From assembly GCF_019669965.1 (NCBI RefSeq), contig NZ_AP019781.1, positions 620,001 through 684,000 on the forward strand: DNA of 64,000 nt, written 5' to 3'. The translations under genes were made by a program, and so were the position numbers. The notes beneath the pieces are model-generated. The model was not told the DNA's origin, made no database searches, and worked only from the letters and a program-made list of their open reading frames with translations. This DNA comes from Methanoculleus chikugoensis (GTDB lineage: Archaea; Halobacteriota; Methanomicrobia; Methanomicrobiales; Methanoculleaceae). Positions 1-64,000 of this stretch are shown here, piece by piece (positions within the stretch are counted from its first letter, which is position 1; every line of letters starts with the position of its first letter).

Positions 1-668
1 CATCACGCCCCGGGGATATCACCGGAAGTACGTATACTGACCTTGCGGCGGTCACGCCGGAGGCCTACGCGATAGCGAGCGCGAGCCGGAACCTGGCCCG
101 GGAGCGGGTGGGGAACGTCACCCTCGAAGACCGGATCCGGCAACGGTGCTCGGTCGCGGTCGGCGACTTTGCGATGGCCGATCTCATGCGCTTTGCCGGC
201 GACCCGGTCGAGTCCGGGGTTGCCGCGCTTGCCTGCCGGGCACCGATCGTCGTCGATATCCGGATGGTGCAGGCGGGCATCCTGAAACGCGGGCACGCAA
301 GTGAGATCGTCTGCGCCCTCGACTACGGCGAGGATATCGCCCGCGAGCGCGGGATCACCCGGACGTCGGCGGGATTTCTCGCCCTGCGCGACCGGCTGGA
401 TGGGGCGATCGTAGTGATCGGGAACGCTCCTTCGGCGCTTCTCGTCGTCTGCGAGATGATCCGGGAAGGAGTCCGGCCGGCGCTGGTCGTCGGGACCCCG
501 GTGGGGTTCGTGAACGCCGCGGAATCGAAGGAAGCGCTCCGCGCCCTTGACGTGCCGTCGGTCTCGAACGCCGGTACCCGGGGCGGGACGCCGGTCGCGG
601 TGGCGGCGACAAACGAGATCATCACGATTCATGCTGAGCGTGGAGGTCATGCGGGACCCGGTTACTGA
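1..668 (+). CDS. cbiC: Cobalt-precorrin-8 methylmutase CbiC (5' end outside window)
   Basis: Moves the C11 methyl group to C12 on the corrin ring, giving cobyrinate, in anaerobic cobalamin synthesis in the cytoplasm. The frame is open from base 3 with no in-window start that fits the family; the first residues read TDLAAVTPEAYAIA followed by SRNLAR, which matches the N-terminal part of CbiC/CobH proteins, so the true start lies upstream. Later parts include VDIRMVQAG, GNAPSALL and a C-terminal SNAGTRGGTPVAVA segment typical of the family. It overlaps the start of cbiD by 20 bases and is followed by cbiE, forming one operon. The family call is strong; only the start is missing. Confidence 0.93.
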   Translation, partial: SRPGDITGSTYTDLAAVTPEAYAIASASRNLARERVGNVTLEDRIRQRCSVAVGDFAMADLMRFAGDPVESGVAALACRAPIVVDIRMVQAGILKRGHASEIVCALDYGEDIARERGITRTSAGFLALRDRLDGAIVVIGNAPSALLVVCEMIREGVRPALVVGTPVGFVNAAESKEALRALDVPSVSNAGTRGGTPVAVAATNEIITIHAERGGHAGPGY

Positions 669-1662
669 CTTCGAATACCCCGCGGCATGGGTGGCGGCCT
701 GCCGCTCCCCGGACCTTCTCGACGACGTCCGGCGGGGCGTTGCGGTCCTGACCGCGTCCGGATCGGTTCTCCGCCGGGGGTTCACGACCGGGACGACGGC
801 AGCCGCGGCCTGCAAGGCTGCGATCCTCTCGCTCGCCTGCGAGACCGTTCGAGAGGTGGACGTCACCCTCCCCTGCGGCATCGCGGTCCGGCTCCCGGTC
901 GACGGCTACCGCGGGCGGGCGTCCTGCCTGAAGGACGCCGGGGACTACGCCACCGACGTAACAGGGGGACTTGAGTTCGTGGCGATGGCGGCCCCCTCCC
1001 TCTCGGGCGGAGTTCAGTTCGTCCCCGGCGAGGGCATCGGGAGTTTCTCCCGCGACACACCCCGCCACCGGCAGGGGACGGCCGCGATAAGCGCTCCGGC
1101 GCTCGACTGCATCCGGCGCTCCATCGACGAGGCGGTGGAGGAGGCGGATCTCGGCGGGGTCACGGTCATCCTCACCATCCCCCGGGGGGCGGAGGTGGCG
1201 CAGAAGACGCTGAATCCCCGGGTAGGGGTACATGCGGGGATATCCGTCCTCGGGACGACCGGGTTCGTGGAGCCCTGGGACGATCACGTGACGGAGGGGG
1301 TGGTCGACCGGATCGCCCACGCTCCCGGAGCGGTCGTGCTGACGACCGGCAGGCTCGGCCTGCGTTACTCCCGTCTCCTCTTCCCGGAGCACGAGGCGAT
1401 CCTGGCCGGGAACAACCTTGAGGAGGCGCTCCGGGCGGCCGGTGACGATACCGTGATCTGCGGGCTGCCCGGCCTGATCCTGAAGTTCATCAACCCCGAT
1501 GTCCTCGAGGGCACAGGGTGCGCGACGGTGGAGGAACTCTCGGCGACCCCGCTCTGGGAGGAGACGGTTCGCCGGGAGCTTGTGGCCTTCCAGTCCCGCT
1601 ACCCCCGCGTCCGGGTCGTGATCGTCGACCGCGACGGCCGGATCATCGGGGAGTCGCCGTGA
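649..1662 (+). CDS. cbiD: Cobalt-precorrin-5B C1-methyltransferase CbiD
   Basis: Methylates C1 of cobalt-precorrin-5B with S-adenosylmethionine in the anaerobic corrin pathway. The protein of about 337 residues begins MRDPVTDFEYP and carries the family hallmark GFTTGTTAAAACKAA near residue 45; later come VTIPRGAE-like (LTIPRGAEVAQ) and GLPGLILKF segments. Two in-frame ATGs exist, at 631 and 649. I chose 649 because the protein then begins as family members do, although the GGAGG at 642-646 sits unusually close to it. The gene overlaps cbiC upstream and shares four bases (GTGA) with cbiE downstream, so the three are probably translationally coupled. Confidence 0.93.
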   Translation: MRDPVTDFEYPAAWVAACRSPDLLDDVRRGVAVLTASGSVLRRGFTTGTTAAAACKAAILSLACETVREVDVTLPCGIAVRLPVDGYRGRASCLKDAGDYATDVTGGLEFVAMAAPSLSGGVQFVPGEGIGSFSRDTPRHRQGTAAISAPALDCIRRSIDEAVEEADLGGVTVILTIPRGAEVAQKTLNPRVGVHAGISVLGTTGFVEPWDDHVTEGVVDRIAHAPGAVVLTTGRLGLRYSRLLFPEHEAILAGNNLEEALRAAGDDTVICGLPGLILKFINPDVLEGTGCATVEELSATPLWEETVRRELVAFQSRYPRVRVVIVDRDGRIIGESP

Positions 1663-2231
1663 AGATCGTCGGGGTGGGCTGCGGCCCCGGTATGCTGACC
1701 CCGGAGGCAGCGACCGTCATCGCGGGCGCATCGCTCGTTTACGGCTCGGCCCGGGCGATCGCCCTTGCCCGCGACGCCATCGCGCCGGGATCTGAGGTGC
1801 ACGAGATCGAGGATTACCGGAGCCTCCGCTCCCTCCCGGCCCATGCTGTCGTCCTCTCGACCGGGGATCCGATGCTTGCAGGGCTCGGCTACCTTCCGGG
1901 CGAGGTCGTCCCCGGGATCTCCTCGCTCCAGGTCGCGTTCGCCCGCCTGAAGGTTCCGCTGGCGCGGGCCGCGGTCGTCTCCGCCCACGGGAAGGATCAC
2001 GCCCGGGCGATAGCGGAGGCGCGGGAGGAGGTCGCCCGGGGCCGGGTCGTCTTCCTCGTCGCCGACCCGGCCTTCGACGTCGGGGCGCTCGCGGCAGCCC
2101 TCCCGCCGGAGACCCGGCTTGCCGTCTGCGAGGATCTCGGCTACCCAACTGAACGGATCGCCGTCGGGACGGCAGCAGAGCCCCCGGTGCCGCGGGGCGA
2201 TCTCTTCGTGGTGGTGGCGGGGGAGTTTTAG
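1659..2231 (+). CDS. cbiE: Cobalt-precorrin-7 C5-methyltransferase CbiE
   Basis: Tetrapyrrole methyltransferase of the anaerobic cobalamin pathway, 190 residues. It begins with the glycine-rich VGVGCGPGMLTPEA motif, then LSTGDPMLAGLG and VVPGISSLQVAFA, which form the SAM and substrate cleft in this fold, and ends in a GDLFVVVAGEF strand. The start is a GTG inside a GTGA overlap with the cbiD stop, the only start that gives the proper N-terminus. No CbiT (C15-methyltransferase/decarboxylase) domain is fused, so cbiT must be encoded elsewhere. It is the last gene of the cbiC-D-E group visible here. Confidence 0.92.
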   Translation: MKIVGVGCGPGMLTPEAATVIAGASLVYGSARAIALARDAIAPGSEVHEIEDYRSLRSLPAHAVVLSTGDPMLAGLGYLPGEVVPGISSLQVAFARLKVPLARAAVVSAHGKDHARAIAEAREEVARGRVVFLVADPAFDVGALAAALPPETRLAVCEDLGYPTERIAVGTAAEPPVPRGDLFVVVAGEF

Positions 2232-2633
2232 AAGGCGTCCGATCCGGATACATCACCAGAGGATAGGGGATGCATCCCCTTCCGGATTTGAAGTCTCAGT
2301 AATTCGCTAATTTCGGTGCCCGACACTGAGCAATGCGGCTTCGTACAATTCGGTACCGAGGAGTTGATAACACCCGGCCACCGGAGTTCGCGTTCTTCGC
2401 GGCTCGCACCTTCGGTGCTCCAACTCCTTCCCCAGCGGGGGAAGTCGTTCTTCGTGTGAGGTGACGGTAGGCGCAGTGGCGAGATCTCACGCGAAGAGCG
2501 CGAAGCCGCGAAGGACGACAGGCCGAAAGGCAGGAGCGTGAGAAGCCATCAGGCTTCGAGCCGCGAAGAATGCGAAGAGATCGGTGGAATACTGAACGTC
2601 ACGCTATTCCGCGGGTGGCTGGAACTACATGAT
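2232..2633. other. Gene-free stretch with dispersed palindromic repeat
   Basis: No credible gene. The stretch is rich in TTCGCG/CGCGAA words: 2389-2402, 2486-2513 and 2562-2577 carry variants of a CACGCGAAGAGCGCGAAGC-type repeat that recurs near 4.1 kb and 54.6 kb. It separates the cobalamin operon from an insertion-sequence remnant and looks like accessory DNA. Confidence 0.6.
2486..2513 (+). repeat. Dispersed CGCGAAG repeat, copy 1
   Basis: The core reads CACGCGAAGAGCGCGAAG followed by CCGCGAAG. Nearly the same core stands at 54645-54676, and an inverted pair at 4107-4175. All copies are intergenic. The function is unknown; the palindromic TTCGCG and CGCGAA words suggest a miniature mobile or structural repeat. 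Confidence 0.6.
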
Positions 2634-2948
2634 CTACACTGTGGGAGCCGCGAGATCCGCCGCGGCGCTCTCTTTCTTCCGGAACTCGTAGCCCGAGCGG
2701 AGGAGATCGAGAAGGATCGCCTGGTACGCCCCCCGCCTGCAGAGTTCGAGGTGGTAGCGGTGCACCGTCGATTTCGTCCCGTACCTCGCCGGGACGTCGC
2801 TCCAGGCGCACCCGGTGGTGAGAACGTAGAGAATCCCGTTGAAGAGGTTCCGGGGATCGCGCCTTGGTCTCCCGATATGAGGTTTCTGGGGCGGGAGGTG
2901 TCTTTTGACGATCTCCCAGAGGTCGTCGTCGATCTCCCGAAATGTCAT
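2634..2948 (-). CDS. IS5-family transposase N-terminal ORF (orfA, DUF4096-like)
   Basis: A protein of 104 residues starting MTFREIDDDLWEIVKRHLPP, followed by GRPRRDP and GILYVLTTGCAWSDVP, then GTKSTVHRYHLELC. These are the helix-turn-helix N-terminal motifs of IS5-type transposases, which are often split into orfA and orfB. No DDE catalytic orfB follows downstream (below 2634), so the element is probably a remnant or a solo orfA. An AT-rich ACTATAAGG element about 40 bases upstream could serve as its own TATA box. The last 15 residues (KESAAADLAAPTV) look unlike family ends and may read into flanking DNA. Confidence 0.75.
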   Translation of the reverse strand: MTFREIDDDLWEIVKRHLPPQKPHIGRPRRDPRNLFNGILYVLTTGCAWSDVPARYGTKSTVHRYHLELCRRGAYQAILLDLLRSGYEFRKKESAAADLAAPTV

Positions 2949-2999
2949 GAGCGCCGCATACCCCGGCGAAGCCTTATAGTTTTGGGACGCCTCAAGGGC

Positions 3000-3923
3000 T
3001 CACGCGGATTCGTAGTTCATGACGATGATCTCGCGGACCTCTCCCCGTTTCGACCCGTCGCAGTTGATCGCCCTCCTTGCCGGAACCCGGTCGATACGGT
3101 ACCCGGCGTAGAGATCGTCGAAGAATGCGTCATCCGGGTCGGCGTTTCTCGGATCGGAGTTGCTCAGCATCAGTCTCGCCCCCTTTGCGTCGCAGCGTGC
3201 GTAGAATGCCCCCAGGCGCCTCTGCTCCTCGTCGGAGAACCTGTTCTTCGAGTACTGCGTGAACGACGACGTTTGGTTCAGCGGCCGGTAGGGCGGATCG
3301 AAGTAGACGAAGGAGTCTTTTGAGATATACGGCTCCGCCTGCGTGAAGTCGCCGAGATGGATGGTCGTGTTCCGGAACGCGAGCGAGTCGGTCAGAAGAA
3401 CCTCTTCGTGCAGGATCTTCGGCGTTTTGTACCTGCCGAACGGGACGTTGAATCCGCCCCGGGAGTTCACCCGGTAGAGGCCGTTGAAGCACGTCCTGTT
3501 GAGGAAGATGAACCGTCCCGCCCGTTCGACCCACGCGTCGCCGTACCCGGCAAAGTCGATCTCCTTCTTCTCGCGGTTGAACGCCTCCCTGACAGCGTAG
3601 TAGTAATCTCTCCGCCCGGCATCGTCTTTCGAGAGAAACTCGTCCTCGACGCCGCGGAGGTAGTCGATGAGAGCGGAGACGTCGTTCTTCACGACGGTAT
3701 AGGCGAGGACGAGGTCCTCGTTGATGTCGAAGAGGTGGCACTCCCTGAACGCAAAGGTGCTGTTGAAGTGAAAGTAGACCGCCCCGCCGCCCATGAACGG
3801 TTCGACGAAGACCGGAAGGGTTCCCTCGGCGAGTTCCCGCGGAACTCTCGCGGTGAACGCATCGAGCAGTTGCGTCTTGCCGCCTGCCCACTTGAGGAAC
3901 GGTCGTGCGGTGGTTGTCGCCAT
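3000..3923 (-). CDS. DNA adenine methylase, Dam/DpnM type (M.DpnII-like)
   Basis: N6-adenine methyltransferase of the D12 class, predicted to methylate duplex DNA, probably at GATC (family inference). The protein of about 307 residues begins MATTTARPFLKWAGGKTQLL; FLKWAGGK is the SAM-binding motif I of Dam enzymes. VEPFMGGGAVYFHF and LFDINEDLVLAY follow, then the catalytic motif FVYFDPPYRPL (DPPY). An upstream in-frame ATG at 3977 would add 18 residues that do not resemble the family, so I chose 3923. A second methyltransferase lies about 310 bases upstream on the same strand, as in DpnII-type systems, but no nuclease gene is visible between or beside them. Confidence 0.9.
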   Translation of the reverse strand: MATTTARPFLKWAGGKTQLLDAFTARVPRELAEGTLPVFVEPFMGGGAVYFHFNSTFAFRECHLFDINEDLVLAYTVVKNDVSALIDYLRGVEDEFLSKDDAGRRDYYYAVREAFNREKKEIDFAGYGDAWVERAGRFIFLNRTCFNGLYRVNSRGGFNVPFGRYKTPKILHEEVLLTDSLAFRNTTIHLGDFTQAEPYISKDSFVYFDPPYRPLNQTSSFTQYSKNRFSDEEQRRLGAFYARCDAKGARLMLSNSDPRNADPDDAFFDDLYAGYRIDRVPARRAINCDGSKRGEVREIIVMNYESA

Positions 3924-4234
3924 CGGTCTCTTCTCATCGGGATGAATGCTGGAAGAGAGGTTGGCCTCGAAGGGCATTAGCGTTGTCCGTCTCGCGCATC
4001 GGTTTCAGCCGCTACTTACCGCCCGTCCGAACGCCCTGCTTTTGGGCTTTGTTGAACCTCTCCCTCAGAGGACGAATCACCTCCAGATTATCTATGCATC
4101 ACCGATTCACGCGAAGAACGCGAAGTCTGGATGGGTACTGATGGACTCCTTCGCGTTCTTCGCGTCTTCGCGTGAGGCCACATCACTGACTTCTATTGGA
4201 AATCGGGTAGTATCCAGAGATTGTGGAAAGCATT
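3924..4234. other. Intergenic stretch between two methyltransferase genes
   Basis: No gene is seen. In a DpnII-type locus this is a place where a nuclease gene could lie, but all frames are poor. It holds a strong inverted repeat (4107-4175) built from the dispersed CGCGAAG element. Confidence 0.6.
4107..4175. repeat. Inverted pair of the dispersed CGCGAAG repeat
   Basis: The left arm CGCGAAGAACGCGAAG (4110-4125) and right arm CTTCGCGTTCTTCGCG (4149-4164) are perfect reverse complements of 16 bases around a 23-base loop. Both arms are copies of the repeat found at 2486 and 54645. It could act as a strong transcript hairpin between the two methyltransferase genes or be a miniature transposable element. 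Confidence 0.75.
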
Positions 4235-5215
4235 TCAACCGCGCTGTTTTTTCAGCATCTTTTCGATCGCCCACCGGCCCCGGCCGAGTTCTCCTCCCAG
4301 GATCTCGACCGCCCTCTTCTTCGTCTCGCCGGACTCGATGAGCGCGGTGAACCGGGAGACGAGGGTCTCGCGGTCGGCGTCCGTCCAGGGTTTGCCCCGG
4401 TTCGCCGGCTCCCCGGTTCGCGGTGTCCGGAGCGTGGGGAGCAGACTGCCCGGCGTGACATCCCGCAGTTCCGCGATCTTCAGGTCGAAGACCTGCTTTG
4501 AGGCCTCGAACCCGGTTGCCCGGCGGTTGAGGCCGACGGCCGCCTTTGCCGTCGTAAATCCGCCGAGGAACATGTCGCAGACGAGATCGCCCTCGTTGCT
4601 GCTGTACTGGAGTATCTTTACGAGCAGCTCCGTCGGTAGTTCGTTCTTGTTCTTCGCCTGCCCCGGTTTGTACTCGCGGTTGATGCACCAGACGTCTTCG
4701 CGGTCGCGGTAGTTCAGCGACCCGTTCTCCGGCCCCTTCTCCCCGGCCCCGTAGCGCGACTCCAGGTTGAACGTCCGCTCGCCGCCCGGTTTTTCGTAGA
4801 AGAGGATGTGGTAGTGGGAGGAGACGTACTTTCTGCTCGTGTAGACGCCGAAGTTGTAGCGCCATATGATATGGTTGACCTCGCGAAGGTGCGTCCCGCG
4901 CAGTGCGTGGAGGATGTGGTAGAGGTTCGTGTAGCCCGAGACGATGTAGATCGACCCGCCCGGCCTTAGTATCCGTTCGGCTTCCCGTATCCAGTTATTG
5001 CTGAACTCCCCGTAATCGGATGCGGGAACCTCGATGTAGCCGTCGACGACGAACGCCTCGTCACGGTTGTAGTGCTGGTGCAACCGGTCGCCGTTGATGC
5101 CGTAAGGGGGGTCGGTGACGATCAGGTCGACCGAGTCGTCGGGGATATGCGCTCTTGTCCCCGCGATGCAGTCGCCGTTGTAGAAGACGTTGCCGTTGAT
5201 CTCCTCGAATCTCAT
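4235..5215 (-). CDS. Site-specific DNA methyltransferase (DPPY class) with helix-turn-helix-like tail
   Basis: The protein of about 326 residues begins MRFEEINGNVFYNGDCIAG. The catalytic motif VTDPPYGI lies near residue 50, then LRPGGSIYIVSGY, and the SAM-binding FLGGFTTAKAAVGLNR near residue 235, the motif order of beta-class N6-adenine or N4-cytosine methyltransferases such as DpnA. The last 60 residues (from GKPWTDADRETLVSRF to RGRWAIEKMLKK) resemble a SANT/Myb-like helical DNA-binding unit, not a standard part of the family. The start at 5215 has a GGGGA four bases upstream; a longer reading to 5311 lacks this. It pairs with the Dam-type gene downstream. Target specificity cannot be read from sequence. 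Confidence 0.85.
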   Translation of the reverse strand: MRFEEINGNVFYNGDCIAGTRAHIPDDSVDLIVTDPPYGINGDRLHQHYNRDEAFVVDGYIEVPASDYGEFSNNWIREAERILRPGGSIYIVSGYTNLYHILHALRGTHLREVNHIIWRYNFGVYTSRKYVSSHYHILFYEKPGGERTFNLESRYGAGEKGPENGSLNYRDREDVWCINREYKPGQAKNKNELPTELLVKILQYSSNEGDLVCDMFLGGFTTAKAAVGLNRRATGFEASKQVFDLKIAELRDVTPGSLLPTLRTPRTGEPANRGKPWTDADRETLVSRFTALIESGETKKRAVEILGGELGRGRWAIEKMLKKQRG

Positions 5216-5375
5216 GTTTTCCCCGCAGGCTACAACGTATTCACGTTGGTCGTGCGAGCATAAGATACTCGTTATGGCCCCGTCTCTCTCCCTGTTGCCG
5301 GGAGGTAGCATTAAGACGGTTCACACGAACGAAAAACTGGCTACCAGGAATATAGCAGCCCCGGGAGTTTGGATC

Positions 5376-7730
5376 GTGGCACATTCAGAGGACTCAGAGA
5401 GTGCGTTACGCACCGTAGCGCCGGATCGGGGGGTTCACGAACGCATGGCAGCCATCATGGCCGAGAACGAGACACTCCGGCGCGAGAACGCCGCGCTGCA
5501 GTCCGTAAAGGACGCGCTCCGGGAGAGCGAGGAGCGTTACCGGCGCCTCTTCGAGGCCGACCTCACCGGGGATGTTGTCGCCGCCCCGGACGGTCGGATA
5601 CTCTCCTGCAACCCGGCGTTCGCAAGGATATTCGGTTTTGCCTCGAGGGGAGAGGCCCCGGGTACCGATATCCGGGATCTCTTCGAGGATCCTGGTGACC
5701 TGGACCGGGTCGTCGCAAGCCTCCGGAAGGAAGGAAAGATAGAGAACGTGGGTCGGACACGGAGGCGCCGGGACGGAACCCGCATCCATATCGTAGAGAA
5801 TGTGGTCGGGCGTTTTGGCCCCGGCGGCGAGTTACTCGAGATCCAGGGCTACATCTACGACGATTCGGAGCGCAAACGGGCGGAGGAGGCTCTCCGGGAG
5901 AGCATGGAGTGGTACCGCCAGGCGCTCGACAACCCGCTCATCGGCTACGCTCACTGCGAGGTCGTTGTCGATGCTGCCGGAAAGCCCGTTGACTACATTT
6001 ACCTGGAGGTCAACCGGGCGTTTGAACTCTTTACCGGGCTTAGATGGGAAGAGGTCGCGAATCGTCGGGTGACTGAAGTTCTCCACCTGGATGAGGCTGC
6101 CGGAATCATTGCAATCTACGGGAACGTAGCGCTGACGGGAGAATCTACGGCGTTTCAGTACCCTGTGCCGACTCTTGCGAAATGGTTCGAGGTCACCGCG
6201 TTTTCACATCAACGGGGACGATTTACAACCTTCTTCACCGACATCACCGAGCGCAAACGGGTGGAGGAGGCTCTCCGGGAGAGCGAGGAGCGTTACCGGC
6301 GGCTCTTCGAAGACGATCTCACCGGGGACTTCCTCACCGTCGCGGATGGCCGGATAATCGCCTGCAACCCGGCGTTCGTCAGGATGTTCGGGTTTGATTC
6401 CGTAGATGATGCACTGGACACCAACATTCTGGATCTCTATGAAGATCCCCGTGATCGGGGCATGCTCCTCGCACGCCTGCAGAGGGACGGGAAGGTCGAG
6501 AACGAGGGGAGGGTCCGGAAGCGCCGGGACGGGGCACGCATCCATGTCGTAGAGAACGTGGTCGGACGCTTCAACGCGGACGGCGAACTCCTGGAGACCC
6601 AGGGTTACGTCTACGACGACTCCGAGCGCAAACGGGCGGAGGAAGCCCTGCGCGAGAGCGAGGAGCGGTTCCGGGCGGTTCTCGAGAACTCGCTCGACGC
6701 GGCCTACCGGCGCAACCTCCGGGCCGACCGCTACGATTACATGAGTCCGGTTATCCGGGAGATCCTTGGCTTCACCCCGGAGGAGATGGCTGCGATGAGC
6801 CTTGAGGAGGTCATGGAGCGGATCCATCCCGACGACCGGCGGTCGGTCGAGGCGGAACTGGACGCCGCTGCCGCCTCAGCGAGAGGTCTCCTCGTATACC
6901 GGTTTCTGGCGAAAAGCGGGGAGTACCGCTGGCTTGAAGACCACCTCATGGTGATCCGTGATCCCGGCGGCCGGCCGCTCTACCGGGGCGGCATCGTCCG
7001 CGACGTCACCGGACGAAAGGAGGCCGAGGCGGAGCTCGCCCGGGTACACCGGGATCTCCGGTCCGCTCACCGGGAGGCGAACCTCTACCTCGATATCCTG
7101 ACCCACGATATCGGGAACACGGAGAACGTCTCGGACCTCTATGCTGAACTGCTTGTCGACTCCGTGGAGGGCCAGGCGGCCGGGTACGCGGCGAACCTGA
7201 AGCGGAGCATAACGAAGAGCATCGAGATCCTCGGCATCGTCTCAAAGATCCGGCAGATTCATGCAGGGCCGCCCACGCTCCGGCCGACCGACCTCGATGC
7301 GGTCATCCGGACCGAGATCGACCACTTCCCGGCCGTCCCCATCAGTTACGAGGGTGCATCGTGCAAGGTCGTTGCCGACGGTCTCCTCTGCGAGGTCTTC
7401 ACGAACCTGATCGGCAACGCCGTCAAGCACGGCGGCCCCGGCGTCGCCGTAACCGTCCGGGTCGAAGAGCAGAACGGCGAGGTGCTGGTGACGGTCGCGG
7501 ATACCGGTCGGGGCGTCCCGGACGACCAGAAAGAGGAGATTTTTCACCGCTACGAGAGAAAGCAACGGGGCGTGGGCGAGGGGCTCGGGCTGTACCTCGT
7601 GCAGATCCTCATCGACCGATACGGGGGGAGGATCTGGGTCGAAGACCGGGTGCCGGGGCATCCGGAAGAGGGAGCGGCATTCTCCTTCTTGCTCCGGGAG
7701 ACAGATGCCGTCCGTCCTTCCGGCCGTTGA
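5376..7730 (+). CDS. Cytoplasmic PAS-repeat sensor histidine kinase
   Basis: The protein is about 784 residues long with no membrane segment. A short coiled coil (AENETLRRENAAL) leads into four PAS-type domains at roughly 50-175, 176-300, 302-427 and 428-560, each but the last ending in an ERKR.EEALRES linker. The kinase core has LYLDILTHDIGN with the phospho-accepting His near residue 577, an N-box NLIGNAVKHGG near 675, VADTGRGVPDD, and a GEGLGLYLVQILID G-box. The first and third PAS units are close copies. I chose the GTG at 5376 because GGGAG lies 8 bases before it; ATG 5445 is an alternative. No response regulator gene is adjacent, so the partner is unknown. The gene diverges from the methyltransferase. 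Confidence 0.88.
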   Translation: MAHSEDSESALRTVAPDRGVHERMAAIMAENETLRRENAALQSVKDALRESEERYRRLFEADLTGDVVAAPDGRILSCNPAFARIFGFASRGEAPGTDIRDLFEDPGDLDRVVASLRKEGKIENVGRTRRRRDGTRIHIVENVVGRFGPGGELLEIQGYIYDDSERKRAEEALRESMEWYRQALDNPLIGYAHCEVVVDAAGKPVDYIYLEVNRAFELFTGLRWEEVANRRVTEVLHLDEAAGIIAIYGNVALTGESTAFQYPVPTLAKWFEVTAFSHQRGRFTTFFTDITERKRVEEALRESEERYRRLFEDDLTGDFLTVADGRIIACNPAFVRMFGFDSVDDALDTNILDLYEDPRDRGMLLARLQRDGKVENEGRVRKRRDGARIHVVENVVGRFNADGELLETQGYVYDDSERKRAEEALRESEERFRAVLENSLDAAYRRNLRADRYDYMSPVIREILGFTPEEMAAMSLEEVMERIHPDDRRSVEAELDAAAASARGLLVYRFLAKSGEYRWLEDHLMVIRDPGGRPLYRGGIVRDVTGRKEAEAELARVHRDLRSAHREANLYLDILTHDIGNTENVSDLYAELLVDSVEGQAAGYAANLKRSITKSIEILGIVSKIRQIHAGPPTLRPTDLDAVIRTEIDHFPAVPISYEGASCKVVADGLLCEVFTNLIGNAVKHGGPGVAVTVRVEEQNGEVLVTVADTGRGVPDDQKEEIFHRYERKQRGVGEGLGLYLVQILIDRYGGRIWVEDRVPGHPEEGAAFSFLLRETDAVRPSGR

Positions 7731-7898
7731 GCGTTCACGTCTTCGTCTCGTTCTCCGTTCCGGCGGAACCTCGCCCGGCTGGCGGCGTCGGTGGGGGGGC
7801 AGGGGAAGTCATGCGTGCGCGGGAGAATCAGGCGAGATCCTGCCCGGAGCCGCACGCTCTCTCGGACACGAAATGAGATGAGCCGGTCGATGCCCGTC

Positions 7899-8741
7899 TT
7901 ACCCGGTTTCCCGGATCACCGCCGTTCTCCACTCTACCCCGTGGAGCCCGGCTGTCGTCCAGGCAATCTCCTTCTGCACCGCCTCGCCGCCGTCGGCGAC
8001 AAACCCGTAGACCGCAGTTCCGTAACGCTCGCCGGCGACCCGGCGGGCCACGTCGAGCAGGTCCGGGTAATCGGCGAAGAGCGGGTCTTCAAACGTCATC
8101 CTCCCGATCTGGGCCGGGTCGGTGTCGTAGATCACCCGTCCGTCCGTCTGGATGACCATCACCTGGTACGGGGTGCCGTTCGCCGCTGGTTCGGCGATGC
8201 CTGCAACCAGGGCCTCCGGCCGGAAGACGACGGAGGCGAACCCGGCAAAAAGCCCTTCGTTCGTGAAGATGGGTGCCACGATGACCGTCGCCGGAATGTT
8301 TTCCGCGACCGTGATCACCTCGCTCATGATGGGCCGCTTCGTCGCGAGGATGTGCCGGATATGGGCCTGGCCACCGATCTCCGCACCCTTGATATCGCGG
8401 TACGCCGCCGGTTCGGCGGCGAGAATCGTGCCTTCTGCGTCGCTGACCGTGCAGTCGACGATCGACGGGTCGGTGGCGGAGAGGTTCGCGAGGATTCCGT
8501 GAGCGTCGGCGTCGGAGAGATTGGTCTTTCCGAGTTCGAACGCGGCATGCGCCAGGCGGTTGTCCAGGGCCTCGAGCGCCGCCGTGATGTCGGACTGCAG
8601 GTGGATGAGGAGCGTCGCGGCATCCTCCTCGGCCACGGAGACAGGCGGCGGCGTCGGCTGGTTCAGCGCAGCAAAACCGGTGCCGACGGCGACCAGGACC
8701 GCCAGAGCGGCAACGATCCACGGATATGATTGAGAATTCAT
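7899..8741 (-). CDS. Membrane-anchored Cache-like sensory domain protein
   Basis: A protein of about 280 residues. The N-terminal segment PWIVAALAVLVAVGTGFAAL is a signal anchor, so the rest lies outside the membrane. The soluble part has a long helix (LLIHLQSDITAALEALDN) and then strands such as VDCTVSDAEGTILAAEP, TVIVAPIFTNEGLFAGF and YQVMVIQTDGRVIYD that resemble a Cache/PAS-like ligand-binding fold. No kinase, HAMP or methyl-accepting domain follows, so it may pass a signal to a separate partner; the histidine kinase is convergent next door, but a link is only a guess. A GTG nine bases upstream (8750) is an alternative start. Confidence 0.65.
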   Translation of the reverse strand: MNSQSYPWIVAALAVLVAVGTGFAALNQPTPPPVSVAEEDAATLLIHLQSDITAALEALDNRLAHAAFELGKTNLSDADAHGILANLSATDPSIVDCTVSDAEGTILAAEPAAYRDIKGAEIGGQAHIRHILATKRPIMSEVITVAENIPATVIVAPIFTNEGLFAGFASVVFRPEALVAGIAEPAANGTPYQVMVIQTDGRVIYDTDPAQIGRMTFEDPLFADYPDLLDVARRVAGERYGTAVYGFVADGGEAVQKEIAWTTAGLHGVEWRTAVIRETG

Positions 8742-8818
8742 CAAAACCACTCGGTACAGAAAAAAGGATCGTGGAAAATTTAAGGTCTGTGAAACTACTT
8801 TCGTTGTTGGCTATGCCG

Positions 8819-9535
8819 TCACCGGGGTGTCCTGCCCCGGAGCCGCTTTTTATGCACCCGCCATCCCACGACGCCGGCCAGAACGGCGACGACGATCGCG
8901 GCCAGGATGCCGATCCCGAGCGCGGGGTTCTGCTGGTAGACGTCCAGGAGCATGTCGGAGCCGAGGGCAAAGGCGAGGCAGGAGGTGAGCGACCCGGTGC
9001 AGACGCAGGCAAAGACCCTGCCCTTCTCCAGCCCGAGCAGCCGGCCGAGAATCGATCCGTTCATCGCCCCGGTCCCCTGGAGCGGGAAGAAGACAAAGAG
9101 AATGAGCCCGATCGTCGAGAACTTCCGGAGCCAGGGCTGGCTCTCGGTGTAGTTCCTGCCGATCGTCATCCCGCTCTCGAGGAGCCGGCCGATGAGCGGG
9201 ATCTTCAGCGCCAGGTCGAAGTTCCAGACGACGAAGAGTGAGACGGCCACGTCGAGGAGGAAGATCACGGCCGTGATGAGCCACCAGGGGTAGCCCGCCA
9301 GGATCGCGAGCGGGATGATCGTCTCCTTCCCGGCAGGGGGGACAAAGTAGGCAACGATTAGCCCCGAGATGATGAGGAATCGCTGGTAGGGCTCGATCAG
9401 GTAGAGCGCCGCAAAAACGGCCGGGATGATGGCAAGCGGGAGAACGAACTTTATGGAGCCGGCAAGGTAGGGGTTTGCGAGAAGGTCTTTGTAGCTCTCC
9501 GGTCCGGGTGTATCGGTCATATCGTCTGCGCTCAT
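8819..9535 (-). CDS. Small multidrug export-like membrane protein (COG2426 type)
   Basis: An integral membrane protein of 238 residues with about six hydrophobic segments (for example FVLPLAIIPAVFAALYLI, FLIISGLIVAYFVPPAGKE, LITAVIFLLDVAVSLFVVW and GILAAIVVAVLAGVVGW). The PPAGKETIIPLAI segment and GRNYTESQPWLRKF plus PLQGTGAMNGSILGRLLG loops match the archaeal family annotated as small multi-drug export protein. The substrate is not established for that family, so the name is by homology only. The C-terminus is basic (HKKRLRGR) and cytosolic. It follows the Cache protein gene on the same strand with a gap of 77 bases. Confidence 0.75.
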   Translation of the reverse strand: MSADDMTDTPGPESYKDLLANPYLAGSIKFVLPLAIIPAVFAALYLIEPYQRFLIISGLIVAYFVPPAGKETIIPLAILAGYPWWLITAVIFLLDVAVSLFVVWNFDLALKIPLIGRLLESGMTIGRNYTESQPWLRKFSTIGLILFVFFPLQGTGAMNGSILGRLLGLEKGRVFACVCTGSLTSCLAFALGSDMLLDVYQQNPALGIGILAAIVVAVLAGVVGWRVHKKRLRGRTPR

Positions 9536-9646
9536 GGGTCGATCTCCGGCAGGGAGATACTCAGTTCAGATTGGGGTTTAGGGGTTAATACGTTATCTGC
9601 AGAGATTCCAGCAGATTCAAGTTCATGGAGCGCAAGGATAGGTAGC

Positions 9647-9913
9647 ATGACCCCTGTTCCCGTTACCCGGCCGCCCCGCTCCCTCCCTGTTGTCGATGCC
9701 GGCACCCGGGAAAGCGCGCTCTGCACGATTGCGAACGTCGCGACTGCACTCGAGACCCTGCGCGAGGTGAGGAAGCACGTTCGCGGCGACCACAAGCGGC
9801 GTCTCGACGACGTCGCGGTGGTCCTCCGCGTCGTCGCGCTCGACGCCCAGGCGACCTACGCGATCACCGACGAAGAGGCCCGGTCGTTCATTCGGGACTG
9901 CCGTTCGAGGTGA
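9647..9913 (+). CDS. Hypothetical small protein
   Basis: An 88-residue ORF that I do not recognise. Its coding strand is supported by nearly all G or C at third codon positions from about 9760 to 9900, which fits neighbouring real genes. The protein is charged and mostly helical (TIANVATALETLREVRKHVRGDHKRRLDDVAVVLR, given here by its character rather than any family match), without membrane segments. It overlaps the convergent downstream gene by 26 bases at their 3' ends. Function unknown. Confidence 0.5.
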   Translation: MTPVPVTRPPRSLPVVDAGTRESALCTIANVATALETLREVRKHVRGDHKRRLDDVAVVLRVVALDAQATYAITDEEARSFIRDCRSR

Positions 9914-11153
9914 GGTCGCCGGGCAGCACCGGTTCGGTGAGGGCGTGGACGAAGCGTTCCCACCGGTCCGCACCGCCCCCGACGTAATCCCGGACGATCC
10001 GGTAGCCCTGAGCGAGAGCCACCGGGTACGCCCGGAGCTCCTCGATGAGCCGGAGACGCACCTGTGCGGCCTCCGCCTCAAGGAGCAGAACATCCTGGAG
10101 GAGCCGGCACGCCTCCTCCCGCGACAGGGCGCCGCCGAGATGCCCGCGGGCTACCCGGGCGTTTCCCGTGAGGTTCAGGGCCGTGGACGCGGTAACGACG
10201 GCATCGAAGAGATCGGCATCCGCCTGCTCGAACCCGGCCAGGGGGAAGAGAACCTCCTCGAAGAACCGCGCGCGCTCGGGGCCGGGAAAGATCATCTCCT
10301 CCCCGAGCACGGCGGCCCCTTCGGCGACCGTCGCGAGCGGCGATGCGAGGGTGACGACCGAGTACTCGATCCAGCCCCGGGCACGGACGAGCGCCGCCTC
10401 CCGGATCGTCCGCATCGTGTGTCGGCCGGGGTAGCCCTCGTGACAGGCGTAGGCGAGTGCCCGGTCGACGGTGACCGGCAGATCGGCGTTCACCCGGACG
10501 AGGCTCGTCCCATTCCCGAGGTAGCGGATGAACGCCTCCCATGGCTCCCCGGCGGCGTAGCCGATCTCAAGCCGCTCCCCTGCCGGGAGCGGCAGGCGTT
10601 CGGCCGTTTTGCGACGACTTTCGGCAAATGCTGCCGCAAAGACCGATTCCAGCCGGTCGGGCGGGACGACGAACGAGTCCATGAACGCCCGGTAGCGGAC
10701 GGAAAGGTCGCCGTCTCCCGGGAGACGGGCATCGAGCGCTGCATGGAGTTCGCTGTACCAGGCAGGGTCGTCCTCCGTCGCCGCGACCCCGTAGAGCGCC
10801 TCGGTCTCGGCATCGAAGGTGAGGTTCTCCCCCGCGAGGATTCCGGCACGGATCTTGAGCGCCCGGATCATCTCCCGGAGGTGGGTGTGGCGCATGCGCC
10901 CGGCTTCCTCCAGGTGGTCGGGATCGATCCCGTCCAGGGTGGCAAGGAGGTCGGCGGCGTACCCGGCGATCCGGTCCGGCGGGACCGTAACCGTGAGTGC
11001 CTCATCCTGCACCGCCGCCGGGCCGAAATAGGCATCCACGAAGACCGGATCGTGCACCCCGAGCCAGAGTGCGCATTTGACATAAAATCGCGCCACGGCG
11101 TCCATATCCCTGGTTTCGGCAGCGTTCTCTCCGGTGTACGTTGAGGGCTCCAT
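9888..11153 (-). CDS. DUF885-like putative metallopeptidase
   Basis: A soluble protein of 421 residues with no signal peptide. Near its centre is ACHEGYPGRHTMRTI, close to the HEGYPGHH zinc-site motif of the DUF885 family, followed about 50 residues later by AEGAAVLGEEM, which could supply the third metal ligand (E). The motif's second His is kept in a GRH context. The rest is helical, with many ALDARL and REMIRAL type stretches. A peptidase role is inferred from the motif only. It stands alone and is convergent with a small hypothetical gene. Confidence 0.6.
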   Translation of the reverse strand: MEPSTYTGENAAETRDMDAVARFYVKCALWLGVHDPVFVDAYFGPAAVQDEALTVTVPPDRIAGYAADLLATLDGIDPDHLEEAGRMRHTHLREMIRALKIRAGILAGENLTFDAETEALYGVAATEDDPAWYSELHAALDARLPGDGDLSVRYRAFMDSFVVPPDRLESVFAAAFAESRRKTAERLPLPAGERLEIGYAAGEPWEAFIRYLGNGTSLVRVNADLPVTVDRALAYACHEGYPGRHTMRTIREAALVRARGWIEYSVVTLASPLATVAEGAAVLGEEMIFPGPERARFFEEVLFPLAGFEQADADLFDAVVTASTALNLTGNARVARGHLGGALSREEACRLLQDVLLLEAEAAQVRLRLIEELRAYPVALAQGYRIVRDYVGGGADRWERFVHALTEPVLPGDLTSNGSPE

Positions 11154-11255
11154 CTGTCACCTCCTGCTGAATTATGCGCCCTCCGGCTACTTAACCGCCG
11201 TGATCCGCATCCGCCGACAGAGGGTTTAACCGGTTCTGCGCCTACTTCCGGGGTG

Positions 11256-11804
11256 ATGCACGAGTCGCTCCGGCAGGTCGTCCACCTCATCTTCGGTCTC
11301 GGGATCGCAGGGTTCGTCCTCCTCTTCGACCGCGATCTCGTCCTCTCCATCCTCGTGCTTGCTCTCTTTGCGGGGTTCATCCTCTCCGACGCCATCTCCC
11401 GGGGCTATATCATCCCGGTCGTCTCGCCGATCATCGCGGGCCTCGAGCGGCGCGACGCCGCCCCCGGGAAAGGAGCGCTCTTCTTTGCGCTCGGAGCCCT
11501 CTTCTGCATCGTCTTCTTTGCAAAAGAGGTCGCCTTCATGGGGCTCCTGGTGCTCGCGCTCCTCGACAGCGTCACCACCCTTGCCGGTCTCCGGTTCGGC
11601 AGAACCCGGATATACAACCACAAATCGCTCGAAGGCACACTCGCCGGGTTCGCGGCGACGGCGATCGTGCTCGCTCTCCTCGTCCCGCCCGGGGTAGCCC
11701 TCGCGACAGCGGTTGCCGCGGCCGTCGCCGAACTGGCGAGCCCCGTGGACGACAACCTCGTCGTCCCGGTCGTGGCCTGCCTCGTTCTTGCGCTGCTGCT
11801 CTGA
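11256..11804 (+). CDS. Polyprenol/diacylglycerol kinase-like membrane protein (SEC59/CdsA type)
   Basis: An integral membrane protein of 182 residues with about five to six hydrophobic segments. The DSVTTLAGLRFGRTRIYNHKS region followed by LEGTLAGFAA matches the CTP-dependent dolichol/phytol kinase and cytidylyltransferase superfamily (D..a...G...G......K.S.EG), and the C-terminal ELASPVDDNLVVPV matches its second acidic motif. Likely role: phosphorylating an isoprenoid or lipid alcohol at the membrane. A GTG directly before the ATG is an alternative start. A GTTTAACC element 30 bases upstream could be the TATA box, giving a nearly leaderless message. Confidence 0.7.
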   Translation: MHESLRQVVHLIFGLGIAGFVLLFDRDLVLSILVLALFAGFILSDAISRGYIIPVVSPIIAGLERRDAAPGKGALFFALGALFCIVFFAKEVAFMGLLVLALLDSVTTLAGLRFGRTRIYNHKSLEGTLAGFAATAIVLALLVPPGVALATAVAAAVAELASPVDDNLVVPVVACLVLALLL

Positions 11805-11878
11805 GTGCGTTGAACCGTCCGGTTCGATTAATGTATAATGGCCCATCCCGATCTCTCTTTTACCAGAGGTGAGGATCG

Positions 11879-12499
11879 ATGAAACGCATCATTACAGCGA
11901 TCATGATTGTCTTCCTCCTCTTCCCGGGATTCGCGGCCGCCGCTCCGGGGAACTACGGCAGCCCGGGAGGAGAGCAGGTCGGGAACGGCGAGACGAACAC
12001 GGTGCCGGGGGAAGAGCAGCGGTTGAGGGCGGAGGAGAACGAGGCGTCCGGGGACCGGGTGCGGGCCGCGGAGAATGCGACCCCCCGGGAGGGAGAATTC
12101 GCCCCTGACCGTAACCAGGTCCGGCTCGCAGTCCACGCCCTGCTCGGCGCTGAGAACCGGTCCGGCGGCATAGGACAGAACATCTCCGCCATCGCCCGTG
12201 AGGTCAACAACTCGGTCCAGAAGACCTTCGAGGCCGAGGAGCAGATCCGCGCCCGGCATGGCTTTATACGGTCCCTCTTCGGGGGCGATACGGAAGCCGC
12301 CCGGCTGATCGAGGAAGAGACGCAGCGGAACCGGGAGCGGGCCACGGAACTCCGGTGCCTGATCGGGAACTGCACCTGCGATGACGCGACCCGGACGATG
12401 CTCCGGGAGCAGGTCCGGACGATCGAGCAGGAGCAGGACCGGCTGAGAACCATTGCGAGCGAGGAGATGCAGGTTCGCGGCCTTTTTTCCTGGCGGTAG
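11879..12499 (+). CDS. Secreted hypothetical protein with helical repeats
   Basis: A protein of 206 residues. The N-terminus MKRIITAIMIVFLLFPGFAA is a Sec signal peptide with likely cleavage near AAA-APG. The exported part is highly charged: a disordered segment (residues 25-75, rich in G, E and N) followed by helices such as IAREVNNSVQKTFEAEEQI and TMLREQVRTIEQEQDRL, with a CLIGNCTC cluster between. A clear Shine-Dalgarno AGAGGTGAGG precedes the ATG. I do not recognise a family; an envelope-associated coiled-coil protein is plausible. Confidence 0.65.
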   Translation: MKRIITAIMIVFLLFPGFAAAAPGNYGSPGGEQVGNGETNTVPGEEQRLRAEENEASGDRVRAAENATPREGEFAPDRNQVRLAVHALLGAENRSGGIGQNISAIAREVNNSVQKTFEAEEQIRARHGFIRSLFGGDTEAARLIEEETQRNRERATELRCLIGNCTCDDATRTMLREQVRTIEQEQDRLRTIASEEMQVRGLFSWR

Positions 12500-12511
12500 A
12501 ACCCCGGCCTT

Positions 12512-13510
12512 TTAATCCTCTTCTTTTGGCCTATCGCAGAGCGCGAGCCGATCGCACTCCGGGCAGGTGGTGAAGATCCCGCAGCCGGAGCAGTCTTCGC
12601 CGGTGCAGGGCTGGACCCGGATCGTGACGCTCGTCCGGGGGAACTCCCGCCGGACGTCGTCTTCCACCTGTTTCACGATGGCGTACGCCTCTTCGAGGGT
12701 TGCGGCCCGCGGGACGACCAGGTGAAGGTCCACGAACCGGTTCGGTCCCGATCGGCGGGTCCGGAGCCGGTGGAACCCGATGGCATCTGTGCAGTGCTCC
12801 TTGATGATCTCCCGGATCCGGTCCTCCTCGTCGGGGGGAAGGCTCCTGTCGACGAGATCCTCGAACGAGCGCCGGATGAGATCGAAGGCCGCCCGGAGGA
12901 TGATCCCGGCGACCGCGAGCGCGATGAGCGCATCGAGCACCACAAGACCGGTCAGCCGGATCAGGATGAGCCCGACGACGACCCCGGCGGATGTGTAGAC
13001 GTCCGTCCGGAGGTGCCAGGCGTCGCTCTCAAGCGCGATTGACTCGGTCTTCTTTGCCACCGTCATCAACCGGGAAGAGACGTACACGTTCACCCCAGCC
13101 GAGAGCAGCATGACGGCGATACCGAGCCCGAGCCCATCGACGTTCAGCGTCTCCTCGCCGCCGAGGAGGTTCTTCAACGCCTCGTTGACGATCAGAACGG
13201 CCGCCACGAGGATCAGGACCGCCTCGAGGAGCCCGGATATACTCTCGTACTTCCCGTGTCCGAAGGTGTGGCACTCGTCGGGCGGCCGGGCCGACTGGCG
13301 AACCGAAACGTAGGCGATTGTCGCGGCGACGAGGTCGATGGCGGAGTGGATTGCCTCGGATATGATGCCGACCGATCCGATGGCAAATCCGACGGCGAGT
13401 TTCGCCACCACAAGGAGCGAGTTCGATGCGACCGAGAGGCGTGCGGTCTTCTCTTTGAGCGCGCTGTCCCTCTCCCGGATCTCCTGCTCCCTCTGAGCAA
13501 CCATTCCCAT
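12512..13510 (-). CDS. Cation diffusion facilitator metal efflux transporter with Cys-rich tail
   Basis: A CDF-family antiporter of 332 residues, predicted to export a divalent metal. Six membrane segments fill residues 30-215; SIGIISEAIHSAIDLVAA-like and SDAWHLRTDVYTS segments carry the HxxxD metal sites of transmembrane helices 2 and 5 (AIHSAID and HLRTD). A cytosolic ferredoxin-like domain follows. The tail has a cluster CTGEDCSGCGIFTTCPEC then LALC, with seven cysteines in about 30 residues, which is not usual in CDF proteins and may bind metal. An alternative ATG lies at 13504. It is convergent with the secreted-protein gene. Confidence 0.88.
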   Translation of the reverse strand: MGMVAQREQEIRERDSALKEKTARLSVASNSLLVVAKLAVGFAIGSVGIISEAIHSAIDLVAATIAYVSVRQSARPPDECHTFGHGKYESISGLLEAVLILVAAVLIVNEALKNLLGGEETLNVDGLGLGIAVMLLSAGVNVYVSSRLMTVAKKTESIALESDAWHLRTDVYTSAGVVVGLILIRLTGLVVLDALIALAVAGIILRAAFDLIRRSFEDLVDRSLPPDEEDRIREIIKEHCTDAIGFHRLRTRRSGPNRFVDLHLVVPRAATLEEAYAIVKQVEDDVRREFPRTSVTIRVQPCTGEDCSGCGIFTTCPECDRLALCDRPKEED

Positions 13511-13588
13511 GATTGATGAGTGTTCGCCCTCTGCCGGGATAGGTTTTGTCGTGCCGGAGGAAGGGGGGGTAGTCTTGCCGGCCGCCGC

Positions 13589-15112
13589 TCAGTCCACCGT
13601 GAGGATGATGAGCGAGTCGGTCCCTTCGCGTCCGGGGGAGACCCCTTCGGTGAGGATCACGCGCTCGCCGGGCCTGATCAATCCAGAGTCCCGGATCGAG
13701 TCGAGGATCGCCCCATGCCAGTACTCCTTCTCGCTCCGGATCAAGAACGGGCAGACCCCGTAGGAGAACGCCAGGAACTTCAAGGTGCTCGGGTTCCGGG
13801 TGAATGCGAGGATCCAGGCCTCGGGCTTGAACCGGGAGATGTTCCGGGGGGTGCTCCCGGAACGGGTGGGCGTCAGCACGAGCCGGATGCCGAGCGCATC
13901 TATCGCCTCGATGACGTTCAGCGAGACGACATCGTTGACGGTGATCTTCTCCCTGCCCTTCCCCTGCCGGAAGTAGGCAAGCGGGCTGCACCCCGCCCCG
14001 ATGCCGGGTCGCTTCTCCTCGGTCGACCGGGCAATCTTTGCCATCATCGCGACCGTCTCGACCGGATACTTCCCGATGGACGTCTCCTCGGAGAGCATGA
14101 CCGCATCCGTCCCGTCGAGGATGGCGTTTGCGACGTCAGTCACCTCCGCCCGGGTGGGCCGGATGTTGTCGGTCATCGACATCAGCATCTGGGTGGCGGT
14201 GATCACCGGGCGGCCGAGGATGTTAGCCTTCTGGATGATCTGCTTCTGCACCGTGGGGACGTCCTCGATCGGCGTCTGGACCCCGAGGTCGCCCCGGGCG
14301 ATCATGACCCCGTCGGTCTCCCGGAGGATCCCGTCGAGGTTTGCGAGCGCCTCCTGCCGCTCGATCTTGGCTATCACCCGGATGGACTTTCCGGACCGGG
14401 CGGCATACTCCCGTGCCTTCAGGATATCCTCCGCCCGCTCGATGAAGGAGATGCTGAAGGTGTCGAGCCCTTCGGCGAGCCCGAACTCGATGCACTCGAG
14501 GTCCCGGTCGGTCACGGCGCTGAGGGCGACGATCCCCCCGCCGCCGACGAGGCTCATCCCCTTGCGCGAGAGGAGGGGGCCGCCGATGACCACCGTCGCC
14601 CGGACCTCGTTCTCGGCAACCTCATCGACCCGGAGCTGGAGGAACCCGTCGTTGAGGAAGATGGTGCTCCCCTCCGAGACCAGCTGCGGGAACTGCTCGA
14701 AGTCGACGGGGATCCGGGATGGATCGCTCGACGCCGGGGCGGTCGTGAGAGTGACGGTCTCGCCTTTGTGGAGTTCCAGGGGCTCGTGTGCGAGATCGCC
14801 GATCCGGATCTTCGGCCCCGGCAGGTCGAGCAGGATCGTGACCGGGCGGCCCGTATCCTCCGCGGCGGTCCGGATGTTCCGGATGTTCTCCCGGTGCTCG
14901 TCGAACGATCCGTGGGAGAGGTTGAGCCGTGCGACATTCATGCCGGCGAGGAGCATCCGGGAGAGCACTTCCCGGGATCGCGATGCGGGCCCGATGGTAC
15001 AGACAATCTTTGTTTTATGGTCGGGCAGGCTCATCCGCTTCCGTTTCGCCTGCTCGGATATCCGGTGCAGCACCTCTTCGAGCATCATAGAGTACTCTTC
15101 GGGTACCGTCAC
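13589..15112 (-). CDS. pyk: Pyruvate kinase
   Basis: Converts phosphoenolpyruvate and ADP to pyruvate and ATP. The core starts KTKIVCTIGPASRS, continues with VARLNLSHGSFDEH and LLDLPGPKIR, and holds the active-site signature IAKIERQEALANLDGI and VMIARGDLGVQTP, then PVITATQML and VMLSEETSIGKYP. The length is about 507 residues. The GTG at 15112 is preceded by GGAGAAGG at good spacing and gives a 26-residue N-terminal extension (LEEVLHRISEQAKRKR) before the usual start; ATG 15034 would give the standard N-terminus. Codon use in the extension looks like real coding sequence. The gene stands alone, downstream of the cobalt transporter group. Confidence 0.93.
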   Translation of the reverse strand: MTVPEEYSMMLEEVLHRISEQAKRKRMSLPDHKTKIVCTIGPASRSREVLSRMLLAGMNVARLNLSHGSFDEHRENIRNIRTAAEDTGRPVTILLDLPGPKIRIGDLAHEPLELHKGETVTLTTAPASSDPSRIPVDFEQFPQLVSEGSTIFLNDGFLQLRVDEVAENEVRATVVIGGPLLSRKGMSLVGGGGIVALSAVTDRDLECIEFGLAEGLDTFSISFIERAEDILKAREYAARSGKSIRVIAKIERQEALANLDGILRETDGVMIARGDLGVQTPIEDVPTVQKQIIQKANILGRPVITATQMLMSMTDNIRPTRAEVTDVANAILDGTDAVMLSEETSIGKYPVETVAMMAKIARSTEEKRPGIGAGCSPLAYFRQGKGREKITVNDVVSLNVIEAIDALGIRLVLTPTRSGSTPRNISRFKPEAWILAFTRNPSTLKFLAFSYGVCPFLIRSEKEYWHGAILDSIRDSGLIRPGERVILTEGVSPGREGTDSLIILTVD

Positions 15113-15179
15113 CGGATTAACCTTCTCCCCGGGGATGGTCGGTCACCGGAAAAACGAGCGTTGGGCGCCGGAACGCCGG

Positions 15180-16388
15180 TCAGGTGGGGATGCGCTCGCC
15201 TTTCGCGGGGGAGGTATCCTCCGGCTCCCGGACCGGGATCACCGCGAGCGCCCGTCCGCTCTCGGCGCTGTACTCCCCGATACGGCGATGGACGTGCTCG
15301 ACCATGCCCCCGGTGGTGATGATAAGCGAGTTCTCCCCGATGAGGGCTTTAAGAATGCATTTGTCGATGACGCCGTAGGTGTAGTCGAGGAGGATCCGTT
15401 CCCGGTTGGCGAACTCCTTCGCGCGGGTGCCCATCGCCCCGACGTGGTCGACCGTCCCTTGCTCGATGAGCCGCCGCACCTCGTTGCCCCCGGTCAGGTC
15501 GGCGTTGCAGAGGTAGATCCTCCCGCCCCCGTCCCGTGCCGGTGTGTGGCCGTGCATCGCCCGCTCGATCCGGTCGGTGAACTCGAGCACGCTCTTTGGA
15601 GGAGCGTCCCGGTCGATGACGCCCCGGAGACCAAGTTCGTTGTAGAGGTCGAGGAGGGCGGGAGGTTTCAGCCTGGCGGACGCGAGGAGGGCGTGGTCGG
15701 AGAAGACCGCTTCCGGCGGCCCCCGGGCGAGGACGCTCCCCCGTTCCATGAGCACGACCGAGTCGGCCCAGCGGTAGGCGAGTTCGACGTCGTGGGTGGA
15801 TACGAGCACCGTCCGGCCGGAAGAGGCGAGTTCGTCGAGGAGTTCCATCACCTCCTCGGAACTTGCGGGGTCGAGGGTGTTCGTCGGTTCGTCGAAGACG
15901 AGGACCGCCGGTTCCATCGCGAGGATGCCTGCGATGGCGACCCGTTTCTTCTCGCCGCCGGAGAGGTGATGGGGCGGCCGCTTCTCGTAGCCCCGGAGCC
16001 CGACGTAGCCGAGCGCGTCCCGCACCGCCCGCCGGACGGCGTCGGGGGAGAGGCCGAGATTCACCGGCCCGAAGGCCACGTCCGCTTCGACGGTCGGGGC
16101 GACTATCTGGACGTCGGGGTTCTGGAAGACGAACCCGACCCGCCGCCGGAGTTCGCGGAGGCTCCGGTTGTCGTAGGCGAGCGGTCGTCCGTCGAACCGG
16201 ATCACGCCCGAGGCCGGCCGGAGCATGCCGTTGAGCATCAGGAGAAGCGTCGATTTCCCGGCGCCGTTCGGCCCGACGATGGCGGTCTTCGAACCGGCCT
16301 CGATCCGGACGCTCACCCCGGCAAGGGCGGCGGGGCCGTTCGGGTAGGCGTAGGCGACGTTCTCGGCTTCAAGTAGCGGTTCCGTCAT
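15180..16388 (-). CDS. cbiO: Cobalt/nickel ECF transporter ATPase CbiO with C-terminal extension
   Basis: The energising ATPase of the CbiMNQO importer. The ABC domain occupies residues 1-265: Walker A GPNGAGKSTLL, Q-loop FVFQNPDVQ, signature LSGGEKKRVAIAG, Walker B AVLVFDEPTNTLDP and the H-loop STHDVEL. A further 135 residues follow, beyond the usual CbiO length of about 270-280, with segments IYLCNADLTGGNEVRRL, VDHVGAMGTRAKEF and NSLIITTGGMVEHVHRR that I cannot place in a family. The ATG overlaps the cbiQ stop (ATGA), showing translational coupling. It is the last gene of the cbiM-N-Q-O operon. Confidence 0.92.
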   Translation of the reverse strand: MTEPLLEAENVAYAYPNGPAALAGVSVRIEAGSKTAIVGPNGAGKSTLLLMLNGMLRPASGVIRFDGRPLAYDNRSLRELRRRVGFVFQNPDVQIVAPTVEADVAFGPVNLGLSPDAVRRAVRDALGYVGLRGYEKRPPHHLSGGEKKRVAIAGILAMEPAVLVFDEPTNTLDPASSEEVMELLDELASSGRTVLVSTHDVELAYRWADSVVLMERGSVLARGPPEAVFSDHALLASARLKPPALLDLYNELGLRGVIDRDAPPKSVLEFTDRIERAMHGHTPARDGGGRIYLCNADLTGGNEVRRLIEQGTVDHVGAMGTRAKEFANRERILLDYTYGVIDKCILKALIGENSLIITTGGMVEHVHRRIGEYSAESGRALAVIPVREPEDTSPAKGERIPT

Positions 16389-17161
16389 ACGAGCACCACC
16401 CCCCCGGTGGAGAGCGAGACACCGAGGACTGCCGAGAGGTAGAGGAGGCCGCCCGCGAGTGCGTGAACCGAGACCGGCCGTGTTTCGCCGGGGATGCCGA
16501 GCCTGCCGTCGTAGCAGCGTGCGTCCATCGCAAGAACCAGAGATTCGCCGCTCTCCCAGGTTCTGATGAAGAGCGCTCCGGCGAGCATCCCGAAGGAATG
16601 CACCGACTCCCGGAACCTCCTGTAGCCGAGCCGCATCACCTGCGAGCGGTAGATCTGGCCTGCTTCCTCGATGAGGATGAAGATGAACCGGTAGGTGAGC
16701 ATGGCGAGATCGATGAGGACGGCGGGAACCCTGAGTTTCCGGAGGAGGTCGAAGATCTCGGTCATCGGCGTCGTGAGCGCGATGAAGTAGAGCGAGCACA
16801 TGCCCCCGAAGACCCGCGTGAGGAGGAGAAGGGCGAGGTTCGCGCCGTCCGCCGTGACTGCGAGGGGGAGGCCGGGGACCTCGAGGAGCACCGCCCCGCC
16901 GCCGGTGATGAAGAGGATCACGACGATGCTCATCGCTGCAAATGAGACCGGGACGAGGAGGAGTTTTGCGTAGAACCGTGCCGGGATCTTTGCAAGGACG
17001 AGGACGGCGGCGCTCATCGAGGCCGCGACGAGCAGGGGGGCGACGGGACCCGGCGACGAGACCGAGAGCAGGATGCTTGCAAGCCCGATGAAGAGTTTGA
17101 GCCCCGGGCTCGTCTCCCGGAGGTTGTTGGTCTGGGCAAAGTCTTCAAGCACCTCGTACAT
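16385..17161 (-). CDS. cbiQ: Cobalt/nickel ECF transporter transmembrane component CbiQ
   Basis: The T-component that couples ATP hydrolysis by CbiO to substrate release. It has 258 residues with about six membrane segments. The C-terminal cytosolic coupling helices include SQVMRLGYRRFRESVHSFGML and ESLVLAMDARCYDG, the Ala-Arg motifs that dock on the ATPase (given here in parts). The N-terminus MYEVLEDFAQTNNLRETSP is cytosolic, as in CbiQ. It lies 37 bases after cbiN and overlaps cbiO by four bases. Confidence 0.92.
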   Translation of the reverse strand: MYEVLEDFAQTNNLRETSPGLKLFIGLASILLSVSSPGPVAPLLVAASMSAAVLVLAKIPARFYAKLLLVPVSFAAMSIVVILFITGGGAVLLEVPGLPLAVTADGANLALLLLTRVFGGMCSLYFIALTTPMTEIFDLLRKLRVPAVLIDLAMLTYRFIFILIEEAGQIYRSQVMRLGYRRFRESVHSFGMLAGALFIRTWESGESLVLAMDARCYDGRLGIPGETRPVSVHALAGGLLYLSAVLGVSLSTGGVVLV

Positions 17162-17198
17162 TGCATTCCCCTATCTTTTTGCAGGAGTGCCGGAAAGA

Positions 17199-17489
17199 TC
17201 AGGCGGCCTTCCTGCCGGCCTGCCAGTAGCCGAAGATGTAACCGATGATCACGGCGCCGATGGCGGCCTGCAGGGCAAAGAGGAGCGACTCGATCTCACC
17301 GCTCGGGGGCTCCCAGAAGGGCTCGATCCAGGGCTCGTAGCCGGTTGCTTCGATGAGCCCGGCGGCCTCGCCGTCGGCCCCGCCCCAGGCTTCCTGCCCG
17401 GAGGCCTGTATCGCGGCGTTCTGGACGAGGAAGACGGCGGCGAAGACGATGATGAGCGCGGCGACCGCGATCTCCATGGCATACTTCAT
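17199..17489 (-). CDS. cbiN: Cobalt/nickel transporter small subunit CbiN
   Basis: An auxiliary membrane protein of 96 residues that stimulates metal loading of CbiM. It has two membrane segments (AALIIVFAAVFLVQN and AAIGAVIIGYIFGY) joined by an acidic extracytoplasmic loop with GADGEAAGLIE and GYEPWIEPFW, as expected of CbiN. It overlaps the cbiM stop by four bases (ATGA), so it is translationally coupled to cbiM. The short length is normal for the family. Confidence 0.92.
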   Translation of the reverse strand: MKYAMEIAVAALIIVFAAVFLVQNAAIQASGQEAWGGADGEAAGLIEATGYEPWIEPFWEPPSGEIESLLFALQAAIGAVIIGYIFGYWQAGRKAA

Positions 17490-18178
17490 GCTGCGGCCTC
17501 CCGGAGTTTGTTGACGCCGCTCTCGGAGAGCAGGTTTAAGCGCGTGAGGATCTCGGGTTTGAGCTGGACGATGTACTTGAAGACGAGCATGATGATCGCG
17601 CCCTCGATGATGGCGAGCGGCACCTGGGTGACGGCGAAGATCGCGGCGAATGCCGAGAACGCCCCGAAGAACCCGGTGGTCCCGGGGAAGGCGAGCGCGA
17701 GCTGGACCGAGGTGACGACGTAGGTGACCAGATCCGCGAGGGCTGCGGCGATAAAGACCGTCGCGTAGGTGTTTGCGCCCGCCCGGGTTCCGGCCTTATA
17801 GATGAGGTAGGCGACGGCGGGTCCTGCGATCCCCATCGAGAAGACGTTTGCCCCGAGGGTGGTGATCCCGCCGTGCGCGAGGAAGACCGCCTGGAAGACC
17901 AGGACAATCAGCCCGAGGACGGCGGCGATGCAGGGGCCGAAGAGGATGCCCCCGAGCCCCGTCCCCGTGGGATGGGAGCAGCTCCCGTTGAACGAGGGAA
18001 GTTTGAGCGAGGAGAGGACGAAGACGAAGGCGCCTGCGACCGCGAGGAGCGGCAGGGCGTCCCGCTTCTCCTGCACAAGTTTGTTCAGCTGGTACAGTCC
18101 GATGACGATGAAGGGCAGGGAGATAAGAATCCAGATCTCCCACCAGGGGCTCGGCAAGAATCCTTCCATGATGTGCAT
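17486..18178 (-). CDS. cbiM: Cobalt/nickel-binding S-component CbiM
   Basis: The substrate-binding membrane protein of the importer, 230 residues. The N-terminus MHIMEGFLPSPWW is the family hallmark: the amino group of Met1 and His2 help to coordinate the metal. A GSCSHPTGTGLGGILFGP segment carries the second conserved His. About seven hydrophobic segments follow. It is the first gene of the cbiMNQO operon and diverges from a cobyrinate diamide synthase gene; a palindrome at 18226-18240 lies 48 bases upstream. Whether cobalt or nickel is carried cannot be decided from sequence, but the corrin genes favour cobalt. Confidence 0.93.
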   Translation of the reverse strand: MHIMEGFLPSPWWEIWILISLPFIVIGLYQLNKLVQEKRDALPLLAVAGAFVFVLSSLKLPSFNGSCSHPTGTGLGGILFGPCIAAVLGLIVLVFQAVFLAHGGITTLGANVFSMGIAGPAVAYLIYKAGTRAGANTYATVFIAAALADLVTYVVTSVQLALAFPGTTGFFGAFSAFAAIFAVTQVPLAIIEGAIIMLVFKYIVQLKPEILTRLNLLSESGVNKLREAAA

Positions 18179-18225
18179 GATACCACCAGTGGCTGCCGCC
18201 GTGAAGGCAAGCAGAACAAATTTAT

Positions 18226-18240
18226 TTTACCTAAGGCAAA
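18226..18240. promoter_or_regulatory. Palindromic operator candidate between cbiM and cobB
   Basis: TTTACC-TAA-GGCAAA is an inverted repeat with six-base arms and one A/G difference, in an AT-rich divergent promoter region. Its TTAGG/CCTAA core resembles DtxR/MntR-type metal-regulator boxes. It lies at the likely cbiM promoter and about 70 bases upstream of cobB, whose own TATA candidate (CATATTTATC) is at 18271-18280. Confidence 0.5.
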
Positions 18241-18310
18241 TCTATTTGATATGATCTGGTTATCTCCGGTCATATTTATCTTCTGCGGTATTCAACACTA
18301 GAGGAACGTT

Positions 18311-19642
18311 ATGCGCCATATTCCAGTGATTGTCGTTGCGGGAACCCACAGCGGCTGCGGCAAGACCACGCTTGCAAGCGGCCTGATGGCGGCGCTCGCC
18401 GCCCGGGGACTTGCCGTTCAGCCCTTCAAGGTGGGCCCGGATTTCATCGACCCCACGCACCATTCGGCTATCTGCGGCCGGACGTCCCGCAACCTCGACC
18501 CGTTCATGATGGGGGAGGCGGGGGTGCGGGAGACGTTCGTCCGTGCCTCTGCCGGGGCCGATATCGCCGTCGTCGAGGGTGCGATGGGGCTCTTCGACGG
18601 GCTCGAAGGAACCGATACCGCGAGCACGGCGCATGTCGCAAAGATTCTCGACGCCCCGGTTCTTCTCGTGGTTGACGCGGGGGGCGCGTCGCGGAGCGTC
18701 CATGCCATGATCCGGGGCTACGCGGGGTTTGATTCGGCCGTCCGGGTCGCCGGAGCCATCTTCAACCGGATCGGGAGCCCCCGCCACCTTGCCATGATCG
18801 AGGAGACGAAGAGCCTCCCGATCTACGGGGGGATCCCGCGGCGAACGGATCTTGTGGTCGAAAGCCGGCACCTCGGACTCGCGATGGCGGCCGAGACGGG
18901 GATGATGGCGCGGTTCGGCGCGGTGGTCGAGGAGACGTGCGATCTCCCCGGGCTCATCGACCTCGCCCGGTCGGCCCCGCCCCTCCCGGCACCGGCGGAG
19001 GCCCCCGCCCGGCCGGAATCCGGGGTGCGCATCGGCGTCGCGAACGATGCGGCGTTCTGTTTTTACTACGTGGACAACATCGACCGGCTCGTGCGGGCCG
19101 GGGCGGAACTGATCTTCTTCTCGCCGATGACCGACCGGCTCCCGGACGTGGACGCTCTCTACCTCGGGGGCGGCTACCCGGAGCTCCACGCGGAGGCGCT
19201 CTCCTCATCCCGGTGCCGGGAAGATCTCCGCCGGGCGGCCGATGACGGGATGCCCGTCTATGCCGAGTGCGGCGGGCTCATCTACCTCACCGAACGCCTT
19301 GCGACCGACGAGGGGGATTACCCGATGGCCGGCGTCCTCCCGGCGGCGGCGGAGATGACGGGCCGCATCCAGGCCCTCGGGTACGTCGAGGCCCGGGTTG
19401 TCGGGACAGCACCGATCCTTGCCCCGGGCTCGGCCTTCCGGGGCCACGAGTACCACTATTCCCGGCTTGACTGTGCCCGTGACGCCCGGTTCGCCCTGGA
19501 ACTCCTCCGCGGGCGGGGTATCGACGGGGGCCGGGACGGGCTTACCGCGCAGAACGCGGTCGGACAGTACACCCACGCCTACTTCCCGGAGGGGTTCGCC
19601 GAACGACTGGTCGAGGCGGCCGGAGCATACCGGCGGACGTAA
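18311..19642 (+). CDS. cbiA: Cobyrinate (or Ni-sirohydrochlorin) a,c-diamide synthase, CbiA/CfbB
   Basis: ATP- and glutamine-dependent amidation of two carboxylates on a tetrapyrrole. The protein has 443 residues. The N-terminal half is a dethiobiotin-synthetase-like ATPase with AGTHSGCGKTTLASG and KVGPDFIDPTHHS; VVEGAMGLFDG is the acidic loop. The C-terminal half is a class I glutamine amidotransferase with LYLGGGYPELHA and the nucleophile in VYAECGGLIYL, and the His in FRGHEYHYS and YTHAYF. In methanogens this family serves either cobalamin (CbiA) or coenzyme F430 (CfbB). Position opposite cbiMNQO favours CbiA but does not decide. GAGG precedes the ATG by six bases. Confidence 0.9.
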   Translation: MRHIPVIVVAGTHSGCGKTTLASGLMAALAARGLAVQPFKVGPDFIDPTHHSAICGRTSRNLDPFMMGEAGVRETFVRASAGADIAVVEGAMGLFDGLEGTDTASTAHVAKILDAPVLLVVDAGGASRSVHAMIRGYAGFDSAVRVAGAIFNRIGSPRHLAMIEETKSLPIYGGIPRRTDLVVESRHLGLAMAAETGMMARFGAVVEETCDLPGLIDLARSAPPLPAPAEAPARPESGVRIGVANDAAFCFYYVDNIDRLVRAGAELIFFSPMTDRLPDVDALYLGGGYPELHAEALSSSRCREDLRRAADDGMPVYAECGGLIYLTERLATDEGDYPMAGVLPAAAEMTGRIQALGYVEARVVGTAPILAPGSAFRGHEYHYSRLDCARDARFALELLRGRGIDGGRDGLTAQNAVGQYTHAYFPEGFAERLVEAAGAYRRT

Positions 19643-19682
19643 GGGGACGTTGCCCCCCAACGACCGCCGGCGCAAAAAAGTG

Positions 19683-20303
19683 TCAGGCGGTGACGATGAT
19701 CGTCCCGTTGATCCCGGTTGTCTGTGACTGGTAGGTGTAGTTGCCTGCGGCGTTGAAGGTGTAAGTATAGGAGTCGCCCGGCGCAAGCATGCCGGAGTCG
19801 AAGAACCCCGTTGCCCCGGTCGCCGATACGGTCTGGTTCGTGGAAGCGTCGTTGGTCCAGCCCACCGTAGTTCCGGTCGGAACGGTGAGCGTGTCCGGGA
19901 CGTACCCGCTCTCGGTGATGGAGACGGTCTCGTCAGCGACGACGGCCGCCGCCGCCGGGGTTCCCGGCGGGGTCTCCGTTGCGTTCGCGGCAACGGTCGT
20001 TGCTGCCGCCCCGGTCTCCATCGGTGTCTCCGTTCCTGTTATCATCGTGGTTGCGGTTGCCGCCGGCGTTCCTGTCTCCATTGGTGTCTCCGTTCCTGTT
20101 ATCATCGTGGTTGCGGTTGCCGCCGGCGTTCCCGTCTCCATCGGTGTCTCTGTTATTGCTGGCGTTCCTGTCTCCATCGGGGTCTCGGTGAGTCCCGGTG
20201 TCGTGCCGGGTGTCACCGTCTTGTTGCCCGATGGCTGCACACACCCTGCGATCATGATGCTCGCGATCACCATGAGAGCAAGGATACCAAACATCCTCTT
20301 CAT
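19683..20303 (-). CDS. Lipoprotein with degenerate cupredoxin domain
   Basis: The protein has 206 residues. MKRMFGILALMVIASIMIAGC is a lipoprotein signal peptide with lipobox IAGC (Cys near 21). A Thr/Pro-rich tether (residues 25-115) contains tandem TETPMETGTPA-type repeats. The last 85 residues form a plastocyanin-like fold: ESGYVPDTLTVPTGTTVGWTN, then FFDSGMLAPGDSYTYTF and GNYTYQSQTTGINGTIIV. In copper proteins of this type the sites are PHTV and YHCxxHPxM; here they read TNQTV and YQSQTTGI, so all four ligands are missing. It probably serves as a structural surface domain. A TATA-like GTTTATTTACG about 30 bases upstream suggests a leaderless message. Confidence 0.82.
   Translation of the reverse strand: MKRMFGILALMVIASIMIAGCVQPSGNKTVTPGTTPGLTETPMETGTPAITETPMETGTPAATATTMITGTETPMETGTPAATATTMITGTETPMETGAAATTVAANATETPPGTPAAAAVVADETVSITESGYVPDTLTVPTGTTVGWTNDASTNQTVSATGATGFFDSGMLAPGDSYTYTFNAAGNYTYQSQTTGINGTIIVTA
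20013..20180 (-). repeat. 60-base tandem repeat inside lipoprotein gene
   Basis: Two full units of exactly 60 bases (20013-20072 and 20073-20132), differing at only a few positions, plus a partial third unit. They encode a 20-residue unit containing TETPMETGTPA and TATTMITG. The unit keeps the frame, so copy number can change without breaking the protein. Confidence 0.85.
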
Positions 20304-20665
20304 GTGGTGGACGATGCTTCTTGGCGTAAATAAACTTTACCCCTCGCATGAAAACTGAAATCCGTGGTTTAAATCCGTCGCAGCAGCACCATGTCCGGCC
20401 GCCGGGGTATTGGGATTTCCTCATGGGCTCGTTAGCCTGTTGTGTTCATCAAACACCCCATTGGGCTGAATCAGTGGCACTGTGCCCCTGTTTCGGTGCG
20501 CCGCCGGGACGCCCGATCCCGTCCGGCCGGCACCGGAGCGGGGTGGAGTTCCCGCCTCCGAACTCCTCTGAGGTTCGGAGAGAGGGGGGCCGCACCGCGG
20601 GGCGTTCATTCTTCCCTTCCGCCCGGCTATAAGGTATTTATAGCCGGGTACGGATAGGGGGTTCT
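20304..20665. other. Divergent intergenic region
   Basis: No gene is seen. It holds the putative promoter of the lipoprotein gene (AT-rich, 20331-20340, minus strand) and, at the other end, AAGGTATTTATAG (about 20631-20643), a TATA box for the aldo-keto reductase, 25-35 bases before its ATG. The middle has no feature I can name. Confidence 0.55.
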
Positions 20666-21514
20666 ATGGGGGCACTGGACAGGCGCAGGTTCGGGAAGAC
20701 CGGACGGATGGTCACCGCCGTGGGCCTTGGGGGAGAGGGCATCCTCAGGACGTACGGACGGCATGCCGAAGCAAACGCCGTCATCATGGAAGCACTCGAT
20801 CAGGGGATTGCCTACTTCGACTCGGCGAAGGCCTACGCGGGGAGCGAGGACTACTACGGCGAGGTCTGGAGGAACCGCCCCGATCTCAGGGAACCGGTCT
20901 TCCAGGCAAGCAAGTCGGCGAGCAGGGCGCATGCGGACGCCGAGACGGATCTTACGGAGACTCTCCAGAGGATGGGCATCGAGACCCTCGACCTCTGGCA
21001 GATCCACGATGTCAGGACGTTTACCGATATCCGGGAGGTCGAGGGGCCATCCGGTGCCCTTGAGGCGTTCGTCGAGGCGCGGGAGTCCGGCATCGTCCGG
21101 CAGATCGGGGTGACGGGGCACCACGACCCGGACGTCCTCTCGCACGCGGTGGAGACCTGGCCGGTCGATGCCGTGATGCTGCCCGTGAACCCGGTCGAGG
21201 AGGCGCTCGGGGGGTTCCTGGACACGACGCTCCCCGTCGCACGGGAGCAGGGGGTCGCGGTCATCGGGATGAAGGTGCTCGGCGGGTCGAACTACCTCGC
21301 CCCCGATGCCGGGGTGACGCCCGAAGTCCTCGTCCGCTACGCCCTTTCTCGGGAGGTCTCCGTTGCGATCGTCGGATGCTCGACGGCCGCGGAGGTGCGG
21401 GCGCTTGCCGCCGCCGGCCGGAGCGGCCCTCTGCCCGACGACGAGGCGGCGGCGCTCGTCGAAGCGTTCCGGCCTCATGCCCGCGAGTTCGCCTACTACC
21501 GCGGATTCCAGTGA
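20666..21514 (+). CDS. Aldo/keto reductase family protein
   Basis: An NAD(P)H-dependent oxidoreductase of 282 residues with a TIM-barrel fold. The catalytic tetrad is visible: Asp in YFDSAKAY, Tyr in the same segment, Lys in QASKSASR and His in WQIHDVR. The nucleotide-binding end holds VAIVGCSTAAEV. The N-terminus LDRRRFGKTGRMVTAVGLGG is typical. Substrate unknown. Unlike some archaeal relatives it has no C-terminal ferredoxin domain. A GGGGG precedes the ATG, and a TATA box lies about 30 bases upstream. It stands as a single gene before the MFS transporter gene. Confidence 0.88.
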   Translation: MGALDRRRFGKTGRMVTAVGLGGEGILRTYGRHAEANAVIMEALDQGIAYFDSAKAYAGSEDYYGEVWRNRPDLREPVFQASKSASRAHADAETDLTETLQRMGIETLDLWQIHDVRTFTDIREVEGPSGALEAFVEARESGIVRQIGVTGHHDPDVLSHAVETWPVDAVMLPVNPVEEALGGFLDTTLPVAREQGVAVIGMKVLGGSNYLAPDAGVTPEVLVRYALSREVSVAIVGCSTAAEVRALAAAGRSGPLPDDEAAALVEAFRPHAREFAYYRGFQ

Positions 21515-21608
21515 GGCGGCCCCGGCAAAACCTTCTTCTGCAACCGATATAACCCGGCGGCGCCAACCTACGGGGGATGAGCAGTTCTCTCTATGGAGAT
21601 GAATCAGC

Positions 21609-22811
21609 ATGACGACCGGAAACCCGCATCGGCTCCGTGCCTTCCGGAACCGCATCGCCGCATCGCCGGACGCTATCCTCGTCCTGGTCGCACTTGTCAT
21701 ATTCATGGATATGGCGATCTACGGCCTCCTCATCCCGGTCTTCCCGGAGTATGCCCCCCGGCTCGGGGTGGACGAGTCGTTCGTCGGGATTATCTTCGGG
21801 CTCTACGCCGCGATGCTCCTCCTCTTCTCCATCCCGATGGGCCTCCTCTCCGACCGGGTGGGGCGCCGGCCGCTCATCGTTGCCGGGATGCTCCTCCTCG
21901 CTCTCGCGACGGCACTCTTCGGCTTCTCTGCCACGGTCACCCACCTGATCGTTGCCCGGGCGGTCCAGGGGATATCCGCTGCCGCCACCTGGTCGGCGGG
22001 GCTTGCCCTCATCGCCGAGACCTGCGACCCGGCACGGCTCGGCGAGAGGATGGGGATCGCCCTCTCGGCGGTCGGGTTCGGGACGGTCATCGGCCCGGTC
22101 CTCGGGGGGCTGCTCTTTGAGTACCTGGGTTACACCGCGACCTTCCTCGTCCCGGCGGTGCTCGTGGCTGCGGTCGGTCTTGTGGTCCTCGCCGTCCCGG
22201 TGCGCACCTGCAGGCAGAACGATCGGTCGACGATGCTGCCCGGCAAGAACCGGCGCCTGCTTGCCGCCTGTGCGGTCGTGGTCGTCGCGGTGGCCGCGAC
22301 CTACGGCATCGTGGATCCCTATCTCCCGGTCCACCTGCACGCCGCCTTCTCGGCGTCCCCGGCAACGATCGGGCTTGTCTTCGCAGTCCTTGCGATCGCG
22401 GCCATCCTCGCCCAGCCGGCCGCAGGGAGGATCTTCGACCGCCACGGGGGGAGCCGCCACCTCATCGGCGGCGGCCTTCTCCTCTCGGCAGCCGCAATCG
22501 TCGCTGCCGTGCAGGCTCCCGCCCTCCCCCTCGCCACCGCCGCCGTCTTCGTGCTGGGGCTCGCCCTGAGTTGCGCCATCGTCCCGGTGATGCCGATCCT
22601 CGCCGGCATCTACCGCGACCACGGTTCGCAGGGCGCTGCTTACGGCATCTACAACACCTTCTACTCCCTGGGTCTTGCGGCCGGACCGTTTGCGGGCGCC
22701 GCCCTTATCGGCCGGGTGCCGCTGCCGGCGCTCTTCCTGCTGCAGGCCGGAGCCCTCGCGATCACGGGGGCTGCGGGCTGGCTTGCCGCCGGGAGGGCCG
22801 GACGGCGATGA
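21609..22811 (+). CDS. Major facilitator superfamily transporter
   Basis: A polytopic membrane protein of 400 residues with about 12 hydrophobic segments. The loop after segment 2 holds the MFS signature GLLSDRVGRRPLIVAG, with the related GRIFDRHGGSRHLIGGG in the second half. ARAVQGISAAATWSAG and VGFGTVIGPVLGGLL in segments 4-5 match drug:H+ antiporters of the 12-segment type. Export of a drug-like compound is inferred from family only. GGAGATGA lies 7 bases before the ATG. The next gene (CPBP protease) starts 63 bases on and may be co-transcribed. Confidence 0.85.
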   Translation: MTTGNPHRLRAFRNRIAASPDAILVLVALVIFMDMAIYGLLIPVFPEYAPRLGVDESFVGIIFGLYAAMLLLFSIPMGLLSDRVGRRPLIVAGMLLLALATALFGFSATVTHLIVARAVQGISAAATWSAGLALIAETCDPARLGERMGIALSAVGFGTVIGPVLGGLLFEYLGYTATFLVPAVLVAAVGLVVLAVPVRTCRQNDRSTMLPGKNRRLLAACAVVVVAVAATYGIVDPYLPVHLHAAFSASPATIGLVFAVLAIAAILAQPAAGRIFDRHGGSRHLIGGGLLLSAAAIVAAVQAPALPLATAAVFVLGLALSCAIVPVMPILAGIYRDHGSQGAAYGIYNTFYSLGLAAGPFAGAALIGRVPLPALFLLQAGALAITGAAGWLAAGRAGRR

Positions 22812-22874
22812 GCCTGCGTTACCTTCATTGCGGCCGCGCGTGAACAGGTACCCCGCTTCAGACCGGGACCCATC

Positions 22875-24023
22875 ATGTCACGTGAATATTTCCACCGCCA
22901 CGCACCCGAACTGCTGATCGCTTTCTTCGGCCTCATCTTCCTGGTTGCGGCCTTCGGGGAGATCGGCGGGGAAGCGGGAGCGTTCCTCACCTCGGCGCTC
23001 GATGTGGCGCCCTTCGTCATCCTTGCCATGCTTGTTTATCTCGCCAGAACCCGGCACCCTCTGTTCCGGTGGATCGCCGTCCTCTGGCTCCTGGTCGTGG
23101 TGGCCGGGCTTGCGGCTATTGCGACGGGGTTCGGCGCCATAGCGATCCTGCCGGCCGGGATGCTCGAGGCCGAGGAGATCGATCCAGAGACGGTCGACCT
23201 TGCCCTGGCCGCACAGGTTGCGCTTCTCCTCCTCGGCGTCCTTGTTGCGGGGCTTGCAAGCCTCGTCGGGCTCTCCCGCCGGTTCAGGGGATGGCTCGCG
23301 GGGTATCTCCCGTTCGACCCGGACTCGCTTCTCCATACGGTCGCGCTCGTGGTCATCCTCGCCATGATCCTCATCCCTCCCGTACCGCTCCTTGTCGCGG
23401 GGGTTCCGCCCCTCCTCTCGGCGCCGTTCCTCGACCTCCTGCTTGAGTCCGGAGACCTCTTCGCGGAATCGGTCACGCTGAACGCCTACACGCTCTTCTG
23501 GACACTCGTCGGCTCGTTCTTCATCGCCGGAGCATTCGTCCGGCGGACGGGGCGCGAGACCCTCAAACGTCTTGGACTCGTCCGCCCGACGGGGAAAGAG
23601 GTCGCTTTTGCCGTCGGTGCGGGTCTCGTGCTCGTTGCCGTCTTCCACTTCGTCGACCCGGCGCTCGCCGCGCTGGCGGGCTGGCTCGGCCTTCCGGTCA
23701 CCGACATGGAGGCCGTCAACCTGCTCTTTGCCGGAGCGCTCACGCTCCCCGGGGTCATCATGGCATCCGTCGCAGCGGGGTTCGGCGAGGAGGTGAGCAT
23801 CCGCGGCCTGCTCCAGCCCCGGTTCGGCATCCTCCTCCCGGCACTCCTCTTTGCGTCGCTCCATGCGTTCCAGTACAGCTGGGACGGCCTCATCTCGGTC
23901 TTCCTTGCGGGGATCGTCTTTGCCTATATCCGGCAGTATACGAACACGACGACGTCGGCGATCACGCATACGGTCTACGACCTGGTGCTCTTCTCGATGA
24001 TGCTGGTCGGAATATCGATCTGA
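22875..24023 (+). CDS. CPBP-family intramembrane metalloprotease
   Basis: A membrane protein of 382 residues with about ten hydrophobic segments. The C-terminal third carries the CPBP (CAAX protease/bacteriocin-processing) motifs: FGEEVSIRGLLQPRFG (EExxxR), FASLHAFQY (FxxxH) and SAITHTVYDLV (HxxxD). These form a metal-binding proteolytic site within the membrane. The N-terminal two thirds are extra hydrophobic segments of unknown role. Substrates are unknown. It follows the MFS gene and is convergent with a toxin-antitoxin pair. Confidence 0.87.
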   Translation: MSREYFHRHAPELLIAFFGLIFLVAAFGEIGGEAGAFLTSALDVAPFVILAMLVYLARTRHPLFRWIAVLWLLVVVAGLAAIATGFGAIAILPAGMLEAEEIDPETVDLALAAQVALLLLGVLVAGLASLVGLSRRFRGWLAGYLPFDPDSLLHTVALVVILAMILIPPVPLLVAGVPPLLSAPFLDLLLESGDLFAESVTLNAYTLFWTLVGSFFIAGAFVRRTGRETLKRLGLVRPTGKEVAFAVGAGLVLVAVFHFVDPALAALAGWLGLPVTDMEAVNLLFAGALTLPGVIMASVAAGFGEEVSIRGLLQPRFGILLPALLFASLHAFQYSWDGLISVFLAGIVFAYIRQYTNTTTSAITHTVYDLVLFSMMLVGISI

Positions 24024-24051
24024 GGGGTGAAACCCTTTTTTCCGAAAGAAA

Positions 24052-24324
24052 TCAGTGCTTCCGGTATACTCTCGACCGATGATCTACTTCCACCACGACG
24101 ATCAGAAGGACATCATCACAGATATTCAAAATAGCACGGTACTTTCCGACCCGCAGTGAATAGAAAGGGTTCTGGCCTCCTCCTTTCAGTTTCTTCACGT
24201 GCCGGGTGGGATCCGGTTCCTGAGCGAGCGCCTCCACCTCGTCGAGGATCCGGGTTCCGACACTCGCGGGCATCTTCGCGAGGTTCCGCACCACCGCCGC
24301 CGTGAGTCTTACTCTGTATCCCAT
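24052..24324 (-). CDS. RelE/ParE-type toxin
   Basis: A basic protein of 90 residues beginning MGYRVRLTAAVVRNLAKMP, then a helix ILDEVEALAQEPDPTRHVKKL and strands FYSLRVGKYRAILNI and DVLLIVVVEVDHRSRVYRK. This is the RelE/ParE fold; RVGKYRAI and the C-terminal HRSRVY match the catalytic strand and tail of ribosome-dependent mRNA nucleases. It overlaps the antitoxin gene by 16 bases and lies downstream of it, the normal order for relBE pairs. mRNA cleavage is inferred from the family. Confidence 0.88.
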   Translation of the reverse strand: MGYRVRLTAAVVRNLAKMPASVGTRILDEVEALAQEPDPTRHVKKLKGGGQNPFYSLRVGKYRAILNICDDVLLIVVVEVDHRSRVYRKH

Positions 24325-24554
24325 ACCGCCTGCAACTCGGCGCGCGCTTCTTCCAGGGTATACAGGCGGCCTGCCTTGATATCTTCGAGCGACTCCTCGA
24401 TTCCCCGGATAGCCTCGGCGCTCAGGGGCTCTTCGTCCTCGGCGGTATTCATGAGCCGCCTGATAACATCGTCAAAGGTCTCGCGAGGGTACCGCTTCAT
24501 CCCTGCCAGCCGCTCCTTCGTCTCCCGGGATACCCACACTGTGGTCTGAGACAT
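24309..24554 (-). CDS. RelB/DUF7557-like antitoxin
   Basis: An acidic protein of 81 residues. The N-terminus QTTVWVSRETKERLAGMKRYPRE (seen in parts) is a ribbon-helix-helix DNA-binding unit, with ETFDDVIRRLM as the second helix; the C-terminal half, rich in Glu, should wrap the toxin. It precedes the RelE-type gene and overlaps it by 16 bases, so the two are co-translated. A palindrome at 24555-24569 directly before the start is a likely autoregulatory operator. Confidence 0.85.
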   Translation of the reverse strand: MSQTTVWVSRETKERLAGMKRYPRETFDDVIRRLMNTAEDEEPLSAEAIRGIEESLEDIKAGRLYTLEEARAELQAVWDTE

Positions 24555-24569
24555 ACTATGATCTATAGT
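24555..24569. promoter_or_regulatory. Operator candidate of the RelBE-type pair
   Basis: ACTAT-GATCT-ATAGT, an inverted repeat with five-base arms, touches the antitoxin start codon. Ribbon-helix-helix antitoxins usually bind such short palindromes to repress their own operon. Confidence 0.45.
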
Positions 24570-24655
24570 GGGCTATTGAATATCATCGTTGCGATCATCC
24601 TCGACACTTCTATGCGATGCTATCTCTTGCGCCGTAAAGACGGGGATCGAATCGT

Positions 24656-25312
24656 TTACCGCCCGATGTGGATCCCGTCGCAGAACGGCTTATTCCGCGA
24701 TCTCCCGCACCCGCAGAGGGTAACCCGGTTTCTGATCGTGTAGGTTCTCCCGTCGGCGGACTCGACAGGGATCCCGCCGCGGACCCAGAGCGGTCCATGT
24801 TCACCCCTGGCGGGGTTTTCGATCACGACAATGGATTTTTCAAAAACAGGCTCGATCGCCTCACCGCTCTTTCGATCACGGAGAGCGAGCCGACCGGAGG
24901 GGCAGTTGCACGCTTCATCTATCGCCGTGTCCCGGGCGTCCGGGATATCGGACCGCTCCGTGAGGTTCCAGATTCCCCCGGCCCGCAGGCAGAACCGTGC
25001 GTGCGCACAGAGCCCTTCATAATCGGCCAGTTCCAGTTCCGGCCCGCTGATAACGGTGGGGTTCTCAAGATATGGTTCATCTCCGGCAGTTTCGATACCG
25101 TTAAAGTGAACCTTCGCGTGCGTCCCGTCGCAAAAGGGTCTGTTCTTCGAATGCCCGCAACGGCATAAGGCATATTCTTCCCGCAGGGGATACTCCCGTA
25201 CCTTTTGCCATGAACGGCAGTCGCCCCTGTCATCGTTGGCGATCTCCATCACCATGAGCGGGACACCCCCGGTCACGATGTACGGGCCATTCGTGCTCAC
25301 CCGGATCTTCAT
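24656..25312 (-). CDS. Double CDGSH iron-sulfur protein with central Fer4_19-like domain
   Basis: A protein of 218 residues. Two CDGSH [2Fe-2S] motifs are visible: CRCGHSKNRPFCDGTH near residues 50-65 and CGCGRSRNKPFCDGIH at the C-terminus, each with the 3-Cys-1-His ligand set. Between them lies an iron-sulfur domain of the DUF1271/Fer4_19 type with LCAHARFC and EACNCPSGRL. The role is probably electron transfer or cluster storage in the cytoplasm; the partner is unknown. GAGGG lies a few bases before the ATG. It stands alone next to a tRNA gene. Confidence 0.88.
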   Translation of the reverse strand: MKIRVSTNGPYIVTGGVPLMVMEIANDDRGDCRSWQKVREYPLREEYALCRCGHSKNRPFCDGTHAKVHFNGIETAGDEPYLENPTVISGPELELADYEGLCAHARFCLRAGGIWNLTERSDIPDARDTAIDEACNCPSGRLALRDRKSGEAIEPVFEKSIVVIENPARGEHGPLWVRGGIPVESADGRTYTIRNRVTLCGCGRSRNKPFCDGIHIGR

Positions 25313-25483
25313 GACATCGCCCTCGGTAGCTCTTCTGCATGTTAATCTATGGGTGAAGGGGGCCGAACCGGGGAGTTCTCACGCTAAAGGGCAAAGAACA
25401 CGGCACAGCCGGAGAATTACGATCGGAACTTGCAGGGCAGCCTCCGTGAAAGATCCGACAAAAGAATCAATCGTATGCTAAAA

Positions 25484-25570
25484 CGCTGAGGGGGAGATTT
25501 GAACTCCCGAGGGGCTCAACGCCCCACGGGCTTTCCAGGCCCGCGCCCTACCGGTCTAGACTACCTCAGC
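25484..25570 (-). tRNA. tRNA-Ser (GGA)
   Basis: The acceptor stem is GCTGAGG with CCTCAGC, the anticodon loop CTGGAAA (anticodon GGA), a long variable arm (TGGGGC...GCCCC type) as in tRNA-Ser, and the T arm holds GTTCAAATC. Discriminator G at 25484. CCA is not encoded. The gene reads from 25570 down. Confidence 0.95.
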
Positions 25571-25607
25571 AATGTGCATCATTAGTTGGCGGGATATTCT
25601 ATTAATA

Positions 25608-26525
25608 TTAGCTCCCGGCGTGCGCCTTCCAGCCGCGGGGATAGGTGCCGGCCCGCATCAGGACGGTGGAGGGCGCGACGACGAACCCCGGTTCCCCGGG
25701 CTTCAGCGCCGACGAATTGACGAGCCCCTTTCCGAGCCCGACGAGTTCGCCGCGCCCGGTCACGATCGCGACCGTCTCGCCTTTCGCAAACCCGCCCTCC
25801 TTCCCGACGACCCCCACCCCGGCGAGCACCGCACCGTGGCAGACGGCGTCGACGGCGGTGTCGCGGATGACGACCTTCGGGAGATCGGCGACGGCGGCCG
25901 CCGCGGGGAGGATCATCCTCCGCAGGGGTTCGGGATCGCCCTCCCGTGCGGCCGCAGCGGTATCCGCGAGTTCGTGGAGCGTGACGGCGGCGGTCTCGTC
26001 GAACGATCCCGAGCGTATCCTCCGGAGTTCCTCCATGTGGGCGCAGGTTCCAATCGCGTAGCCCATATGGATGCAGAGCGTCCGGATGTAAGTCCCGGCG
26101 TCGCACCTGACCCGGAAGAGGACGAGTCGGCCGTCTATGTCCAGAATCTCGATCTCCTGGATCTTCCTGATCCGGAGGTTCCTTTTCACCGCGCTCTTTC
26201 TCGGCGGCCGCTGGTAGATCCGGCCGACGAACTCCGCTGCCGCCTGCTCCACGGCCTCCCGGGAGGCGTCGCCGTGGAGACGCATCAGGCAGACATACTC
26301 CTTGTTGTGCGAGAGGAGAACCGGGGCGAGCCGGACGGCGCCGCCGAACATGACGATGAGCACCCCGGAGACCTGCGGGTCGAGCGTCCCGGCGTGGCCG
26401 ACCCGCCGCCCGAGGATATCTCCGACCCAGGCGGTCACCTGGTGGCTGCTCGGCCCCCGCGGCTTGTCGACGACGACGATCCCGGATTCCGGGACGGAAC
26501 TGTCCTGGCCGGTCAACCGTCTCAC
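25608..26525 (-). CDS. tRNA/rRNA pseudouridine synthase Cbf5 (TruB family)
   Basis: The catalytic protein of archaeal H/ACA RNPs, which converts uridine to pseudouridine in rRNA and tRNA. It has 305 residues. The N-terminus IVVVDKPRGPSSHQVTAWV and the catalytic GRRVGHAGTLDPQVSGVL (Asp in TLDP) are the TruB signature; RRPPRKSAVKR-like (YQRPPRKSAVKRNLR) and DAGTYIRTLCIHMG are further motifs. The last 75 residues form a PUA domain. The start is a GTG overlapping the hemD stop by four bases. With Nop5 and fibrillarin two genes upstream, the region groups RNA-modification functions. Confidence 0.92.
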   Translation of the reverse strand: MRRLTGQDSSVPESGIVVVDKPRGPSSHQVTAWVGDILGRRVGHAGTLDPQVSGVLIVMFGGAVRLAPVLLSHNKEYVCLMRLHGDASREAVEQAAAEFVGRIYQRPPRKSAVKRNLRIRKIQEIEILDIDGRLVLFRVRCDAGTYIRTLCIHMGYAIGTCAHMEELRRIRSGSFDETAAVTLHELADTAAAAREGDPEPLRRMILPAAAAVADLPKVVIRDTAVDAVCHGAVLAGVGVVGKEGGFAKGETVAIVTGRGELVGLGKGLVNSSALKPGEPGFVVAPSTVLMRAGTYPRGWKAHAGS

Positions 26526-27202
26526 CTGCCTTCCGCGTAGCGGTTCAGCGCTTCAAGGGTTCCCGCGAGCGACCCGTCCCCGACGACCGCCGGGGGATGC
26601 CCGCCGGCCCGCATGGCATCGGCGGTGATCTCGCCGATGGCGACGAGGAGGAGGTCGTCGCGGGGCTGCCAGCGGGCTTCCCGGTAGGACATGGCGCTCG
26701 TGAAGAGGACGGCGTCGGCGGCGTCAAGTGTGAGTTCGGCACCCGTGGGGACGAGGGCGTAGACCCGCTCCTCCCGGACAGTTCCCCCGGCCGCGGCGAT
26801 CGCCCCGAGGAGGCCCGGGTTCGGGACGTCTGCCCGCGGGATCCCGACCGTCCGGCCCCGGAGCCACTCCCCGAGGTAGGGGACGAAGTCCCGGGAGTAG
26901 AACGTGGGGAGGACCTCCGCCTCGATCCCGAACTCCCGGAGGACTTCGGCGGTCTTCGGCCCGATGGCGATCACCCGGGGCCACCGTTCGAGTTTCGGCC
27001 CGACGACCGCGGCGGGGAGGGCGCTTGAGAAGAAGAGGCAGTCGAACTCCCCGCGGTGGACGGCCTCGACGAACGCATCGACCCGCTCGGGCCGGAGTTC
27101 CGCCCGTAGCGGGGAGACCGTGTAGCAATCGTGGCCGTAGGAGGCGCAGAGGGCGCGGTCTCCCGCCGCCTTATTTTCGAGCCGGGTGATGGCGATCTTC
27201 AT
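26522..27202 (-). CDS. hemD: Uroporphyrinogen-III synthase
   Basis: Closes and inverts ring D of hydroxymethylbilane, the branch point to siroheme, corrins and F430. The protein has about 226 residues and starts MKIAITRLENKAAGDRALC; the family is weakly conserved, but the FFSSALPAAVV, VIAIGPKTAEVLREFG and DAVLFTSAMSYREA segments fit the two-lobe HemD fold. An upstream ATG at 27250 would add 16 residues without family support, and an AAGGTTG lies before 27202. It overlaps the downstream Cbf5 gene by four bases. It supports the cobalamin genes elsewhere in the window. Confidence 0.87.
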   Translation of the reverse strand: MKIAITRLENKAAGDRALCASYGHDCYTVSPLRAELRPERVDAFVEAVHRGEFDCLFFSSALPAAVVGPKLERWPRVIAIGPKTAEVLREFGIEAEVLPTFYSRDFVPYLGEWLRGRTVGIPRADVPNPGLLGAIAAAGGTVREERVYALVPTGAELTLDAADAVLFTSAMSYREARWQPRDDLLLVAIGEITADAMRAGGHPPAVVGDGSLAGTLEALNRYAEGR

Positions 27203-27228
27203 CGCTACAACCTTCGCCCCGGTGGAAT

Positions 27229-28503
27229 ATGACTGTATCGGGGAACGCAATTCGGTTGATTTATCCCCGCCTGCTCCGACCGTTAGTTAACGTGCTCGCG
27301 AGTATCGTGCTCGGGACCGCGGTCGGCATCGGTTGCGGCGCCGTGAGCGGCCTCGTTCCCGGGATCCATGCAAACACCGTGGCGGGCGTTCTCCTCTCCC
27401 TCCAGGCGCTCCTGCTCGCCTGGTTCGATCCGGTCTTCATCGCCTCGGCCATGTTCTCCACGCTCGTTACGCACACGTTCCTCGACAACGTCCCGGGCAC
27501 CTTCCTCGGCATCCCCGACGCCGATACCTCGCTTGCGGTCCTCCCCGCGCATGCCCTCTGCCTCGAAGGCCGGGGAGAGGAGGCCGTCAGGATATCGGCT
27601 CTCGGGAGCGCCGCAGGCGTCGCCTTCTCCCTCCCGCTCGCGCTGGCCTTCGTCCTGGTGCTCCCCGCGCTCCAGCCGGCGATCGACTGGGGGATTGGTC
27701 TCGTCATCCTCGCCGTCGCCGGCTACCTCATCGTCGTCTCCGAATCCCCGGGGTGGGCGCTCGCGGTCTTTTCGGTCTCGGGTATCCTCGGGCTCTTCTC
27801 GCTCGGCTACTCCTTCCTCGCCTGGCCGACGGGCGGCGAGTCCGGGGTGCTGATGCCCCTCCTCTCCGGTCTCTTCGGGATCGCGGTCCTCCTCCAGGCA
27901 TCGCACGGGGTGATGCCCGAACAGCACTTCTCGGGGATCGATCTTCCCGCAGGCGCTCTTTCCCGGGGTTCCCTCCTCGGCTCGGCCGCCGGCGCTCTCG
28001 TCGGCTGGCTTCCGGGCCTCTCGAGCGCCACGGCGAACGCACTTCTCACCTCGGTCGTCGGCTACGACTCCAACCCCCGGGAGTACATCCTTGCAACGAG
28101 CGCCGCAAACACCGTGAACGCCTTCCTCGGGCTTGCGGCCTTCTACGCCATATCCCGGACGCGAAGCGGGGTGATGGCGGCGATCGGGGCACTTTCGGAG
28201 ATCCCGCCGGCGACCGCCATCCTTCTTGCGGGTGCGCTGGCCGCGGTCGGCGCCTATCTCCTGACGATCCGCCTCTCGTCGATGGCCGCGTGGTTCTCCG
28301 GCGTGAACATCACGAGACTCAACCACGCCGTCATCGTCTTCGTCGCCGTCCTCTCCCTCTTCCTCTGCGGCCCGTTCGGGGGGCTCATCCTCCTGCTCGC
28401 AACCGCCGTCGGCTATGTGCCGTCTCTCGTCAACATCCGCCGGGTCTACTGCATGGGCGCGATCATGGTCCCGGTGATGGTCTACTCCTTCGGTCTTGCC
28501 TGA
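27229..28503 (+). CDS. TctA-like membrane permease (archaeal COG1784 type)
   Basis: An integral membrane protein of 424 residues with about 11 hydrophobic segments. The conserved features are GLVPGIHANTVAGVL near residue 45 and LVGWLPGLSSATANALL near residue 265, the paired PGI/PGL loops of TctA/tripartite tricarboxylate permeases, plus FLDNVPGTFLGIPDADT. No partner TctB or TctC gene is nearby, as is usual in archaea. The substrate is unknown. A GGTGG lies three bases before the ATG; a GTG at 27292 is an alternative start, with an AT-rich GATTTAT 30 bases before it. Confidence 0.78.
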   Translation: MTVSGNAIRLIYPRLLRPLVNVLASIVLGTAVGIGCGAVSGLVPGIHANTVAGVLLSLQALLLAWFDPVFIASAMFSTLVTHTFLDNVPGTFLGIPDADTSLAVLPAHALCLEGRGEEAVRISALGSAAGVAFSLPLALAFVLVLPALQPAIDWGIGLVILAVAGYLIVVSESPGWALAVFSVSGILGLFSLGYSFLAWPTGGESGVLMPLLSGLFGIAVLLQASHGVMPEQHFSGIDLPAGALSRGSLLGSAAGALVGWLPGLSSATANALLTSVVGYDSNPREYILATSAANTVNAFLGLAAFYAISRTRSGVMAAIGALSEIPPATAILLAGALAAVGAYLLTIRLSSMAAWFSGVNITRLNHAVIVFVAVLSLFLCGPFGGLILLLATAVGYVPSLVNIRRVYCMGAIMVPVMVYSFGLA

Positions 28504-28537
28504 CGCTCTTATATCGACTGCCTCCCAATACCGTACC

Positions 28538-29398
28538 ATGCTACAGCGCTACTGGTTCGGGGACGTCGACGAGGAGGGGTGCCGGGGGGCCGGCACCGAT
28601 CCGGCCGCGCTCGCTGAGCGGGCGGCCGCGCTCCGCACCGGTATGGATTCATTCGTCCCCATCGACTGGGAGGCTGCCCGGGACTGCGGGGTCGTCCGGA
28701 CACGGGAGGAGTACATCGACCTGCTCCGTTCCGTCTGCACCGTCCTTGCCCGGAAGAAGATCGCCCGGGCATACCAGGGCCGGGACGTCGAACTCCTCCA
28801 GATGGTCAGGATGCTCGACGAGCTCGACAACGTCATCAACCTCCTCTCGGAGCGTGCGGCGGAGTGGTACCAGGTCACGAACCCCTCGTTCTCCCGGAAG
28901 TACCGCAGTCTCCCGGCGAAGAAGATGCTCACCATCGTCCGGAAAGGAGCGAAAGGCGGCCTATCGGACGTCGCCGACGAGATCGAGCGGCTCGCCGGGG
29001 CGCGAAGCCGCCTGATGCGGGAGGTCTCGGCCCGGGCCGACGAGGTGATGCCGAATACGAGCGCACTCATCGGCGGGCTGGTCGCGGCCCGTCTCCTCTC
29101 CCGTGCGGGGGGGCTTGCCACACTCGCGAGGATGCCTGGGAGCACCATCCAGGTTCTCGGCTCGGAGCGGGCGCTCTTCTCGCATCTCCGGGGCGGGTCG
29201 CCGCCGCCGAAGCACGGGATCATCTTCCAGCACCGCCGGGTCCACAACGCCCCGAAGGATGTGCGGGGCCGGGTGGCCAGGGTGCTTGCGGCGAAACTCG
29301 CCATCGCCGCCCGGCTCGACTACTACCGGGGCGAGGCGGTGCCGGAGTTCCTCGAGGGCGCCCAGGCACGGATCGACGAGGCGGGGGTCGAGGCATGA
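28538..29398 (+). CDS. Nop5 (Nop56/58) C/D-box RNP core protein
   Basis: Scaffold of the archaeal C/D-box RNP that guides 2'-O-methylation. The protein of 286 residues starts MLQRYWFGDVDEEGC. It has a coiled-coil middle (VRMLDELDNVINLLSERAAEWY) and the C-terminal Nop domain with GARSRLMREVSARADEVMPN, ALIGGLVAARLLSRAGGL, MPGSTIQVLGSERALFSHL and HGIIFQHRRVHNAP. A TATA box (CTTATATC, about 28507-28514) lies some 25-30 bases before this ATG, which supports it over an earlier reading that begins at 28496. The stop overlaps the fibrillarin start (ATGA), so both subunits are co-translated. Confidence 0.93.
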   Translation: MLQRYWFGDVDEEGCRGAGTDPAALAERAAALRTGMDSFVPIDWEAARDCGVVRTREEYIDLLRSVCTVLARKKIARAYQGRDVELLQMVRMLDELDNVINLLSERAAEWYQVTNPSFSRKYRSLPAKKMLTIVRKGAKGGLSDVADEIERLAGARSRLMREVSARADEVMPNTSALIGGLVAARLLSRAGGLATLARMPGSTIQVLGSERALFSHLRGGSPPPKHGIIFQHRRVHNAPKDVRGRVARVLAAKLAIAARLDYYRGEAVPEFLEGAQARIDEAGVEA

Positions 29399-29997
29399 TC
29401 CGGCTCGGGAACATGCTGGTCTCGCCCGGCGAGGGCGGGGTCTACGGGGAGCGGACGCTCGACGGTTACCGGGTCTGGGACCCCTACCGGAGCAAGCTGG
29501 CGGCGCTCTACACCCTCGGCGGCGGGGTGGAACTCACCCCCGAGATGAGGGTGCTCTACCTCGGTGCGGCGAACGGAACCACGGTCTCGCACGTCGCCGA
29601 CTATGTCGAGACGGTCTACGCGGTGGAGTTTGCGCCCCGGCCGATGCAGGATCTCCTCGAGGTGGCCCGCCGGAGGAAGAACATCGTCCCGATCATGGCC
29701 GATGCAGGGAGGCCGGATGAGTATGCCCCGTTCATGGAGGCGGTCGATCTGGTCTACCAGGACGTGGCGCAGCCGAACCAGGTCGAGATCGCGGAGCGGA
29801 ACCTGGTCTTCCTCAAACCGGGAGGCCACCTAATCCTGATGCTCAAGACCCGGAGCGTGGACGTCCGGCAGGAACCGGCGGAGGTGCTCGCCGGGGCGCG
29901 GGCCGGGCTTGAGCAGCGCCTTGATGTCGTGGACGCCCGGTGGCTCGATCCCTACCACCACGACCACGCCGCGATCGTCTGCACCCTCCGGGAGTAG
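29395..29997 (+). CDS. flpA: Fibrillarin-like rRNA/tRNA 2'-O-methyltransferase
   Basis: The SAM-dependent catalytic subunit of the C/D-box RNP. The protein of 200 residues has the N-terminal GVYGERTLDGYRVWDPYRSKLAA (in parts), SAM motif VLYLGAANGTTVSHVADYV, then VYAVEFAPRPMQDLLEVA, IVPIMADAGRP, and VDLVYQDVAQPNQVEI with the catalytic Asp, followed by LKPGGHLILMLKTRS. The C-terminus LDPYHHDHAAIVCTL is typical. It directly follows and overlaps nop5 by four bases, the usual archaeal pair. No guide RNA gene is recognised nearby. Confidence 0.95.
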   Translation: MIRLGNMLVSPGEGGVYGERTLDGYRVWDPYRSKLAALYTLGGGVELTPEMRVLYLGAANGTTVSHVADYVETVYAVEFAPRPMQDLLEVARRRKNIVPIMADAGRPDEYAPFMEAVDLVYQDVAQPNQVEIAERNLVFLKPGGHLILMLKTRSVDVRQEPAEVLAGARAGLEQRLDVVDARWLDPYHHDHAAIVCTLRE

Positions 29998-30028
29998 TAT
30001 ATATTAGAGGGGAGGGCGACTCCTTGAC

Positions 30029-30763
30029 ATGGACCGGGTAGTCTTCAACCCCTTCTCCCCGCTGATGCTCCTCTTCTTCTTCGGACTGCTCGCTCTCTTT
30101 CTCCTCGCCGTCATCGTCTTTCCGATCCTCTTTCTCTCGGCGATCGGGGCGACGTTCACGCGGCTCGGGTTCACCTGGTGGCAGGCGCTCTTCATCCTGC
30201 TCCTGACGCTTATCGGGAGTTTCATCAATATCCCGGTGAAGACGCTCGAGGGTCGGCCGGGGGCGCCGGCCTACGACCGCTACGCCGTGATGTACGGGCG
30301 GCTCTACCGGATTCCGCAGCAGGCGCCGCGGACGGTCCTCGCGGTCAACGTCGGCGGCGCCGTAATCCCCGTCCTGATATCGCTCTACCTGCTCTATGAC
30401 TCGGTCATTCTCAGCGGCGGCTACCTGCTCTTCGCACTCGCGCTCGCCGGGGTCGCGATCGTGACGATCACAACGAAGCTCGTCGCCCGCCCGGTGCCGG
30501 GCCTCGGGATCGCGACACCGTTCTTTATCCCGCCGCTCGCGGCGCTCTTTGCGGCGCTGATCCTCTCGCTCTTTGCGGGCGGCGTCCCGGCCGCGACGGT
30601 GATCATCGCCTACGTGAGCGGGACGCTCGGCACCCTGATCGGTGCGGATCTCTTGAACCTCCACCACATTGCGGAACTGGGGGCGCCGACGGCGAGCATC
30701 GGCGGGGCGGGAACGTTCGACGGGATCTTTTTAACCGGGATCATCGCGGCGCTTCTGGCGTGA
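30029..30763 (+). CDS. DUF1614 membrane protein
   Basis: A membrane protein of 244 residues with about seven hydrophobic segments. NIPVKTLEG near residue 68 and IGADLLNLHHIAELGAP plus SIGGAGTFDGIFLTGIIA near the C-terminus are the conserved parts of the DUF1614 family, found in methanogens and some bacteria. The function is unknown. GTATATATTAG directly after the fibrillarin stop (29997-30007) is a good TATA box, so the gene has its own promoter. Nothing else in the context indicates a role. Confidence 0.8.
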   Translation: MDRVVFNPFSPLMLLFFFGLLALFLLAVIVFPILFLSAIGATFTRLGFTWWQALFILLLTLIGSFINIPVKTLEGRPGAPAYDRYAVMYGRLYRIPQQAPRTVLAVNVGGAVIPVLISLYLLYDSVILSGGYLLFALALAGVAIVTITTKLVARPVPGLGIATPFFIPPLAALFAALILSLFAGGVPAATVIIAYVSGTLGTLIGADLLNLHHIAELGAPTASIGGAGTFDGIFLTGIIAALLA

Positions 30764-30885
30764 GGGGACAACCGACCGATCGCAATGAGGGACCGGATTG
30801 GGCCGGTCGCCTGTCCTACTCCCCCCGCAAGATCAATATCATCCGGGGTCCTCGGGCAATCGTCCAGAATCATGGGCCGAGGAGT

Positions 30886-30903
30886 CCCTGACTTGAGTCG
30901 GGG
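30886..30903. mobile_element. IS200/IS605-type end hairpin (remnant)
   Basis: CCCTGAC-TTGA-GTCGGGG forms a seven-pair hairpin with one G-U pair. The GACTTNAGTC core is common in the subterminal hairpins of archaeal IS200/IS605 and TnpB elements. No tnpA or tnpB reading frame lies next to it, so it is at most a relic in the 198-base gap after DUF1614. Confidence 0.35.
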
Positions 30904-30961
30904 CAGTCGCCCCTCACGACCACAAATAAGGTTAAATAAGCCGCTACCCGGCGAGCTGATT

Positions 30962-31183
30962 CTATTCCTCACGGGAGATGCCCGCCTGCCGGAGGATGCG
31001 CACGAGCAGGTCGACGCTGATCTCTCTCCCGTGTGGGTTTGGGATGGTCAGAACGAGATCTCCTTTCACCATGAATGGGTGTCTGCCTCCCCGGCACGGT
31101 CCCTCGAATCCCAGGGTCTGAAGGTTCTTCACCAACTGGTTCCATGAGACGGGTCTGATCCTATGCTCCGGCACCCGTATCAA
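30962..31183 (-). CDS. hicA: HicA-type toxin
   Basis: A small basic protein of 73 residues. The segments VSWNQLVKNLQTLGFEG, RGGRHPFMVKGDLVLTIPNPH and ISVDLLVRILRQAGIS follow the double-stranded-RNA-binding-like fold of HicA mRNA nucleases; the His in GGRHPF is the catalytic residue of the family. It lies downstream of hicB and overlaps it by 23 bases, so the pair is in antitoxin-first order. mRNA cleavage is inferred from family. Confidence 0.85.
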   Translation of the reverse strand: MIRVPEHRIRPVSWNQLVKNLQTLGFEGPCRGGRHPFMVKGDLVLTIPNPHGREISVDLLVRILRQAGISREE

Positions 31184-31421
31184 CCCTGACGATCTCGCCC
31201 ACTGTGCGGCCGGCGACAGGGGGCATCGGGAGGCCGCGCCGGAGCCGTATGATCAACCATTCGTCGATGACGCCGGCAAGGTTTCTCCTGCACTCTTCCA
31301 GCGTCCTGCCGGTTGCAAAGACCCCGGGAAGTTCCGGGATCTCTCCGTAATACGGTTCATCGTCCTCGATGATCTCGTAGCGGGCGTGTTCGAGTGCCGC
31401 GGTGATATATTCAAGGATCAT
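31161..31421 (-). CDS. hicB: HicB-type antitoxin
   Basis: An 86-residue protein starting MILEYITAALEHARYEI. The YYGEIPELPGVFATGRTLEECRR run (shown in two parts: YYGEIPELPGVFATG and RTLEECRRNL) is the RNase-H-like HicB core, then VIDEWLIIRLRRGLPMPP. No ribbon-helix-helix or HTH domain is present, as in the short HicB form. A GTG/ATG four residues upstream (31433) is an alternative. It overlaps the toxin gene by 23 bases. Confidence 0.85.
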   Translation of the reverse strand: MILEYITAALEHARYEIIEDDEPYYGEIPELPGVFATGRTLEECRRNLAGVIDEWLIIRLRRGLPMPPVAGRTVGEIVRVDTGAGA

Positions 31422-31540
31422 TGCACACGTCAATCGGATTTCCCGCGCATATAGGGTTTTGCTTTCCCTGGTCGAGCGGGATCACGACTGCTGCTGCTGG
31501 TCAATTCTTCAGGGCGGCCCCGATGACATACGGGCGCGAT

Positions 31541-32368
31541 TCACTCCACGGCACGGTCCCAGAGCCCGGCAAAGACCCGCACCTGCCGGGCGTAGACATC
31601 CGCCGAGTCCTCCTTGTACTCGAGGGTCGTCGGGACGGCGGGGTGCCGCCGCAGCCGGGCGAAGACCGCTGAGAGATCGAGGCCGCCGTCAGGGTGGTCG
31701 AGTGCGAGGTGCTCGTCGGTGATCGAGTTCCGGCGGATGTTCGAGAGGTGGTGGAGGGCCACGTCAAGGTCTTCGAACCGTTCCAGTTCAGCCGCAAACG
31801 AGAGACGGCGGTAGTTTGCAGTGCAGGCGAGGTGGGGGAAGTCGAGGCAGAACCGGGTGATCCTGGTGCCCGCAAGCGCCGCGAGTTCTCCGGCGGTGTT
31901 CCCGAGGAGGGGGTAGCCGGCGTAGACGGCGGGGAGGTTCTCGAGGACGAAGCGGGGATCGGCGTGGCGGTCGAGGAACCCGGCGAACTCTTCAACGGCG
32001 GCGAGCCTCCCGCCCGGTTCGTATCGGCCCGCGTGGAGGACGATCGTCTCCGCGCCGAGGGCGTCGGCGGCCTCATACGTCCGGTTCATCTCCTCCTCGA
32101 TATGCGCTTCGATCATCGCAGGAGGGCGGTCGTCGTAGGCTGCCGGGGCGCAGGGGTTGACGCCGTGGTTGTGGTGGGGCGCGTGGATGACAACCGGGAT
32201 GCCGGTCGCGGCGATCCGGTCGAGGCGTTCGAGGAAGAACTGCCGGGACAGGGGGACGGCCTGCACCTGGATGTGCCGGATTGCGCCGTCGTCGTAGAGG
32301 CCCGCGAGCAGGGCAAGCGTCCCTTCGTCGTCGAGGCGCACGGTGCCGCCGAGATTGTGATCAATCAT
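31541..32368 (-). CDS. Xylose-isomerase-like TIM-barrel protein (AP endonuclease family 2 fold)
   Basis: A protein of 275 residues with a TIM-barrel pattern. Metal-ligand-like motifs are visible: VVIHAPHHNHG, ETIVLHAGRYEPGG, RFVLENLPAVY (Glu), RFCLDFPHLAC (Asp-His), DVALHHLSN (His) and TTLEYKEDS (Glu). These match sugar phosphate isomerases/epimerases and endonuclease IV relatives, which bind two or three divalent metals. The exact reaction is unknown. GGAGGG lies six bases before the ATG. It stands alone between a HicBA pair and tRNA-Gln. Confidence 0.75.
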   Translation of the reverse strand: MIDHNLGGTVRLDDEGTLALLAGLYDDGAIRHIQVQAVPLSRQFFLERLDRIAATGIPVVIHAPHHNHGVNPCAPAAYDDRPPAMIEAHIEEEMNRTYEAADALGAETIVLHAGRYEPGGRLAAVEEFAGFLDRHADPRFVLENLPAVYAGYPLLGNTAGELAALAGTRITRFCLDFPHLACTANYRRLSFAAELERFEDLDVALHHLSNIRRNSITDEHLALDHPDGGLDLSAVFARLRRHPAVPTTLEYKEDSADVYARQVRVFAGLWDRAVE

Positions 32369-32416
32369 ATACCACCCTCCGGTGTATGCCGTTTGCAGAC
32401 GGAGAAAAAGATTGAG

Positions 32417-32489
32417 TAGCCCGGAGCAGATTCGAACTGCTGTCGCAAGGTCCAGAGCCTTGCATGATTGACCGCTACACTACCGGGCT
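32417..32489 (-). tRNA. tRNA-Gln (CTG)
   Basis: The acceptor stem is AGCCCGG with CCGGGCT; the anticodon stem-loop reads GCAAGG-CTCTGGA-CCTTGC (anticodon CTG); the T arm contains GTTCGAATC. The length is 73 with an A discriminator. CCA is not encoded. Confidence 0.95.
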
Positions 32490-32541
32490 ATTGGGCTCTA
32501 AAATGTTGTCTGTGAATCTTAATTAAAGTGACGGCCGGGGG

Positions 32542-33267
32542 TTATGCCCCGGACGAGCGCGGGCACTTCCCGCAGGCCCGGCAGACCTCGGCAACAGGCC
32601 TGATTTCGGCGCCTGATTTGCAAAAAGGCTCGATATCGTTGAGATCCCGGCGGTAGTATACGTGGGGGACGAGCGCGATATGCGTGTAGCGCCCGCAGGG
32701 CACGCCAAGCCGGTCCGCGATCATCTTCTGGAGGCGGACGAGCGCATACATGTTGGAGCCGGCGGCGGAGAGGATATCGTTGCTCCGGAAGACGACCTTC
32801 ATCTGGAGTTTCCCGTCCCGCAACAGGCACTGGACGAGCTGGAGGCAGGGGCAGTCGTCCAGGTTCTCGTCGACGACGGGGTTCCAGGTGATCGCGACCG
32901 CCCGCCGGGAGTTCGGTGCGGCGGCGAGTTTCCGGGCGATGTAGTCGATCTGGTCGACGTGGACGTCCTCGCCGTTCACCGTGAGGGTTTCGCCCCAGTC
33001 GAAGAGCCGCCGGTGGTAGTCGTACTCGAACTTCGCGTCGGAACCCTTGAGGAGGTTCTCGGCGTAGACGTCCAGGAACCGCTGCTGGAACCGGGAGGCG
33101 GGGCTTGCCATCGGCTCGCTCTCCGGCGACTCCACCTCCAGCGCGAGTTCATCGCACTCGATCGTCGCCTCGTCGTTCTCGGTATCCAGCACCCATCCTT
33201 TCTCGAGGACGGTCCTGACCGCCAGTTCGTGTGCCCGTGCGAGCGTAGGCGCCCGAATGATCCGCAT
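32542..33267 (-). CDS. thyA: Archaeal thymidylate synthase
   Basis: Methylates dUMP to dTMP; archaeal forms use tetrahydromethanopterin-type C1 carriers (family knowledge). The protein of 241 residues keeps the core: RRAVAITWNPVVDENLDDCPCLQ (seen as AVAITWNPVVDENLDD and CPCLQLVQC) with the catalytic Cys, VFRSNDILSAAGSNMYAL with the RSND/Asn region, and YTHIALVPHVYYRRDL. The C-terminus has a CRACGKC cluster that could hold a metal. The shorter length than bacterial ThyA is normal in archaea. It is divergent from the S-layer gene region. Confidence 0.88.
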   Translation of the reverse strand: MRIIRAPTLARAHELAVRTVLEKGWVLDTENDEATIECDELALEVESPESEPMASPASRFQQRFLDVYAENLLKGSDAKFEYDYHRRLFDWGETLTVNGEDVHVDQIDYIARKLAAAPNSRRAVAITWNPVVDENLDDCPCLQLVQCLLRDGKLQMKVVFRSNDILSAAGSNMYALVRLQKMIADRLGVPCGRYTHIALVPHVYYRRDLNDIEPFCKSGAEIRPVAEVCRACGKCPRSSGA

Positions 33268-33333
33268 AGAGAGTTGTTTGCAGGCCGGGGTAGAAAAGGC
33301 TCCCCACTGGGAGCGGTCTTATATATACGTGCT

Positions 33334-33498
33334 CCGGTGGTGCCTCCCGCCCCGGCGGCTGCCCCCGGTGAGGGGTGGGGCGGCCACCCGGACGGCGCGG
33401 TGCGGGTGCGGCCCCGCGGAGGGATCTGGGGCGAGGTCGCGCAGGGAGTGTCGCCGGGGCCGGGAGTCCCCGCCAATCTGCGGAGTAAGATTTTTATC
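33334..33498 (+). ncRNA. Candidate structured RNA (unknown family)
   Basis: CTTATATATACG (33318-33329) is a strong TATA box with no ORF at the right distance. Downstream, CCGGTGG (33334-33340) can pair with CCACCCGG (384-391 of the same kilobase), CCGCCCC (33347-33353) with GGGGCGG (33377-33383), and CCCC with GGGG inside, giving a nested hairpin of about 58 bases. Other short GC stems follow, and a T5 run at 33491-33495 could end the transcript. GC is very high, so chance pairing is a concern. It lacks RNase P or SRP RNA motifs. Confidence 0.35.
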
Positions 33499-33749
33499 CT
33501 CGCGTATCTATGGACTCCGGTGATCCGGGAATGAAGCGTGATCCTGACGCATTTGGGGCCTTTTCCAGTATTGCGGTGCCTTTCGGGGGCGTCGGACACC
33601 CGGTCGACCACAAAGGATATATTAAGTGTTCCACAAATATTGTGACATATTCCGTGAATCGGAGTATAGAGCGTGGTGAACCCGTATTCGACGTCTGTCG
33701 AGTACCTCGCGTTCACATTCCCTCATGTCATCACAAATGGAGGTATAGT
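33499..33749. other. Upstream region and long leader of the S-layer gene
   Basis: No gene is seen. GATATATTA (33616-33624) is the likely TATA box of the S-layer gene, which puts the transcript start near 33645 and the leader at about 105 bases. GGAGGT (33739-33744) is a consensus ribosome-binding site. Most other genes in this window have very short leaders. Confidence 0.6.
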
Positions 33750-36107
33750 ATGAAGAGTATGACAAAATTGATGGTGGTCGCCATGATCCTCGCGGCTGCG
33801 CTGGTCGTTGCACCGGCTGCTGCGCGGGCGCCTAGTGCCGGTACCGCCATCTATGTTGGCGAAGAGGACCTCGACGTCAATGCGCTTAATGGCACTGCGT
33901 CGGCGGACTTTACACGGCTCGTTCACTACAGTGGCGCAGTGGGCGAGGCGATCGACGATGAGATCCAGGTGACGGGCAGCGGCCTCATCACCGAGGTGAA
34001 GAAGGGCATAAAGACCGGGAACTACTACGTAGAGGGAAACAAATCTGCGTACCTCAACGTCCGGGTGCCCGAAGTAACGGTCGATGTTGTGCTGAACAAA
34101 TCTCCGAAGGAATCCGTGGTTGGCAAGTCCGTCACCCGGGATACTGAGGTGGCCTTCAAGCTTTCAAACAACCTGATCTCCGGGATGAACAAAACCGGAA
34201 CAGGGGACGTTAAGATGAACATCGAGGTCACCCTGCCCGGTGGCGGTGTTGTGACCCGGTTCGGTAGCGGTGTTACAACAGACAATCTGAAGGGCATTGT
34301 TGCGAACGGTACAACCCAGTACGAGCCCGTCAAACTGACGGATGCCGCAGCAGGCACCTACACCGTTCAGGCGAAATGGCCTGATACGTCTGACTTCTAC
34401 GGCAAGGGCTTTGACTCCAACACCGGAGCTTTCGAGGTCCTCAGCAAGTCGCTTGCCATCACGTCCGACAAGGACAGCGTCGTTCGCGGCAACAGTTTCA
34501 CCGTGACGATCACCGGTGAGTCCATCACGCCGTATGATCTGTACGTCAAGGACGTGAGTAATCTTGCGCCTAACAAGTATCCCAGTATCCGGGCCGGCCA
34601 GAAGGGATTTAATCCCCTGTTCCCCGGTGCAAGCGCTGCCGCTAATGCCAGCACGATCAATGCAACCTTTAACACTACCGCCAGCGGAACGAGGACTGTC
34701 CAGTTCGACACCGGCTCAAACACCGAAGACCGGACGTACACCATCCGCGTTGAGGCGCATGGTTCCCAGAGCAGCACCACCTACGACGAGGTCAAGGTAA
34801 AGGTCGAGAAGGGAAGCGTCACCATCACGGCGTCCGGCACCGGTACCTACTACATCGGTGAGGAAGTCACCCTCTCCGGTACCTGCACCGACAACGACAC
34901 AAAGGTTCACCTCTTCATGACCGGTCCGAACCTCAAATCCTCGGACGGCGTCAACCTCTTGAGCCTGCTCCCTGTATCGACCGTTGTTATTCCTGGTGAA
35001 ACCGATGCGTTCAACACAGCGGATGTTAAGGCCGACGACACCTGGTCGCTCAAGTGGAACACCGGCGATATTGCACTAAAAGGAGGCGCACTTGATGCCG
35101 GCGGCTACACGATCTACGCCGTCTCGCAGCCTGTGGACAAGAGCCGTCTTTCCACTGCCCAGTACGCCACGGCCTCCGTCCAGCTCCGGTCCGGTTTCAT
35201 CACCGCGGCCTCGAGCGGTGCAGTCGTCGCGAAAGGTGACGACCTGACGCTCACCGGAATGGCACAGGGCGACCCCGGCACTGTCAAGGTCTGGATCTTC
35301 GGCAAGAACAAGCAGATGACTGACAAGAGCGCAACTGTTGAGGATGACGGCAGCTTCGAGTTTGAACTCAAGAGCGGCGATACCAGCGGGCTCGCCGCAG
35401 GCCAGTACTTTGTGGTCATCCAGCATCCGATGATGAACAAGGAATTCGACGTTGATGCCGGGACTGGTCTCGATGCTGGCTGGATCGTCGGAACAAATGA
35501 GTCTGGGTTTAACAAAGTAAAGATCTCCGGGCTCCAGGCCTCCGATGCAGCGACCGCGCTGATCAACGCCCTCGACTCCCCGAACATCGACGACACCTAC
35601 GTGAAGCTCACCTTCGTCGTCGAAGAGCCGAACATCTGGATCGACGCGATCGGCGACAAGGCTGCAGGCAGCAAGTTCACGATCACCGGCACGACCAACC
35701 TCGCTGTCGGCGACACGCTGAACATTGAGGTCACCTCCGCTGCGTTCCAGCCGACCAGCAAGAGCGAGGCCTCCGGCTTCGGCTCGGTTGCTGGCACTAC
35801 GGAAGTCAAGCAGGGCGACGGCGCGAACACCTGGTCGTTCGAGGTTGACGGTGCGAGCTTCAAGCCCGACCAGTACATCGTCAAGGTTGAGTCCATTGAG
35901 ACCAGCACGACCTCTACCGCGACCTTCAACGTAGTCGAGGCAGTCCCGACGACTCAGGCTACCCCGACCACGACCGCGACCGGCGAGGTCACCCCGACCG
36001 CTACCGCGACCACTGAGGCTACCCCCACCCAGTCCCCCGGATTCGGAGCACTTCTTGCTCTTGCCGGCCTTGGTGCGGTTGCCTTCCTGGTCCTGCGGCG
36101 GGACTAA
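33750..36107 (+). CDS. S-layer protein, DUF3821 family, PGF-CTERM anchored
   Basis: The probable main surface-layer protein, 785 residues. MKSMTKLMVVAMILAAALVV is a signal peptide, cleaved near AARA. The N-terminal region (AGTAIYVGEEDLDVN, EIQVTGSG) is typical of DUF3821. Repeated Ig-like beta domains follow, with KGSVTITASGTGTYYIGEEV and DKAAGSKFTITGTT. The tail (residues 735-785) is Thr/Pro-rich (TTTATGEVTPTATATTE), then SPGFGALLALAGLGAVAFLV and RRD: a PGF-CTERM signal, which archaeosortase A cleaves and replaces by a lipid. Many NxS/T sites suggest glycosylation. GGAGGT five bases before the ATG and biased codons suggest high expression. Confidence 0.92.
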   Translation: MKSMTKLMVVAMILAAALVVAPAAARAPSAGTAIYVGEEDLDVNALNGTASADFTRLVHYSGAVGEAIDDEIQVTGSGLITEVKKGIKTGNYYVEGNKSAYLNVRVPEVTVDVVLNKSPKESVVGKSVTRDTEVAFKLSNNLISGMNKTGTGDVKMNIEVTLPGGGVVTRFGSGVTTDNLKGIVANGTTQYEPVKLTDAAAGTYTVQAKWPDTSDFYGKGFDSNTGAFEVLSKSLAITSDKDSVVRGNSFTVTITGESITPYDLYVKDVSNLAPNKYPSIRAGQKGFNPLFPGASAAANASTINATFNTTASGTRTVQFDTGSNTEDRTYTIRVEAHGSQSSTTYDEVKVKVEKGSVTITASGTGTYYIGEEVTLSGTCTDNDTKVHLFMTGPNLKSSDGVNLLSLLPVSTVVIPGETDAFNTADVKADDTWSLKWNTGDIALKGGALDAGGYTIYAVSQPVDKSRLSTAQYATASVQLRSGFITAASSGAVVAKGDDLTLTGMAQGDPGTVKVWIFGKNKQMTDKSATVEDDGSFEFELKSGDTSGLAAGQYFVVIQHPMMNKEFDVDAGTGLDAGWIVGTNESGFNKVKISGLQASDAATALINALDSPNIDDTYVKLTFVVEEPNIWIDAIGDKAAGSKFTITGTTNLAVGDTLNIEVTSAAFQPTSKSEASGFGSVAGTTEVKQGDGANTWSFEVDGASFKPDQYIVKVESIETSTTSTATFNVVEAVPTTQATPTTTATGEVTPTATATTEATPTQSPGFGALLALAGLGAVAFLVLRRD

Positions 36108-36124
36108 ACCCTAACCAACCCTAA

Positions 36125-36146
36125 TTTTTTGTTTTGCGCTGTTTTT
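36125..36146 (+). terminator. T-run terminator of the S-layer gene
   Basis: Six T (36125-36130), four T and five T runs close together, 18-40 bases after the S-layer stop. This is the usual archaeal intrinsic termination pattern. Confidence 0.65.
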
Positions 36147-36517
36147 GTTGAGGCTTCTTGGGTACGGGACGGTGCTGCGGGCCGCGGGATCTCCGGGATT
36201 GCCTGCCGGGCGATGTATGTATTTGATAGTCTCCCTCCCCAGGTGCAGGGAAATCTCACGGTCTCGCGGCAACATCGTGTGAACTATCCGGGTGCAGCGG
36301 TCCGCCGCGAAGCGGCGACGCCGGGATTCTCCGTCTTTGCGATAGTGCTCGAGGAGGGCGGTGCGACTGTTGCGACTGTCGGGGCGGAGGAGGGGGCTGA
36401 TGTGGTGGAGCCGGAAGTCGGGAACAGGACCGGGGAGGAGTGGAATGGAACACCGTCTGCCGGGCGAAGAGCAGACCGGAAGAAACTATTTATCTCTACC
36501 ATACAGAGTGAAAATAG
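36147..36517. other. Intergenic stretch before acylphosphatase gene
   Basis: No convincing gene. A plus-strand frame is open to 36521 but has mixed codon use and no family likeness. ACTATTTATC (about 36485-36494) is a TATA box for the acylphosphatase gene, about 25-30 bases before its ATG. Confidence 0.5.
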
Positions 36518-37183
36518 ATGAAGCGATTTGTAGCCACTGCGCGAGGACGTGTCCAGCGGGTTGGCTATCGGGATCATATATATAACGAGACGTTTGAGCG
36601 GGATATCTCCGGGTACGTAAAGAACCTCGAAACTGGTGAGGTCGAGATCGTTGCAGAGGGGGGCGAGCAGGAACTCTTGGATTTTATAAGCAAAATCAAT
36701 ATCGTACGAAGGCCCATTGCCGTCAAATCGTTCACCGTTCAGTGGGGGGAGGCAACAGGGGAGTATGCCGACTTCGAGATCATCCGGGGAGATCTCCAGG
36801 AAGAGACATTCGAACGGATGGATTACGCCGGAAAGGTGTTGCACAGCATGGACATGAAGCTGGATCAGAGCCTCCAGTTACAGCATGCAATGCTCGGCAA
36901 GCAGGATCAGAGCCTCAAGTTACAGCATACAATGCTCGACAAGCAGGATCAGATGCTGGAGAAGCAGGACCGGATGCTTGACAAACAGGATCAGAGCCTC
37001 CAGTTACAGCACATGATGCTGGAGAAGCAGGATCAGAGTCTTCAGATTGGGATTGAGACAAAAGAAGAGATTACCGGACTCCGAAAAGACACCGGGAAGT
37101 ACCTTGACGACGAATTCAAGGAGATCAAAAAGGAGCTTGCCTCTATCAAGGGTGCCCTTGCCCGGGCTGGTATCCAGGTCTAG
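36518..37183 (+). CDS. Acylphosphatase domain fused to a glutamine-rich coiled-coil repeat
   Basis: The protein has 221 residues. Residues 1-92 are an acylphosphatase: GRVQRVGYR with the phosphate-binding loop and Arg18, and GYVKNLETGEVEI with Asn36, so both catalytic residues are kept; the enzyme cleaves carboxyl-phosphate bonds. Residues 100-180 are tandem seven-residue repeats of MLDKQDQ and SLQLQHM type, a long coiled coil, then EEITGLRKDTGKYLDDEF and a terminal helix. Acylphosphatases are normally about 90 residues, so the tail is an addition, probably for oligomerisation or partner binding. The ATG closely follows a TATA box, so the message is nearly leaderless. Function of the fusion unknown. 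Confidence 0.85.
   Translation: MKRFVATARGRVQRVGYRDHIYNETFERDISGYVKNLETGEVEIVAEGGEQELLDFISKINIVRRPIAVKSFTVQWGEATGEYADFEIIRGDLQEETFERMDYAGKVLHSMDMKLDQSLQLQHAMLGKQDQSLKLQHTMLDKQDQMLEKQDRMLDKQDQSLQLQHMMLEKQDQSLQIGIETKEEITGLRKDTGKYLDDEFKEIKKELASIKGALARAGIQV
36865..37055 (+). repeat. Tandem repeats encoding the coiled coil
   Basis: Short DNA units such as AAGCAGGATCAGAGCCTCCA recur several times (near 36900, 36985 and 37025). They encode KQDQSLQLQH and MLDKQDQ units. The close identity points to recent repeat expansion. Confidence 0.75.
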
Positions 37184-37188
37184 CCCCA

Positions 37189-37198
37189 TATTTTTTCT
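37189..37198 (+). terminator. T-run terminator after acylphosphatase gene
   Basis: T6 (37191-37196) directly after the stop codon. No hairpin is needed in archaea. Confidence 0.55.
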
Positions 37199-37456
37199 CC
37201 GGTGACTGCCACTTCTCTCATCTGGTGCATCCATCCGGCTCGAAGACCTTTGCCCTTCTCAAGTTCCTGCTCGAAGCCTAACGGCTTCTCAAGCTCCGGA
37301 CATTGTCCGTCTCGCACCGTTCCGGAAGTCGCACCCTCGGCCCGTCGCAACTCACGTGAGTCGATGGGATGCCACGTTGAAACATGAGATGAAAATAATC
37401 CGCCCGGGAGAATCCTTATATCCCCTGCTCCATAAGATCGATGCAAGAGAGATTGA

Positions 37457-37748
37457 ATGAGTCTGTGTGCGGAACTGCTCGAACGAAAAGATGAGATCCT
37501 TGAGATCGCAGCCAGACATGGTGCCCGCAGGGTCAGGGTCTTCGGATCGGTGGTTCGGGATGAAGAGACTCCGGCAAGCGACATCGACCTCCTCGTCGAG
37601 TTCGAGCCTGGAAAGGAGTCTCCTTGACCACATCGCCCTTGCTCAAGATCTAAAAGACCTGCTCGGCCGCGAGGTCGATGTAGTAACCGCGAAGGGGCTG
37701 CACTGGTACGTCAGGGACCGCGTCTGCCGGGAGGCCGTGCCGCTGTGA
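37457..37748 (+). pseudogene. MNT-type nucleotidyltransferase antitoxin, frameshifted
   Basis: A protein beginning MSLCAELLERKDEILEIA, with the nucleotidyltransferase motif VFGSVVRDEETPASDIDLLV (GS...DxD). It stops early at 37627. One base less in the A-run at 37609-37613 (GGAAAGG to GGAAGG) restores the frame: SLLDHIALAQDLKDLLGREVD, then VRDRVCREAVPL and a stop at 37748. So it is a broken gene or a sequencing error. MNT proteins pair with HEPN toxins, here reduced to a stub that overlaps the stop (GTGA). CTTATATCC about 40 bases upstream is a TATA candidate. Confidence 0.78.
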
Positions 37749-37765
37749 GTGACGATCGGCTCTAC
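37724..37765 (+). repeat. MNT/HEPN junction, copy A
   Basis: Forty-two bases that match 38329-38370 at 39 positions. The three differences are all silent in the HEPN frame (MSDDRLY). The copies are in the same direction and flank the HicAB unit. Confidence 0.85.
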
Positions 37766-37780
37766 CTCATCCATATTTAC
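37745..37780 (+). pseudogene. HEPN toxin remnant (first ~11 codons)
   Basis: GTG start in a GTGA overlap with the MNT stop. The reading MSDDRLYLIHI is the usual beginning of a HEPN/HepT toxin; after that the sequence no longer fits and runs into the 3' side of the opposite-strand HicB gene. The toxin has been lost. Confidence 0.65.
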
Positions 37781-37815
37781 AACGTATGCAAGCAGAAAGC
37801 CTCCCTGTCGCCCGC

Positions 37816-38043
37816 TCACGCCACGCCTTCGGAGACCCGGACCCTGCCGATGATCAGGTCCTCCTCCGGGGGAACTCCCTGCCCCTCCTGCCGCAACGCT
37901 TCCACGTGCCCTTCGATCGCTTCCCTGATGTTCTCCAATGTCTCCTCGACTGTTTCTCCCTGGGAGTAGCACCCGGGAAGCGCCGGGACTTCTGCCCAGA
38001 ACCCTCCTTCCTCAGCCTTCTGGATCACAACAGTAAACTCCAT
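37816..38043 (-). CDS. hicB: HicB-type antitoxin (internal start)
   Basis: The antitoxin part of the fused frame, 75 residues from the ATG at 38043, which has GGGGTG six bases upstream. FWAEVPALPGCYSQGETVEE is the HicB core and EAIEGHVEALRQEGQGVPP its second helix; VRVSEGVA ends it. This is the product expected if hicB is translated separately, as in ordinary hicAB operons. Confidence 0.7.
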   Translation of the reverse strand: MEFTVVIQKAEEGGFWAEVPALPGCYSQGETVEETLENIREAIEGHVEALRQEGQGVPPEEDLIIGRVRVSEGVA

Positions 38044-38286
38044 TTTTAGCACCCCGTTTAAAGTTAATGCGAGAAACTCTTCCTCAGTTAAACCAGCTTT
38101 CTTTATTGCCGCCGTAAGAAGCCCGATCTTCAACTCCTTCGACCAGGGCAGAGTTATAATCGCTCCGGACGGCATTTTGATGTTGACATGATCGCCTTTT
38201 CCCTGCCGCATCACGCCGCCGGCCCGCACAAAGGCCCGCACCGCCTCGTGACCTTTCTTTGATTCCCCGGAGTCTTCCCACACCAT
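37816..38286 (-). CDS. HicA-HicB toxin-antitoxin in one reading frame
   Basis: A continuous frame of about 156 residues. Residues 1-75 are HicA-like: GHEAVRAFVRAGGVMRQGKG, DHVNIKMPSGAIITLPW with the family His, then IGLLTAAIKKAGLTEEEFL. Normally a stop follows; here it reads on through LTLNGVLK into HicB: MEFTVVIQKAEEGGFWAEVP and ALPGCYSQGETVEETLENI. A GGGGTG lies before the internal ATG at 38043, so HicB may also be made alone. The start at 38286 is chosen for fit and could be the next codon (GTG). The unit sits between two MNT/HEPN junction copies. Confidence 0.65.
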   Translation of the reverse strand: MVWEDSGESKKGHEAVRAFVRAGGVMRQGKGDHVNIKMPSGAIITLPWSKELKIGLLTAAIKKAGLTEEEFLALTLNGVLKMEFTVVIQKAEEGGFWAEVPALPGCYSQGETVEETLENIREAIEGHVEALRQEGQGVPPEEDLIIGRVRVSEGVA

Positions 38287-38328
38287 GCCCCCATTCAGTG
38301 GTGGCCCCACTGCAGGATATTCGTTTCG

Positions 38329-38370
38329 CTGCCGGGAGGCCGTGCCGCTGTGAGCGACGACCGGCTCTAT
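38329..38370 (+). repeat. MNT/HEPN junction, copy B
   Basis: Reads CREAVPL, a stop, and MSDDRLY in overlapping frames, like copy A, then diverges to unrelated sequence. No further MNT or HEPN sequence is present on either side. Confidence 0.8.
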
Positions 38371-38461
38371 CATCCCGGTTTTTTCCACCCCCGTCGCTCC
38401 CCCGATCAGCCGTCCTTAAGTAGTACAAAACCTCAATTTCAATCAGGATGGGATTACGCAG

Positions 38462-39985
38462 ATGAAGTTGACCGTGAAGCTGCTCGACATCGCAAACCGG
38501 GGGGTTCTCCTCCACAGCACCGACGCACGAAGCATGCGGGTCCGCGACGGCGACCGCGTTCAGGTCGCCGACGAGGCGACGGGAAAGACCGCCCAGGCTC
38601 ACGTCGACACCACCGGGTCGCTCATCGAGCCGGGTGTCATCGGGGTCTACCGCCCGCTGAACGCGACGCTTGCCGTCGATGAAGGGACCGTTGTCATTGT
38701 CCGGAGTGCCGAGCGGCCGGCATCCCTCCGGCACATCAAGAAGAAGATGGACGGCGGCCGGTTCACCAAGGACGAGACCGTGGATATCGTCAGGGATATC
38801 GTCGACGACATCCTCTCGCCCGGCGAGATCACCGCCTACGTCACCGCGTCGTACATCAACGGCCTCGACATGGACGAGGTGGAGTACCTGACGAGGGCCA
38901 CGGTCGAGACCGGGGAGCGCCTCCACTTCACCCGGCACCCCATCGTCGACAAGCACTCCATCGGGGGCGTGCCCGGGAACAAGATCACCCTCCTGATCGC
39001 GCCGATCATCGCCGCGAGCGGCCTTTTGATCCCGAAGACCAGTTCCCGCGCCATCACCGGCGCCGGCGGGACCGCCGACCTCATGGAAGTTCTCGCGCCG
39101 GTCTCATTCACGGCGACCGAGGTGCAGCAGATGACCGAGAAGGTCGGCGGCGTCATCGTCTGGGGCGGCGCCACGAACATCGCCCCCGCTGACGACAAAA
39201 TCATCACCTACGAGTACCCGCTCCGGATCGACGCCCGGGGCCAGATGATCGCGAGCGTCATGGCGAAGAAGTTTGCCGTCGGCGCCGACCTCGTGGTCAT
39301 CGACATCCCGGTCGGTCGCAACACCAAGATCCCGGACCCCCAGGAGGGCCGGAAACTCGCCCGGGAGTTCATCGAGATCGGGGAACGGCTCGGCATGCGG
39401 GTCGAGTGCGCGCTCAGTTATGGGGAGTCGCTCGTCGGCCACACCATCGGCCCCAACCTCGAGGTGCGTGAAGCCCTCGCCGTCCTCGAAGGCGCGACCG
39501 AACCGAGTTCCCTGGTCCAGAAGAGCCTCTCGCTCTCCGGGATTGCGCTCGAGATGGCGGGGAAGGCCGCACAGGGGCAGGGGTACCAGGCAGCTGCGGA
39601 TCTCCTCCGGAGCGGGAAGGCGCTCGATAAGATGCGGCAGATCATCGAGATCCAGGGCGGCGATCCGACCGTGAAGGCCGAGGATATCGTTCCGGGAGAG
39701 TACCGGTTCGATGTCCGGGCGCCGCAGGACGGCTACGTCATCGAACTGAACAACAGCGCGCTCGTCACGCTCGCCCGGCTCGCGGGCTCCCCCTACGATC
39801 ACGGCGCGGGGCTCGATATCCACGCAAAGAAGGGGACCCGGGTCAAGAAGGGCGACCCCATCTTCACCATCTACGCCGAGCGGGAATGGCGGCTCGAACG
39901 TGCGATCGAGGTCGGCCGGACGCTGATGCCGGTGGTTGTGGAAGGTATGGTACTTGAACGTATCCCACATGACCGCTGGGTGTAA
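38462..39985 (+). CDS. deoA: AMP phosphorylase
   Basis: Phosphorolysis of AMP (also CMP, UMP) to ribose 1,5-bisphosphate and base, the entry to the archaeal nucleotide-salvage route through ribose-1,5-bisphosphate isomerase and form III RuBisCO (family knowledge). The protein has 507 residues. An N-terminal domain of 85 residues, present in the archaeal enzyme and absent from thymidine phosphorylase, precedes the phosphorylase core: [38 protein letters not shown] and [17 protein letters not shown]. The C-terminal domain includes [19 protein letters not shown]. Neither partner gene of the pathway is in the window. Confidence 0.93.
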
Positions 39986-40025
39986 ACCGATGCACTCAAA
40001 TTTTTTGCCGCAATAATACTCCTTC

Positions 40026-41420
40026 ATGAAGAAAAGTCGTCTCGTCATAGCCCTTCTGATCTCCTGCGCCCTCCTCTGCTGCACGGCGCAGGCGGTCACC
40101 CTGCGCATCAACGTGGTCGACGATAAGACCGATAACGCGCTTGCCGATGCCTCGATATACGTCGATGGGGATTACGTGGGGAGCACCAGCTCGGATGGAA
40201 CCTATTCCTACGTCCATTCCGGGAAGAAGGACCTCTACCTGAAGGTTGTCCGGAAAGGCTACCGGAACTGGGTGGAGTACGTCGATTACGACGCGACCCG
40301 CGTCAGTGTCGATATGATCCGGGAGGACGCGACCCTCACGTTCGAGCTCTACGATGCGGGAACCCTGAAACCGATCGTAGGCGGCGTGGTGCGCGTTACG
40401 GGTAACGACTACTCCGATTCTGAAGTCACCGGCAGTAGCGGGAGCGTGAACTTCCCGGTGAAGGCGAATGAGTTGTACAACGCCGAGATCCGCGCGTCGG
40501 GATACCATGACCTCTCAAAGACGGTGCAGATGGAGAGCAGCGGCAGAACAGTCCAGTGCCTGCTCTTCTCCAATAACATCCTGGGCGTCCAGGTGCTGGA
40601 TGCCGAGACCTCTGCCCCGCTCAAGGGCGCGGAGGTGTACATTGACAACACGCGCGCCGGGGAGACCGATGCCGACGGCAGGCTGCAGCTCCACCTGGAA
40701 CGGGCGAAGCGGTACTCTTTCAGGGTGACGGCGCCCGATTACCAGCCCTACCAGGAGAGCCGCTACCTCGAGGTGGACGACGTCTTCCTCCCGGTACGTC
40801 TCTCGAAGTCGGCATACCCCGTCTCGATAACGGTCTTCAACGAGGCGACGAAGCCGGTTGAAGGGGCTGAAATCTATCTCAACGGGACGTTGCAGGGCAA
40901 GACCAGCCAGTATGGCAGGTTCACGCTCTCCAACATCCATGCAGGTGCCTACGAGATTGTGGTGCGGGCGCCCGGTTACGCGGCCTGGAGCGAGACGCGC
41001 CAGATCACCGGGCAGGGCGAGGATATCGTCGCAGAACTCGGTTACGACCGGGCGAGCGTGACCGTCCGCGCAGAAGACCCCGACAGGAACCCGGTTGTAG
41101 GCGCGGTCGTCGTCATCGACGGCCAGGTCGCCGGGGTGACCGACAGCCTGGGACACCTCAAGATGCCGCTCGTCACGAACAAGGTGCATGCCGTCACCGC
41201 GGCCTGTGAGGGTTACCGGAACATCTCGGTCGATGCCGATATCCCGCTCGGCATAACCGAACTCACCATCCCGCTGGTCATGGAGAAGGATTTCAACGTC
41301 TGGGTGCTCGTGGCCGGCGTCGGTGTTGTTGCCGTGCTTCTCCTTGCGGCGGTCATGGTCGTGCGGCACAGGCGGGCGGGGCGGAACCGGGGCGGGCCGC
41401 GCCGTCCGGATAGCCTGTAA
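40026..41420 (+). CDS. Surface protein with PEGA/carboxypeptidase-regulatory-like repeats and C-terminal anchor
   Basis: A protein of 464 residues. MKKSRLVIALLISCALLCCT is a signal peptide. The exported part consists of about five beta-sandwich repeats, each with a GA.VY.D....G.T...G pattern, for example LADASIYVDGDYVGSTSSDG, LKGAEVYIDNTRAGETDADG, VEGAEIYLNGTLQGKTSQYG and VGAVVVIDGQVAGVTDSLG. These match PEGA or carboxypeptidase-regulatory-like domains, which bind surfaces or proteins. A membrane segment (WVLVAGVGVVAVLLLAAVMVV) with basic tail RHRRAGRNRGG anchors it near residue 430. It precedes two large surface proteins. Confidence 0.82.
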   Translation: MKKSRLVIALLISCALLCCTAQAVTLRINVVDDKTDNALADASIYVDGDYVGSTSSDGTYSYVHSGKKDLYLKVVRKGYRNWVEYVDYDATRVSVDMIREDATLTFELYDAGTLKPIVGGVVRVTGNDYSDSEVTGSSGSVNFPVKANELYNAEIRASGYHDLSKTVQMESSGRTVQCLLFSNNILGVQVLDAETSAPLKGAEVYIDNTRAGETDADGRLQLHLERAKRYSFRVTAPDYQPYQESRYLEVDDVFLPVRLSKSAYPVSITVFNEATKPVEGAEIYLNGTLQGKTSQYGRFTLSNIHAGAYEIVVRAPGYAAWSETRQITGQGEDIVAELGYDRASVTVRAEDPDRNPVVGAVVVIDGQVAGVTDSLGHLKMPLVTNKVHAVTAACEGYRNISVDADIPLGITELTIPLVMEKDFNVWVLVAGVGVVAVLLLAAVMVVRHRRAGRNRGGPRRPDSL

Positions 41421-41683
41421 CCTCTATCTCTTTTTCTTTATGGGGCCGGGTTTCTGGCGGTATCTTGTTCCCGGGCCCGACGACCGGATCGGCTCCTTGA
41501 GGAAAGATCGTTCTCTGTTCCGGGGGCTCAACACTGGTTCATTCAGACCCCGGGGGGCGTGTGGGAAATATGTTTGATTTGAGCGGATACTATTGCCTGA
41601 TTAGAAAAAGGGGCTTTCTTAGACGTCTCTTTAACTAACAAGGTTTATATGGAATGGCGTGTCAGGAAGACATACGGTGACGT
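41421..41683. other. Promoter region of the first von Willebrand A protein
   Basis: No gene. GGTTTATAT (about 41642-41650) is a TATA box 34-42 bases before the ATG at 41684, and GGTGA (41676-41680) a short ribosome-binding site. Confidence 0.55.
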
Positions 41684-44600
41684 ATGAACGGATGGACGTA
41701 TGCATGCCTGGTGGTAGGGCTGCTTCTGCTGGCGGCCCCGGCCGGGGCGGCGCGGATACCTGATGATATTGAGATGCTTGATACAGGGCAAGAGTGGGTG
41801 ACGGCGGGGAGCGGGGAGACCTCGACCATCACGGCACTGGTCAAAAACGGCAGCAGCCCGCTTCCCGGGGTCACCGTTCTTTTCTCGATGGATAACCTTG
41901 ATGGGACCATCTCGCCCGCGCAGGCGGTGACGGGCATTGATGGAAAGGCGACGGCGATCTTCAAACCGGGAACCCGGAGCGGGGACACGGTCATCATAGC
42001 GACGGTATCGCATGAGGAACTGGACCTGCCTCTGGTGAATAACGTCGTGCAGAAGGTAGACCACGCGACGGCGCACCGGATCGTTAATCTCTGGTATGAT
42101 TCTGAGGTGACCGCCGGGGGGACGACGGATATTGTCATTCGGATGGCTGATCGGTATGGAAATCCGGTGGATAACCGGAGCGTGGCTGAGTCGGTGTCTT
42201 TCCTGGTGGGTCAGATCGTAGGCGGTTCCGGTGCGACATTCGCCAACGGTGAGGACGAGATCACAGTGCCGGTGGATGGTGCCGGGAACGTCACCACAAG
42301 ACTCCATGTTGATACAAAGGCCGGGCAGAACATTGTTTCTGTATCGTTTCCCGGAAATATCGCATCACGTTCCCTGATTATCACCGGGTGTGTGAGCGGT
42401 GAACCGGCGAAGATTTTCCAGACCGTTTCTCCCCGGGCGGAAGGATCAGATTATCCTGAGGTGCCGCTGCCCGGGTCGTTCACCCTGACCTATGCTCTCT
42501 ATGATGAGTATGGCAACCCCGCCGGGGATCGGGATCTAAGAGTAGATTTTACACGGATCTCCGGTGCCCTGATCGATGATGTGTCGTTCACCAAAACAAA
42601 CAGTGTGGGTAAGGCGCAGATTACATATAGTTCGTCAACCCGAGCCGGTGTCGCAGAGATTGTTGCGACCGCTGTCGATAACAACAGCGTCTTATGTAAA
42701 CAGAAGGTAGGCTTCTACAGTTCCGTTTCGAGTGATATGGTCGTTGCTGCCGCACCGGAGACCATCGCGAGCAGGGATGTAAAGGACGATATCGTCTCTT
42801 CGATCAGAGCGAAAGTGATGGACTCGAAGGGCAACCCCGTTGAAGGCGAGAGCGTCTTGTTCAGGCTCATCAAGGTCGATGCCGAAGGGTATAAGATGAC
42901 CGAAGAGCCTGTGATATCGAACGGCACTCCCCCCCCCTCCGGAAAAGACGGTCCGCCTGTTGTTGCCGTGACCGATAAGGATGGGTTTGCCACGATTGAT
43001 TTCCAGCCCGGAGCTTTCACCCGGAATGCGTCTGATCCCCTGTACAGCGATATGGCCTCGGGGAGTGCAACAATCCAGGCCGTCTGGAAAGATAAACAGG
43101 GAGATACTACCGTCTCATTCCGGAACTACCCTTATCTCAGCGTCAATGTCTCGGTCGAACCGCAGGTGGTTAATGTGACTGAAAACGTCAGCGTTACAAT
43201 CCGGTTGATCGGCGACGGCTGGGCGCTCCAGAAGAAGCCGATCGATGTGGTGCTCTGCACAGATCGATCGGGGAGTATGCTACAGAATACGACGTATGAC
43301 GGGGAGAGTACTAGTTATCCAAATTGGGTCGAGCAGGAGTCGATCGATGACCGGATGGTTCACGCAATGCGGGCAGCGAAGAACTTTACAGCTCAGATGC
43401 AGTCCTCGAAGGACAGAATAGGACTGGTATCGTTTGGTCAGAATGGAGATGCAAATCTTGACAAATATAGTTATAAATATTGGGCGGGAAACGACTATAA
43501 GGAAGTATGGCACGATGGCTATTGGGGGTGGGGGTGGCACGATGGCTATTGGGGGTGGGGGTGGCACGATGGCTATTGGGGGTGGGAGAGTGATTCCAGC
43601 GACGACGATGCTTATATCGCCGAGCATTACAAGAACCCACAAACTTACTCTGGCCCTGCCACCCGTGACCTTAACTTGACCTCAAACTATGGGAGTGTCA
43701 ACGCCACAATTGACAAGTGGCTCCCCTGCGGTGGAACGCCGATGCGCGAGGGACTGTACCAGTCCGTGCGGATGATCAAGGAGAACCCAAGAACGGGAGA
43801 CCCTGTGAAAGCGATTGTCCTCCTGACCGACGGGGAATATAGCACGAATCAAAACCCAGAGGGTGGCGGAAACAATGCATACCTTGGCGACGGAGTCGAG
43901 AGGGGCAGTGTCATCGAGTATGCAAAAAGAAATAACATCAAGATCTTTACAATCGCCCTCGGCAACGAACCGAGTCATAGCGAACTCCAGAATTACTCCA
44001 AGCAGACCGGCGGCACGTTCTACAGCGCCACCGCAGGCGACGACCTGACGCAGGTCTATGCGGCTATCGCTACGAAACTCCAGGAGGCGGCCGGCGTCAA
44101 CACCACGATGAATCTGGCGTTCGATAAGGTCGAGATCAATTCCGCGCCTGTTGAGGATGTCTTTGAGTATGTATCGTCTGAACCGTCGTCGACCAAGATG
44201 ATCAAGTACTGGACCGCAAACGAAACAACAATCCAGGGACCGGAATGGAAAAATCAGAGCGAAGACTGGGTGACGGGTGGCCAGAGCCTCTCCTTTAAGG
44301 TTGGCGATATCTATCGTGATCAGACCTGGGAGACGACGTTCAAGTTGAAGGTCCTGAAAGAGGGGAACATCGATATCTTCGGCAACGGTTCCATCATCAA
44401 GTTCAACGGCACCGCGGGCCCGACGGAACTGCGCCTGCCTCACACCTTCATCACCGCCAGCCAGAACCTCAGTGAGACTGATATTTTTGCAGCAGATATT
44501 CTGTTAACGCGTGGTCCTCTTGATGTTGATGAGGATAACCCCGGCACTCTCGTGCCCACCTGGGAGTTAATTTATACCGGGAACAGATCGGTAACACAGA

Positions 44601-44863
44601 AGGTTATGTATCAATTCAGCCTGGACAACATCTGGTGGGACGGCAGTTGGCGTGAGATCGATACGATACACCACCCCGCAAATACCGATATTAACGGCAC
44701 ATACTCGTCCACTCTCAATCTCGGAGATAGGGAGGGGTGGTACAAGATACGGGTCCGTGCAATAGAGAATGCGCCTGATGATGGTGGTGCGAGTAGGGAG
44801 ATAACATGGGCAGAGCCCATCTGGGTGGGGATGAGCGACCGGGCATATATTAGAATCAGCTGA
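41684..44863 (+). CDS. Large secreted Ig-like and von Willebrand A domain protein
   Basis: The protein has 1059 residues. The N-terminus MNGWTYACLVVGLLLLAAP is a signal peptide. Residues 35-480 hold Ig-like (Big-1/invasin type) repeats, e.g. GVTVLFSMDNLDGTISPAQ and VTGIDGKATAIFKPG, and VMDSKGNPVEGESVLFRL. A vWA domain covers about 520-810 with the MIDAS motif CTDRSGSM, then PCGGTPMREGLYQSV and AIVLLTDGEYS. An insert near 605-640 has three WHDGYWGWG repeats. No anchor is seen at the C-terminus (RAYIRIS). It is lower in GC than its neighbour. Adhesion or surface display is inferred. Confidence 0.82.
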   Translation: MNGWTYACLVVGLLLLAAPAGAARIPDDIEMLDTGQEWVTAGSGETSTITALVKNGSSPLPGVTVLFSMDNLDGTISPAQAVTGIDGKATAIFKPGTRSGDTVIIATVSHEELDLPLVNNVVQKVDHATAHRIVNLWYDSEVTAGGTTDIVIRMADRYGNPVDNRSVAESVSFLVGQIVGGSGATFANGEDEITVPVDGAGNVTTRLHVDTKAGQNIVSVSFPGNIASRSLIITGCVSGEPAKIFQTVSPRAEGSDYPEVPLPGSFTLTYALYDEYGNPAGDRDLRVDFTRISGALIDDVSFTKTNSVGKAQITYSSSTRAGVAEIVATAVDNNSVLCKQKVGFYSSVSSDMVVAAAPETIASRDVKDDIVSSIRAKVMDSKGNPVEGESVLFRLIKVDAEGYKMTEEPVISNGTPPPSGKDGPPVVAVTDKDGFATIDFQPGAFTRNASDPLYSDMASGSATIQAVWKDKQGDTTVSFRNYPYLSVNVSVEPQVVNVTENVSVTIRLIGDGWALQKKPIDVVLCTDRSGSMLQNTTYDGESTSYPNWVEQESIDDRMVHAMRAAKNFTAQMQSSKDRIGLVSFGQNGDANLDKYSYKYWAGNDYKEVWHDGYWGWGWHDGYWGWGWHDGYWGWESDSSDDDAYIAEHYKNPQTYSGPATRDLNLTSNYGSVNATIDKWLPCGGTPMREGLYQSVRMIKENPRTGDPVKAIVLLTDGEYSTNQNPEGGGNNAYLGDGVERGSVIEYAKRNNIKIFTIALGNEPSHSELQNYSKQTGGTFYSATAGDDLTQVYAAIATKLQEAAGVNTTMNLAFDKVEINSAPVEDVFEYVSSEPSSTKMIKYWTANETTIQGPEWKNQSEDWVTGGQSLSFKVGDIYRDQTWETTFKLKVLKEGNIDIFGNGSIIKFNGTAGPTELRLPHTFITASQNLSETDIFAADILLTRGPLDVDEDNPGTLVPTWELIYTGNRSVTQKVMYQFSLDNIWWDGSWREIDTIHHPANTDINGTYSSTLNLGDREGWYKIRVRAIENAPDDGGASREITWAEPIWVGMSDRAYIRIS
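43508..43585 (+). repeat. 27-base minisatellite encoding WHDGYWGWG
   Basis: Two complete units and eight codons of a third (43508-43534, 43535-43561, 43562-43585), identical base by base. They insert Trp/Tyr/Gly-rich repeats in the vWA domain. Identity shows recent slippage or expansion. Confidence 0.9.
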
Positions 44864-45668
44864 TACCCATTTTCGTATCCCCTTTTTTGATCGGAACGAG
44901 TTGCAGGGCAATCTGGCGAGTGTGGCCCTGATGGATAAACCCGCGGTGAGTTCGGGTAATCACACAGGTTTCCCGGAGCGGGCGGATAAACTATCACTTC
45001 CGGGAGGTATTTTACCCCGAAACAACCGGGTCACCGGGTCCATACTGACGCGTGTGCGGCTCCCTCAGGGCCTCCCGCCCGGCGAGTACATCATCTGGGT
45101 CCGTGGATCTGCGCCGGATACCGAGGATGCCTCGGCGAAGATCACCCAGACTGTAAATGCTGGGGCGGGCGGAAGCGCGTATATCCGCCTCGAGTGAGGG
45201 GCTCCGGCACCCCTTTTTCCACAGGAGAAGAAGACCCCCGCGGCCCGTACTCCCGCCCTCTCCCGTGCAGGGCTCACCCTTTACTCTCGCCGGTCCTGCA
45301 GGGTTCGCTCTCCCGCCACCTCCGGTTACCTGCACATGCCGGTATTTATCCCTCGCGAAACGTTCGCAGCCCTTCCGGTGGCATACCATATTTTGGCCTG
45401 TGTATTCGCGGCCAAATTGTTGGATTGGGTCAGTATTGGTTGATTTATGGATCTGTAATGGGTGAAAATTACCTGAAATGATCCCTATATGATGGTTGCG
45501 TGGGCGAGGTGGTTGTCCGGTCCCGGTTTGAATTGAAAATTGCGGCATAATTCCCTGGGTTTTGGCTATTCCAATGATAATGTGCGTTTCTTAGCCGCAC
45601 CAAAAAAATCCGGATCAAACGAAAACTCTTATATATATTGCATGGGATCACGGCTCCCTGATCTCAGT
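44864..45668. other. Region between the two vWA genes
   Basis: About 800 bases with no complete gene. It contains a fragment (about 45050-45197) of the C-terminus of a third vWA-type protein, a GC-rich stretch with no feature, and a TATA box CTTATATATATTG (45628-45640) for the second gene. Confidence 0.6.
45050..45197 (+). pseudogene. C-terminal fragment of a third vWA-type surface protein
   Basis: Reads VRLPQGLPPGEYIIWVRGSA, then EDASAKITQTVNAG and AYIRLE before the stop. The neighbours end in FPPGEYLIRVRASADDVPDAG ... TTYIRIM and YKIRVRAIENAPDDGG ... AYIRIS, so this is the same C-terminal domain. No start, signal peptide or vWA domain is connected, so it is a relic. Confidence 0.68.
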
Positions 45669-48608
45669 ATGAATTTTACAAAAGTATTCCTCCTCGCGAT
45701 CCTGCTCGGCCTGATCGTTCCTGCGGCGAGTGCGACAGCCCCCGGCCGGATCACCCTCTCAAGCGATCTCGGGTGGCTCGCGGCAGGTGGAGCCGATTCC
45801 GCTGAAATAACCGTGCAGGTCTTCGACGGGAGCGGGATGCCGCTCGACAACTGCACCGTGGCGTTCGAGGTCGACCCGGTCTTCGGGCGCATATCGCCCG
45901 CGACCGTCACCACCGGCGCATCCGGAACCGCCGCCACATCGTTCATCCCCGGCAGGACGAGCGGCGTCGCCATGATAACCGCACGGGCCGGTACCGTAGA
46001 GGAGACGCTCTCCCTCCCGATCGACCACGGCCCGGCCGGCCGCGTCACCTACCTCGACTACGAGTTCGAGGTTGCCGCAGGTGACGTCACCGTCATCACC
46101 GTGGGGCTGGCCGACCGGTACGGCAACCCGGTGGACGATACCCGGGGCGCCGAGGCCGTCCGTTTCAGCGTCGGTTCGGTCGACGACGATGCCGTCTTCA
46201 TCGACGATGGGGGAGCGCCGGTGCCCGGGATAGAGCGGACGGCCAACGCCACCGGATACGTCCAGGTGCCCTTCAGAACCGGCCGAACCGTCGGCGAGAA
46301 CATCGTCCGGATAACCGCTCTTTCAGGCGGGATCGACCGCTACATCTCTATCCGCGGCCTCCCGACCGGAGACCCGGCCGCCATCGCCGTTTCGGTCAAC
46401 CCCGATGCCGATCCGGAACCCTACCAGCCTGCCGACGGAGAGAGCACGTTCACCCTGACTTACCGGCTCTTCGACTCCTGGGGCAACCCCGCGGCCGGCC
46501 GGGATATCCGGGTCGCCACCTCCCTTGCAGGGGAAGGCACCGTCCTGACGACAAACGGCACGGGCGTCGCCCGCCTTACCTACGGCCCGAAGGATACCAC
46601 CGGCAGGATCACCGTCAACGCAACCGCCGTGGACAACGCAAGCGTGACGGCATCGCAGGTCGTCGAGTTCGTCCACACCGCTCCTGCAGATATGCTTCTG
46701 TCGGCAAACCCCCAGTCGATGCCGAGCCTCGACGTGCCCGGCTCAGGACCGGCAACTCTCCGTGCAAAGGTCGTCGATGTGAAAGGAAACCCGGTCGCCG
46801 GAGAGAACGTGACCTTCGCCGTCCGGAACATCGATGCCGGCGAATTCGTGCAGGTCACCGCCCCCTATCTCTCTGCGTCCTCTGCCAGGACCGATGACGA
46901 CGGCTACGCGGCCGTCCGATTCTACCCCGGCACGTTCACCACCGACCGGACCGATCCGCGCTGGAGCGCTGCGGCGAGGGGCGGGTGCAATGTCGTCGCC
47001 ACGTGGAACGACACCACCCGGACGATACCCCTGGCCTGGGAGAACTACCCCTTCCTCTCGGTGGAGGCGGAGGTCTCTCCCGGGACGGTGGCGGTGAACG
47101 ACACGGTGGATGTTACCATCCGGCTCAAAGGCGATGGGTGGGCGCTCCGGCCGGACCCGATCGATGTGGTGATCTGCACCGACCGGTCGGGGAGCATGCT
47201 CTACGACGACCCCGACCGGATGCACTCGGTTCGCGAGGCGGCAAAGGCGTTCGTGGATCAGTTCTCGGAGAACCACGATCGCGCGGCCGCCGCCTCGTTC
47301 GGGTGTAAAGGATCCATCTCGCGTCCCGGTGCCAACTCCGGCATCGGCACGCACGAGATCGATAACGACTACACCTACCCGAAGACCTACGACGACTACG
47401 CAACGCTCGATCTCGGGCTCACCCGCGATCTCCCGGCGGTGAAGGGTGCGCTCGACGGCATCGTCCCCGACCACGGCACCCCGCTTCGGCACGGGCTGAA
47501 GGTCTCGATCGACCACCTGACCGCCGCTGCAGGCGACGATTCGGTAAAAGCCGTGGTGCTCCTCTCCGACGGCGATTACAACTGGTACGGCGACCCGCTT
47601 GCCCGGGGCTCGGGTTCGACCCCTCACTCGCCGGAAGGTTATGGGACGCTGGCCCGGAGTTACTACCGGTACGCGGATATCCCCTCGAACTGGCAGAACC
47701 TGGCAACTTACGCTGCGGAGAACGACATCCGCATCTTCACGATCTCGTATTCGGAGAGCCTCTCCAGTGACGCGAGATCGACGCTCCGGAGCATCGCCGA
47801 ATCGACCGGCGGGGGATACTACCACGCACCGGCTCCGGATGCCCTGGGGCCGATCTACACCGATATCGCCGGGGTCCTCAAGACGGAGGCCGGGGTCAAC
47901 ACCACGATGAGCCTCGACTTCAGCACGGTTCAGGTCAACGGCGAAGACCGGGAAGGGTCCGGCGTATTCTCCTACGTTTACGAAGACGGGGTCTCGACCG
48001 TCATCGAGAGCGTGGTCGTGAACGAGACGGGTCACTATACGATCATGCCGAGAAGAACTGTCAACCAGACCGACGACTGGAGCGACGACCGCAACCTGGA
48101 GTTCGCGATCGGGACGGTTCACCTCGGTCAGACCTGGGAGGCGACGTTCCGCCTGAGGGCGCTGACCGACGGCAACATCAACGTCTTCGGGCCCGGCTCA
48201 ACTATCACGTTCAACGACGCGGCAAAACTCCCCCTCCCCGACACCCTCGTCACCGCCGTGCCGGATCTCAGCAACACGGGTTTCGGCTCCGCGACGCTCA
48301 CACTCACAAACCCGCGCTACACCTGCACGGAACCGGTCAGGGAGATCCTCAGCGCTGCCTGGGACCTCACCTACACCGGAGCGGGAACCCTGACCGAGTC
48401 CGTAGAGTACTCAAACGACGGGGGCCTCTCCTGGGTGCGGTTCGGGACCGTGACCGGTGAGGCCGCATCTCTCGATGTCCGGGCATTCCCGCCGGGCGAA
48501 TACCTGATCCGGGTACGCGCCTCTGCGGACGACGTGCCCGATGCCGGACTGCTCTTCCCCCCCATCCGGGTCGGGGAGCAGCACACCACGTACATCCGCA
48601 TCATGTAA
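45669..48608 (+). CDS. Large secreted Ig-like and von Willebrand A domain protein, second paralogue
   Basis: The protein has 979 residues. MNFTKVFLLAILLGLIVPAA is a signal peptide, cleaved near SATA. Ig-like repeats cover residues 35-480 (VTVQVFDGSGMPLDNCTV-like, VADRYGNPVDDTRG-like and VVDVKGNPVAGENVTF). The vWA domain (about 500-770) has ICTDRSGSMLYDD, PDHGTPLRHGLKVS and AVVLLSDGDYN. It matches the neighbour along its length but lacks the WHDGYWGWG insert and is much richer in GC. No membrane anchor at the end (TTYIRIM). The TATA box lies 30-40 bases before this ATG; an ATG at 45642 would be too near it. Confidence 0.85.
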   Translation: MNFTKVFLLAILLGLIVPAASATAPGRITLSSDLGWLAAGGADSAEITVQVFDGSGMPLDNCTVAFEVDPVFGRISPATVTTGASGTAATSFIPGRTSGVAMITARAGTVEETLSLPIDHGPAGRVTYLDYEFEVAAGDVTVITVGLADRYGNPVDDTRGAEAVRFSVGSVDDDAVFIDDGGAPVPGIERTANATGYVQVPFRTGRTVGENIVRITALSGGIDRYISIRGLPTGDPAAIAVSVNPDADPEPYQPADGESTFTLTYRLFDSWGNPAAGRDIRVATSLAGEGTVLTTNGTGVARLTYGPKDTTGRITVNATAVDNASVTASQVVEFVHTAPADMLLSANPQSMPSLDVPGSGPATLRAKVVDVKGNPVAGENVTFAVRNIDAGEFVQVTAPYLSASSARTDDDGYAAVRFYPGTFTTDRTDPRWSAAARGGCNVVATWNDTTRTIPLAWENYPFLSVEAEVSPGTVAVNDTVDVTIRLKGDGWALRPDPIDVVICTDRSGSMLYDDPDRMHSVREAAKAFVDQFSENHDRAAAASFGCKGSISRPGANSGIGTHEIDNDYTYPKTYDDYATLDLGLTRDLPAVKGALDGIVPDHGTPLRHGLKVSIDHLTAAAGDDSVKAVVLLSDGDYNWYGDPLARGSGSTPHSPEGYGTLARSYYRYADIPSNWQNLATYAAENDIRIFTISYSESLSSDARSTLRSIAESTGGGYYHAPAPDALGPIYTDIAGVLKTEAGVNTTMSLDFSTVQVNGEDREGSGVFSYVYEDGVSTVIESVVVNETGHYTIMPRRTVNQTDDWSDDRNLEFAIGTVHLGQTWEATFRLRALTDGNINVFGPGSTITFNDAAKLPLPDTLVTAVPDLSNTGFGSATLTLTNPRYTCTEPVREILSAAWDLTYTGAGTLTESVEYSNDGGLSWVRFGTVTGEAASLDVRAFPPGEYLIRVRASADDVPDAGLLFPPIRVGEQHTTYIRIM

Positions 48609-48649
48609 CGATATTCGGGTGCGTGGGTTTGCGCACCCCCAAAAAACAA

Positions 48650-48721
48650 CGGACCCAGCGGGAATTGAACCCGCGTCCTTGGGTTCGAAGCCCAAAAGGA
48701 TGTCCTCTACCCCATGGGTCC
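48650..48721 (-). tRNA. tRNA-Arg (TCG)
   Basis: The acceptor stem is GGACCCA with TGGGTCC; the anticodon stem-loop is TTGGG-CTTCGAA-CCCAA (anticodon TCG); the T arm has GGTTCAATTCC. It is 72 bases long with discriminator G at 48650. CCA is not encoded. Confidence 0.95.
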
Positions 48722-48776
48722 CCTCTTCGGTTTCTATCGTAAGTTATTAAGCGTTTTTATATCAGTACTCTATACA

Positions 48777-49202
48777 ATGATCCTCTCATCCAGTGAGATC
48801 GATCGCCGGCGCGAGAACGGCGATCTCGTCATCGAGCCGTACCACCCTGAATCCCGGCAGCCCGCATCCTACGACCTCCGGGCGGCCGAAGAGACCATCC
48901 TTCCGCGCGGCGTATGCACCCTTGTCTCCTCGATCGAGCGGGTGGAACTCCCCGCCGACCTCGCCGCAACCCTCCGGTGCCGCTCCTCGCTCGCCCGTCG
49001 CGGCGTCCTCCTCGGCGGCGGGTTCGTCGACCCCGGGTTCCGCGGCCAGCTGACGCTCTGCCTGACGAATGCCGGTCCCGAGGATATCTGCCTTGCAGCG
49101 GGCGACCGGATCGTACAGATGATCCTGCAGGAAGTGCTGAATGGCGACCGGCTCTACCAGGGCCGGTACCAGGACAGCCTTGGCGCGGTGCATACACGAT
49201 GA
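48777..49202 (+). CDS. dcd: dCTP deaminase / dUTPase family protein
   Basis: Deaminates dCTP, giving dUTP (or dUMP in bifunctional forms), which feeds dTMP synthesis by ThyA. The protein of 141 residues begins MILSSSEIDRRR. Motifs RCRSSLARRGVLL, GFVDPGFRGQLTL and YQGRYQDSLGAV match the trimeric dCTP deaminase/dUTPase fold. It is shorter than typical dCTP deaminases (about 180-200), so a dUTPase-only role is possible. A TATA-like TTTTTATATC lies about 25 bases before the ATG, which supports it over an earlier in-frame ATG (48714) inside the tRNA gene. It overlaps nrpR by four bases. Confidence 0.85.
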   Translation: MILSSSEIDRRRENGDLVIEPYHPESRQPASYDLRAAEETILPRGVCTLVSSIERVELPADLAATLRCRSSLARRGVLLGGGFVDPGFRGQLTLCLTNAGPEDICLAAGDRIVQMILQEVLNGDRLYQGRYQDSLGAVHTR

Positions 49203-50164
49203 GTCCGTCAATACGCTCGGAACGGAAGTATCTTGAGATCCTGCGGATCCTTGCGGAATCGCACGAGCCCCTGGGCGCAAAACGGCTGAGCGAGAAGATG
49301 GCCGAGAGGGGTTTCGTCCTGAGCGACCGCGCCGTCCAGTACTACCTCCAGTACCTCGATGAGATGGGGTTTACGGAGAAGGCCGGGAACCGTGGCCGCC
49401 TCCTCACCGAGGCCGGGATTGCCGAGAGCGAGAGCGCGCTCGTCGATCAAAGGCTCGGCTTCATCATATCGAGGCTCGAACAGCTCGCCTTCCGGAGCAC
49501 CTTCGATCCCCTGACCGCTACGGGGAGCGTCGCCTACAACCTCTCCTTCGTGCGGGAAGAGGATCTCCAGGCCGTCACAGCAGCCTTCGACGAGGTGGCG
49601 GCGGCGGGTTACGGGTTCCTCTCCGCCTACCGGGTCGTCGACTCCGACCCCCGCATACCCGACGGCCACGCCGGGATCATGACGGCCTGCAGCGTCACGC
49701 TGGACGGTGTCCTCCAGAAGATGGGTATCCCGACAAGGCTCGAGTACGCGGGGAGGCTTGCCGTCGATGAGGACGGCTCCGCCGGATTCCTCGATCTCAT
49801 CGGCTACCGCGGGACCTCGGTCGACCCGCTCCACCTCTTCATATCCGCCCGGCTCACCTCGATCAACCGGCTGGTGACGACCCGGGCCGGCGTCGCGCTT
49901 GCAAACGTCCGTGCGGTGCCTGCGGCCGCACGCCACCGGGTGGAGACGACCGTCGGCCTCATGGAGGAGTGCGGCTTCACCTTCCCCGCCGGAGGGGGTA
50001 TCGGCGAGTTCAACCTCCCGAAACACCCCTATCGCCTCCCCGTCGTTGCGTTCAGCGGCATGAACATGGTAGGAAACGCCGTTGAGAAAGGCTATGCGAT
50101 CAAGACCGAGATTGGTGCGGGAACCATACCGTTCGGAAAAATAGCGGACGCTACAGCCAGGTGA
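49199..50164 (+). CDS. nrpR: NrpR-family transcriptional repressor (DUF128)
   Basis: A nitrogen-regulation repressor of methanogens; family members bind nif/glnA operators and let go when 2-oxoglutarate is high. The protein has 321 residues. Residues 1-75 are a winged helix (YLEILRILAESHEPLGAKRL and LSDRAVQYYLQYLDEMGF). The remainder is one NrpR effector domain: DGHAGIMTACSVTLDGVLQ, EYAGRLAVDEDG, FISARLTSI and GFTFPAGGGIGEFNLP. Some relatives carry two such domains or split them on two genes, so this single-domain form may be NrpRI- or NrpRII-like. It overlaps dcd upstream and, at 3' ends, the FtsZ-like gene by 14 bases. Confidence 0.86.
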   Translation: MSPSIRSERKYLEILRILAESHEPLGAKRLSEKMAERGFVLSDRAVQYYLQYLDEMGFTEKAGNRGRLLTEAGIAESESALVDQRLGFIISRLEQLAFRSTFDPLTATGSVAYNLSFVREEDLQAVTAAFDEVAAAGYGFLSAYRVVDSDPRIPDGHAGIMTACSVTLDGVLQKMGIPTRLEYAGRLAVDEDGSAGFLDLIGYRGTSVDPLHLFISARLTSINRLVTTRAGVALANVRAVPAAARHRVETTVGLMEECGFTFPAGGGIGEFNLPKHPYRLPVVAFSGMNMVGNAVEKGYAIKTEIGAGTIPFGKIADATAR

Positions 50165-52103
50165 TCCCGCCGTCCGTATCGTCGTCCGAACGCTTCTCTT
50201 CGTCTCGGTTCTTCTGCCGGGCGGCCGCGTCGATCACCTCGAGTTTTCCGCGCGAGGGATCGACCTCTTTCGGGTGGGGGCCGGGCCGGGCCAATCCCCG
50301 GCCGATCTGGCCCAGCGAACCGTCCTTCGGTAAGGGCGCTCCTTCGCGCATGTGCAGGCCGGCCTCCTCGAAGAGGCTGTCCTTCGGCCGTTGCATCCCC
50401 TGACCGAGCGTAACGTGGTCCCCGGTGAACACCCCTTCTTTCGGCCGCTGCATCCCGCGCTCCAGGGTGCTCGCATCTGCCGAAAGCGATCCGTCTTTCG
50501 GCCGCTGCACGGATTTTAAGGATGTGGAATATGTTACCGCATCGTCTTTTGGCCCCGTCTTCTCGATAGCGATCCCTTTGAGGCCGAAGGTGGAGTTCTT
50601 CGGGGCGGGCACCGACGAGGTGACCGAGGCCGAACCGGTGAGATCGATCTCCTTCCCACCCGGCTTCGGGGGAAGGGCGACGACCCCGTCATCCTGCTTC
50701 TTCTCGGCTTTCGGGAGCATAACGATGGTGTCGTCCCTGCGCTTCCGGTCGCTCCCGCCGCTGCCCGGGAGCGAGATCATCTCATCCTTCTCCGGTGTGG
50801 TTGGTTCTGCCATGTACCCGATCTCCTCAAGATATGCCGACTCAAGAGGCGAGGCAAACCCGGGGACCCCGGCGTCATCCGGCACTTCGGAGACGGCACC
50901 GGCCGCCAGGGCTTCCTCCTCTTCCCGCAGCCGCGCCTCCTCTTCTCCCCTCAGTCGTTCTTCCTCGCATTCAAGCTGGTATTCCGTCCGGATATCCCGG
51001 ATCTCCTCGACCCGGGGGATGTTGGTGAGCCCCGAGAGCACAATGATGATCCCCACGAACGACGTGCTCTTCACCGGATAGTCGCCCGATCGCATCTCGA
51101 GTCCGGCGATGCTCCGATCGATCCATTTTCGGACGGTCTGGAACCCCTTCATCGAGAGTTCGGCCGAAGGCCCGGCGATCAGCACCAGTGCCTTGTCGGC
51201 GCTCGTGAGATCGCAGGGAACCGATACGTCTTCATAAACCGCTTTTTTGGCGAGGGAGATGATCCGGGCGGCCTTCTCCTGCGAACCCTGGATGAAGTCT
51301 TTCAGCGACTGCCGCCGGTGGAAGATGTTCAGCCATCCGGTCGGCAGTCGCTCCGTGGCGTAGCCGACCGCGACGAACCCGTTTCCCTTCAGGGTGTTGA
51401 GGACCTCTCCGGCATCCAGAACAACCTCGGCGACGTCGAGCCCCGATTCGTTGAATTCTCCGGCGCGAAGAAGAAGGCCGATCTGGCGTGCAATCCTCTC
51501 GTTGAGCATGTTGTAGTGTGTTCTCGGGTCCGATCCCGCGGGGATCTGGCGCAGCTGGCCCATGACGCTGGTGTTCTCGGTCCCGGCTGCAGCGGCGGCC
51601 GCCTTGATCTTCTGCGACCAGGTCTCGTTGTCGAAGAGGATGACGGCATCGACGAGTCCCTGGAGCGCGTCGAGGTCGTCGGCGGCTTTGGCCGAGACCC
51701 GTTTTCCCTCTTCCAGGCACGGAAGTATGGCAAGAGCGAAGATCGGCTCCACGTAGGACTTCCGGATCTCGGCGATGATGAGCGGCGCGATATCGATGAC
51801 GCTGCCCCCGAGCCCGCAGCAGAGGAGGATGGCGTCGATCTCCATCGTATCCATGCTCTGGAGCCGGGTCATCACCTCCTCGATATCGATCACGTCCGTG
51901 ACATGAGCGTGATCCACGATATCGACCCGCGGGAAGAAGATCCTTGCAGGGTTCGGGAGATGGCGGAGTTGCAGCAGGGAGTTCGGGTCGATGTCGATCG
52001 CTACCGCACTCATGCAGTAGACTCTGCTGCGCTGGTCATGGTCGTAGAGCTGATCCACAACCCGCGACCCGGCGCCGCCCAACCCTATCGCCAGCACTCG
52101 CAT
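50151..52103 (-). CDS. Divergent tubulin/FtsZ-like protein with long repetitive tail
   Basis: The protein has 650 residues. The N-terminal MRVLAIGLGGAGSRVVDQL is the FtsZ/CetZ nucleotide-binding start, and AIDIDPNSL the next loop. At the place of the GTPase signature (GGGTG[ST]G) it reads ILLCCGLGGSVIDIAPLI, so that the loop is shortened. The T7 loop region reads SGLDVAEVVLDAGEVLN, with D kept and N lost. Residues 395-425 are a charged helix (EEERLRGEEEARLREEEEA), and 430-650 a disordered tail with repeats such as MQRPKEG, MQRPKDS and PLPKDGS. GGGAG precedes the ATG. It stands apart from division genes; function unknown. Confidence 0.78.
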   Translation of the reverse strand: MRVLAIGLGGAGSRVVDQLYDHDQRSRVYCMSAVAIDIDPNSLLQLRHLPNPARIFFPRVDIVDHAHVTDVIDIEEVMTRLQSMDTMEIDAILLCCGLGGSVIDIAPLIIAEIRKSYVEPIFALAILPCLEEGKRVSAKAADDLDALQGLVDAVILFDNETWSQKIKAAAAAAGTENTSVMGQLRQIPAGSDPRTHYNMLNERIARQIGLLLRAGEFNESGLDVAEVVLDAGEVLNTLKGNGFVAVGYATERLPTGWLNIFHRRQSLKDFIQGSQEKAARIISLAKKAVYEDVSVPCDLTSADKALVLIAGPSAELSMKGFQTVRKWIDRSIAGLEMRSGDYPVKSTSFVGIIIVLSGLTNIPRVEEIRDIRTEYQLECEEERLRGEEEARLREEEEALAAGAVSEVPDDAGVPGFASPLESAYLEEIGYMAEPTTPEKDEMISLPGSGGSDRKRRDDTIVMLPKAEKKQDDGVVALPPKPGGKEIDLTGSASVTSSVPAPKNSTFGLKGIAIEKTGPKDDAVTYSTSLKSVQRPKDGSLSADASTLERGMQRPKEGVFTGDHVTLGQGMQRPKDSLFEEAGLHMREGAPLPKDGSLGQIGRGLARPGPHPKEVDPSRGKLEVIDAAARQKNRDEEKRSDDDTDGGITWL

Positions 52104-52461
52104 AAGATCAAACTCCCTGTCTGGTATCTTTGCATGCCCGGGGTGACCTTTGCCGCGAAAGAAGCATGAATATCATCTAAAACTATTGGTAAATATGTGG
52201 GCGGACGGACATATACGTTTCTGTGCGTTCCGGAACGGGTGGAACCCGGCCAATCACGAAATGGTCTTATTAAAATATTCCGGTTTGACTTCCCCCCGCT
52301 TGTGCCTCCTCGTGGCTAAGGGAGAAGAATCACCTGATCCCCGGGAGAACCCGTTACGCCTCTCCGTTTTGCACTACCTGTGCGGTGCGTGACGTTTCGG
52401 GAGCACAAAATGATAATATATTTAACTCCCTGCACGTAACTACTCAATGAGGTGCATAGCC
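52104..52461. other. Divergent region between FtsZ-like gene and mer
   Basis: No gene is supported. TGATAATATATTT (52411-52423) is the TATA box of mer; transcription should begin near 52445, just before the SD GAGGTG (52449-52454). On the other strand an ATATTTACC (about 52193-52201) may belong to the FtsZ-like gene. Confidence 0.55.
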
Positions 52462-53454
52462 TTGACTACATATGGAATTGAATTTGTGCCCGGAGCAATC
52501 AACGTCAAGCAGGTGGTGAACTACACCAAGCTTGCAGAGTCGAAGGATATCGACTACGCTTGGATTACGAACCACTACAACAACCGCCATGCATACCCGA
52601 CCCTCGCCATGATCGCGGCAAACACCGACACGATCAAGATGGGCCCGGGCATCATGAACACGTTCACCGACACCCCGGCAGCCATTGCCTCCTTCATGGC
52701 TACCTTAAACGAGATCTCCGACGGACGTGCCGTCCTCGGTATCGGACCCGGCGACCTCTCGACGCTCCCGAAGCTCGCGATCGACCCCGTCAAGCCCGTC
52801 GGTCACCTGAAGGAAGGTGTCGAGCAGATCCGGAAACTCCTCGCCGGCGAAGAGGTCAAGAAGTCCGGCAACATGGAGTTCTTCGACTACGACGGCGCCA
52901 AGCTGACCGGCGTCACCCTGCCCGGCAAGAAGGGCATTCCGGTCTACATCGGTGCCCAGGGTCCCAAGGTGCTCGAGCTCGCCGGAACGATCGGTGACGG
53001 CGCCCTGATCAACGCCTCGAACCCCAAGGACTTCCAGGTCGCCATCCCGATCATCAAGAAGGCAATGGAAGCGGTCGACAAGAAGAAGTTCGACGTCGGC
53101 GCCTACACCGCCATGTCCATCGACAGGGACGAGAAGAAGGCCCGGAACGCTGCAAAGATTGTTGCTGCATTCATCGCCGCCGGCTCTCCGCCCGCGCTTC
53201 TCCAGCGCCACGGACTCGACCTGAACAACGTCGCGAAGATCAAGGAAGCGCTCGGACGCTTCGACTTCAAGACGGTCGGCGGACTCGTCGGCGACGGGGA
53301 GATCGACGCCTTCACCATTGCCGGAACCCCCGACATGGTCAAGCAGAAGTGCGAAGACCTTGCAAAGTCCGGAGTTACCCAGATCATCTTCGGCTCGCCG
53401 CTCGGCCCCGACATGACCAACTCCATCCGCCTCCTCGGCAAGTACATTGTCTGA
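52462..53454 (+). CDS. mer: F420-dependent methylene-tetrahydromethanopterin reductase Mer
   Basis: Reduces methylene-H4MPT to methyl-H4MPT with reduced F420, the sixth step of methanogenesis from CO2. The protein has 330 residues with a bacterial-luciferase-like TIM barrel: TTYGIEFVPGAINVKQVV, YAWITNHYNNRHAYP, IKMGPGIMNTFTDTPA, RAVLGIGPGDLSTL, and IPVYIGAQGPKVLELAG. I chose TTG at 52462 as start: GAGGTG lies seven bases before it, the product then starts like other Mer proteins, and an ATG at 52447 would stand within two or three bases of the transcript start. The strong SD and codon bias fit high expression. Confidence 0.95.
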   Translation: MTTYGIEFVPGAINVKQVVNYTKLAESKDIDYAWITNHYNNRHAYPTLAMIAANTDTIKMGPGIMNTFTDTPAAIASFMATLNEISDGRAVLGIGPGDLSTLPKLAIDPVKPVGHLKEGVEQIRKLLAGEEVKKSGNMEFFDYDGAKLTGVTLPGKKGIPVYIGAQGPKVLELAGTIGDGALINASNPKDFQVAIPIIKKAMEAVDKKKFDVGAYTAMSIDRDEKKARNAAKIVAAFIAAGSPPALLQRHGLDLNNVAKIKEALGRFDFKTVGGLVGDGEIDAFTIAGTPDMVKQKCEDLAKSGVTQIIFGSPLGPDMTNSIRLLGKYIV

Positions 53455-53605
53455 GGCGGGAAACCACACTCGCTTTTTTTCCGGCACTGCCGGATGGTTC
53501 GGACCGACCGGAGTACTCCGGGGTTTCGCAACGGCGTTGGGCACCCTCTCCGCAATTCGGACAGGGTTTTATACGCTCGGCGCGCCAACCGGAGTATGAA
53601 GGGCC

Positions 53606-54535
53606 ATGTTCACCACCCGCGAGATCGTGACGGAACGGGGAATTCTCCAGTACCGTCGGGAGTCTCTCACCGGCATCCGGTGCCGGATCAGTCCCGTCCG
53701 GGTTGAGAGGCAGATCGACGCTGCTCCTGCCATGCCCTCATCCCGCGACGGCTGCCCCTTTTGCCCCGGTGCTATCGATACGTCCACCCCGACGTTCGAG
53801 GACGGCAGCCGGCTCCGGTGCGGGGAGAGCGTGACGTTCCCGAACCTCTACCCGTTCGCCGGGCGCCACGTGGTCACGGTGATCACGCCCGATCACGGGC
53901 CCGGCCGGTTCGATGTGAGGTGTCTTGCGGACGCCATATCCGGAACGGCGGAGGCCCTCGCTCGGTCTCCCGGATATGCAAGCATCAACTGGAATCACCT
54001 CCCGTCGGCGGGTGCGAGCATCGTCCACCCGCACCTGCAGGGCATCGCCGATGCGGAGCCCACCCGCCTTGCGGAGCTCTATATCTCCGGCGGCCGCTGC
54101 TACCTCGCCGATCACGGCCGTTTCTACTGGGACGACCTCGTGGAGCGCGAGCGTTGCTCGGAGCGGTTTCTCTTTGAAGATGAGATCTTCTGGTCGGCGA
54201 ACCCCGTCCCCCTCGGCGAGCGGGAGGTGCGGGGAATTCTCCCGATATCGACGCTTGATGAACTCGAACCGTATGTCGAACCGTTGGCCGGGGGTATCCT
54301 CCGGGTCGTCGACTTTTACCGGAGCCTCGGCACGCACGCCTTCAACGCCTCGATCTTCTTTGATGCCCCCGGAAAAGCCGTGCAAGGCCTCCGTGTCTTC
54401 TGTTCCATCATCGCACGGTTGAACCCGAACACCTTCTCCATGTGCGACTCGGCGTTCATGGAGCGGCTGCACCTGGAGCCGATCATCCTGACGCTCCCCG
54501 AAGACCTCGGCGCGCTCTTCCGGGCGAGAAAGTAA
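53606..54535 (+). CDS. Galactose-1-phosphate uridylyltransferase-like protein (HIT superfamily)
   Basis: A protein of 309 residues. CPFCPG near residue 50 is a metal-binding pair of cysteines, and SAGASIVHPHLQGIA near residue 145 is the HxHxQ active-site motif of GalT-type nucleotidyl transferases, where the first His of the pair forms the UMP adduct. IFWSANPVPLGEREVRGILP and CSIIARLNPNTFSMCD are other likely conserved parts. A true galT function (UDP-sugar exchange) is not proven; it may act on another sugar phosphate or nucleotide. GAAGGG lies just before the ATG. It stands alone between mer and the convergent mtd. Confidence 0.8.
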   Translation: MFTTREIVTERGILQYRRESLTGIRCRISPVRVERQIDAAPAMPSSRDGCPFCPGAIDTSTPTFEDGSRLRCGESVTFPNLYPFAGRHVVTVITPDHGPGRFDVRCLADAISGTAEALARSPGYASINWNHLPSAGASIVHPHLQGIADAEPTRLAELYISGGRCYLADHGRFYWDDLVERERCSERFLFEDEIFWSANPVPLGEREVRGILPISTLDELEPYVEPLAGGILRVVDFYRSLGTHAFNASIFFDAPGKAVQGLRVFCSIIARLNPNTFSMCDSAFMERLHLEPIILTLPEDLGALFRARK

Positions 54536-54972
54536 GGTTTGTTGAGTATCTCCGGGTTTACTCATACGCCGACGGCTCACGCGAAGGAACTGTCATTCTC
54601 GCTTTGGGCTTCGCGTGCGATATCGATTGTTGATAGTGATACAGCCTCGCGTGAAGAGCGCGAAGCCGCGAAGGGATGTTGCAGCATCTTTCTACTGAAC
54701 TTCGCATTCCTCGCCCCTTCGGTGCTCACGCTCCGGTTCTTACGAACCATCGCGCTACGAACCGTCGCACGTCCCGGCAGTCGCGTTCCGGAAGCCACAC
54801 TTCGCGTGCGTCGACAGTAGAGGCTGAGGGTGCGGCCTCACGCGAAGTGCGAGGCACCAGCATAGAGATGGCTCTTAGGAACATGGATGCCGCTTCGCAG
54901 TCAGGGGACAGACGGCACCCTCTCTACCGGGTGAGACGCTTTACAAACTCAAAAAAAGAAGTGGTGTTGGGT
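54536..54972. other. Gene-free stretch with dispersed repeats
   Basis: No gene is supported. It has the second main copy of the CGCGAAG repeat (54645-54676) and several CTTCGCGTG / CACGCGAAG half-sites (near 54580, 54610, 54800 and 54840), plus short segments like the 2.4 kb region (CCTTCGGTGCTC). Both mtd and the GalT-like gene end here. Confidence 0.6.
54645..54676 (+). repeat. Dispersed CGCGAAG repeat, copy 3
   Basis: CTCGCGTGAAGAGCGCGAAG followed by CCGCGAAGG. The last 19 bases match the copy at 2486-2513. It is intergenic, as are the others. Confidence 0.6.
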
Positions 54973-55815
54973 TTACTCGGGCTTGCTGATGAGTGCAGTC
55001 TTCGAGACGATCTCGCCGGTCTTCTTGTGCGGCTTCCTGATGACTCCGTCCATAGCCTTCTCGAGGTCGCGTGCTTCCTCGCAGAGGATCATGGCCTGGC
55101 GCATCATCTCGTGAGCGCTCGAAACGATCGGGATGTACTTCTCCCACTCCTTCGTCATGAAGCAGCCCTTGACGTTGACGCCCGCGACCGACTGTGCGAT
55201 CTCGTAGGCCGCACGGGCCTTCGCGAGCGCGTAGGGGTTGCTGAACTCGCCGTCGACCGCCTTGTCGGAGGTCATGACGACCTTCGGCAGCACGAGGTCC
55301 GCGCCCTTCTTGCCTGCCTTCACCTGGTCGATGACCTTGTCGAGTTCCACCTGCATCTTGCGGAACGCGCCGGTGATGGCGAGGACCTTGACGAGGTTCC
55401 CGTTGTAGTCCGCCATCTCGATGGGGTCGAGGAACTCACGACGGGCGCCGATCATGGCGTCGGCCTTCATGATGATGTAGCCGAAGTTGCTCGCCTTAAG
55501 CGCTTCGAACTGCTCCTTCTTGGTGGTGACGTCGTCGGTGATGACGATGCAGGGGATTCCGGCCGCTGCAAGGTCTTCACGGGCCTGGGTGGGTCCGGGA
55601 AGGACGCCGTTCGGGGAAACGACGATACAGAAGTCCGGGCCCCATGCCTTCATATTGCTGACCACACGCTCGATATCCTCGGGCTGCAGCTTCGTGCCGG
55701 AGGTCGCCATGAAGGTGATCATGTCTTCACGGTCTGCGCGCTCATCGAGAAGAAGTTCGCCCATTACGCCGCTGGCAATATTTCCCAGTTTTGCAATTCC
55801 AACTTTTACAACCAC
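54973..55815 (-). CDS. mtd: F420-dependent methylene-tetrahydromethanopterin dehydrogenase Mtd
   Basis: Reduces methenyl-H4MPT to methylene-H4MPT with reduced F420, the step before Mer. The protein of 280 residues begins [57 protein letters not shown], VDLIxxxAD-like ([19 protein letters not shown]) and [16 protein letters not shown] are typical. I chose GTG at 55815: AGGTG lies five bases before it and the product matches family length; a longer frame to 55857 starts inside the promoter. A TATA box (TTTATATG, 55863-55870) and a 15-base palindrome lie upstream. Confidence 0.95.
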
Positions 55816-55824
55816 TTTAACACC

Positions 55825-55839
55825 TCTCAAAATTTGAGA
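55825..55839 (-). promoter_or_regulatory. Perfect palindrome in the mtd leader
   Basis: TCTCAAA-A-TTTGAGA, seven-base arms around one base. It lies between the predicted mtd transcript start (near 55841) and the start codon, with the ribosome-binding site at its edge. It may be an operator or block translation. Confidence 0.45.
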
Positions 55840-55955
55840 ACACGATAGTATCGCCAAGTTCTCATATAAACGTTTTGAAATGCCCCGAAAATTTCGTTCA
55901 ATGGCAGGATGGGTTAAGGGAAAGTGTTTAAGTTTGCACTGCCCATATATAATTG

Positions 55956-56360
55956 ATGAAGCAAGGTCTGCTCACCGATCGCCAGAAGGAAGTGTTGCGC
56001 TACCGGAAGAAGGGGTTGACGCAGCAGCAGATTGCGGAGATCATCCATACCTCGAAAGCCAACGTCTGCACCATCGAAAAAGCTGCTATCGAGAACATCT
56101 CGCGCGCACGTGAGACGCTCGAATTTCTCTACACCCTTGACGCCATACACCTCTGTACGCTGAAAAGCGGCCTCGACCTGCTCAAGGCCCCCGAACTCAT
56201 CTATGCCGAAGCTGAGAAGCAGGGATTGAAGGTCAAATACGACACGATATCGCTCATAAACAGGCTTCGGGATGCAAACCCCGAGCGGTTCAGCGGGAGA
56301 CAGGTCCGCGAGGATGTTGAGATCTATATCAACAAAGACGGCGATCTCTACTTCGGGTGA
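55956..56360 (+). CDS. Tfx-family DNA-binding protein
   Basis: An archaeal transcription regulator of 134 residues. The N-terminal 55 residues are a helix-turn-helix: [20 protein letters not shown] and [19 protein letters not shown], the sigma-70-region-4-like start of the Tfx family. The C-terminal part ([39 protein letters not shown]) is the Tfx effector-like domain. In methanogens Tfx is linked to the fmdECB (formylmethanofuran dehydrogenase) promoter, but no such operon is in the window. A TTG directly before the ATG is an alternative start. It diverges from mtd, so it may act on the region between. Confidence 0.85.
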
Positions 56361-56369
56361 TATGGTTTC

Positions 56370-56432
56370 GTGGGCGCGCACACGGGCTCCGTGCGGGAGC
56401 GGGAGCCCCGCGGGAGCATGCCTCGCGCCCAC
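56370..56432 (+). other. Hairpin after Tfx gene
   Basis: GTGGGCGCG (56370-56378) and CGCGCCCAC (56424-56432) are perfect complements around a GC-rich core with further GGCTCC/GGAGC pairing, 9 bases after the Tfx stop. It could be a terminator-like or RNA structure, without a T run. Confidence 0.5.
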
Positions 56433-56589
56433 CTGCCATGAACGCAGTCAGTGCAGCCCTTCATTCATCTCCCCGCCCGCTCAATCGGGCGAACCGGTGC
56501 CGCGCCTGCGGCGCTGGAACGGTTTGTGCAAAATCCCGAATGAGCCGATAACAAGGTTTATATCTCATTTTAAGTAATGTTTAAGAAAC

Positions 56590-56970
56590 CGCTCTGCACG
56601 GTTCCGCCCGGATCCGGGGGATATCCGGCACCATAAGTGCCACTGATTCCCGAGATCGGTTCTCATATCGCATGTATGTGGATTGAGGACTCGCGGCGGG
56701 GGTGCAGGAGGTAAGAGACAAGGTCGAACCCTCCTTACGGAGGGCCGATGTCGATATGGAGTTGTGCTCGTCACAACGGGATGACAGGCTGGATCTGATC
56801 GAGACGCTGGGCCAACGCCAGTGCAGCGCGCCCGGTTCCGGGAAGAGAGTTCCCGGGAGCGTCGAAGAGTCAGGATCTATTGGCGACGACTGGAATGTAC
56901 CCGGTGCACACCGGGACGGCAGTGAGATCGGTCGAGGCGCACGGAGACGAATGTCTCTGTGCCTTCACGT
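56590..56970 (+). ncRNA. Candidate structured RNA upstream of rpl3
   Basis: A TATA box GGTTTATATC (56555-56564) is followed by no start codon at a useful distance. The region has at least five hairpins: CCCTCC-TTAC-GGAGGG (56729-56744), GTTGTG-CTCGT-CACAAC (56761-56777), CCGGGAA-GAGAG-TTCCCGG (56838-56856), CCCGGT-GCAC-ACCGGG (56900-56915), and a ten-pair stem with GAAT loop (56939-56962). Codon use in all frames is unlike the genes nearby. It does not carry the GAAAGTC of RNase P RNA or the SRP helix-8 motif. It may be a separate RNA or the long leader of the ribosomal operon. The 5' and 3' ends are guesses. Confidence 0.5.
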
Positions 56971-57162
56971 TCCGCTGCCTCCATCAACTGTTTCCCTAAC
57001 GCTACGGCAACATGGCGTGGCGTTCGATATCCCGCCCCATCCGGGTTCGCCAGAGGGTTTACCGTGCCGGCGCGTCCGGTACGGGGCCCGGCGCACGCAT
57101 CGCACTGCGGTGATCCTGCAGTCGATGCCGCACGCTACAACGCATGAAGGGTTGATTGACAA
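56971..57162. other. Region before rpl3
   Basis: No gene and no clear TATA box near the rpl3 start. This fits either a long ribosomal-operon transcript beginning near 56590 or a separate promoter that I cannot see. Confidence 0.4.
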
Positions 57163-58176
57163 ATGCCGAATTTACACAGACCACGCAGAGGATCCCTCGC
57201 GTACAGCCCGAGAAAACGGGCAAAAAGCCCGGTTCCCCGCTACGGTTCATGGCCGGAGTATACGGGAACCCCGGCTGTGCAGGGGTTTGCAGGCTACAAG
57301 GTGGGAATGACCCACGTCATCATGGTCGATGACCACAAGAGCAGCCCCACCGAAGGCAAGGACGTGATGGTGCCGGTGACCGTGGTTGAGGTCCCGCCCA
57401 TGCGGGTGGCCGGCGTGCGCGCATACGGTGAAGACACCTACGGAAAGCACGCGCTGACCGAAGCGTGGACGACCGATCTCGACGAGGAGTTGTCCCGCCG
57501 GATCAACGTCCCGAAGAACCACGACACCGCTGCCGCCCTCGACGCCATCAAGGCCGCCGTCGGCGAAGGCAAGGTCACGGAACTCTACGCTCTCGCCTAC
57601 ACCCGGCCCATGGAACTCACCGGCGTCCCGAAGAAGGTCCCCGACCTGATGGAGATGCGGATCGCCGGCGGAAGCCTCGAAGACCAGATCGCCTATGCCG
57701 GCGAGATTCTGGGCAAAGAGATCGTGATCTCCGGGAACCTCGAGGTCGGCGAGTACGTCGACGTCACCGCCGTCACCACCGGTAAGGGCACGGAAGGCCC
57801 CGTCAAGCGGTGGGGCGTCCAGGTCCGGAAGCGGAAACACTCCCGCGGCGGCAAGAAGCGCCACATCGGCAACCTCGGTCCGTGGCATCCGCACCACGTC
57901 AGGTGGCAGGTGCCCCAGATGGGCCAGATGGGCTACCAGCAGCGCACCGAGTTCAACAAGCGGATCTTGAAGATTGGCACCGACGGCGCCGACATAACGC
58001 CGGCAGGCGGGTTCCTGCACTACGGCCTTGTGCGCGGCCCCTACGTGCTGATCAAGGGCTCCGTCCCGGGGCCGAACAAGCGGCTGGTCCGGATACGCTC
58101 CGCGATACGGCAGGGTGAACACACCGTTCGCACGCCGACGATCAACTTCGTCAGCGTGCAGAGTCAGCAGGGGTGA
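57163..58176 (+). CDS. rpl3: Ribosomal protein uL3
   Basis: First gene of the archaeal S10-type cluster here; binds 23S rRNA near the peptidyl transferase centre. The protein of 337 residues begins [20 protein letters not shown], typical of archaeal/eukaryotic L3 with its basic N-terminal extension. [31 protein letters not shown] and [19 protein letters not shown] are conserved parts; the last of these is the central loop reaching the catalytic centre. The length is usual for archaeal L3. It is followed by rpl4 after 6 bases. Confidence 0.96.
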
Positions 58177-58182
58177 GCAGCG

Positions 58183-58932
58183 ATGAAGGCACAGGTTCGA
58201 ACACTGACGGGCGATATCGCCCACGAGATCGATCTCCCGGAGATCTTCGACGAAGAATACAGGCCCGACCTGATTAAGCGGGCAGTCCTCGCGCTCCAGA
58301 GCACCCGGTTCCAGCCGCACGGGACAAACCCCTATGCGGGCATGCGCACCTCCGCAGAGTCCTGGGGCAGCGGCCGAGGTGTCGCCCAGGTCCCCCGCCT
58401 GAAGAACGGCAGCAGGGTTGCCCGGGTTCCGCAGGCAACCGGCGGGCGCGCAGCGCATCCCCCGAAGGTCGAGAAGATCCTCGTCAAAGAGATCAACAGA
58501 AAAGAGAAACGCAAAGCTTTCAGGTCCGCCATCGCCGCCAGCACCTACACCGACCTGGTTCGGGGACGCGGGCACCTCTTCGAGGGCGATCTCCCGCTGG
58601 TCTTCGAGGACCGGTTTGAGGAGATCACCCGCACCGGCGACGTCATCGCGGCGCTCACTGCGCTCGGTGTCTATGCCGACGTCGAGCGGGCGAAGGGCAG
58701 CCGGAAGGTCCGTGCGGGGCGGGGCACCATGCGTGGCCGCCGCTACAAGCAGCGCACGAGCGTTCTGATCGTCACCGGCGGCGAACCGCTCCGGGCAGCC
58801 CGGAACCTCGCGGGCGTCGATGCCGTGGCGGTCGACCAGCTCAACGCCGAACTCTTAGCACCCGGCACGCAGGCAGGGCGCCTGACGGTCTGGACGGAAT
58901 CTGCGATCAGGAGACTGGAGGAGTTCTCATGA
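58183..58932 (+). CDS. rpl4: Ribosomal protein uL4
   Basis: A protein of 249 residues in the large subunit that lines the exit tunnel. The tunnel loop is visible as [20 protein letters not shown]-like ([17 protein letters not shown]) and [38 protein letters not shown] near the C-terminus is typical. The ATG at 58183 follows GGGGTGAGCAGCG. It overlaps rpl23 by four bases (ATGA). It is the archaeal/eukaryotic L4e-type, longer than the bacterial form. Confidence 0.96.
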
Positions 58933-59177
58933 AGCTGAAATACCCGTTCGTTACGGAAAAAGCAACGATGATGCTCGAAGGCGAGAGCAAACTCCAGTTT
59001 ATCGTGCAGAGGAATGCCACCAAGCAGGAGATCAAGCGCGAGCTGGAATCGGCCTTCGAACAGGAAGTGGCCAACGTCCGCACGATGATGACCATGAAAG
59101 GCGAAAAGAAGGCCATTGTAACGTTTGCGGACGCGAAGGCGGCTGAAGAGATCCTCAGCCGGCTGGGAATCATGTAA
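58929..59177 (+). CDS. rpl23: Ribosomal protein uL23
   Basis: A protein of 82 residues at the exit-tunnel rim, the docking site for SRP and chaperones. The N-terminus [17 protein letters not shown] and [17 protein letters not shown], then [20 protein letters not shown] match archaeal L23. It lacks the long N-terminal extension of the eukaryotic protein. The ATG overlaps the rpl4 stop. Confidence 0.96.
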
Positions 59178-59188
59178 GGTGAGTGACG

Positions 59189-59908
59189 ATGGCACATAGA
59201 ATCATAGCACAGAGCCGTGGAAAAGGCGGCCCAACCTACCGTGCACCGTCGCACCGGTATAAGGCGGCACTGCGGCACGCAGGAAAGAACGACGTCCTGG
59301 TCTCCGGGAGCGTCATCGACATCGAGCACGACCCGGCCCGCCACGCACCGATCGCTCTCGCCAGACTCGAGAGCGGCGAGAAGATCTACGTCCTCGCCAC
59401 CGAGGGTCTCGGTGTCGGGGATGCGGTCTCCTGGGGCACGGGGGGCGCGGTGAAGAACGGCAACACCCTGCCGCTCCGGGAGATCCCGGTCGGCGCATAC
59501 GTCTGCAACATCGAATCCAGGCCCAACGACGGCGGCAAGTTCGTCCGTTCGAGCGGTGTCCAGGCTCTCGTCATCGGCAAGGCCGATGACGGCAGGGTCG
59601 GTGTTCGGATGCCGAGCGGCAAGAACAAGTGGTTCAACGGTGCCTGCATGGCAACCGTCGGTATCGTTGCCGGCGGCGGACGGGGCGAAAAACCGTTCGC
59701 CAAGGCAGGAAAGAAGCACTTCCACGTCAGGTCCTCTTCCGAGAAGTGGCCTCGCGTCAAGGGTGTCTGCATGAACGTCATCGACCACCCGTTCGGTGGC
59801 GGTGGGCACCAGCACTGCGGGCGGCCGAAGACCGTCGCCCGTGGCACGTCCCCCGGGAGGAAGGTCGGGCATGTTGCCGCCCGGAGAACCGGCAAGTGGA
59901 AGAAGTGA
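59189..59908 (+). CDS. rpl2: Ribosomal protein uL2
   Basis: A protein of 239 residues, essential for subunit association and peptidyl transfer. Conserved parts: MAHRIIAQSRGKGGPTYRAP, VGNxxPL-like (VKNGNTLPLREIPVGAYVCN), and the C-terminal GVCMNVIDHPFGGGGHQHCG with the functionally important His. The end KVGHVAARRTGK is typical. I chose the ATG at 59189, with AAGGTGAG before it, over a GTG six bases upstream. The gene is 11 bases from rpl23. Confidence 0.96.
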   Translation: MAHRIIAQSRGKGGPTYRAPSHRYKAALRHAGKNDVLVSGSVIDIEHDPARHAPIALARLESGEKIYVLATEGLGVGDAVSWGTGGAVKNGNTLPLREIPVGAYVCNIESRPNDGGKFVRSSGVQALVIGKADDGRVGVRMPSGKNKWFNGACMATVGIVAGGGRGEKPFAKAGKKHFHVRSSSEKWPRVKGVCMNVIDHPFGGGGHQHCGRPKTVARGTSPGRKVGHVAARRTGKWKK

Positions 59909-59918
59909 GGGGTGAAGC

Positions 59919-60332
59919 ATGGCAAAGAAGACACAGAAGAGAATGCCGCGGCGCCGCGAGGAGTTCACCTATCGGGGTTACTCCGTTGCGGACCTGCAGC
60001 AGATGGCTCTCTCCGAGCTGCTGCCGCTCATGCCGGCCAGGGCACGCAGGAAGTTCGACCGGGGTCTCTCCCGGGAGCACGAGAAACTCCTCGCCGATCT
60101 CCGGTCGGGGGATGAGCAGATTCGCACTCACCTGCGTGACATGATCATCATGCCCGAGATGGTGGGGAGAACCATCGAGATCCACAACGGGAAGGAGTTC
60201 CAGAAGGTGGAGATCCAGCCCGAGGCGGTCTTCCACTACCTCGGTGAGTTTGCACTGACCCGCAGGAAGGTCTCTCACGGCAGCGCCGGTATCGGTGCGA
60301 CCCGGTCGAGTAAGTACGTACCGCTGAAGTGA
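59919..60332 (+). CDS. rps19: Ribosomal protein uS19
   Basis: A protein of 137 residues in the small-subunit head. The archaeal form has the N-terminal extension [40 protein letters not shown] and [21 protein letters not shown] are conserved, as is the end [32 protein letters not shown] precedes the ATG. The stop shares its last base with a possible ATG start of the next gene. Confidence 0.96.
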
Positions 60333-60337
60333 TGGAC

Positions 60338-60799
60338 ATGGCAAGAACAGGTTATTCAGCAACAATTGAGGGCGAGAACGTCGCTCGCGCAAAAGCGAAC
60401 GAACTTCCCGTCTCTCCCAAGCACTCGATCGAGATTGCCAGGTTCATCCGGAACATGACCACCTCTGACGCAAAGGCATACCTTGCCGACGTGGTGGCGC
60501 TGAAGAAGGCCATCCCCTTCAAGCGGTTCAACCGGAACGTCGCCCACAAGCGGGGGCTCTCGAAGTGGCCCGCCGGCCGGTATCCGGTCAAGGCTGCAGA
60601 AGCCTACATCAGGCTGCTTGAGTCCGTCGAGAAGAACGCCGAGTACATCGGCCTCGACACCGAGAAACTCCGGATCGACCACGTCGCCGCCAACACCGGC
60701 CGTGGCCTCCGGGCATTCTTCCCGCGTGCGATGGGTCGCGCTACTCCGAAGCGCAGGGAGACCGTGAACATCGAGATCGTCGTGACCGAGGTGGCGTAA
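60338..60799 (+). CDS. rpl22: Ribosomal protein uL22
   Basis: A protein of 153 residues whose beta hairpin lines the exit tunnel. It begins [60 protein letters not shown] and [20 protein letters not shown] follow and match archaeal L22. An ATG six bases earlier (60332) is an alternative start and would overlap the rps19 stop. The TAA stop overlaps the rps3 ATG by one base. Confidence 0.95.
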
Positions 60800-61503
60800 T
60801 GGCAATCGAGAAGAAGTTTATCACTGACGGCGTGCGCAACGTCCGCGTCGAGCAGTTCCTCACGAAGGAACTCAAGCGGGCAGGATACGGCGGCATGGAT
60901 ATCACCCGGACGCCGCTCGGCACCCAGGTGACGATCTTTGCGGAGAAGCCCGGTATCGTGATCGGCAAGGGCGGCAAGCAGGTTCGCCAGCTGACGCAGG
61001 ATCTCGCCACAGCGTACGATATCGAGTCTCCGCAGGTGGAGGTCCAGCAGGTCCAGAACCCCAACTTCAACGCCCAGATCATGGCGGAGAGGCTTGCGAA
61101 CGCTCTCGAGCGCGGCTGGTACTTCCGGAAGGCCGGACAGAGCACGATCCGCCGGATCATGGAGTCCGGTGCGCTCGGTTGCGAGGTCATCGTCGCCGGG
61201 AAACTGACCGGTGCGCGGTCGCGGACCCAGAAGTTCACCGAGGGCTACATCAAGCACTGCGGTGAACCCAGCGAGACGATCGTCGAGAAGGGCTACGCGG
61301 TTGCGATCAAGAAACTCGGAACCATCGGGGTTCAGGTCAAGATCGTCCCGCCGGATGCACGGCTGCCCGACACCTTCGACGTCCTCGAACCCGAGCCGAA
61401 GCAGGCTCCGGCGGAACCCATCGAGCCCGAAGAGGTCGGTGAAGAGGTCTTCGAGGAAGAGTTCGAGGAGATCTCCGGAGAGGAGTTCGAGGAGGAGAGA
61501 TAA
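60799..61503 (+). CDS. rps3: Ribosomal protein uS3
   Basis: A protein of 234 residues near the mRNA entry channel. The N-terminal KH domain has the IVIGKGGKQVRQLTQDLAT loop; the C-terminal S3 domain includes ALGCEVIVAGKLTGARSRTQ and GYAVAIKKLGTIGVQVKIVP. The last 40 residues are a strongly acidic tail (EPEEVGEEVFEEEFEEISGE), longer than in bacterial S3 but seen in some archaea. The ATG overlaps the rpl22 stop by one base. Confidence 0.95.
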   Translation: MAIEKKFITDGVRNVRVEQFLTKELKRAGYGGMDITRTPLGTQVTIFAEKPGIVIGKGGKQVRQLTQDLATAYDIESPQVEVQQVQNPNFNAQIMAERLANALERGWYFRKAGQSTIRRIMESGALGCEVIVAGKLTGARSRTQKFTEGYIKHCGEPSETIVEKGYAVAIKKLGTIGVQVKIVPPDARLPDTFDVLEPEPKQAPAEPIEPEEVGEEVFEEEFEEISGEEFEEER

Positions 61504-61707
61504 ATGGCAATCTTTCGGGCGCGTGAAGTGAAACAACTCTCCGACACCGAGCTCCTCGAGCAGGAGCAGAAACTCTCCCTCGAACTGATCCAGGAGCGGG
61601 GGAAAGTCAGCGCCGGCGGTGCCACCGAGAACCCCGGAAGGATCCGCGAGGTCAGGAGGACGATTGCGCGCATCCGAACCGAGCAGAACGCGCGGAGGAA
61701 CGCATGA
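61504..61707 (+). CDS. rpl29: Ribosomal protein uL29
   Basis: A protein of 67 residues, two antiparallel helices close to the exit tunnel. It starts MAIFRAREVKQLSDTELLEQ and has RIREVRRTIARIRTEQNARR at the C-terminus, as in archaeal L29. The ATG directly follows the rps3 stop. The stop overlaps the next gene (rnp1) by four bases. Confidence 0.95.
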   Translation: MAIFRAREVKQLSDTELLEQEQKLSLELIQERGKVSAGGATENPGRIREVRRTIARIRTEQNARRNA

Positions 61708-61976
61708 TCTCTCCCCAGAACGTCCTTCGCCACGAGTTGATCGGGCTGGACGTTCTGGTGGTCCGTGCGAGCAACCCGGGTCATGCCGGGGTATCGGGTC
61801 GCGTCACTGATGAGACCCGAAATACCCTGGTCATCCTGACCGGGCGGGGAGAAAAGCAGATACCAAAACGGTTCAGCGTGTTCCGCTTCCGGCTTCCCGA
61901 CGGCACGACCGTCGACGTCGACGGGTCGAGCCTCGAAGCACAGCCGGAACGGCGGATCGGCATGCGCATCAGATAA
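61704..61976 (+). CDS. rnp1: RNase P protein component 1 (Rpp29/Pop4 homologue)
   Basis: A protein subunit of archaeal RNase P, which matures the 5' ends of tRNA; 90 residues. The core NVLRHELIGLDVLVVRASNP, SGRVTDETRNTLVILT and KRFSVFRFRLPDGTTVDVDG is an Sm-like barrel typical of Rpp29. Its place inside the ribosomal cluster, between rpl29 and rps17, is usual for Euryarchaeota. The eIF1/SUI1-like gene found here in some relatives is absent. It overlaps rpl29 by four bases. Confidence 0.94.
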   Translation: MISPQNVLRHELIGLDVLVVRASNPGHAGVSGRVTDETRNTLVILTGRGEKQIPKRFSVFRFRLPDGTTVDVDGSSLEAQPERRIGMRIR

Positions 61977-61989
61977 ACGAGGATGAATA

Positions 61990-62316
61990 ATGGCACGAAA
62001 CATTGGGTTGGACGTTCCCATTCCGGAAAAGGAATGTGAGGACGCAAATTGTCCGTTTCACGGCACTTTGCCGGTACGCGGCCAGGTGATTACCGGCAAA
62101 GTCGTGAGCGACCGTATGAACGGTACCGTCGTGGTGGAGCGTGAGTTCCTCCACTACGTCAAGAAATACAAGCGGTACGAGAAACGCAGATCCCGGTACC
62201 ATGCCCACAGCACGCCCTGCATCAACGCCGGCGTGGGCGATGTGGTCCGGATCGCGGAGTGCCGTCCGCTCTCGAAGACCAAGAACTTCGTTGTGGTCGA
62301 GGTGATGAAGGAATGA
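61990..62316 (+). CDS. rps17: Ribosomal protein uS17
   Basis: A protein of 108 residues that binds 16S rRNA early in assembly. Segments [40 protein letters not shown] and [20 protein letters not shown] show the archaeal S17/S11e form with its N-terminal extension; the two Cys in ECEDANC are common in this type. The ATG follows a GAGGATGAATA ribosome-binding site. The stop overlaps rpl14 by four bases. Confidence 0.95.
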
Positions 62317-62711
62317 AGGCGATGCAGGCAAAGATTCCGCGCGCCCTCGCCACCGGCTCCAGGATGGTCTGCTCCGACAACACCGGCGCACGGCTCGTGG
62401 AGGTCGTCTCGGTCGACCGTTACCACGGCGTCCGCCGTCGGCAGCCCTGCCTGGGCATCGGCGACGTCGCGACCGTGAGCGTCAAGAAAGGCACCCCCGA
62501 CATGCGGCGGAAACTCGAGAAGGCAGTGGTCATCCGGCAGAAGAAGGAGATCCGCCGCCCGAACGGTGTCCGTCTCTCGTTCGAGGACAACGCCATGGTG
62601 CTCATCAACGATCGCGGCGAGCCGAAGGGAACCGAGATCAAGGGGGCTGTCCCCCGTGAGATCGCGGAGCGTTTCCCGAAGATCGCCTCCATGGCGACGA
62701 CAATCGTGTAA
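62313..62711 (+). CDS. rpl14: Ribosomal protein uL14
   Basis: A protein of 132 residues at the subunit interface. [40 protein letters not shown] and [20 protein letters not shown] are typical, and the C-terminus [17 protein letters not shown] ends as in other L14 proteins. I chose the ATG at 62313, overlapping the rps17 stop, with GAGGTGATG upstream; the ATG three codons later is also possible. Confidence 0.95.
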
Positions 62712-62723
62712 GGTGTGGTAAGA

Positions 62724-63089
62724 ATGGTACGCATAGTTAGCAAACAGCCGAGAAAACAGCGCAAGGCGCGTTACAACGCACCGAACCACACCCGGGGCCG
62801 TTTCCTCTCCGCATCGCTCTCCCCTGAGCTCCGCGGGAAGTACAACAACCGGAGAACCCGTGTGGTCAAGGGCGACACCGTGAAAGTGCTCCGTGGAGAC
62901 TTTGCCGGCGACGAAGGCGTCGTCGATGCGGTGGACATGAAGACGTGCCGGCTGGTCGTGCACGGCGTGATGGTGACGAAGGCGGACGGAACCGAGGTTC
63001 CCCGGCCGGTCGATCCCTCGAACGTGCAGATCACGAAGCTCAACCTGAAGGACAAACTACGTGAGGAGAGGCTTGGAGGCGGAGCATAA
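62724..63089 (+). CDS. rpl24: Ribosomal protein uL24
   Basis: A protein of 121 residues that initiates large-subunit assembly. The N-terminus VRIVSKQPRKQRKARYNAPN is the archaeal/eukaryotic L26-like form. The KOW motif appears as VVKGDTVKVLRGDFAGDEGV. I preferred the ATG at 62724, with GGTGTGGTAAGA before it, over a GTG nine bases upstream. The stop shares a base with the rps4e ATG. Confidence 0.94.
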   Translation: MVRIVSKQPRKQRKARYNAPNHTRGRFLSASLSPELRGKYNNRRTRVVKGDTVKVLRGDFAGDEGVVDAVDMKTCRLVVHGVMVTKADGTEVPRPVDPSNVQITKLNLKDKLREERLGGGA

Positions 63090-63817
63090 TGTCCAAATAT
63101 CTCAAGCGGCTGGTAGCGCCGGAATCCTGGCATATCCCGAAGAAAGTACAGAAATTCGTCATGAAGACCGCTCCCGGCCCCCACAACGCCGACGCTCTGC
63201 CGATCGGTGTCTGGCTCCGCGAGCACATCGGTCTCGCACAGAATGCGAGCGAGGTCAGAAAGATCCTGCACCAGCGGGACATCATCGTCAACGGACGGGC
63301 CTGCAAAGACCCGCAGATGGGCCTCGGTGTCTTCGACATCGTCTCGATCCCGAAGCTCGGGAAGCACTACCGCATCCAGTTCGATATGCGGGGCAACCTG
63401 AGCGCCGTTGAGATCTCGGCGGAGTCCGCAAAGACCCGGCTCTGCAAGATCCGGAACAAGACCACGGTCAAGGGCGGCAAGGTCCAGTTGAACCTTGCGT
63501 TCGGTGCGAACATCCTCGCCGACAACACCTACCGGGCAAAGGATTCCGTCGTCGTGACCCTCGGGACGGACGGCGAAGACCGGTTCAGGATCGTCGACCA
63601 CTTCCCCTTCGCGGAAGGCAACATGGCCACGATCGTCGGCGGGAAACACTCCGGCAAGGTCGCGAGGATCGTCGAGATCGTCGAGACGGCAAGCTCCGTC
63701 CCGAACCGCGTCATTCTCTCGGACGACTCGGCCGGCGAGCGGTTCGAGACCATCGAGGAGTACGTCTTCATGGTCGGCCGCTCCGCGATAGCACCCGAAC
63801 TGGAGGCCCTGGCATGA
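63089..63817 (+). CDS. rps4e: Ribosomal protein eS4
   Basis: An archaeal/eukaryotic small-subunit protein of 242 residues, absent from bacteria. An N-terminal basic segment ([20 protein letters not shown]) is followed by an S4-like RNA-binding domain ([20 protein letters not shown]) and a C-terminal KOW region ([20 protein letters not shown]). The ATG overlaps the rpl24 stop by one base, and the stop overlaps rpl5 by four bases. The length and domain order are normal. Confidence 0.95.
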
Positions 63818-64000
63818 CCGCGATGAAGGATATCTACATCGACAAGGTCGTCGTGCACATGGGCGTCGGGGAGAGCGGCGAGCGGCTGGTCAAGGCGGAG
63901 GATCTCGTGAAACAGATCACCGGCCAGAAACCCGTCCGCACCATCGCGAAGCGGACCCAGCCGGCGTTCGGTATCCGGAAGGGCGCACCCATCGGGTGCA
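63814..64000 (+). CDS. rpl5: Ribosomal protein uL5 (3' end outside window)
   Basis: Binds 5S rRNA and contacts the P-site tRNA. Only the first 62 codons are visible: [40 protein letters not shown] and [16 protein letters not shown]. These are the N-terminal signature of archaeal L5. The ATG overlaps the rps4e stop. The gene is cut by the window edge, not truncated. Confidence 0.93.

Follow-up and report, generated by a model that had tools for sequence, protein, structure and literature searches.

Type-1 blue copper proteins bind their metal through two histidines, one cysteine and usually a methionine. The domain described here has its closest solved folds and its closest PDB sequences in the purple cupredoxin of Nitrosopumilus (5fc9) and the C-terminal domain of 9cck, which are copper proteins with ligands, whereas the methanogen domain has none. 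It likewise shares the fold of plastocyanin and amicyanin and has none of their four ligands, bar a possible methionine in one of 34 aligned rows.

The early nodulin-like (ENODL) proteins of plants are lipid (GPI) anchored. In the parts of PMC4499708 that treat them, they combine a cupredoxin domain unable to bind copper with a glycoprotein-like region, and are defined by a phytocyanin domain with two conserved disulphide cysteines. On that partial account the methanogen protein is like the ENODLs of the phytocyanin family in design, as a ligandless cupredoxin with a glycoprotein-like region, and is not a member of the group: it is archaeal, its anchor and stalk are N-terminal, and its domain lacks cysteine, so that there is no phytocyanin disulphide. 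The likeness is presumably convergent. Cuproproteins are thought to be rare in strict anaerobes, Methanosarcinales being listed as non-users in the relevant section of PMC2147054, and an excerpt of PMC6315138 carries the proposal that cupredoxins in surface proteins serve electron uptake in Methanosarcina barkeri. The open-licence literature on methanogen and archaeal cupredoxins yielded no paper on the present protein, which is weak evidence, and a search there for ligandless cupredoxin folds found nothing; PMC4982221 uses the word cupredoxin only for a multicopper oxidase entry.

Architecture of the gene and its protein

The gene lies on the minus strand of the window, by which we mean the whole 64,000-nucleotide stretch of DNA that was analysed, and reads from 20303 to 19683; the plus-strand reading of the same interval contains a stop. 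The open reading frame matches its own genome, an archaeal single contig of 2.62 Mb, at 100%. The features are as follows.

19683–20303, minus strand: coding sequence of the ligandless, stalked, predicted cupredoxin lipoprotein, 206 residues (open reading frame; relatives of the same type in 32 of 35 Methanoculleus genomes)
20241–20303, minus strand: predicted lipoprotein signal, residues 1–21, its last residues the putative lipobox IAGC (from sequence; nearly invariant within the genus)
19971–20240, minus strand: stalk rich in Thr, Pro, Glu, Met and Ala, residues 22–111 (90 residues), 46% Thr plus Pro (from composition)
20014–20154, minus strand: 60-bp tandem repeat inside the stalk, 2.3 copies (repeat search)
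19686–19970, minus strand: predicted cupredoxin-fold domain, residues 112–206 (95 residues; AF2 models and fold matches)
19830–19838, minus strand: sequon N156-Q157-T158, with Q157 (19833–19835) at the position of the first copper histidine (27 of 34 rows)
19734–19742, minus strand: sequon N188-Y189-T190, on the strand leading to the former cysteine (27 of 34 rows)
19725–19727, minus strand: Ser193, at the copper cysteine position (serine in 33 and alanine in one of 34 rows)
20304–20341, minus strand: conserved promoter block with the TATA-like TTTATTTA at 20327–20334 (29 upstream regions compared)
18311–19642, plus strand: cfbB/cbiA-type amidotransferase, a convergent neighbour given for context and outside the proposed mechanism (Pfam CbiA and GATase_3)

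IAGC is taken as a lipobox by the usual lipobox rule. A signal with a lipobox cysteine, the mark of an archaeal lipoprotein, is present by motif in the rows with an available N-terminus, so that lipidation is predicted, and together with the stalk composition this agrees with an earlier note on this DNA that had described a lipoprotein on a Thr/Pro stalk. The same note held that the stalk was built of exact 60-base repeats. The repeat is real and only near-exact: the full copies at 20020–20079 and 20080–20139 are identical in 58 of 60 bases and encode identical protein. This unit is particular to the species, and the stalks of relatives, which range from 42 to 103 residues with a middle value of 84 (31 rows), show other repeat patterns. 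In one relative (L033, G016:C100) the ligandless domain lies inside a 590-residue open frame, a longer protein without Pfam matches. Elsewhere in the window, an acylphosphatase domain at 36518–37183 (plus strand) is followed by a coiled-coil-like stretch of 42-base repeats, and a 27-base tandem repeat occupies 43508–43586 (2.9 copies, 100% matches).

Predicted cupredoxin fold and vacated copper site

Sequence comparison indicates a homology to cupredoxins that is modest yet consistent. The Pfam model Cupredoxin_1 (PF13473) matched with an E-value of 3.6e-5 at 24.2 bits, and scores of 24.2 and 26.0 bits both lie below its 27-bit gathering cut-off; matches at E ≤ 0.01 were found in 26 of the 34 rows, and Copper-bind gave 0.019 for the window protein. 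Searching the PDB with phmmer returned 9cck (5.6e-9) and 5fc9 (2e-6), for which a profile search gave 2.7e-17 and 1.6e-11. The earlier note had proposed structure prediction as a check on the cupredoxin fold. The AF2 model reached a pLDDT of 91.1 with a 79-row alignment, of which 57 rows lie outside the ligandless clade and mostly bear ligands; when 22 ligandless rows were the only ones aligned, the value was 84.8. Both models rank cupredoxins first (5fc9 at TM 0.81 and 0.79, and also 9cck), and with VIA-align the first, 79-row model superposed on 5fc9 with Z 14.6 and on 9cck with Z 14.1; plastocyanin and amicyanin gave Z of about 13–14. The models thus point to a plastocyanin-type β-sandwich within the cupredoxin fold superfamily, as the note had supposed, and do so even with ligandless rows alone.

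The note had also proposed a search for ligandless relatives, and this gave an alignment of 34 rows from 33 genomes (G016 contributes two), 46–91% identical to the domain of the window. The first copper histidine is replaced by glutamine in 31 rows and by glutamate in three, and the cysteine by serine in 33 and by alanine in one; the loop after the former cysteine is one residue shorter than CxxHPxM, the second histidine is absent, and a methionine at the axial place, a possible ligand, occurs in L037 only. Apart from that methionine the type-1 ligands are missing in all 34 rows. The motifs TNQTV and YQSQTTGI, which the note set in place of the ligand motifs, are both present in the protein, and profile alignments set the glutamine on the copper histidine and the serine on the cysteine, so that no shifted alignment restores the ligands. 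A shifted alignment or orthologues that keep the ligands had been named as what would speak against a complete loss; neither was found, no row of the 34 retaining them, and a single-genome oddity is rejected because all 34 rows share the loss.

Copper-site states were tallied from 164 aligned domains, three others having been dropped for length or masked letters and L032 excluded for a frameshift. There were 34 of the window type, 112 with histidine and cysteine, seven His/Asp, five His/Ser, four Asp/Asp and one further Gln/Ser, counts that are not frequencies in nature because the domains came from the best 80 of 209 loci in a scan of named genomes and from 39 regions chosen from an order search. 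Four domains (L185, L189, L190 and L196) have aspartate at both the first-histidine and cysteine positions and keep the second histidine in the loop (D-x-I-H), and this subfamily possibly carries a non-copper metal site.

Metal might still be bound non-canonically, be it copper or another, for instance by the Met/Glu-rich stalk, making the protein a metal buffer or chaperone. Stalks with up to 12 methionines, the adjacency of cfbB and, in most loci, of cbiMNQO, and the related fold 4hcg, by its title one with zinc, all suit such a role. The domain (residues 112–206), however, contains neither histidine nor cysteine, and stalk methionines number only 0–1 in L027, L028, L029, L035 and L036; we consider metal binding of this kind unlikely.

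Sequons, paralogues and the possible course of ligand loss

In a survey of N-X-S/T across the 34 rows, only positions 156 and 188 proved common, each present in 27 rows and lacking in seven, the next best occurring in four. At the equivalent places of His+Cys cupredoxins the counts are 2/112 (156) and 0/112 (188), and 0/17 in the other rows; if a shift along the strand is allowed, a sequon near the cysteine position is found in 29 of the 34 window-type rows as against one of 112. L034 and L037, which lack N188, carry a sequon at N190, two residues further along the same strand. The ligandless rows are closely related, and the contrast therefore amounts to one or a few evolutionary events; for this reason no weight is placed on a Fisher p-value for it. 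Asn156 adjoins the former histidine and Asn188 lies on the strand that ends at the former cysteine; the crude chance that two randomly placed positions both fall within five residues of a ligand-equivalent position is 0.08. The side chain of Asn188 would point outward by strand alternation rather than by coordinates, if Y189, Y191 and S193 point inward, an alternation that we assume from plastocyanin. The genome itself encodes two STT3-type (oligosaccharyltransferase) genes, and both sequons are probably glycosylated. The pattern of sequons flanking the former copper site is a new, unexpected and testable observation. Because they flank that site, glycans probably cap the end of the domain at which true cupredoxins dock with their redox partners.

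Three further cupredoxin domains in the same genome (L204–L206) have H, C, H and M intact by eye and, again by eye, no sequon at the ligand loops. L205 is built like the window protein, with a signal, a GC lipobox, a Thr-rich stalk and a cupredoxin, and differs in that its ligands read as intact and that it appears by eye to belong to another subfamily. Their presence, together with loci elsewhere in the order that pair an intact with a Cys-less lipoprotein, would fit an apo-mimic that competes with the intact cupredoxins for docking partners; with sequons at the end concerned, however, such docking would be blocked, and L204–L206 look like a different subfamily by eye, which leaves this reading quite improbable.

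The paralogue detected in the same genome (L002, G000:C1, about 32.4 kb; E 1.6e-9) is a cupredoxin fused to fasciclin (FAS1) and a DUF4399-like stretch, without a lipobox. As in the window protein, a sequon falls within the copper site, here at the second histidine; unlike that protein, L002 retains the first histidine, the cysteine and a distant methionine. L002 and its 13 relatives make up 14 rows, and in 13 of these a sequon asparagine has taken the place of the second histidine, the exception being L040, which keeps CSIHPS. Other sequons occur in 10, 10 and 8 of the 14, so that the sequon at the histidine taken alone is a weaker argument. Other members of the order (L171, L164, L177 and L102/L162) have two neighbouring small cupredoxins, mostly with a lipobox, of which one is intact and the other has aspartate or serine for the cysteine.

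A further methanogen family of the same phylum, f8 (GC 42–46% in five loci), comprises stalked acidic lipoproteins in which, in six genomes, the first histidine has become valine or alanine and the cysteine serine, with N-V/A-T at the histidine loop in three of the six ligandless rows. L249, of the same genus code as these rows, keeps the histidine and has serine for cysteine, as do L254 and L258, and most other f8 rows that were read retain both ligands, which suggests an independent loss that began with the cysteine. In a quick tree of 163 rows, without f8, a branch (97) separated the Gln/Ser (QS) clade from the remaining rows, and the clade grouped with lipoproteins from other members of the order that lack the cysteine (94). 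A more careful tree of 95 rows joined the QS and f8 rows with L038 (98/97) and placed the other Cys-less order members elsewhere; there the QS clade was unbroken in only 16% of bootstraps, with long branches meeting. With few columns and long branches in both, the two trees disagree on the sister group, and the number and order of losses are suggested by the sequences at most.

A broader reading, which we hold to be possible and rather doubtful, is that the copper site has repeatedly been replaced by N-glycosylation in the surface cupredoxins of this methanogen family. Two glycans would cap the former site in the stalked lipoprotein, a sequon asparagine would take the place of the second histidine in the FAS1-fused paralogue, and the sequon at the histidine loop in three of six rows would mark another family whose site was maybe lost independently; the fold would have passed from electron port to glycan platform, with the cysteine tending to be lost first.

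Genomic setting, selection and proposed role

Window-type matches were found in 32 of 35 Methanoculleus genomes (the copy in G028, counted here, is frameshifted) and in both genomes of the sister genus g3. The nearest relative from a named genome among the matches listed is that of Methanoculleus chikugoensis, at 89% identity for the domain and 96% for cfbB. Among 392 genomes drawn evenly from the phylum, matching members of the genus scored 2.3e-37 or better and no match in other families was better than 1e-21. The three genomes without a match are G011, G021 and G031. In G021 the contig ends within cfbB, which leaves the slot unreadable; the near-complete G011 and G031 (loci L228 and L229) show a clean joint loss of the gene and the adjoining aldo/keto reductase, between cfbB and an MFS gene. 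Such loss in two species means that the gene is dispensable.

The gene occupies a single syntenic slot: cfbB adjoins it at every one of 33 loci, which come from 30 distinct genomes, with the Ni/Co transporter cbiMNQO beyond cfbB in most. An accessory of nickel/cobalt uptake or of coenzyme F430 synthesis would fit this place. Yet cfbB is convergent and hence not co-transcribed, G011 and G031 retain cbiM and cfbB without the gene, and L085 has pyk, cfbB and the gene yet no cbi matches. In G001 (g2) and G051 (f3), moreover, a PHP-like gene (named by eye) directly follows cfbB, as if the gene had been inserted there, presumably within this family. Positional inertia was judged sufficient, a functional link to cbiMNQO/cfbB was rejected, and an accessory role seems very unlikely.

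Selection on the domain is only moderately purifying, the median pairwise dN/dS being 0.44 (range 0.12–1.08; 401 of 465 pairs from 31 rows usable, with pS under 0.6). In the same number of rows the codon of the former cysteine is TCA in 15, TCG in 15 and GCA (Ala) in one, and that of the former histidine is CAG in 28 and GAG in three. Neutral decay of what was once a copper protein would account for the moderate dN/dS, the clean loss in two species, the frameshifted G028 copy and a broken-looking copy, with masked letters, in the same slot of G038 (g4). It would hardly account for the fold, the promoter, the glutamine and serine at the former ligands and the two sequons being kept down to 46% identity, and we regard decay as unlikely; genus-wide retention, the dN/dS and the mostly silent variation of the serine together argue for a maintained copper-free protein.

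Upstream, the commonest base has a mean share of 0.83 in the 45 bases before the ATG as against 0.66 in the preceding 45 (29 rows, leaving out L034 and L037 from g3 and the short L021). The centre of TTTATTTA, which we take to be a TATA-like element by the archaeal rule, lies 27 nt before the ATG in the window, a spacing that by the same rule suggests a leaderless mRNA. No second copy of the block was found in the genome at up to three mismatches, and it was rejected as a regulon motif.

We lean towards a maintained, non-redox display or contact module at the height of the S-layer, lipid-anchored and probably glycan-capped, in keeping with the earlier note's view that the fold has been reused for a non-redox surface function. 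The signal, lipobox and stalk would place the protein at the cell surface. In Methanospirillum hungatei, according to the portion of PMC11641113 that deals with the envelope, proteins of the DUF3821 plus PGF-CTERM type form the S-layer and a Pro-rich spacer of 50 residues spans 12 nm to the membrane; at this scale, taken from a partial account of another species, 84–90 stalk residues would reach about 20–22 nm. The window encodes an S-layer-type protein with DUF3821 and PGF-CTERM (33510–36107, plus strand), in which the Thr/Pro segment before the anchor motif is only about 31 residues long; its spacer is a Thr/Pro repeat, with a 30-base tandem repeat at 35947–36029. The lipid anchor and Thr/Pro stalk would thus hold the cupredoxin β-sandwich at a distance of about 20 nm from the membrane, level with the S-layer or outside it, and it may contact that layer. 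With a fixed, metal-free Gln/Ser pocket between two sequons in place of the copper site, the domain would serve the cell envelope in display, contact or spacing, as a rigid and glycosylated module rather than as an electron carrier.

The protein would provide an archaeal parallel to the plant ENODLs, and its relatives offer, within strict anaerobes, a natural series of copper-site states (both His and Cys; His, with Ser or Asp for Cys; neither of the two). Cupredoxin matches in methanogen surface proteins consequently need a check of their ligands. If the two sequons are used, the conversion of a redox fold into a module of the envelope could be tested directly.

Follow-up and report, generated by a model that had tools for sequence, protein, structure and literature searches.

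An RNA-only member of the predicted RF03135 leader family precedes rpl3 in Methanoculleus chikugoensis and can be traced to the inside of a methyltransferase gene

The rpl3 operon of Methanoculleus chikugoensis opens with a long leader that belongs to a known predicted leader family, RF03135 (L4-Archaeoglobi), in an RNA-only form whose origin can be traced to the inside of a protein gene, the PF02598 (Methyltrn_RNA_3) methyltransferase. It lies in the 64,000-nucleotide stretch of contig NZ_AP019781.1 analysed here, hereafter the window. The origin of the leader from what is now a pseudogene was unexpected; that origin and the RNA itself are both well supported.

No recognisable gene lies between the end of a Tfx-like ORF at about 56361 and the rpl3 start at 57163. 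The longest ORF across the leader (56702-57310, 202 aa) matched no Pfam family, and indels that are not multiples of three occur within the leader among members of the genus. The TATA box, the gene-free stretch and the five hairpins within 235 bases described in the original prediction were all recovered in place, and the hairpins it called perfect or near-perfect are perfect in four cases and carry a single G-U pair in the fifth (Table 1). These hairpins are real and beyond chance: four perfect small-loop hairpins of at least 6 bp in 235 nt were equalled by 0 of 500 dinucleotide shuffles (mean 0.23), and the predicted fold energy of the 580-nt leader is -269.9 kcal/mol (z = -5.07), whereas an rpl3 segment of the same length gives z = -1.39. 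Across the order, most rpl3 loci keep the TATA box about 550-620 nt 5' of the gene; the distance is about 425 nt among the Methanospirillum-like members, and at a few other loci it is about 360-500 nt. The ribosome-binding region of rpl3 (AGGATTGAT) is unusually uniform order-wide (L002-L081) and differs from a plain Shine-Dalgarno sequence. Directly 3' of the Tfx-like gene (55953-56360) is a long G+C-rich inverted repeat (GTGGGCGCG...CGCGCCCAC, 56367-56433), possibly a terminator or a second structured element.

Table 1. Features of the rpl3 leader and its surroundings, in positions of the window
Feature	Position	Strand	Basis
TATA box TTTATAT, rpl3 operon	56557-56563	+	sequence; position conserved across the order
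Putative transcription start	about 56583-56588	+	sequence
5' domain, variable stem-loops after the first ~30 nt	56583-56712	+	local alignment, RNAalifold
Suggested P1ext, 5' strand GGTCGAACCC	56722-56731	+	RNAalifold; pairs with 57043-57051
Hairpin 1 CCCTCC-TTAC-GGAGGG	56729-56744	+	perfect; RNAalifold
Suggested P1, 5' strand GATGTCGA	56747-56754	+	RNAalifold; pairs with 57024-57031
Conserved RNA core, model R1	56751-56891	+	122.8 bits
Hairpin 2 GTTGTG-CTCGT-CACAAC	56761-56777	+	perfect
Suggested P2, 5' strand GGGATGACAG	56778-56787	+	pairs with 56988-56996
RF03135 match (P3 CTGA/TCAG, P4, hairpin 3)	56795-56873	+	48.9 bits
P4 with asymmetric 3x1 internal loop (GGGC-CAA-CGC...GCG-C-GCCC)	56809-56833	+	alignment
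Hairpin 3 CCGGGAA-GAGAG-TTCCCGG, variable stem of RF03135	56838-56856	+	perfect
Hairpin 4 CCCGGT-GCAC-ACCGGG	56900-56915	+	perfect
Hairpin 5 CACGGAGAC-GAAT-GTCTCTGTG	56940-56961	+	one G-U pair
Suggested P2, 3' strand	56988-56996	+	
Hairpin between the 3' strands	56999-57023	+	
Suggested P1, 3' strand	57024-57031	+	
Suggested P1ext, 3' strand	57043-57051	+	
rpl3 ribosome-binding region GAAGGGTTGATT	57147-57158	+	sequence; order-wide consensus AGGATTGAT
rpl3	57163-58176	+	PF00297; first gene of the operon
rpl4	58183-58932	+	PF00573; second gene of the operon

To which family does this RNA belong? Rfam matches the whole RF03135 model (positions 1-85) to the leader, with a score of 48.9 bits (cut-off 34.5). 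Sequence and structure agree across the 85 positions, and both elements precede rpl3-rpl4-rpl23-rpl2; Pfam places rpl3 and rpl4 downstream of the leader, in keeping with the family's location upstream of rplC-rplD-rplW-rplB. The family is present in Rfam 14 and 15. The original prediction had offered either a new structured RNA or a long leader, and had named a significant Rfam hit beforehand as evidence against it. Such a hit was found, and it names the ribosomal protein leader of the second alternative; the leader reading is therefore supported and a new RNA family is not, while the structured nature of the RNA stands. The absence of RNase P and SRP RNA motifs was borne out as well. The sole genomic matches to archaeal RNase P RNA (RF00373, C1:1483530-1483872) and archaeal SRP RNA (RF01857, C1:153451-153760) lie elsewhere, so the leader is neither. 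Weaker second RF03135 matches of 30-33 bits, below the cut-off, occur at a distance from the best match in two Methanoculleus-genus genomes (G074 C2:407764-407870 and G065 C52:3557-3663).

In its main-text passages, the study that described the motif (Eckert & Weinberg 2020, PMC7247131) gives its lineage as Archaeoglobi and rates it borderline, whereas the element in the window has a core of about 144 nt in Methanomicrobiales, within a non-coding leader of about 580 nt. Among Methanoculleus species the sequence from about 56746 to 56900 is almost invariant, loops included, well past the 85 positions of Rfam. The conserved core is about 144 nt rather than 85. A 144-position model built from an alignment of 36 leaders (R1) matched 45 of 45 sources searched, including PF02598 genes of other families outside its building set. 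R1 detects the core in 193 of the 232 class genomes, almost always as a single copy (as in the window's own genome), and in 126 of the 135 good-quality ones; RF03135 itself is found in 126 of the 232. Across the phylum RF03135 is present in 223 of 393 sampled genomes. Of 50 loci inspected, 49 have it upstream of rpl3, and the remaining one showed no rpl3 within the stretch available. Methanospirillum-like leaders (L028, L034, L035, L040, L050) are shorter, at about 425 nt, with diverged cores that score 32-38 bits with R1 and a hairpin 2 of GCCGUG/CACGGC. The internal loop of P4 has a counterpart in halobacterial genes (GGGU-CAA-UUGC...GCAA-C-ACCC) and is a candidate protein-binding site. A k-turn at P4 was considered by eye and set aside, as the GA pairs are not conserved.

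Where does the core come from? Outside Methanomicrobiales, RF03135 falls within the frame of a PF02598 gene preceding rpl3 in all 40 loci examined, 30 of 30 halobacterial and, by coordinates, 10 of 10 from other families. The gene encodes a SPOUT-type methyltransferase related to archaeal MT0001 (PDB 1k3r) and human C9orf114 (PDB 4rg1), and in most haloarchaeal loci the rpl3 ATG follows its stop codon by only a few bases. In most lineages, then, RF03135 shares its sequence with a protein-coding gene, so that the same codons serve as two messages at once. At the two P3 strands the fraction of synonymous codons that are identical between classes is 0.69-0.74, compared with 0.31-0.37 elsewhere in the gene, the pattern that dual coding predicts. 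The gene alone does not yield an RF03135 match, as shown by genomes that have PF02598 without one, among them the Sulfolobus control; PF02598 with no RF03135 match listed was also seen in G253, G302, G331, G354, G361, G415, G424 and G478. Our literature searches found no prior report of the overlap, although its absence is unproven, and the main-text passages of PMC7247131 make no mention of the motif falling within a reading frame.

In the window the core shares homology with central codons of this gene (REGVVLSHNG...VRIYSRDG) and occupies the same place before rpl3. The PF02598 genes are intact, whereas the leader is frameshifted and non-coding, and a PF02598 profile search of the window's whole genome returned no match. 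Within the class the gene survives in just 4 of 232 genomes (three genera, two families), each carrying the RNA inside it, and in genomes that lack the gene, spread over many genera, the core is near-invariant. The non-coding leaders can be aligned to the DNA of the intact genes (CGAGAAGGAGTTGTGCTCAGTCACAACGGGATGATAG...GGATCTGA...GGGTGGACGT...ACGAGCCC...TCAGGATCTATTCGCGAGAC...GGTGCACACC). The core of the window scores 117 against gene DNA (177-base reference; shuffle maximum 40), and hairpin 4 corresponds to the intact-gene codons FWCTPE (TTCTGGTGCACACCAGAA). Upstream, the first ~30 nt of the 5' domain (AAGAAACCGCTCTG) resemble the 5' UTR of the intact gene in gene-bearing relatives: local alignment of the 5' part scores 48-49 against L042 and L062 (shuffle maxima 27-33), with weak or absent similarity to the gene-bearing L084 and L085. 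The 3' part of the leader (56988-57051) has no detectable similarity to the 3' half of the gene. Relative to the gene, the gene-less leaders carry frameshifting indels, whose counts are approximate because the alignments used small gap costs (even the intact gene of L062 comes out with a +1 and a -1 that cancel each other); a few leaders, diverged or truncated, aligned too poorly for counting.

Frameshifts and deletions have thus eroded the PF02598 gene in most Methanomicrobiales, whereas the RNA core survives together with part of the 5' UTR. That the RNA descends from inside a gene lost in most of the order had escaped the original prediction. Was the gene lost once? Gene-bearers occupy two places in an L3 tree, and a topology in which all gene-less members group together, as a single loss would require, is rejected (p-AU 0.0045). 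Unless the gene was regained, which is conceivable for the two lineages that bear it, there were therefore at least two losses of coding, each sparing the RNA.

Because only the core aligns order-wide when the whole leader is subjected to MAFFT and RNAalifold, the rest was analysed clade by clade, using a tree-aware covariation simulation after the R-scape idea on RNAalifold structures. Mean covariation was 2.36 in the Methanoregula clade (simulated -0.02 +/- 0.21) and 0.88 in Methanoculleus (simulated 0.03 +/- 0.10); structures slid along the alignment gave 0.07-0.64 and 0.04-0.21, respectively, a comparison that favours the RNAalifold structures because they came from the same alignments. 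Restricted to the structure, the test found two significant single pairs in the Methanoregula clade and one in Methanoculleus, and an all-pairs R-scape-like test on 22-23 sequences found none. Covariation had been proposed as a check on the original prediction: the excess holds for the structure as a whole, with individual pairs rarely significant. The covariation-supported structure that characterises RF03135 is thus found at the level of helices and of the whole structure, and covariation supports a folded RNA overall. Most of the signal comes from local hairpins. In other clades hairpin 2 gives way to GUGGUG/CACCAC, GCCGUG/CACGGC or GGACU/AGUCC.

The long-range helices P1 and P2 are only suggestive. 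The strands of P1ext and P1 vary between clades with pairing kept, both strands of P1 having changed (GAUGUCGA/UCGAUAUC, CCGAGA/UCUCGG, AUGAGUG/CACUCAU), and within clades neither helix shows significant covariation. When P1 strands were swapped, pairing within a leader scored 16.2 versus 14.4 with other clades, a modest difference in which a few sequences were mis-anchored. The CCC of hairpin 1 has an alternative pairing with 57043-57045. No convincing P1 or P2 complement was found in gene-bearing relatives, so these helices look newer. The ribosome-binding consensus AGGATTGAT is complementary to strands farther 5' in some clades, and a pairing that sequesters it is plausible in Methanoregula and Methanolinea; no covariation support was found for it, and sequestration of the rpl3 ribosome-binding region is at most suggested by these models.

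What might such a leader do? We think it likely that the L3-L4-L23-L2 operon carries in its 5' leader a cis-acting element of the RF03135 kind, derived from the PF02598 gene and mediating feedback, most probably through L4. An operon protein, most likely L4, would bind the core once its amount exceeds that of rRNA and lower expression of the operon, with the P3/P4 core and its 3x1 internal loop as the putative binding spot. In haloarchaea, binding would block ribosomes in the methyltransferase frame and so shut off the coupled translation of rpl3, which starts close behind; where the gene is missing, P1 and P2 would link the core to the rpl3 ribosome-binding region. Feedback by L4 is suggested by analogy. 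The L4 leader of the Escherichia coli S10 operon shares with the leader described here the type of operon and the proposed ligand, and homology between the two is not claimed. More tentatively, at somewhat short of an even chance, a dual-coding RNA may once have controlled the next gene by translational coupling; the protein gene would then have died repeatedly and independently, with selection retaining the RNA alone and new long-range helices taking over from the coupling.

Must the ligand be L4? With the same leader and the same origin, L3 or another operon protein could take its place, a reading we hold to be unlikely though worth weighing. The element lies directly upstream of rpl3, and comparison with the 23S rRNA of this genome found no sequence mimicry that would link it to L4 (best ungapped match 10, against a median of 11 after shuffling). 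In its main-text passages PMC7247131 assigns L4 by precedent alone, under a 'prior ligand' rule, and states that ligand predictions are uncertain and vary greatly in confidence. Those same passages weigh on the other side: a bacterial leader in the same type of operon is known to bind L4, and in multi-gene operons the ligand is often not the product of the nearest gene.

Two further readings would dispense with cis regulation. An independently functioning non-coding RNA, excised from a long transcript, would fit the large compact fold (z = -5.07), the long-range closing helices and the single genomic copy; the linkage to rpl3 at 49 of the 50 loci inspected across the phylum and the location of RNase P and SRP RNA elsewhere make it improbable. 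We disfavour still more strongly, as very improbable, the reading in which RF03135 is conserved PF02598 coding sequence misread as RNA and the window holds a functionless, decaying pseudogene. The motif does lie within a conserved reading frame in most of the phylum, and it was originally rated borderline in the passages cited above. However, the core is near-invariant in gene-less genomes of many genera and its stems covary, the P3 strands show exceptional conservation of synonymous codons, and the Sulfolobus control and several sampled genomes have PF02598 without an RF03135 match.

A borderline 85-nt Rfam prediction thus becomes a phylum-wide element with strong support, and the lineages that lack the protein and keep the RNA are natural experiments. 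If the reading of repeated gene death after dual coding is true, it would be a prokaryotic case in which a protein gene became an RNA-only regulator, several times in parallel. If regulation is confirmed, the leader would be among the few archaeal cis-regulatory RNAs and a clean example of a gene decaying into a regulator.
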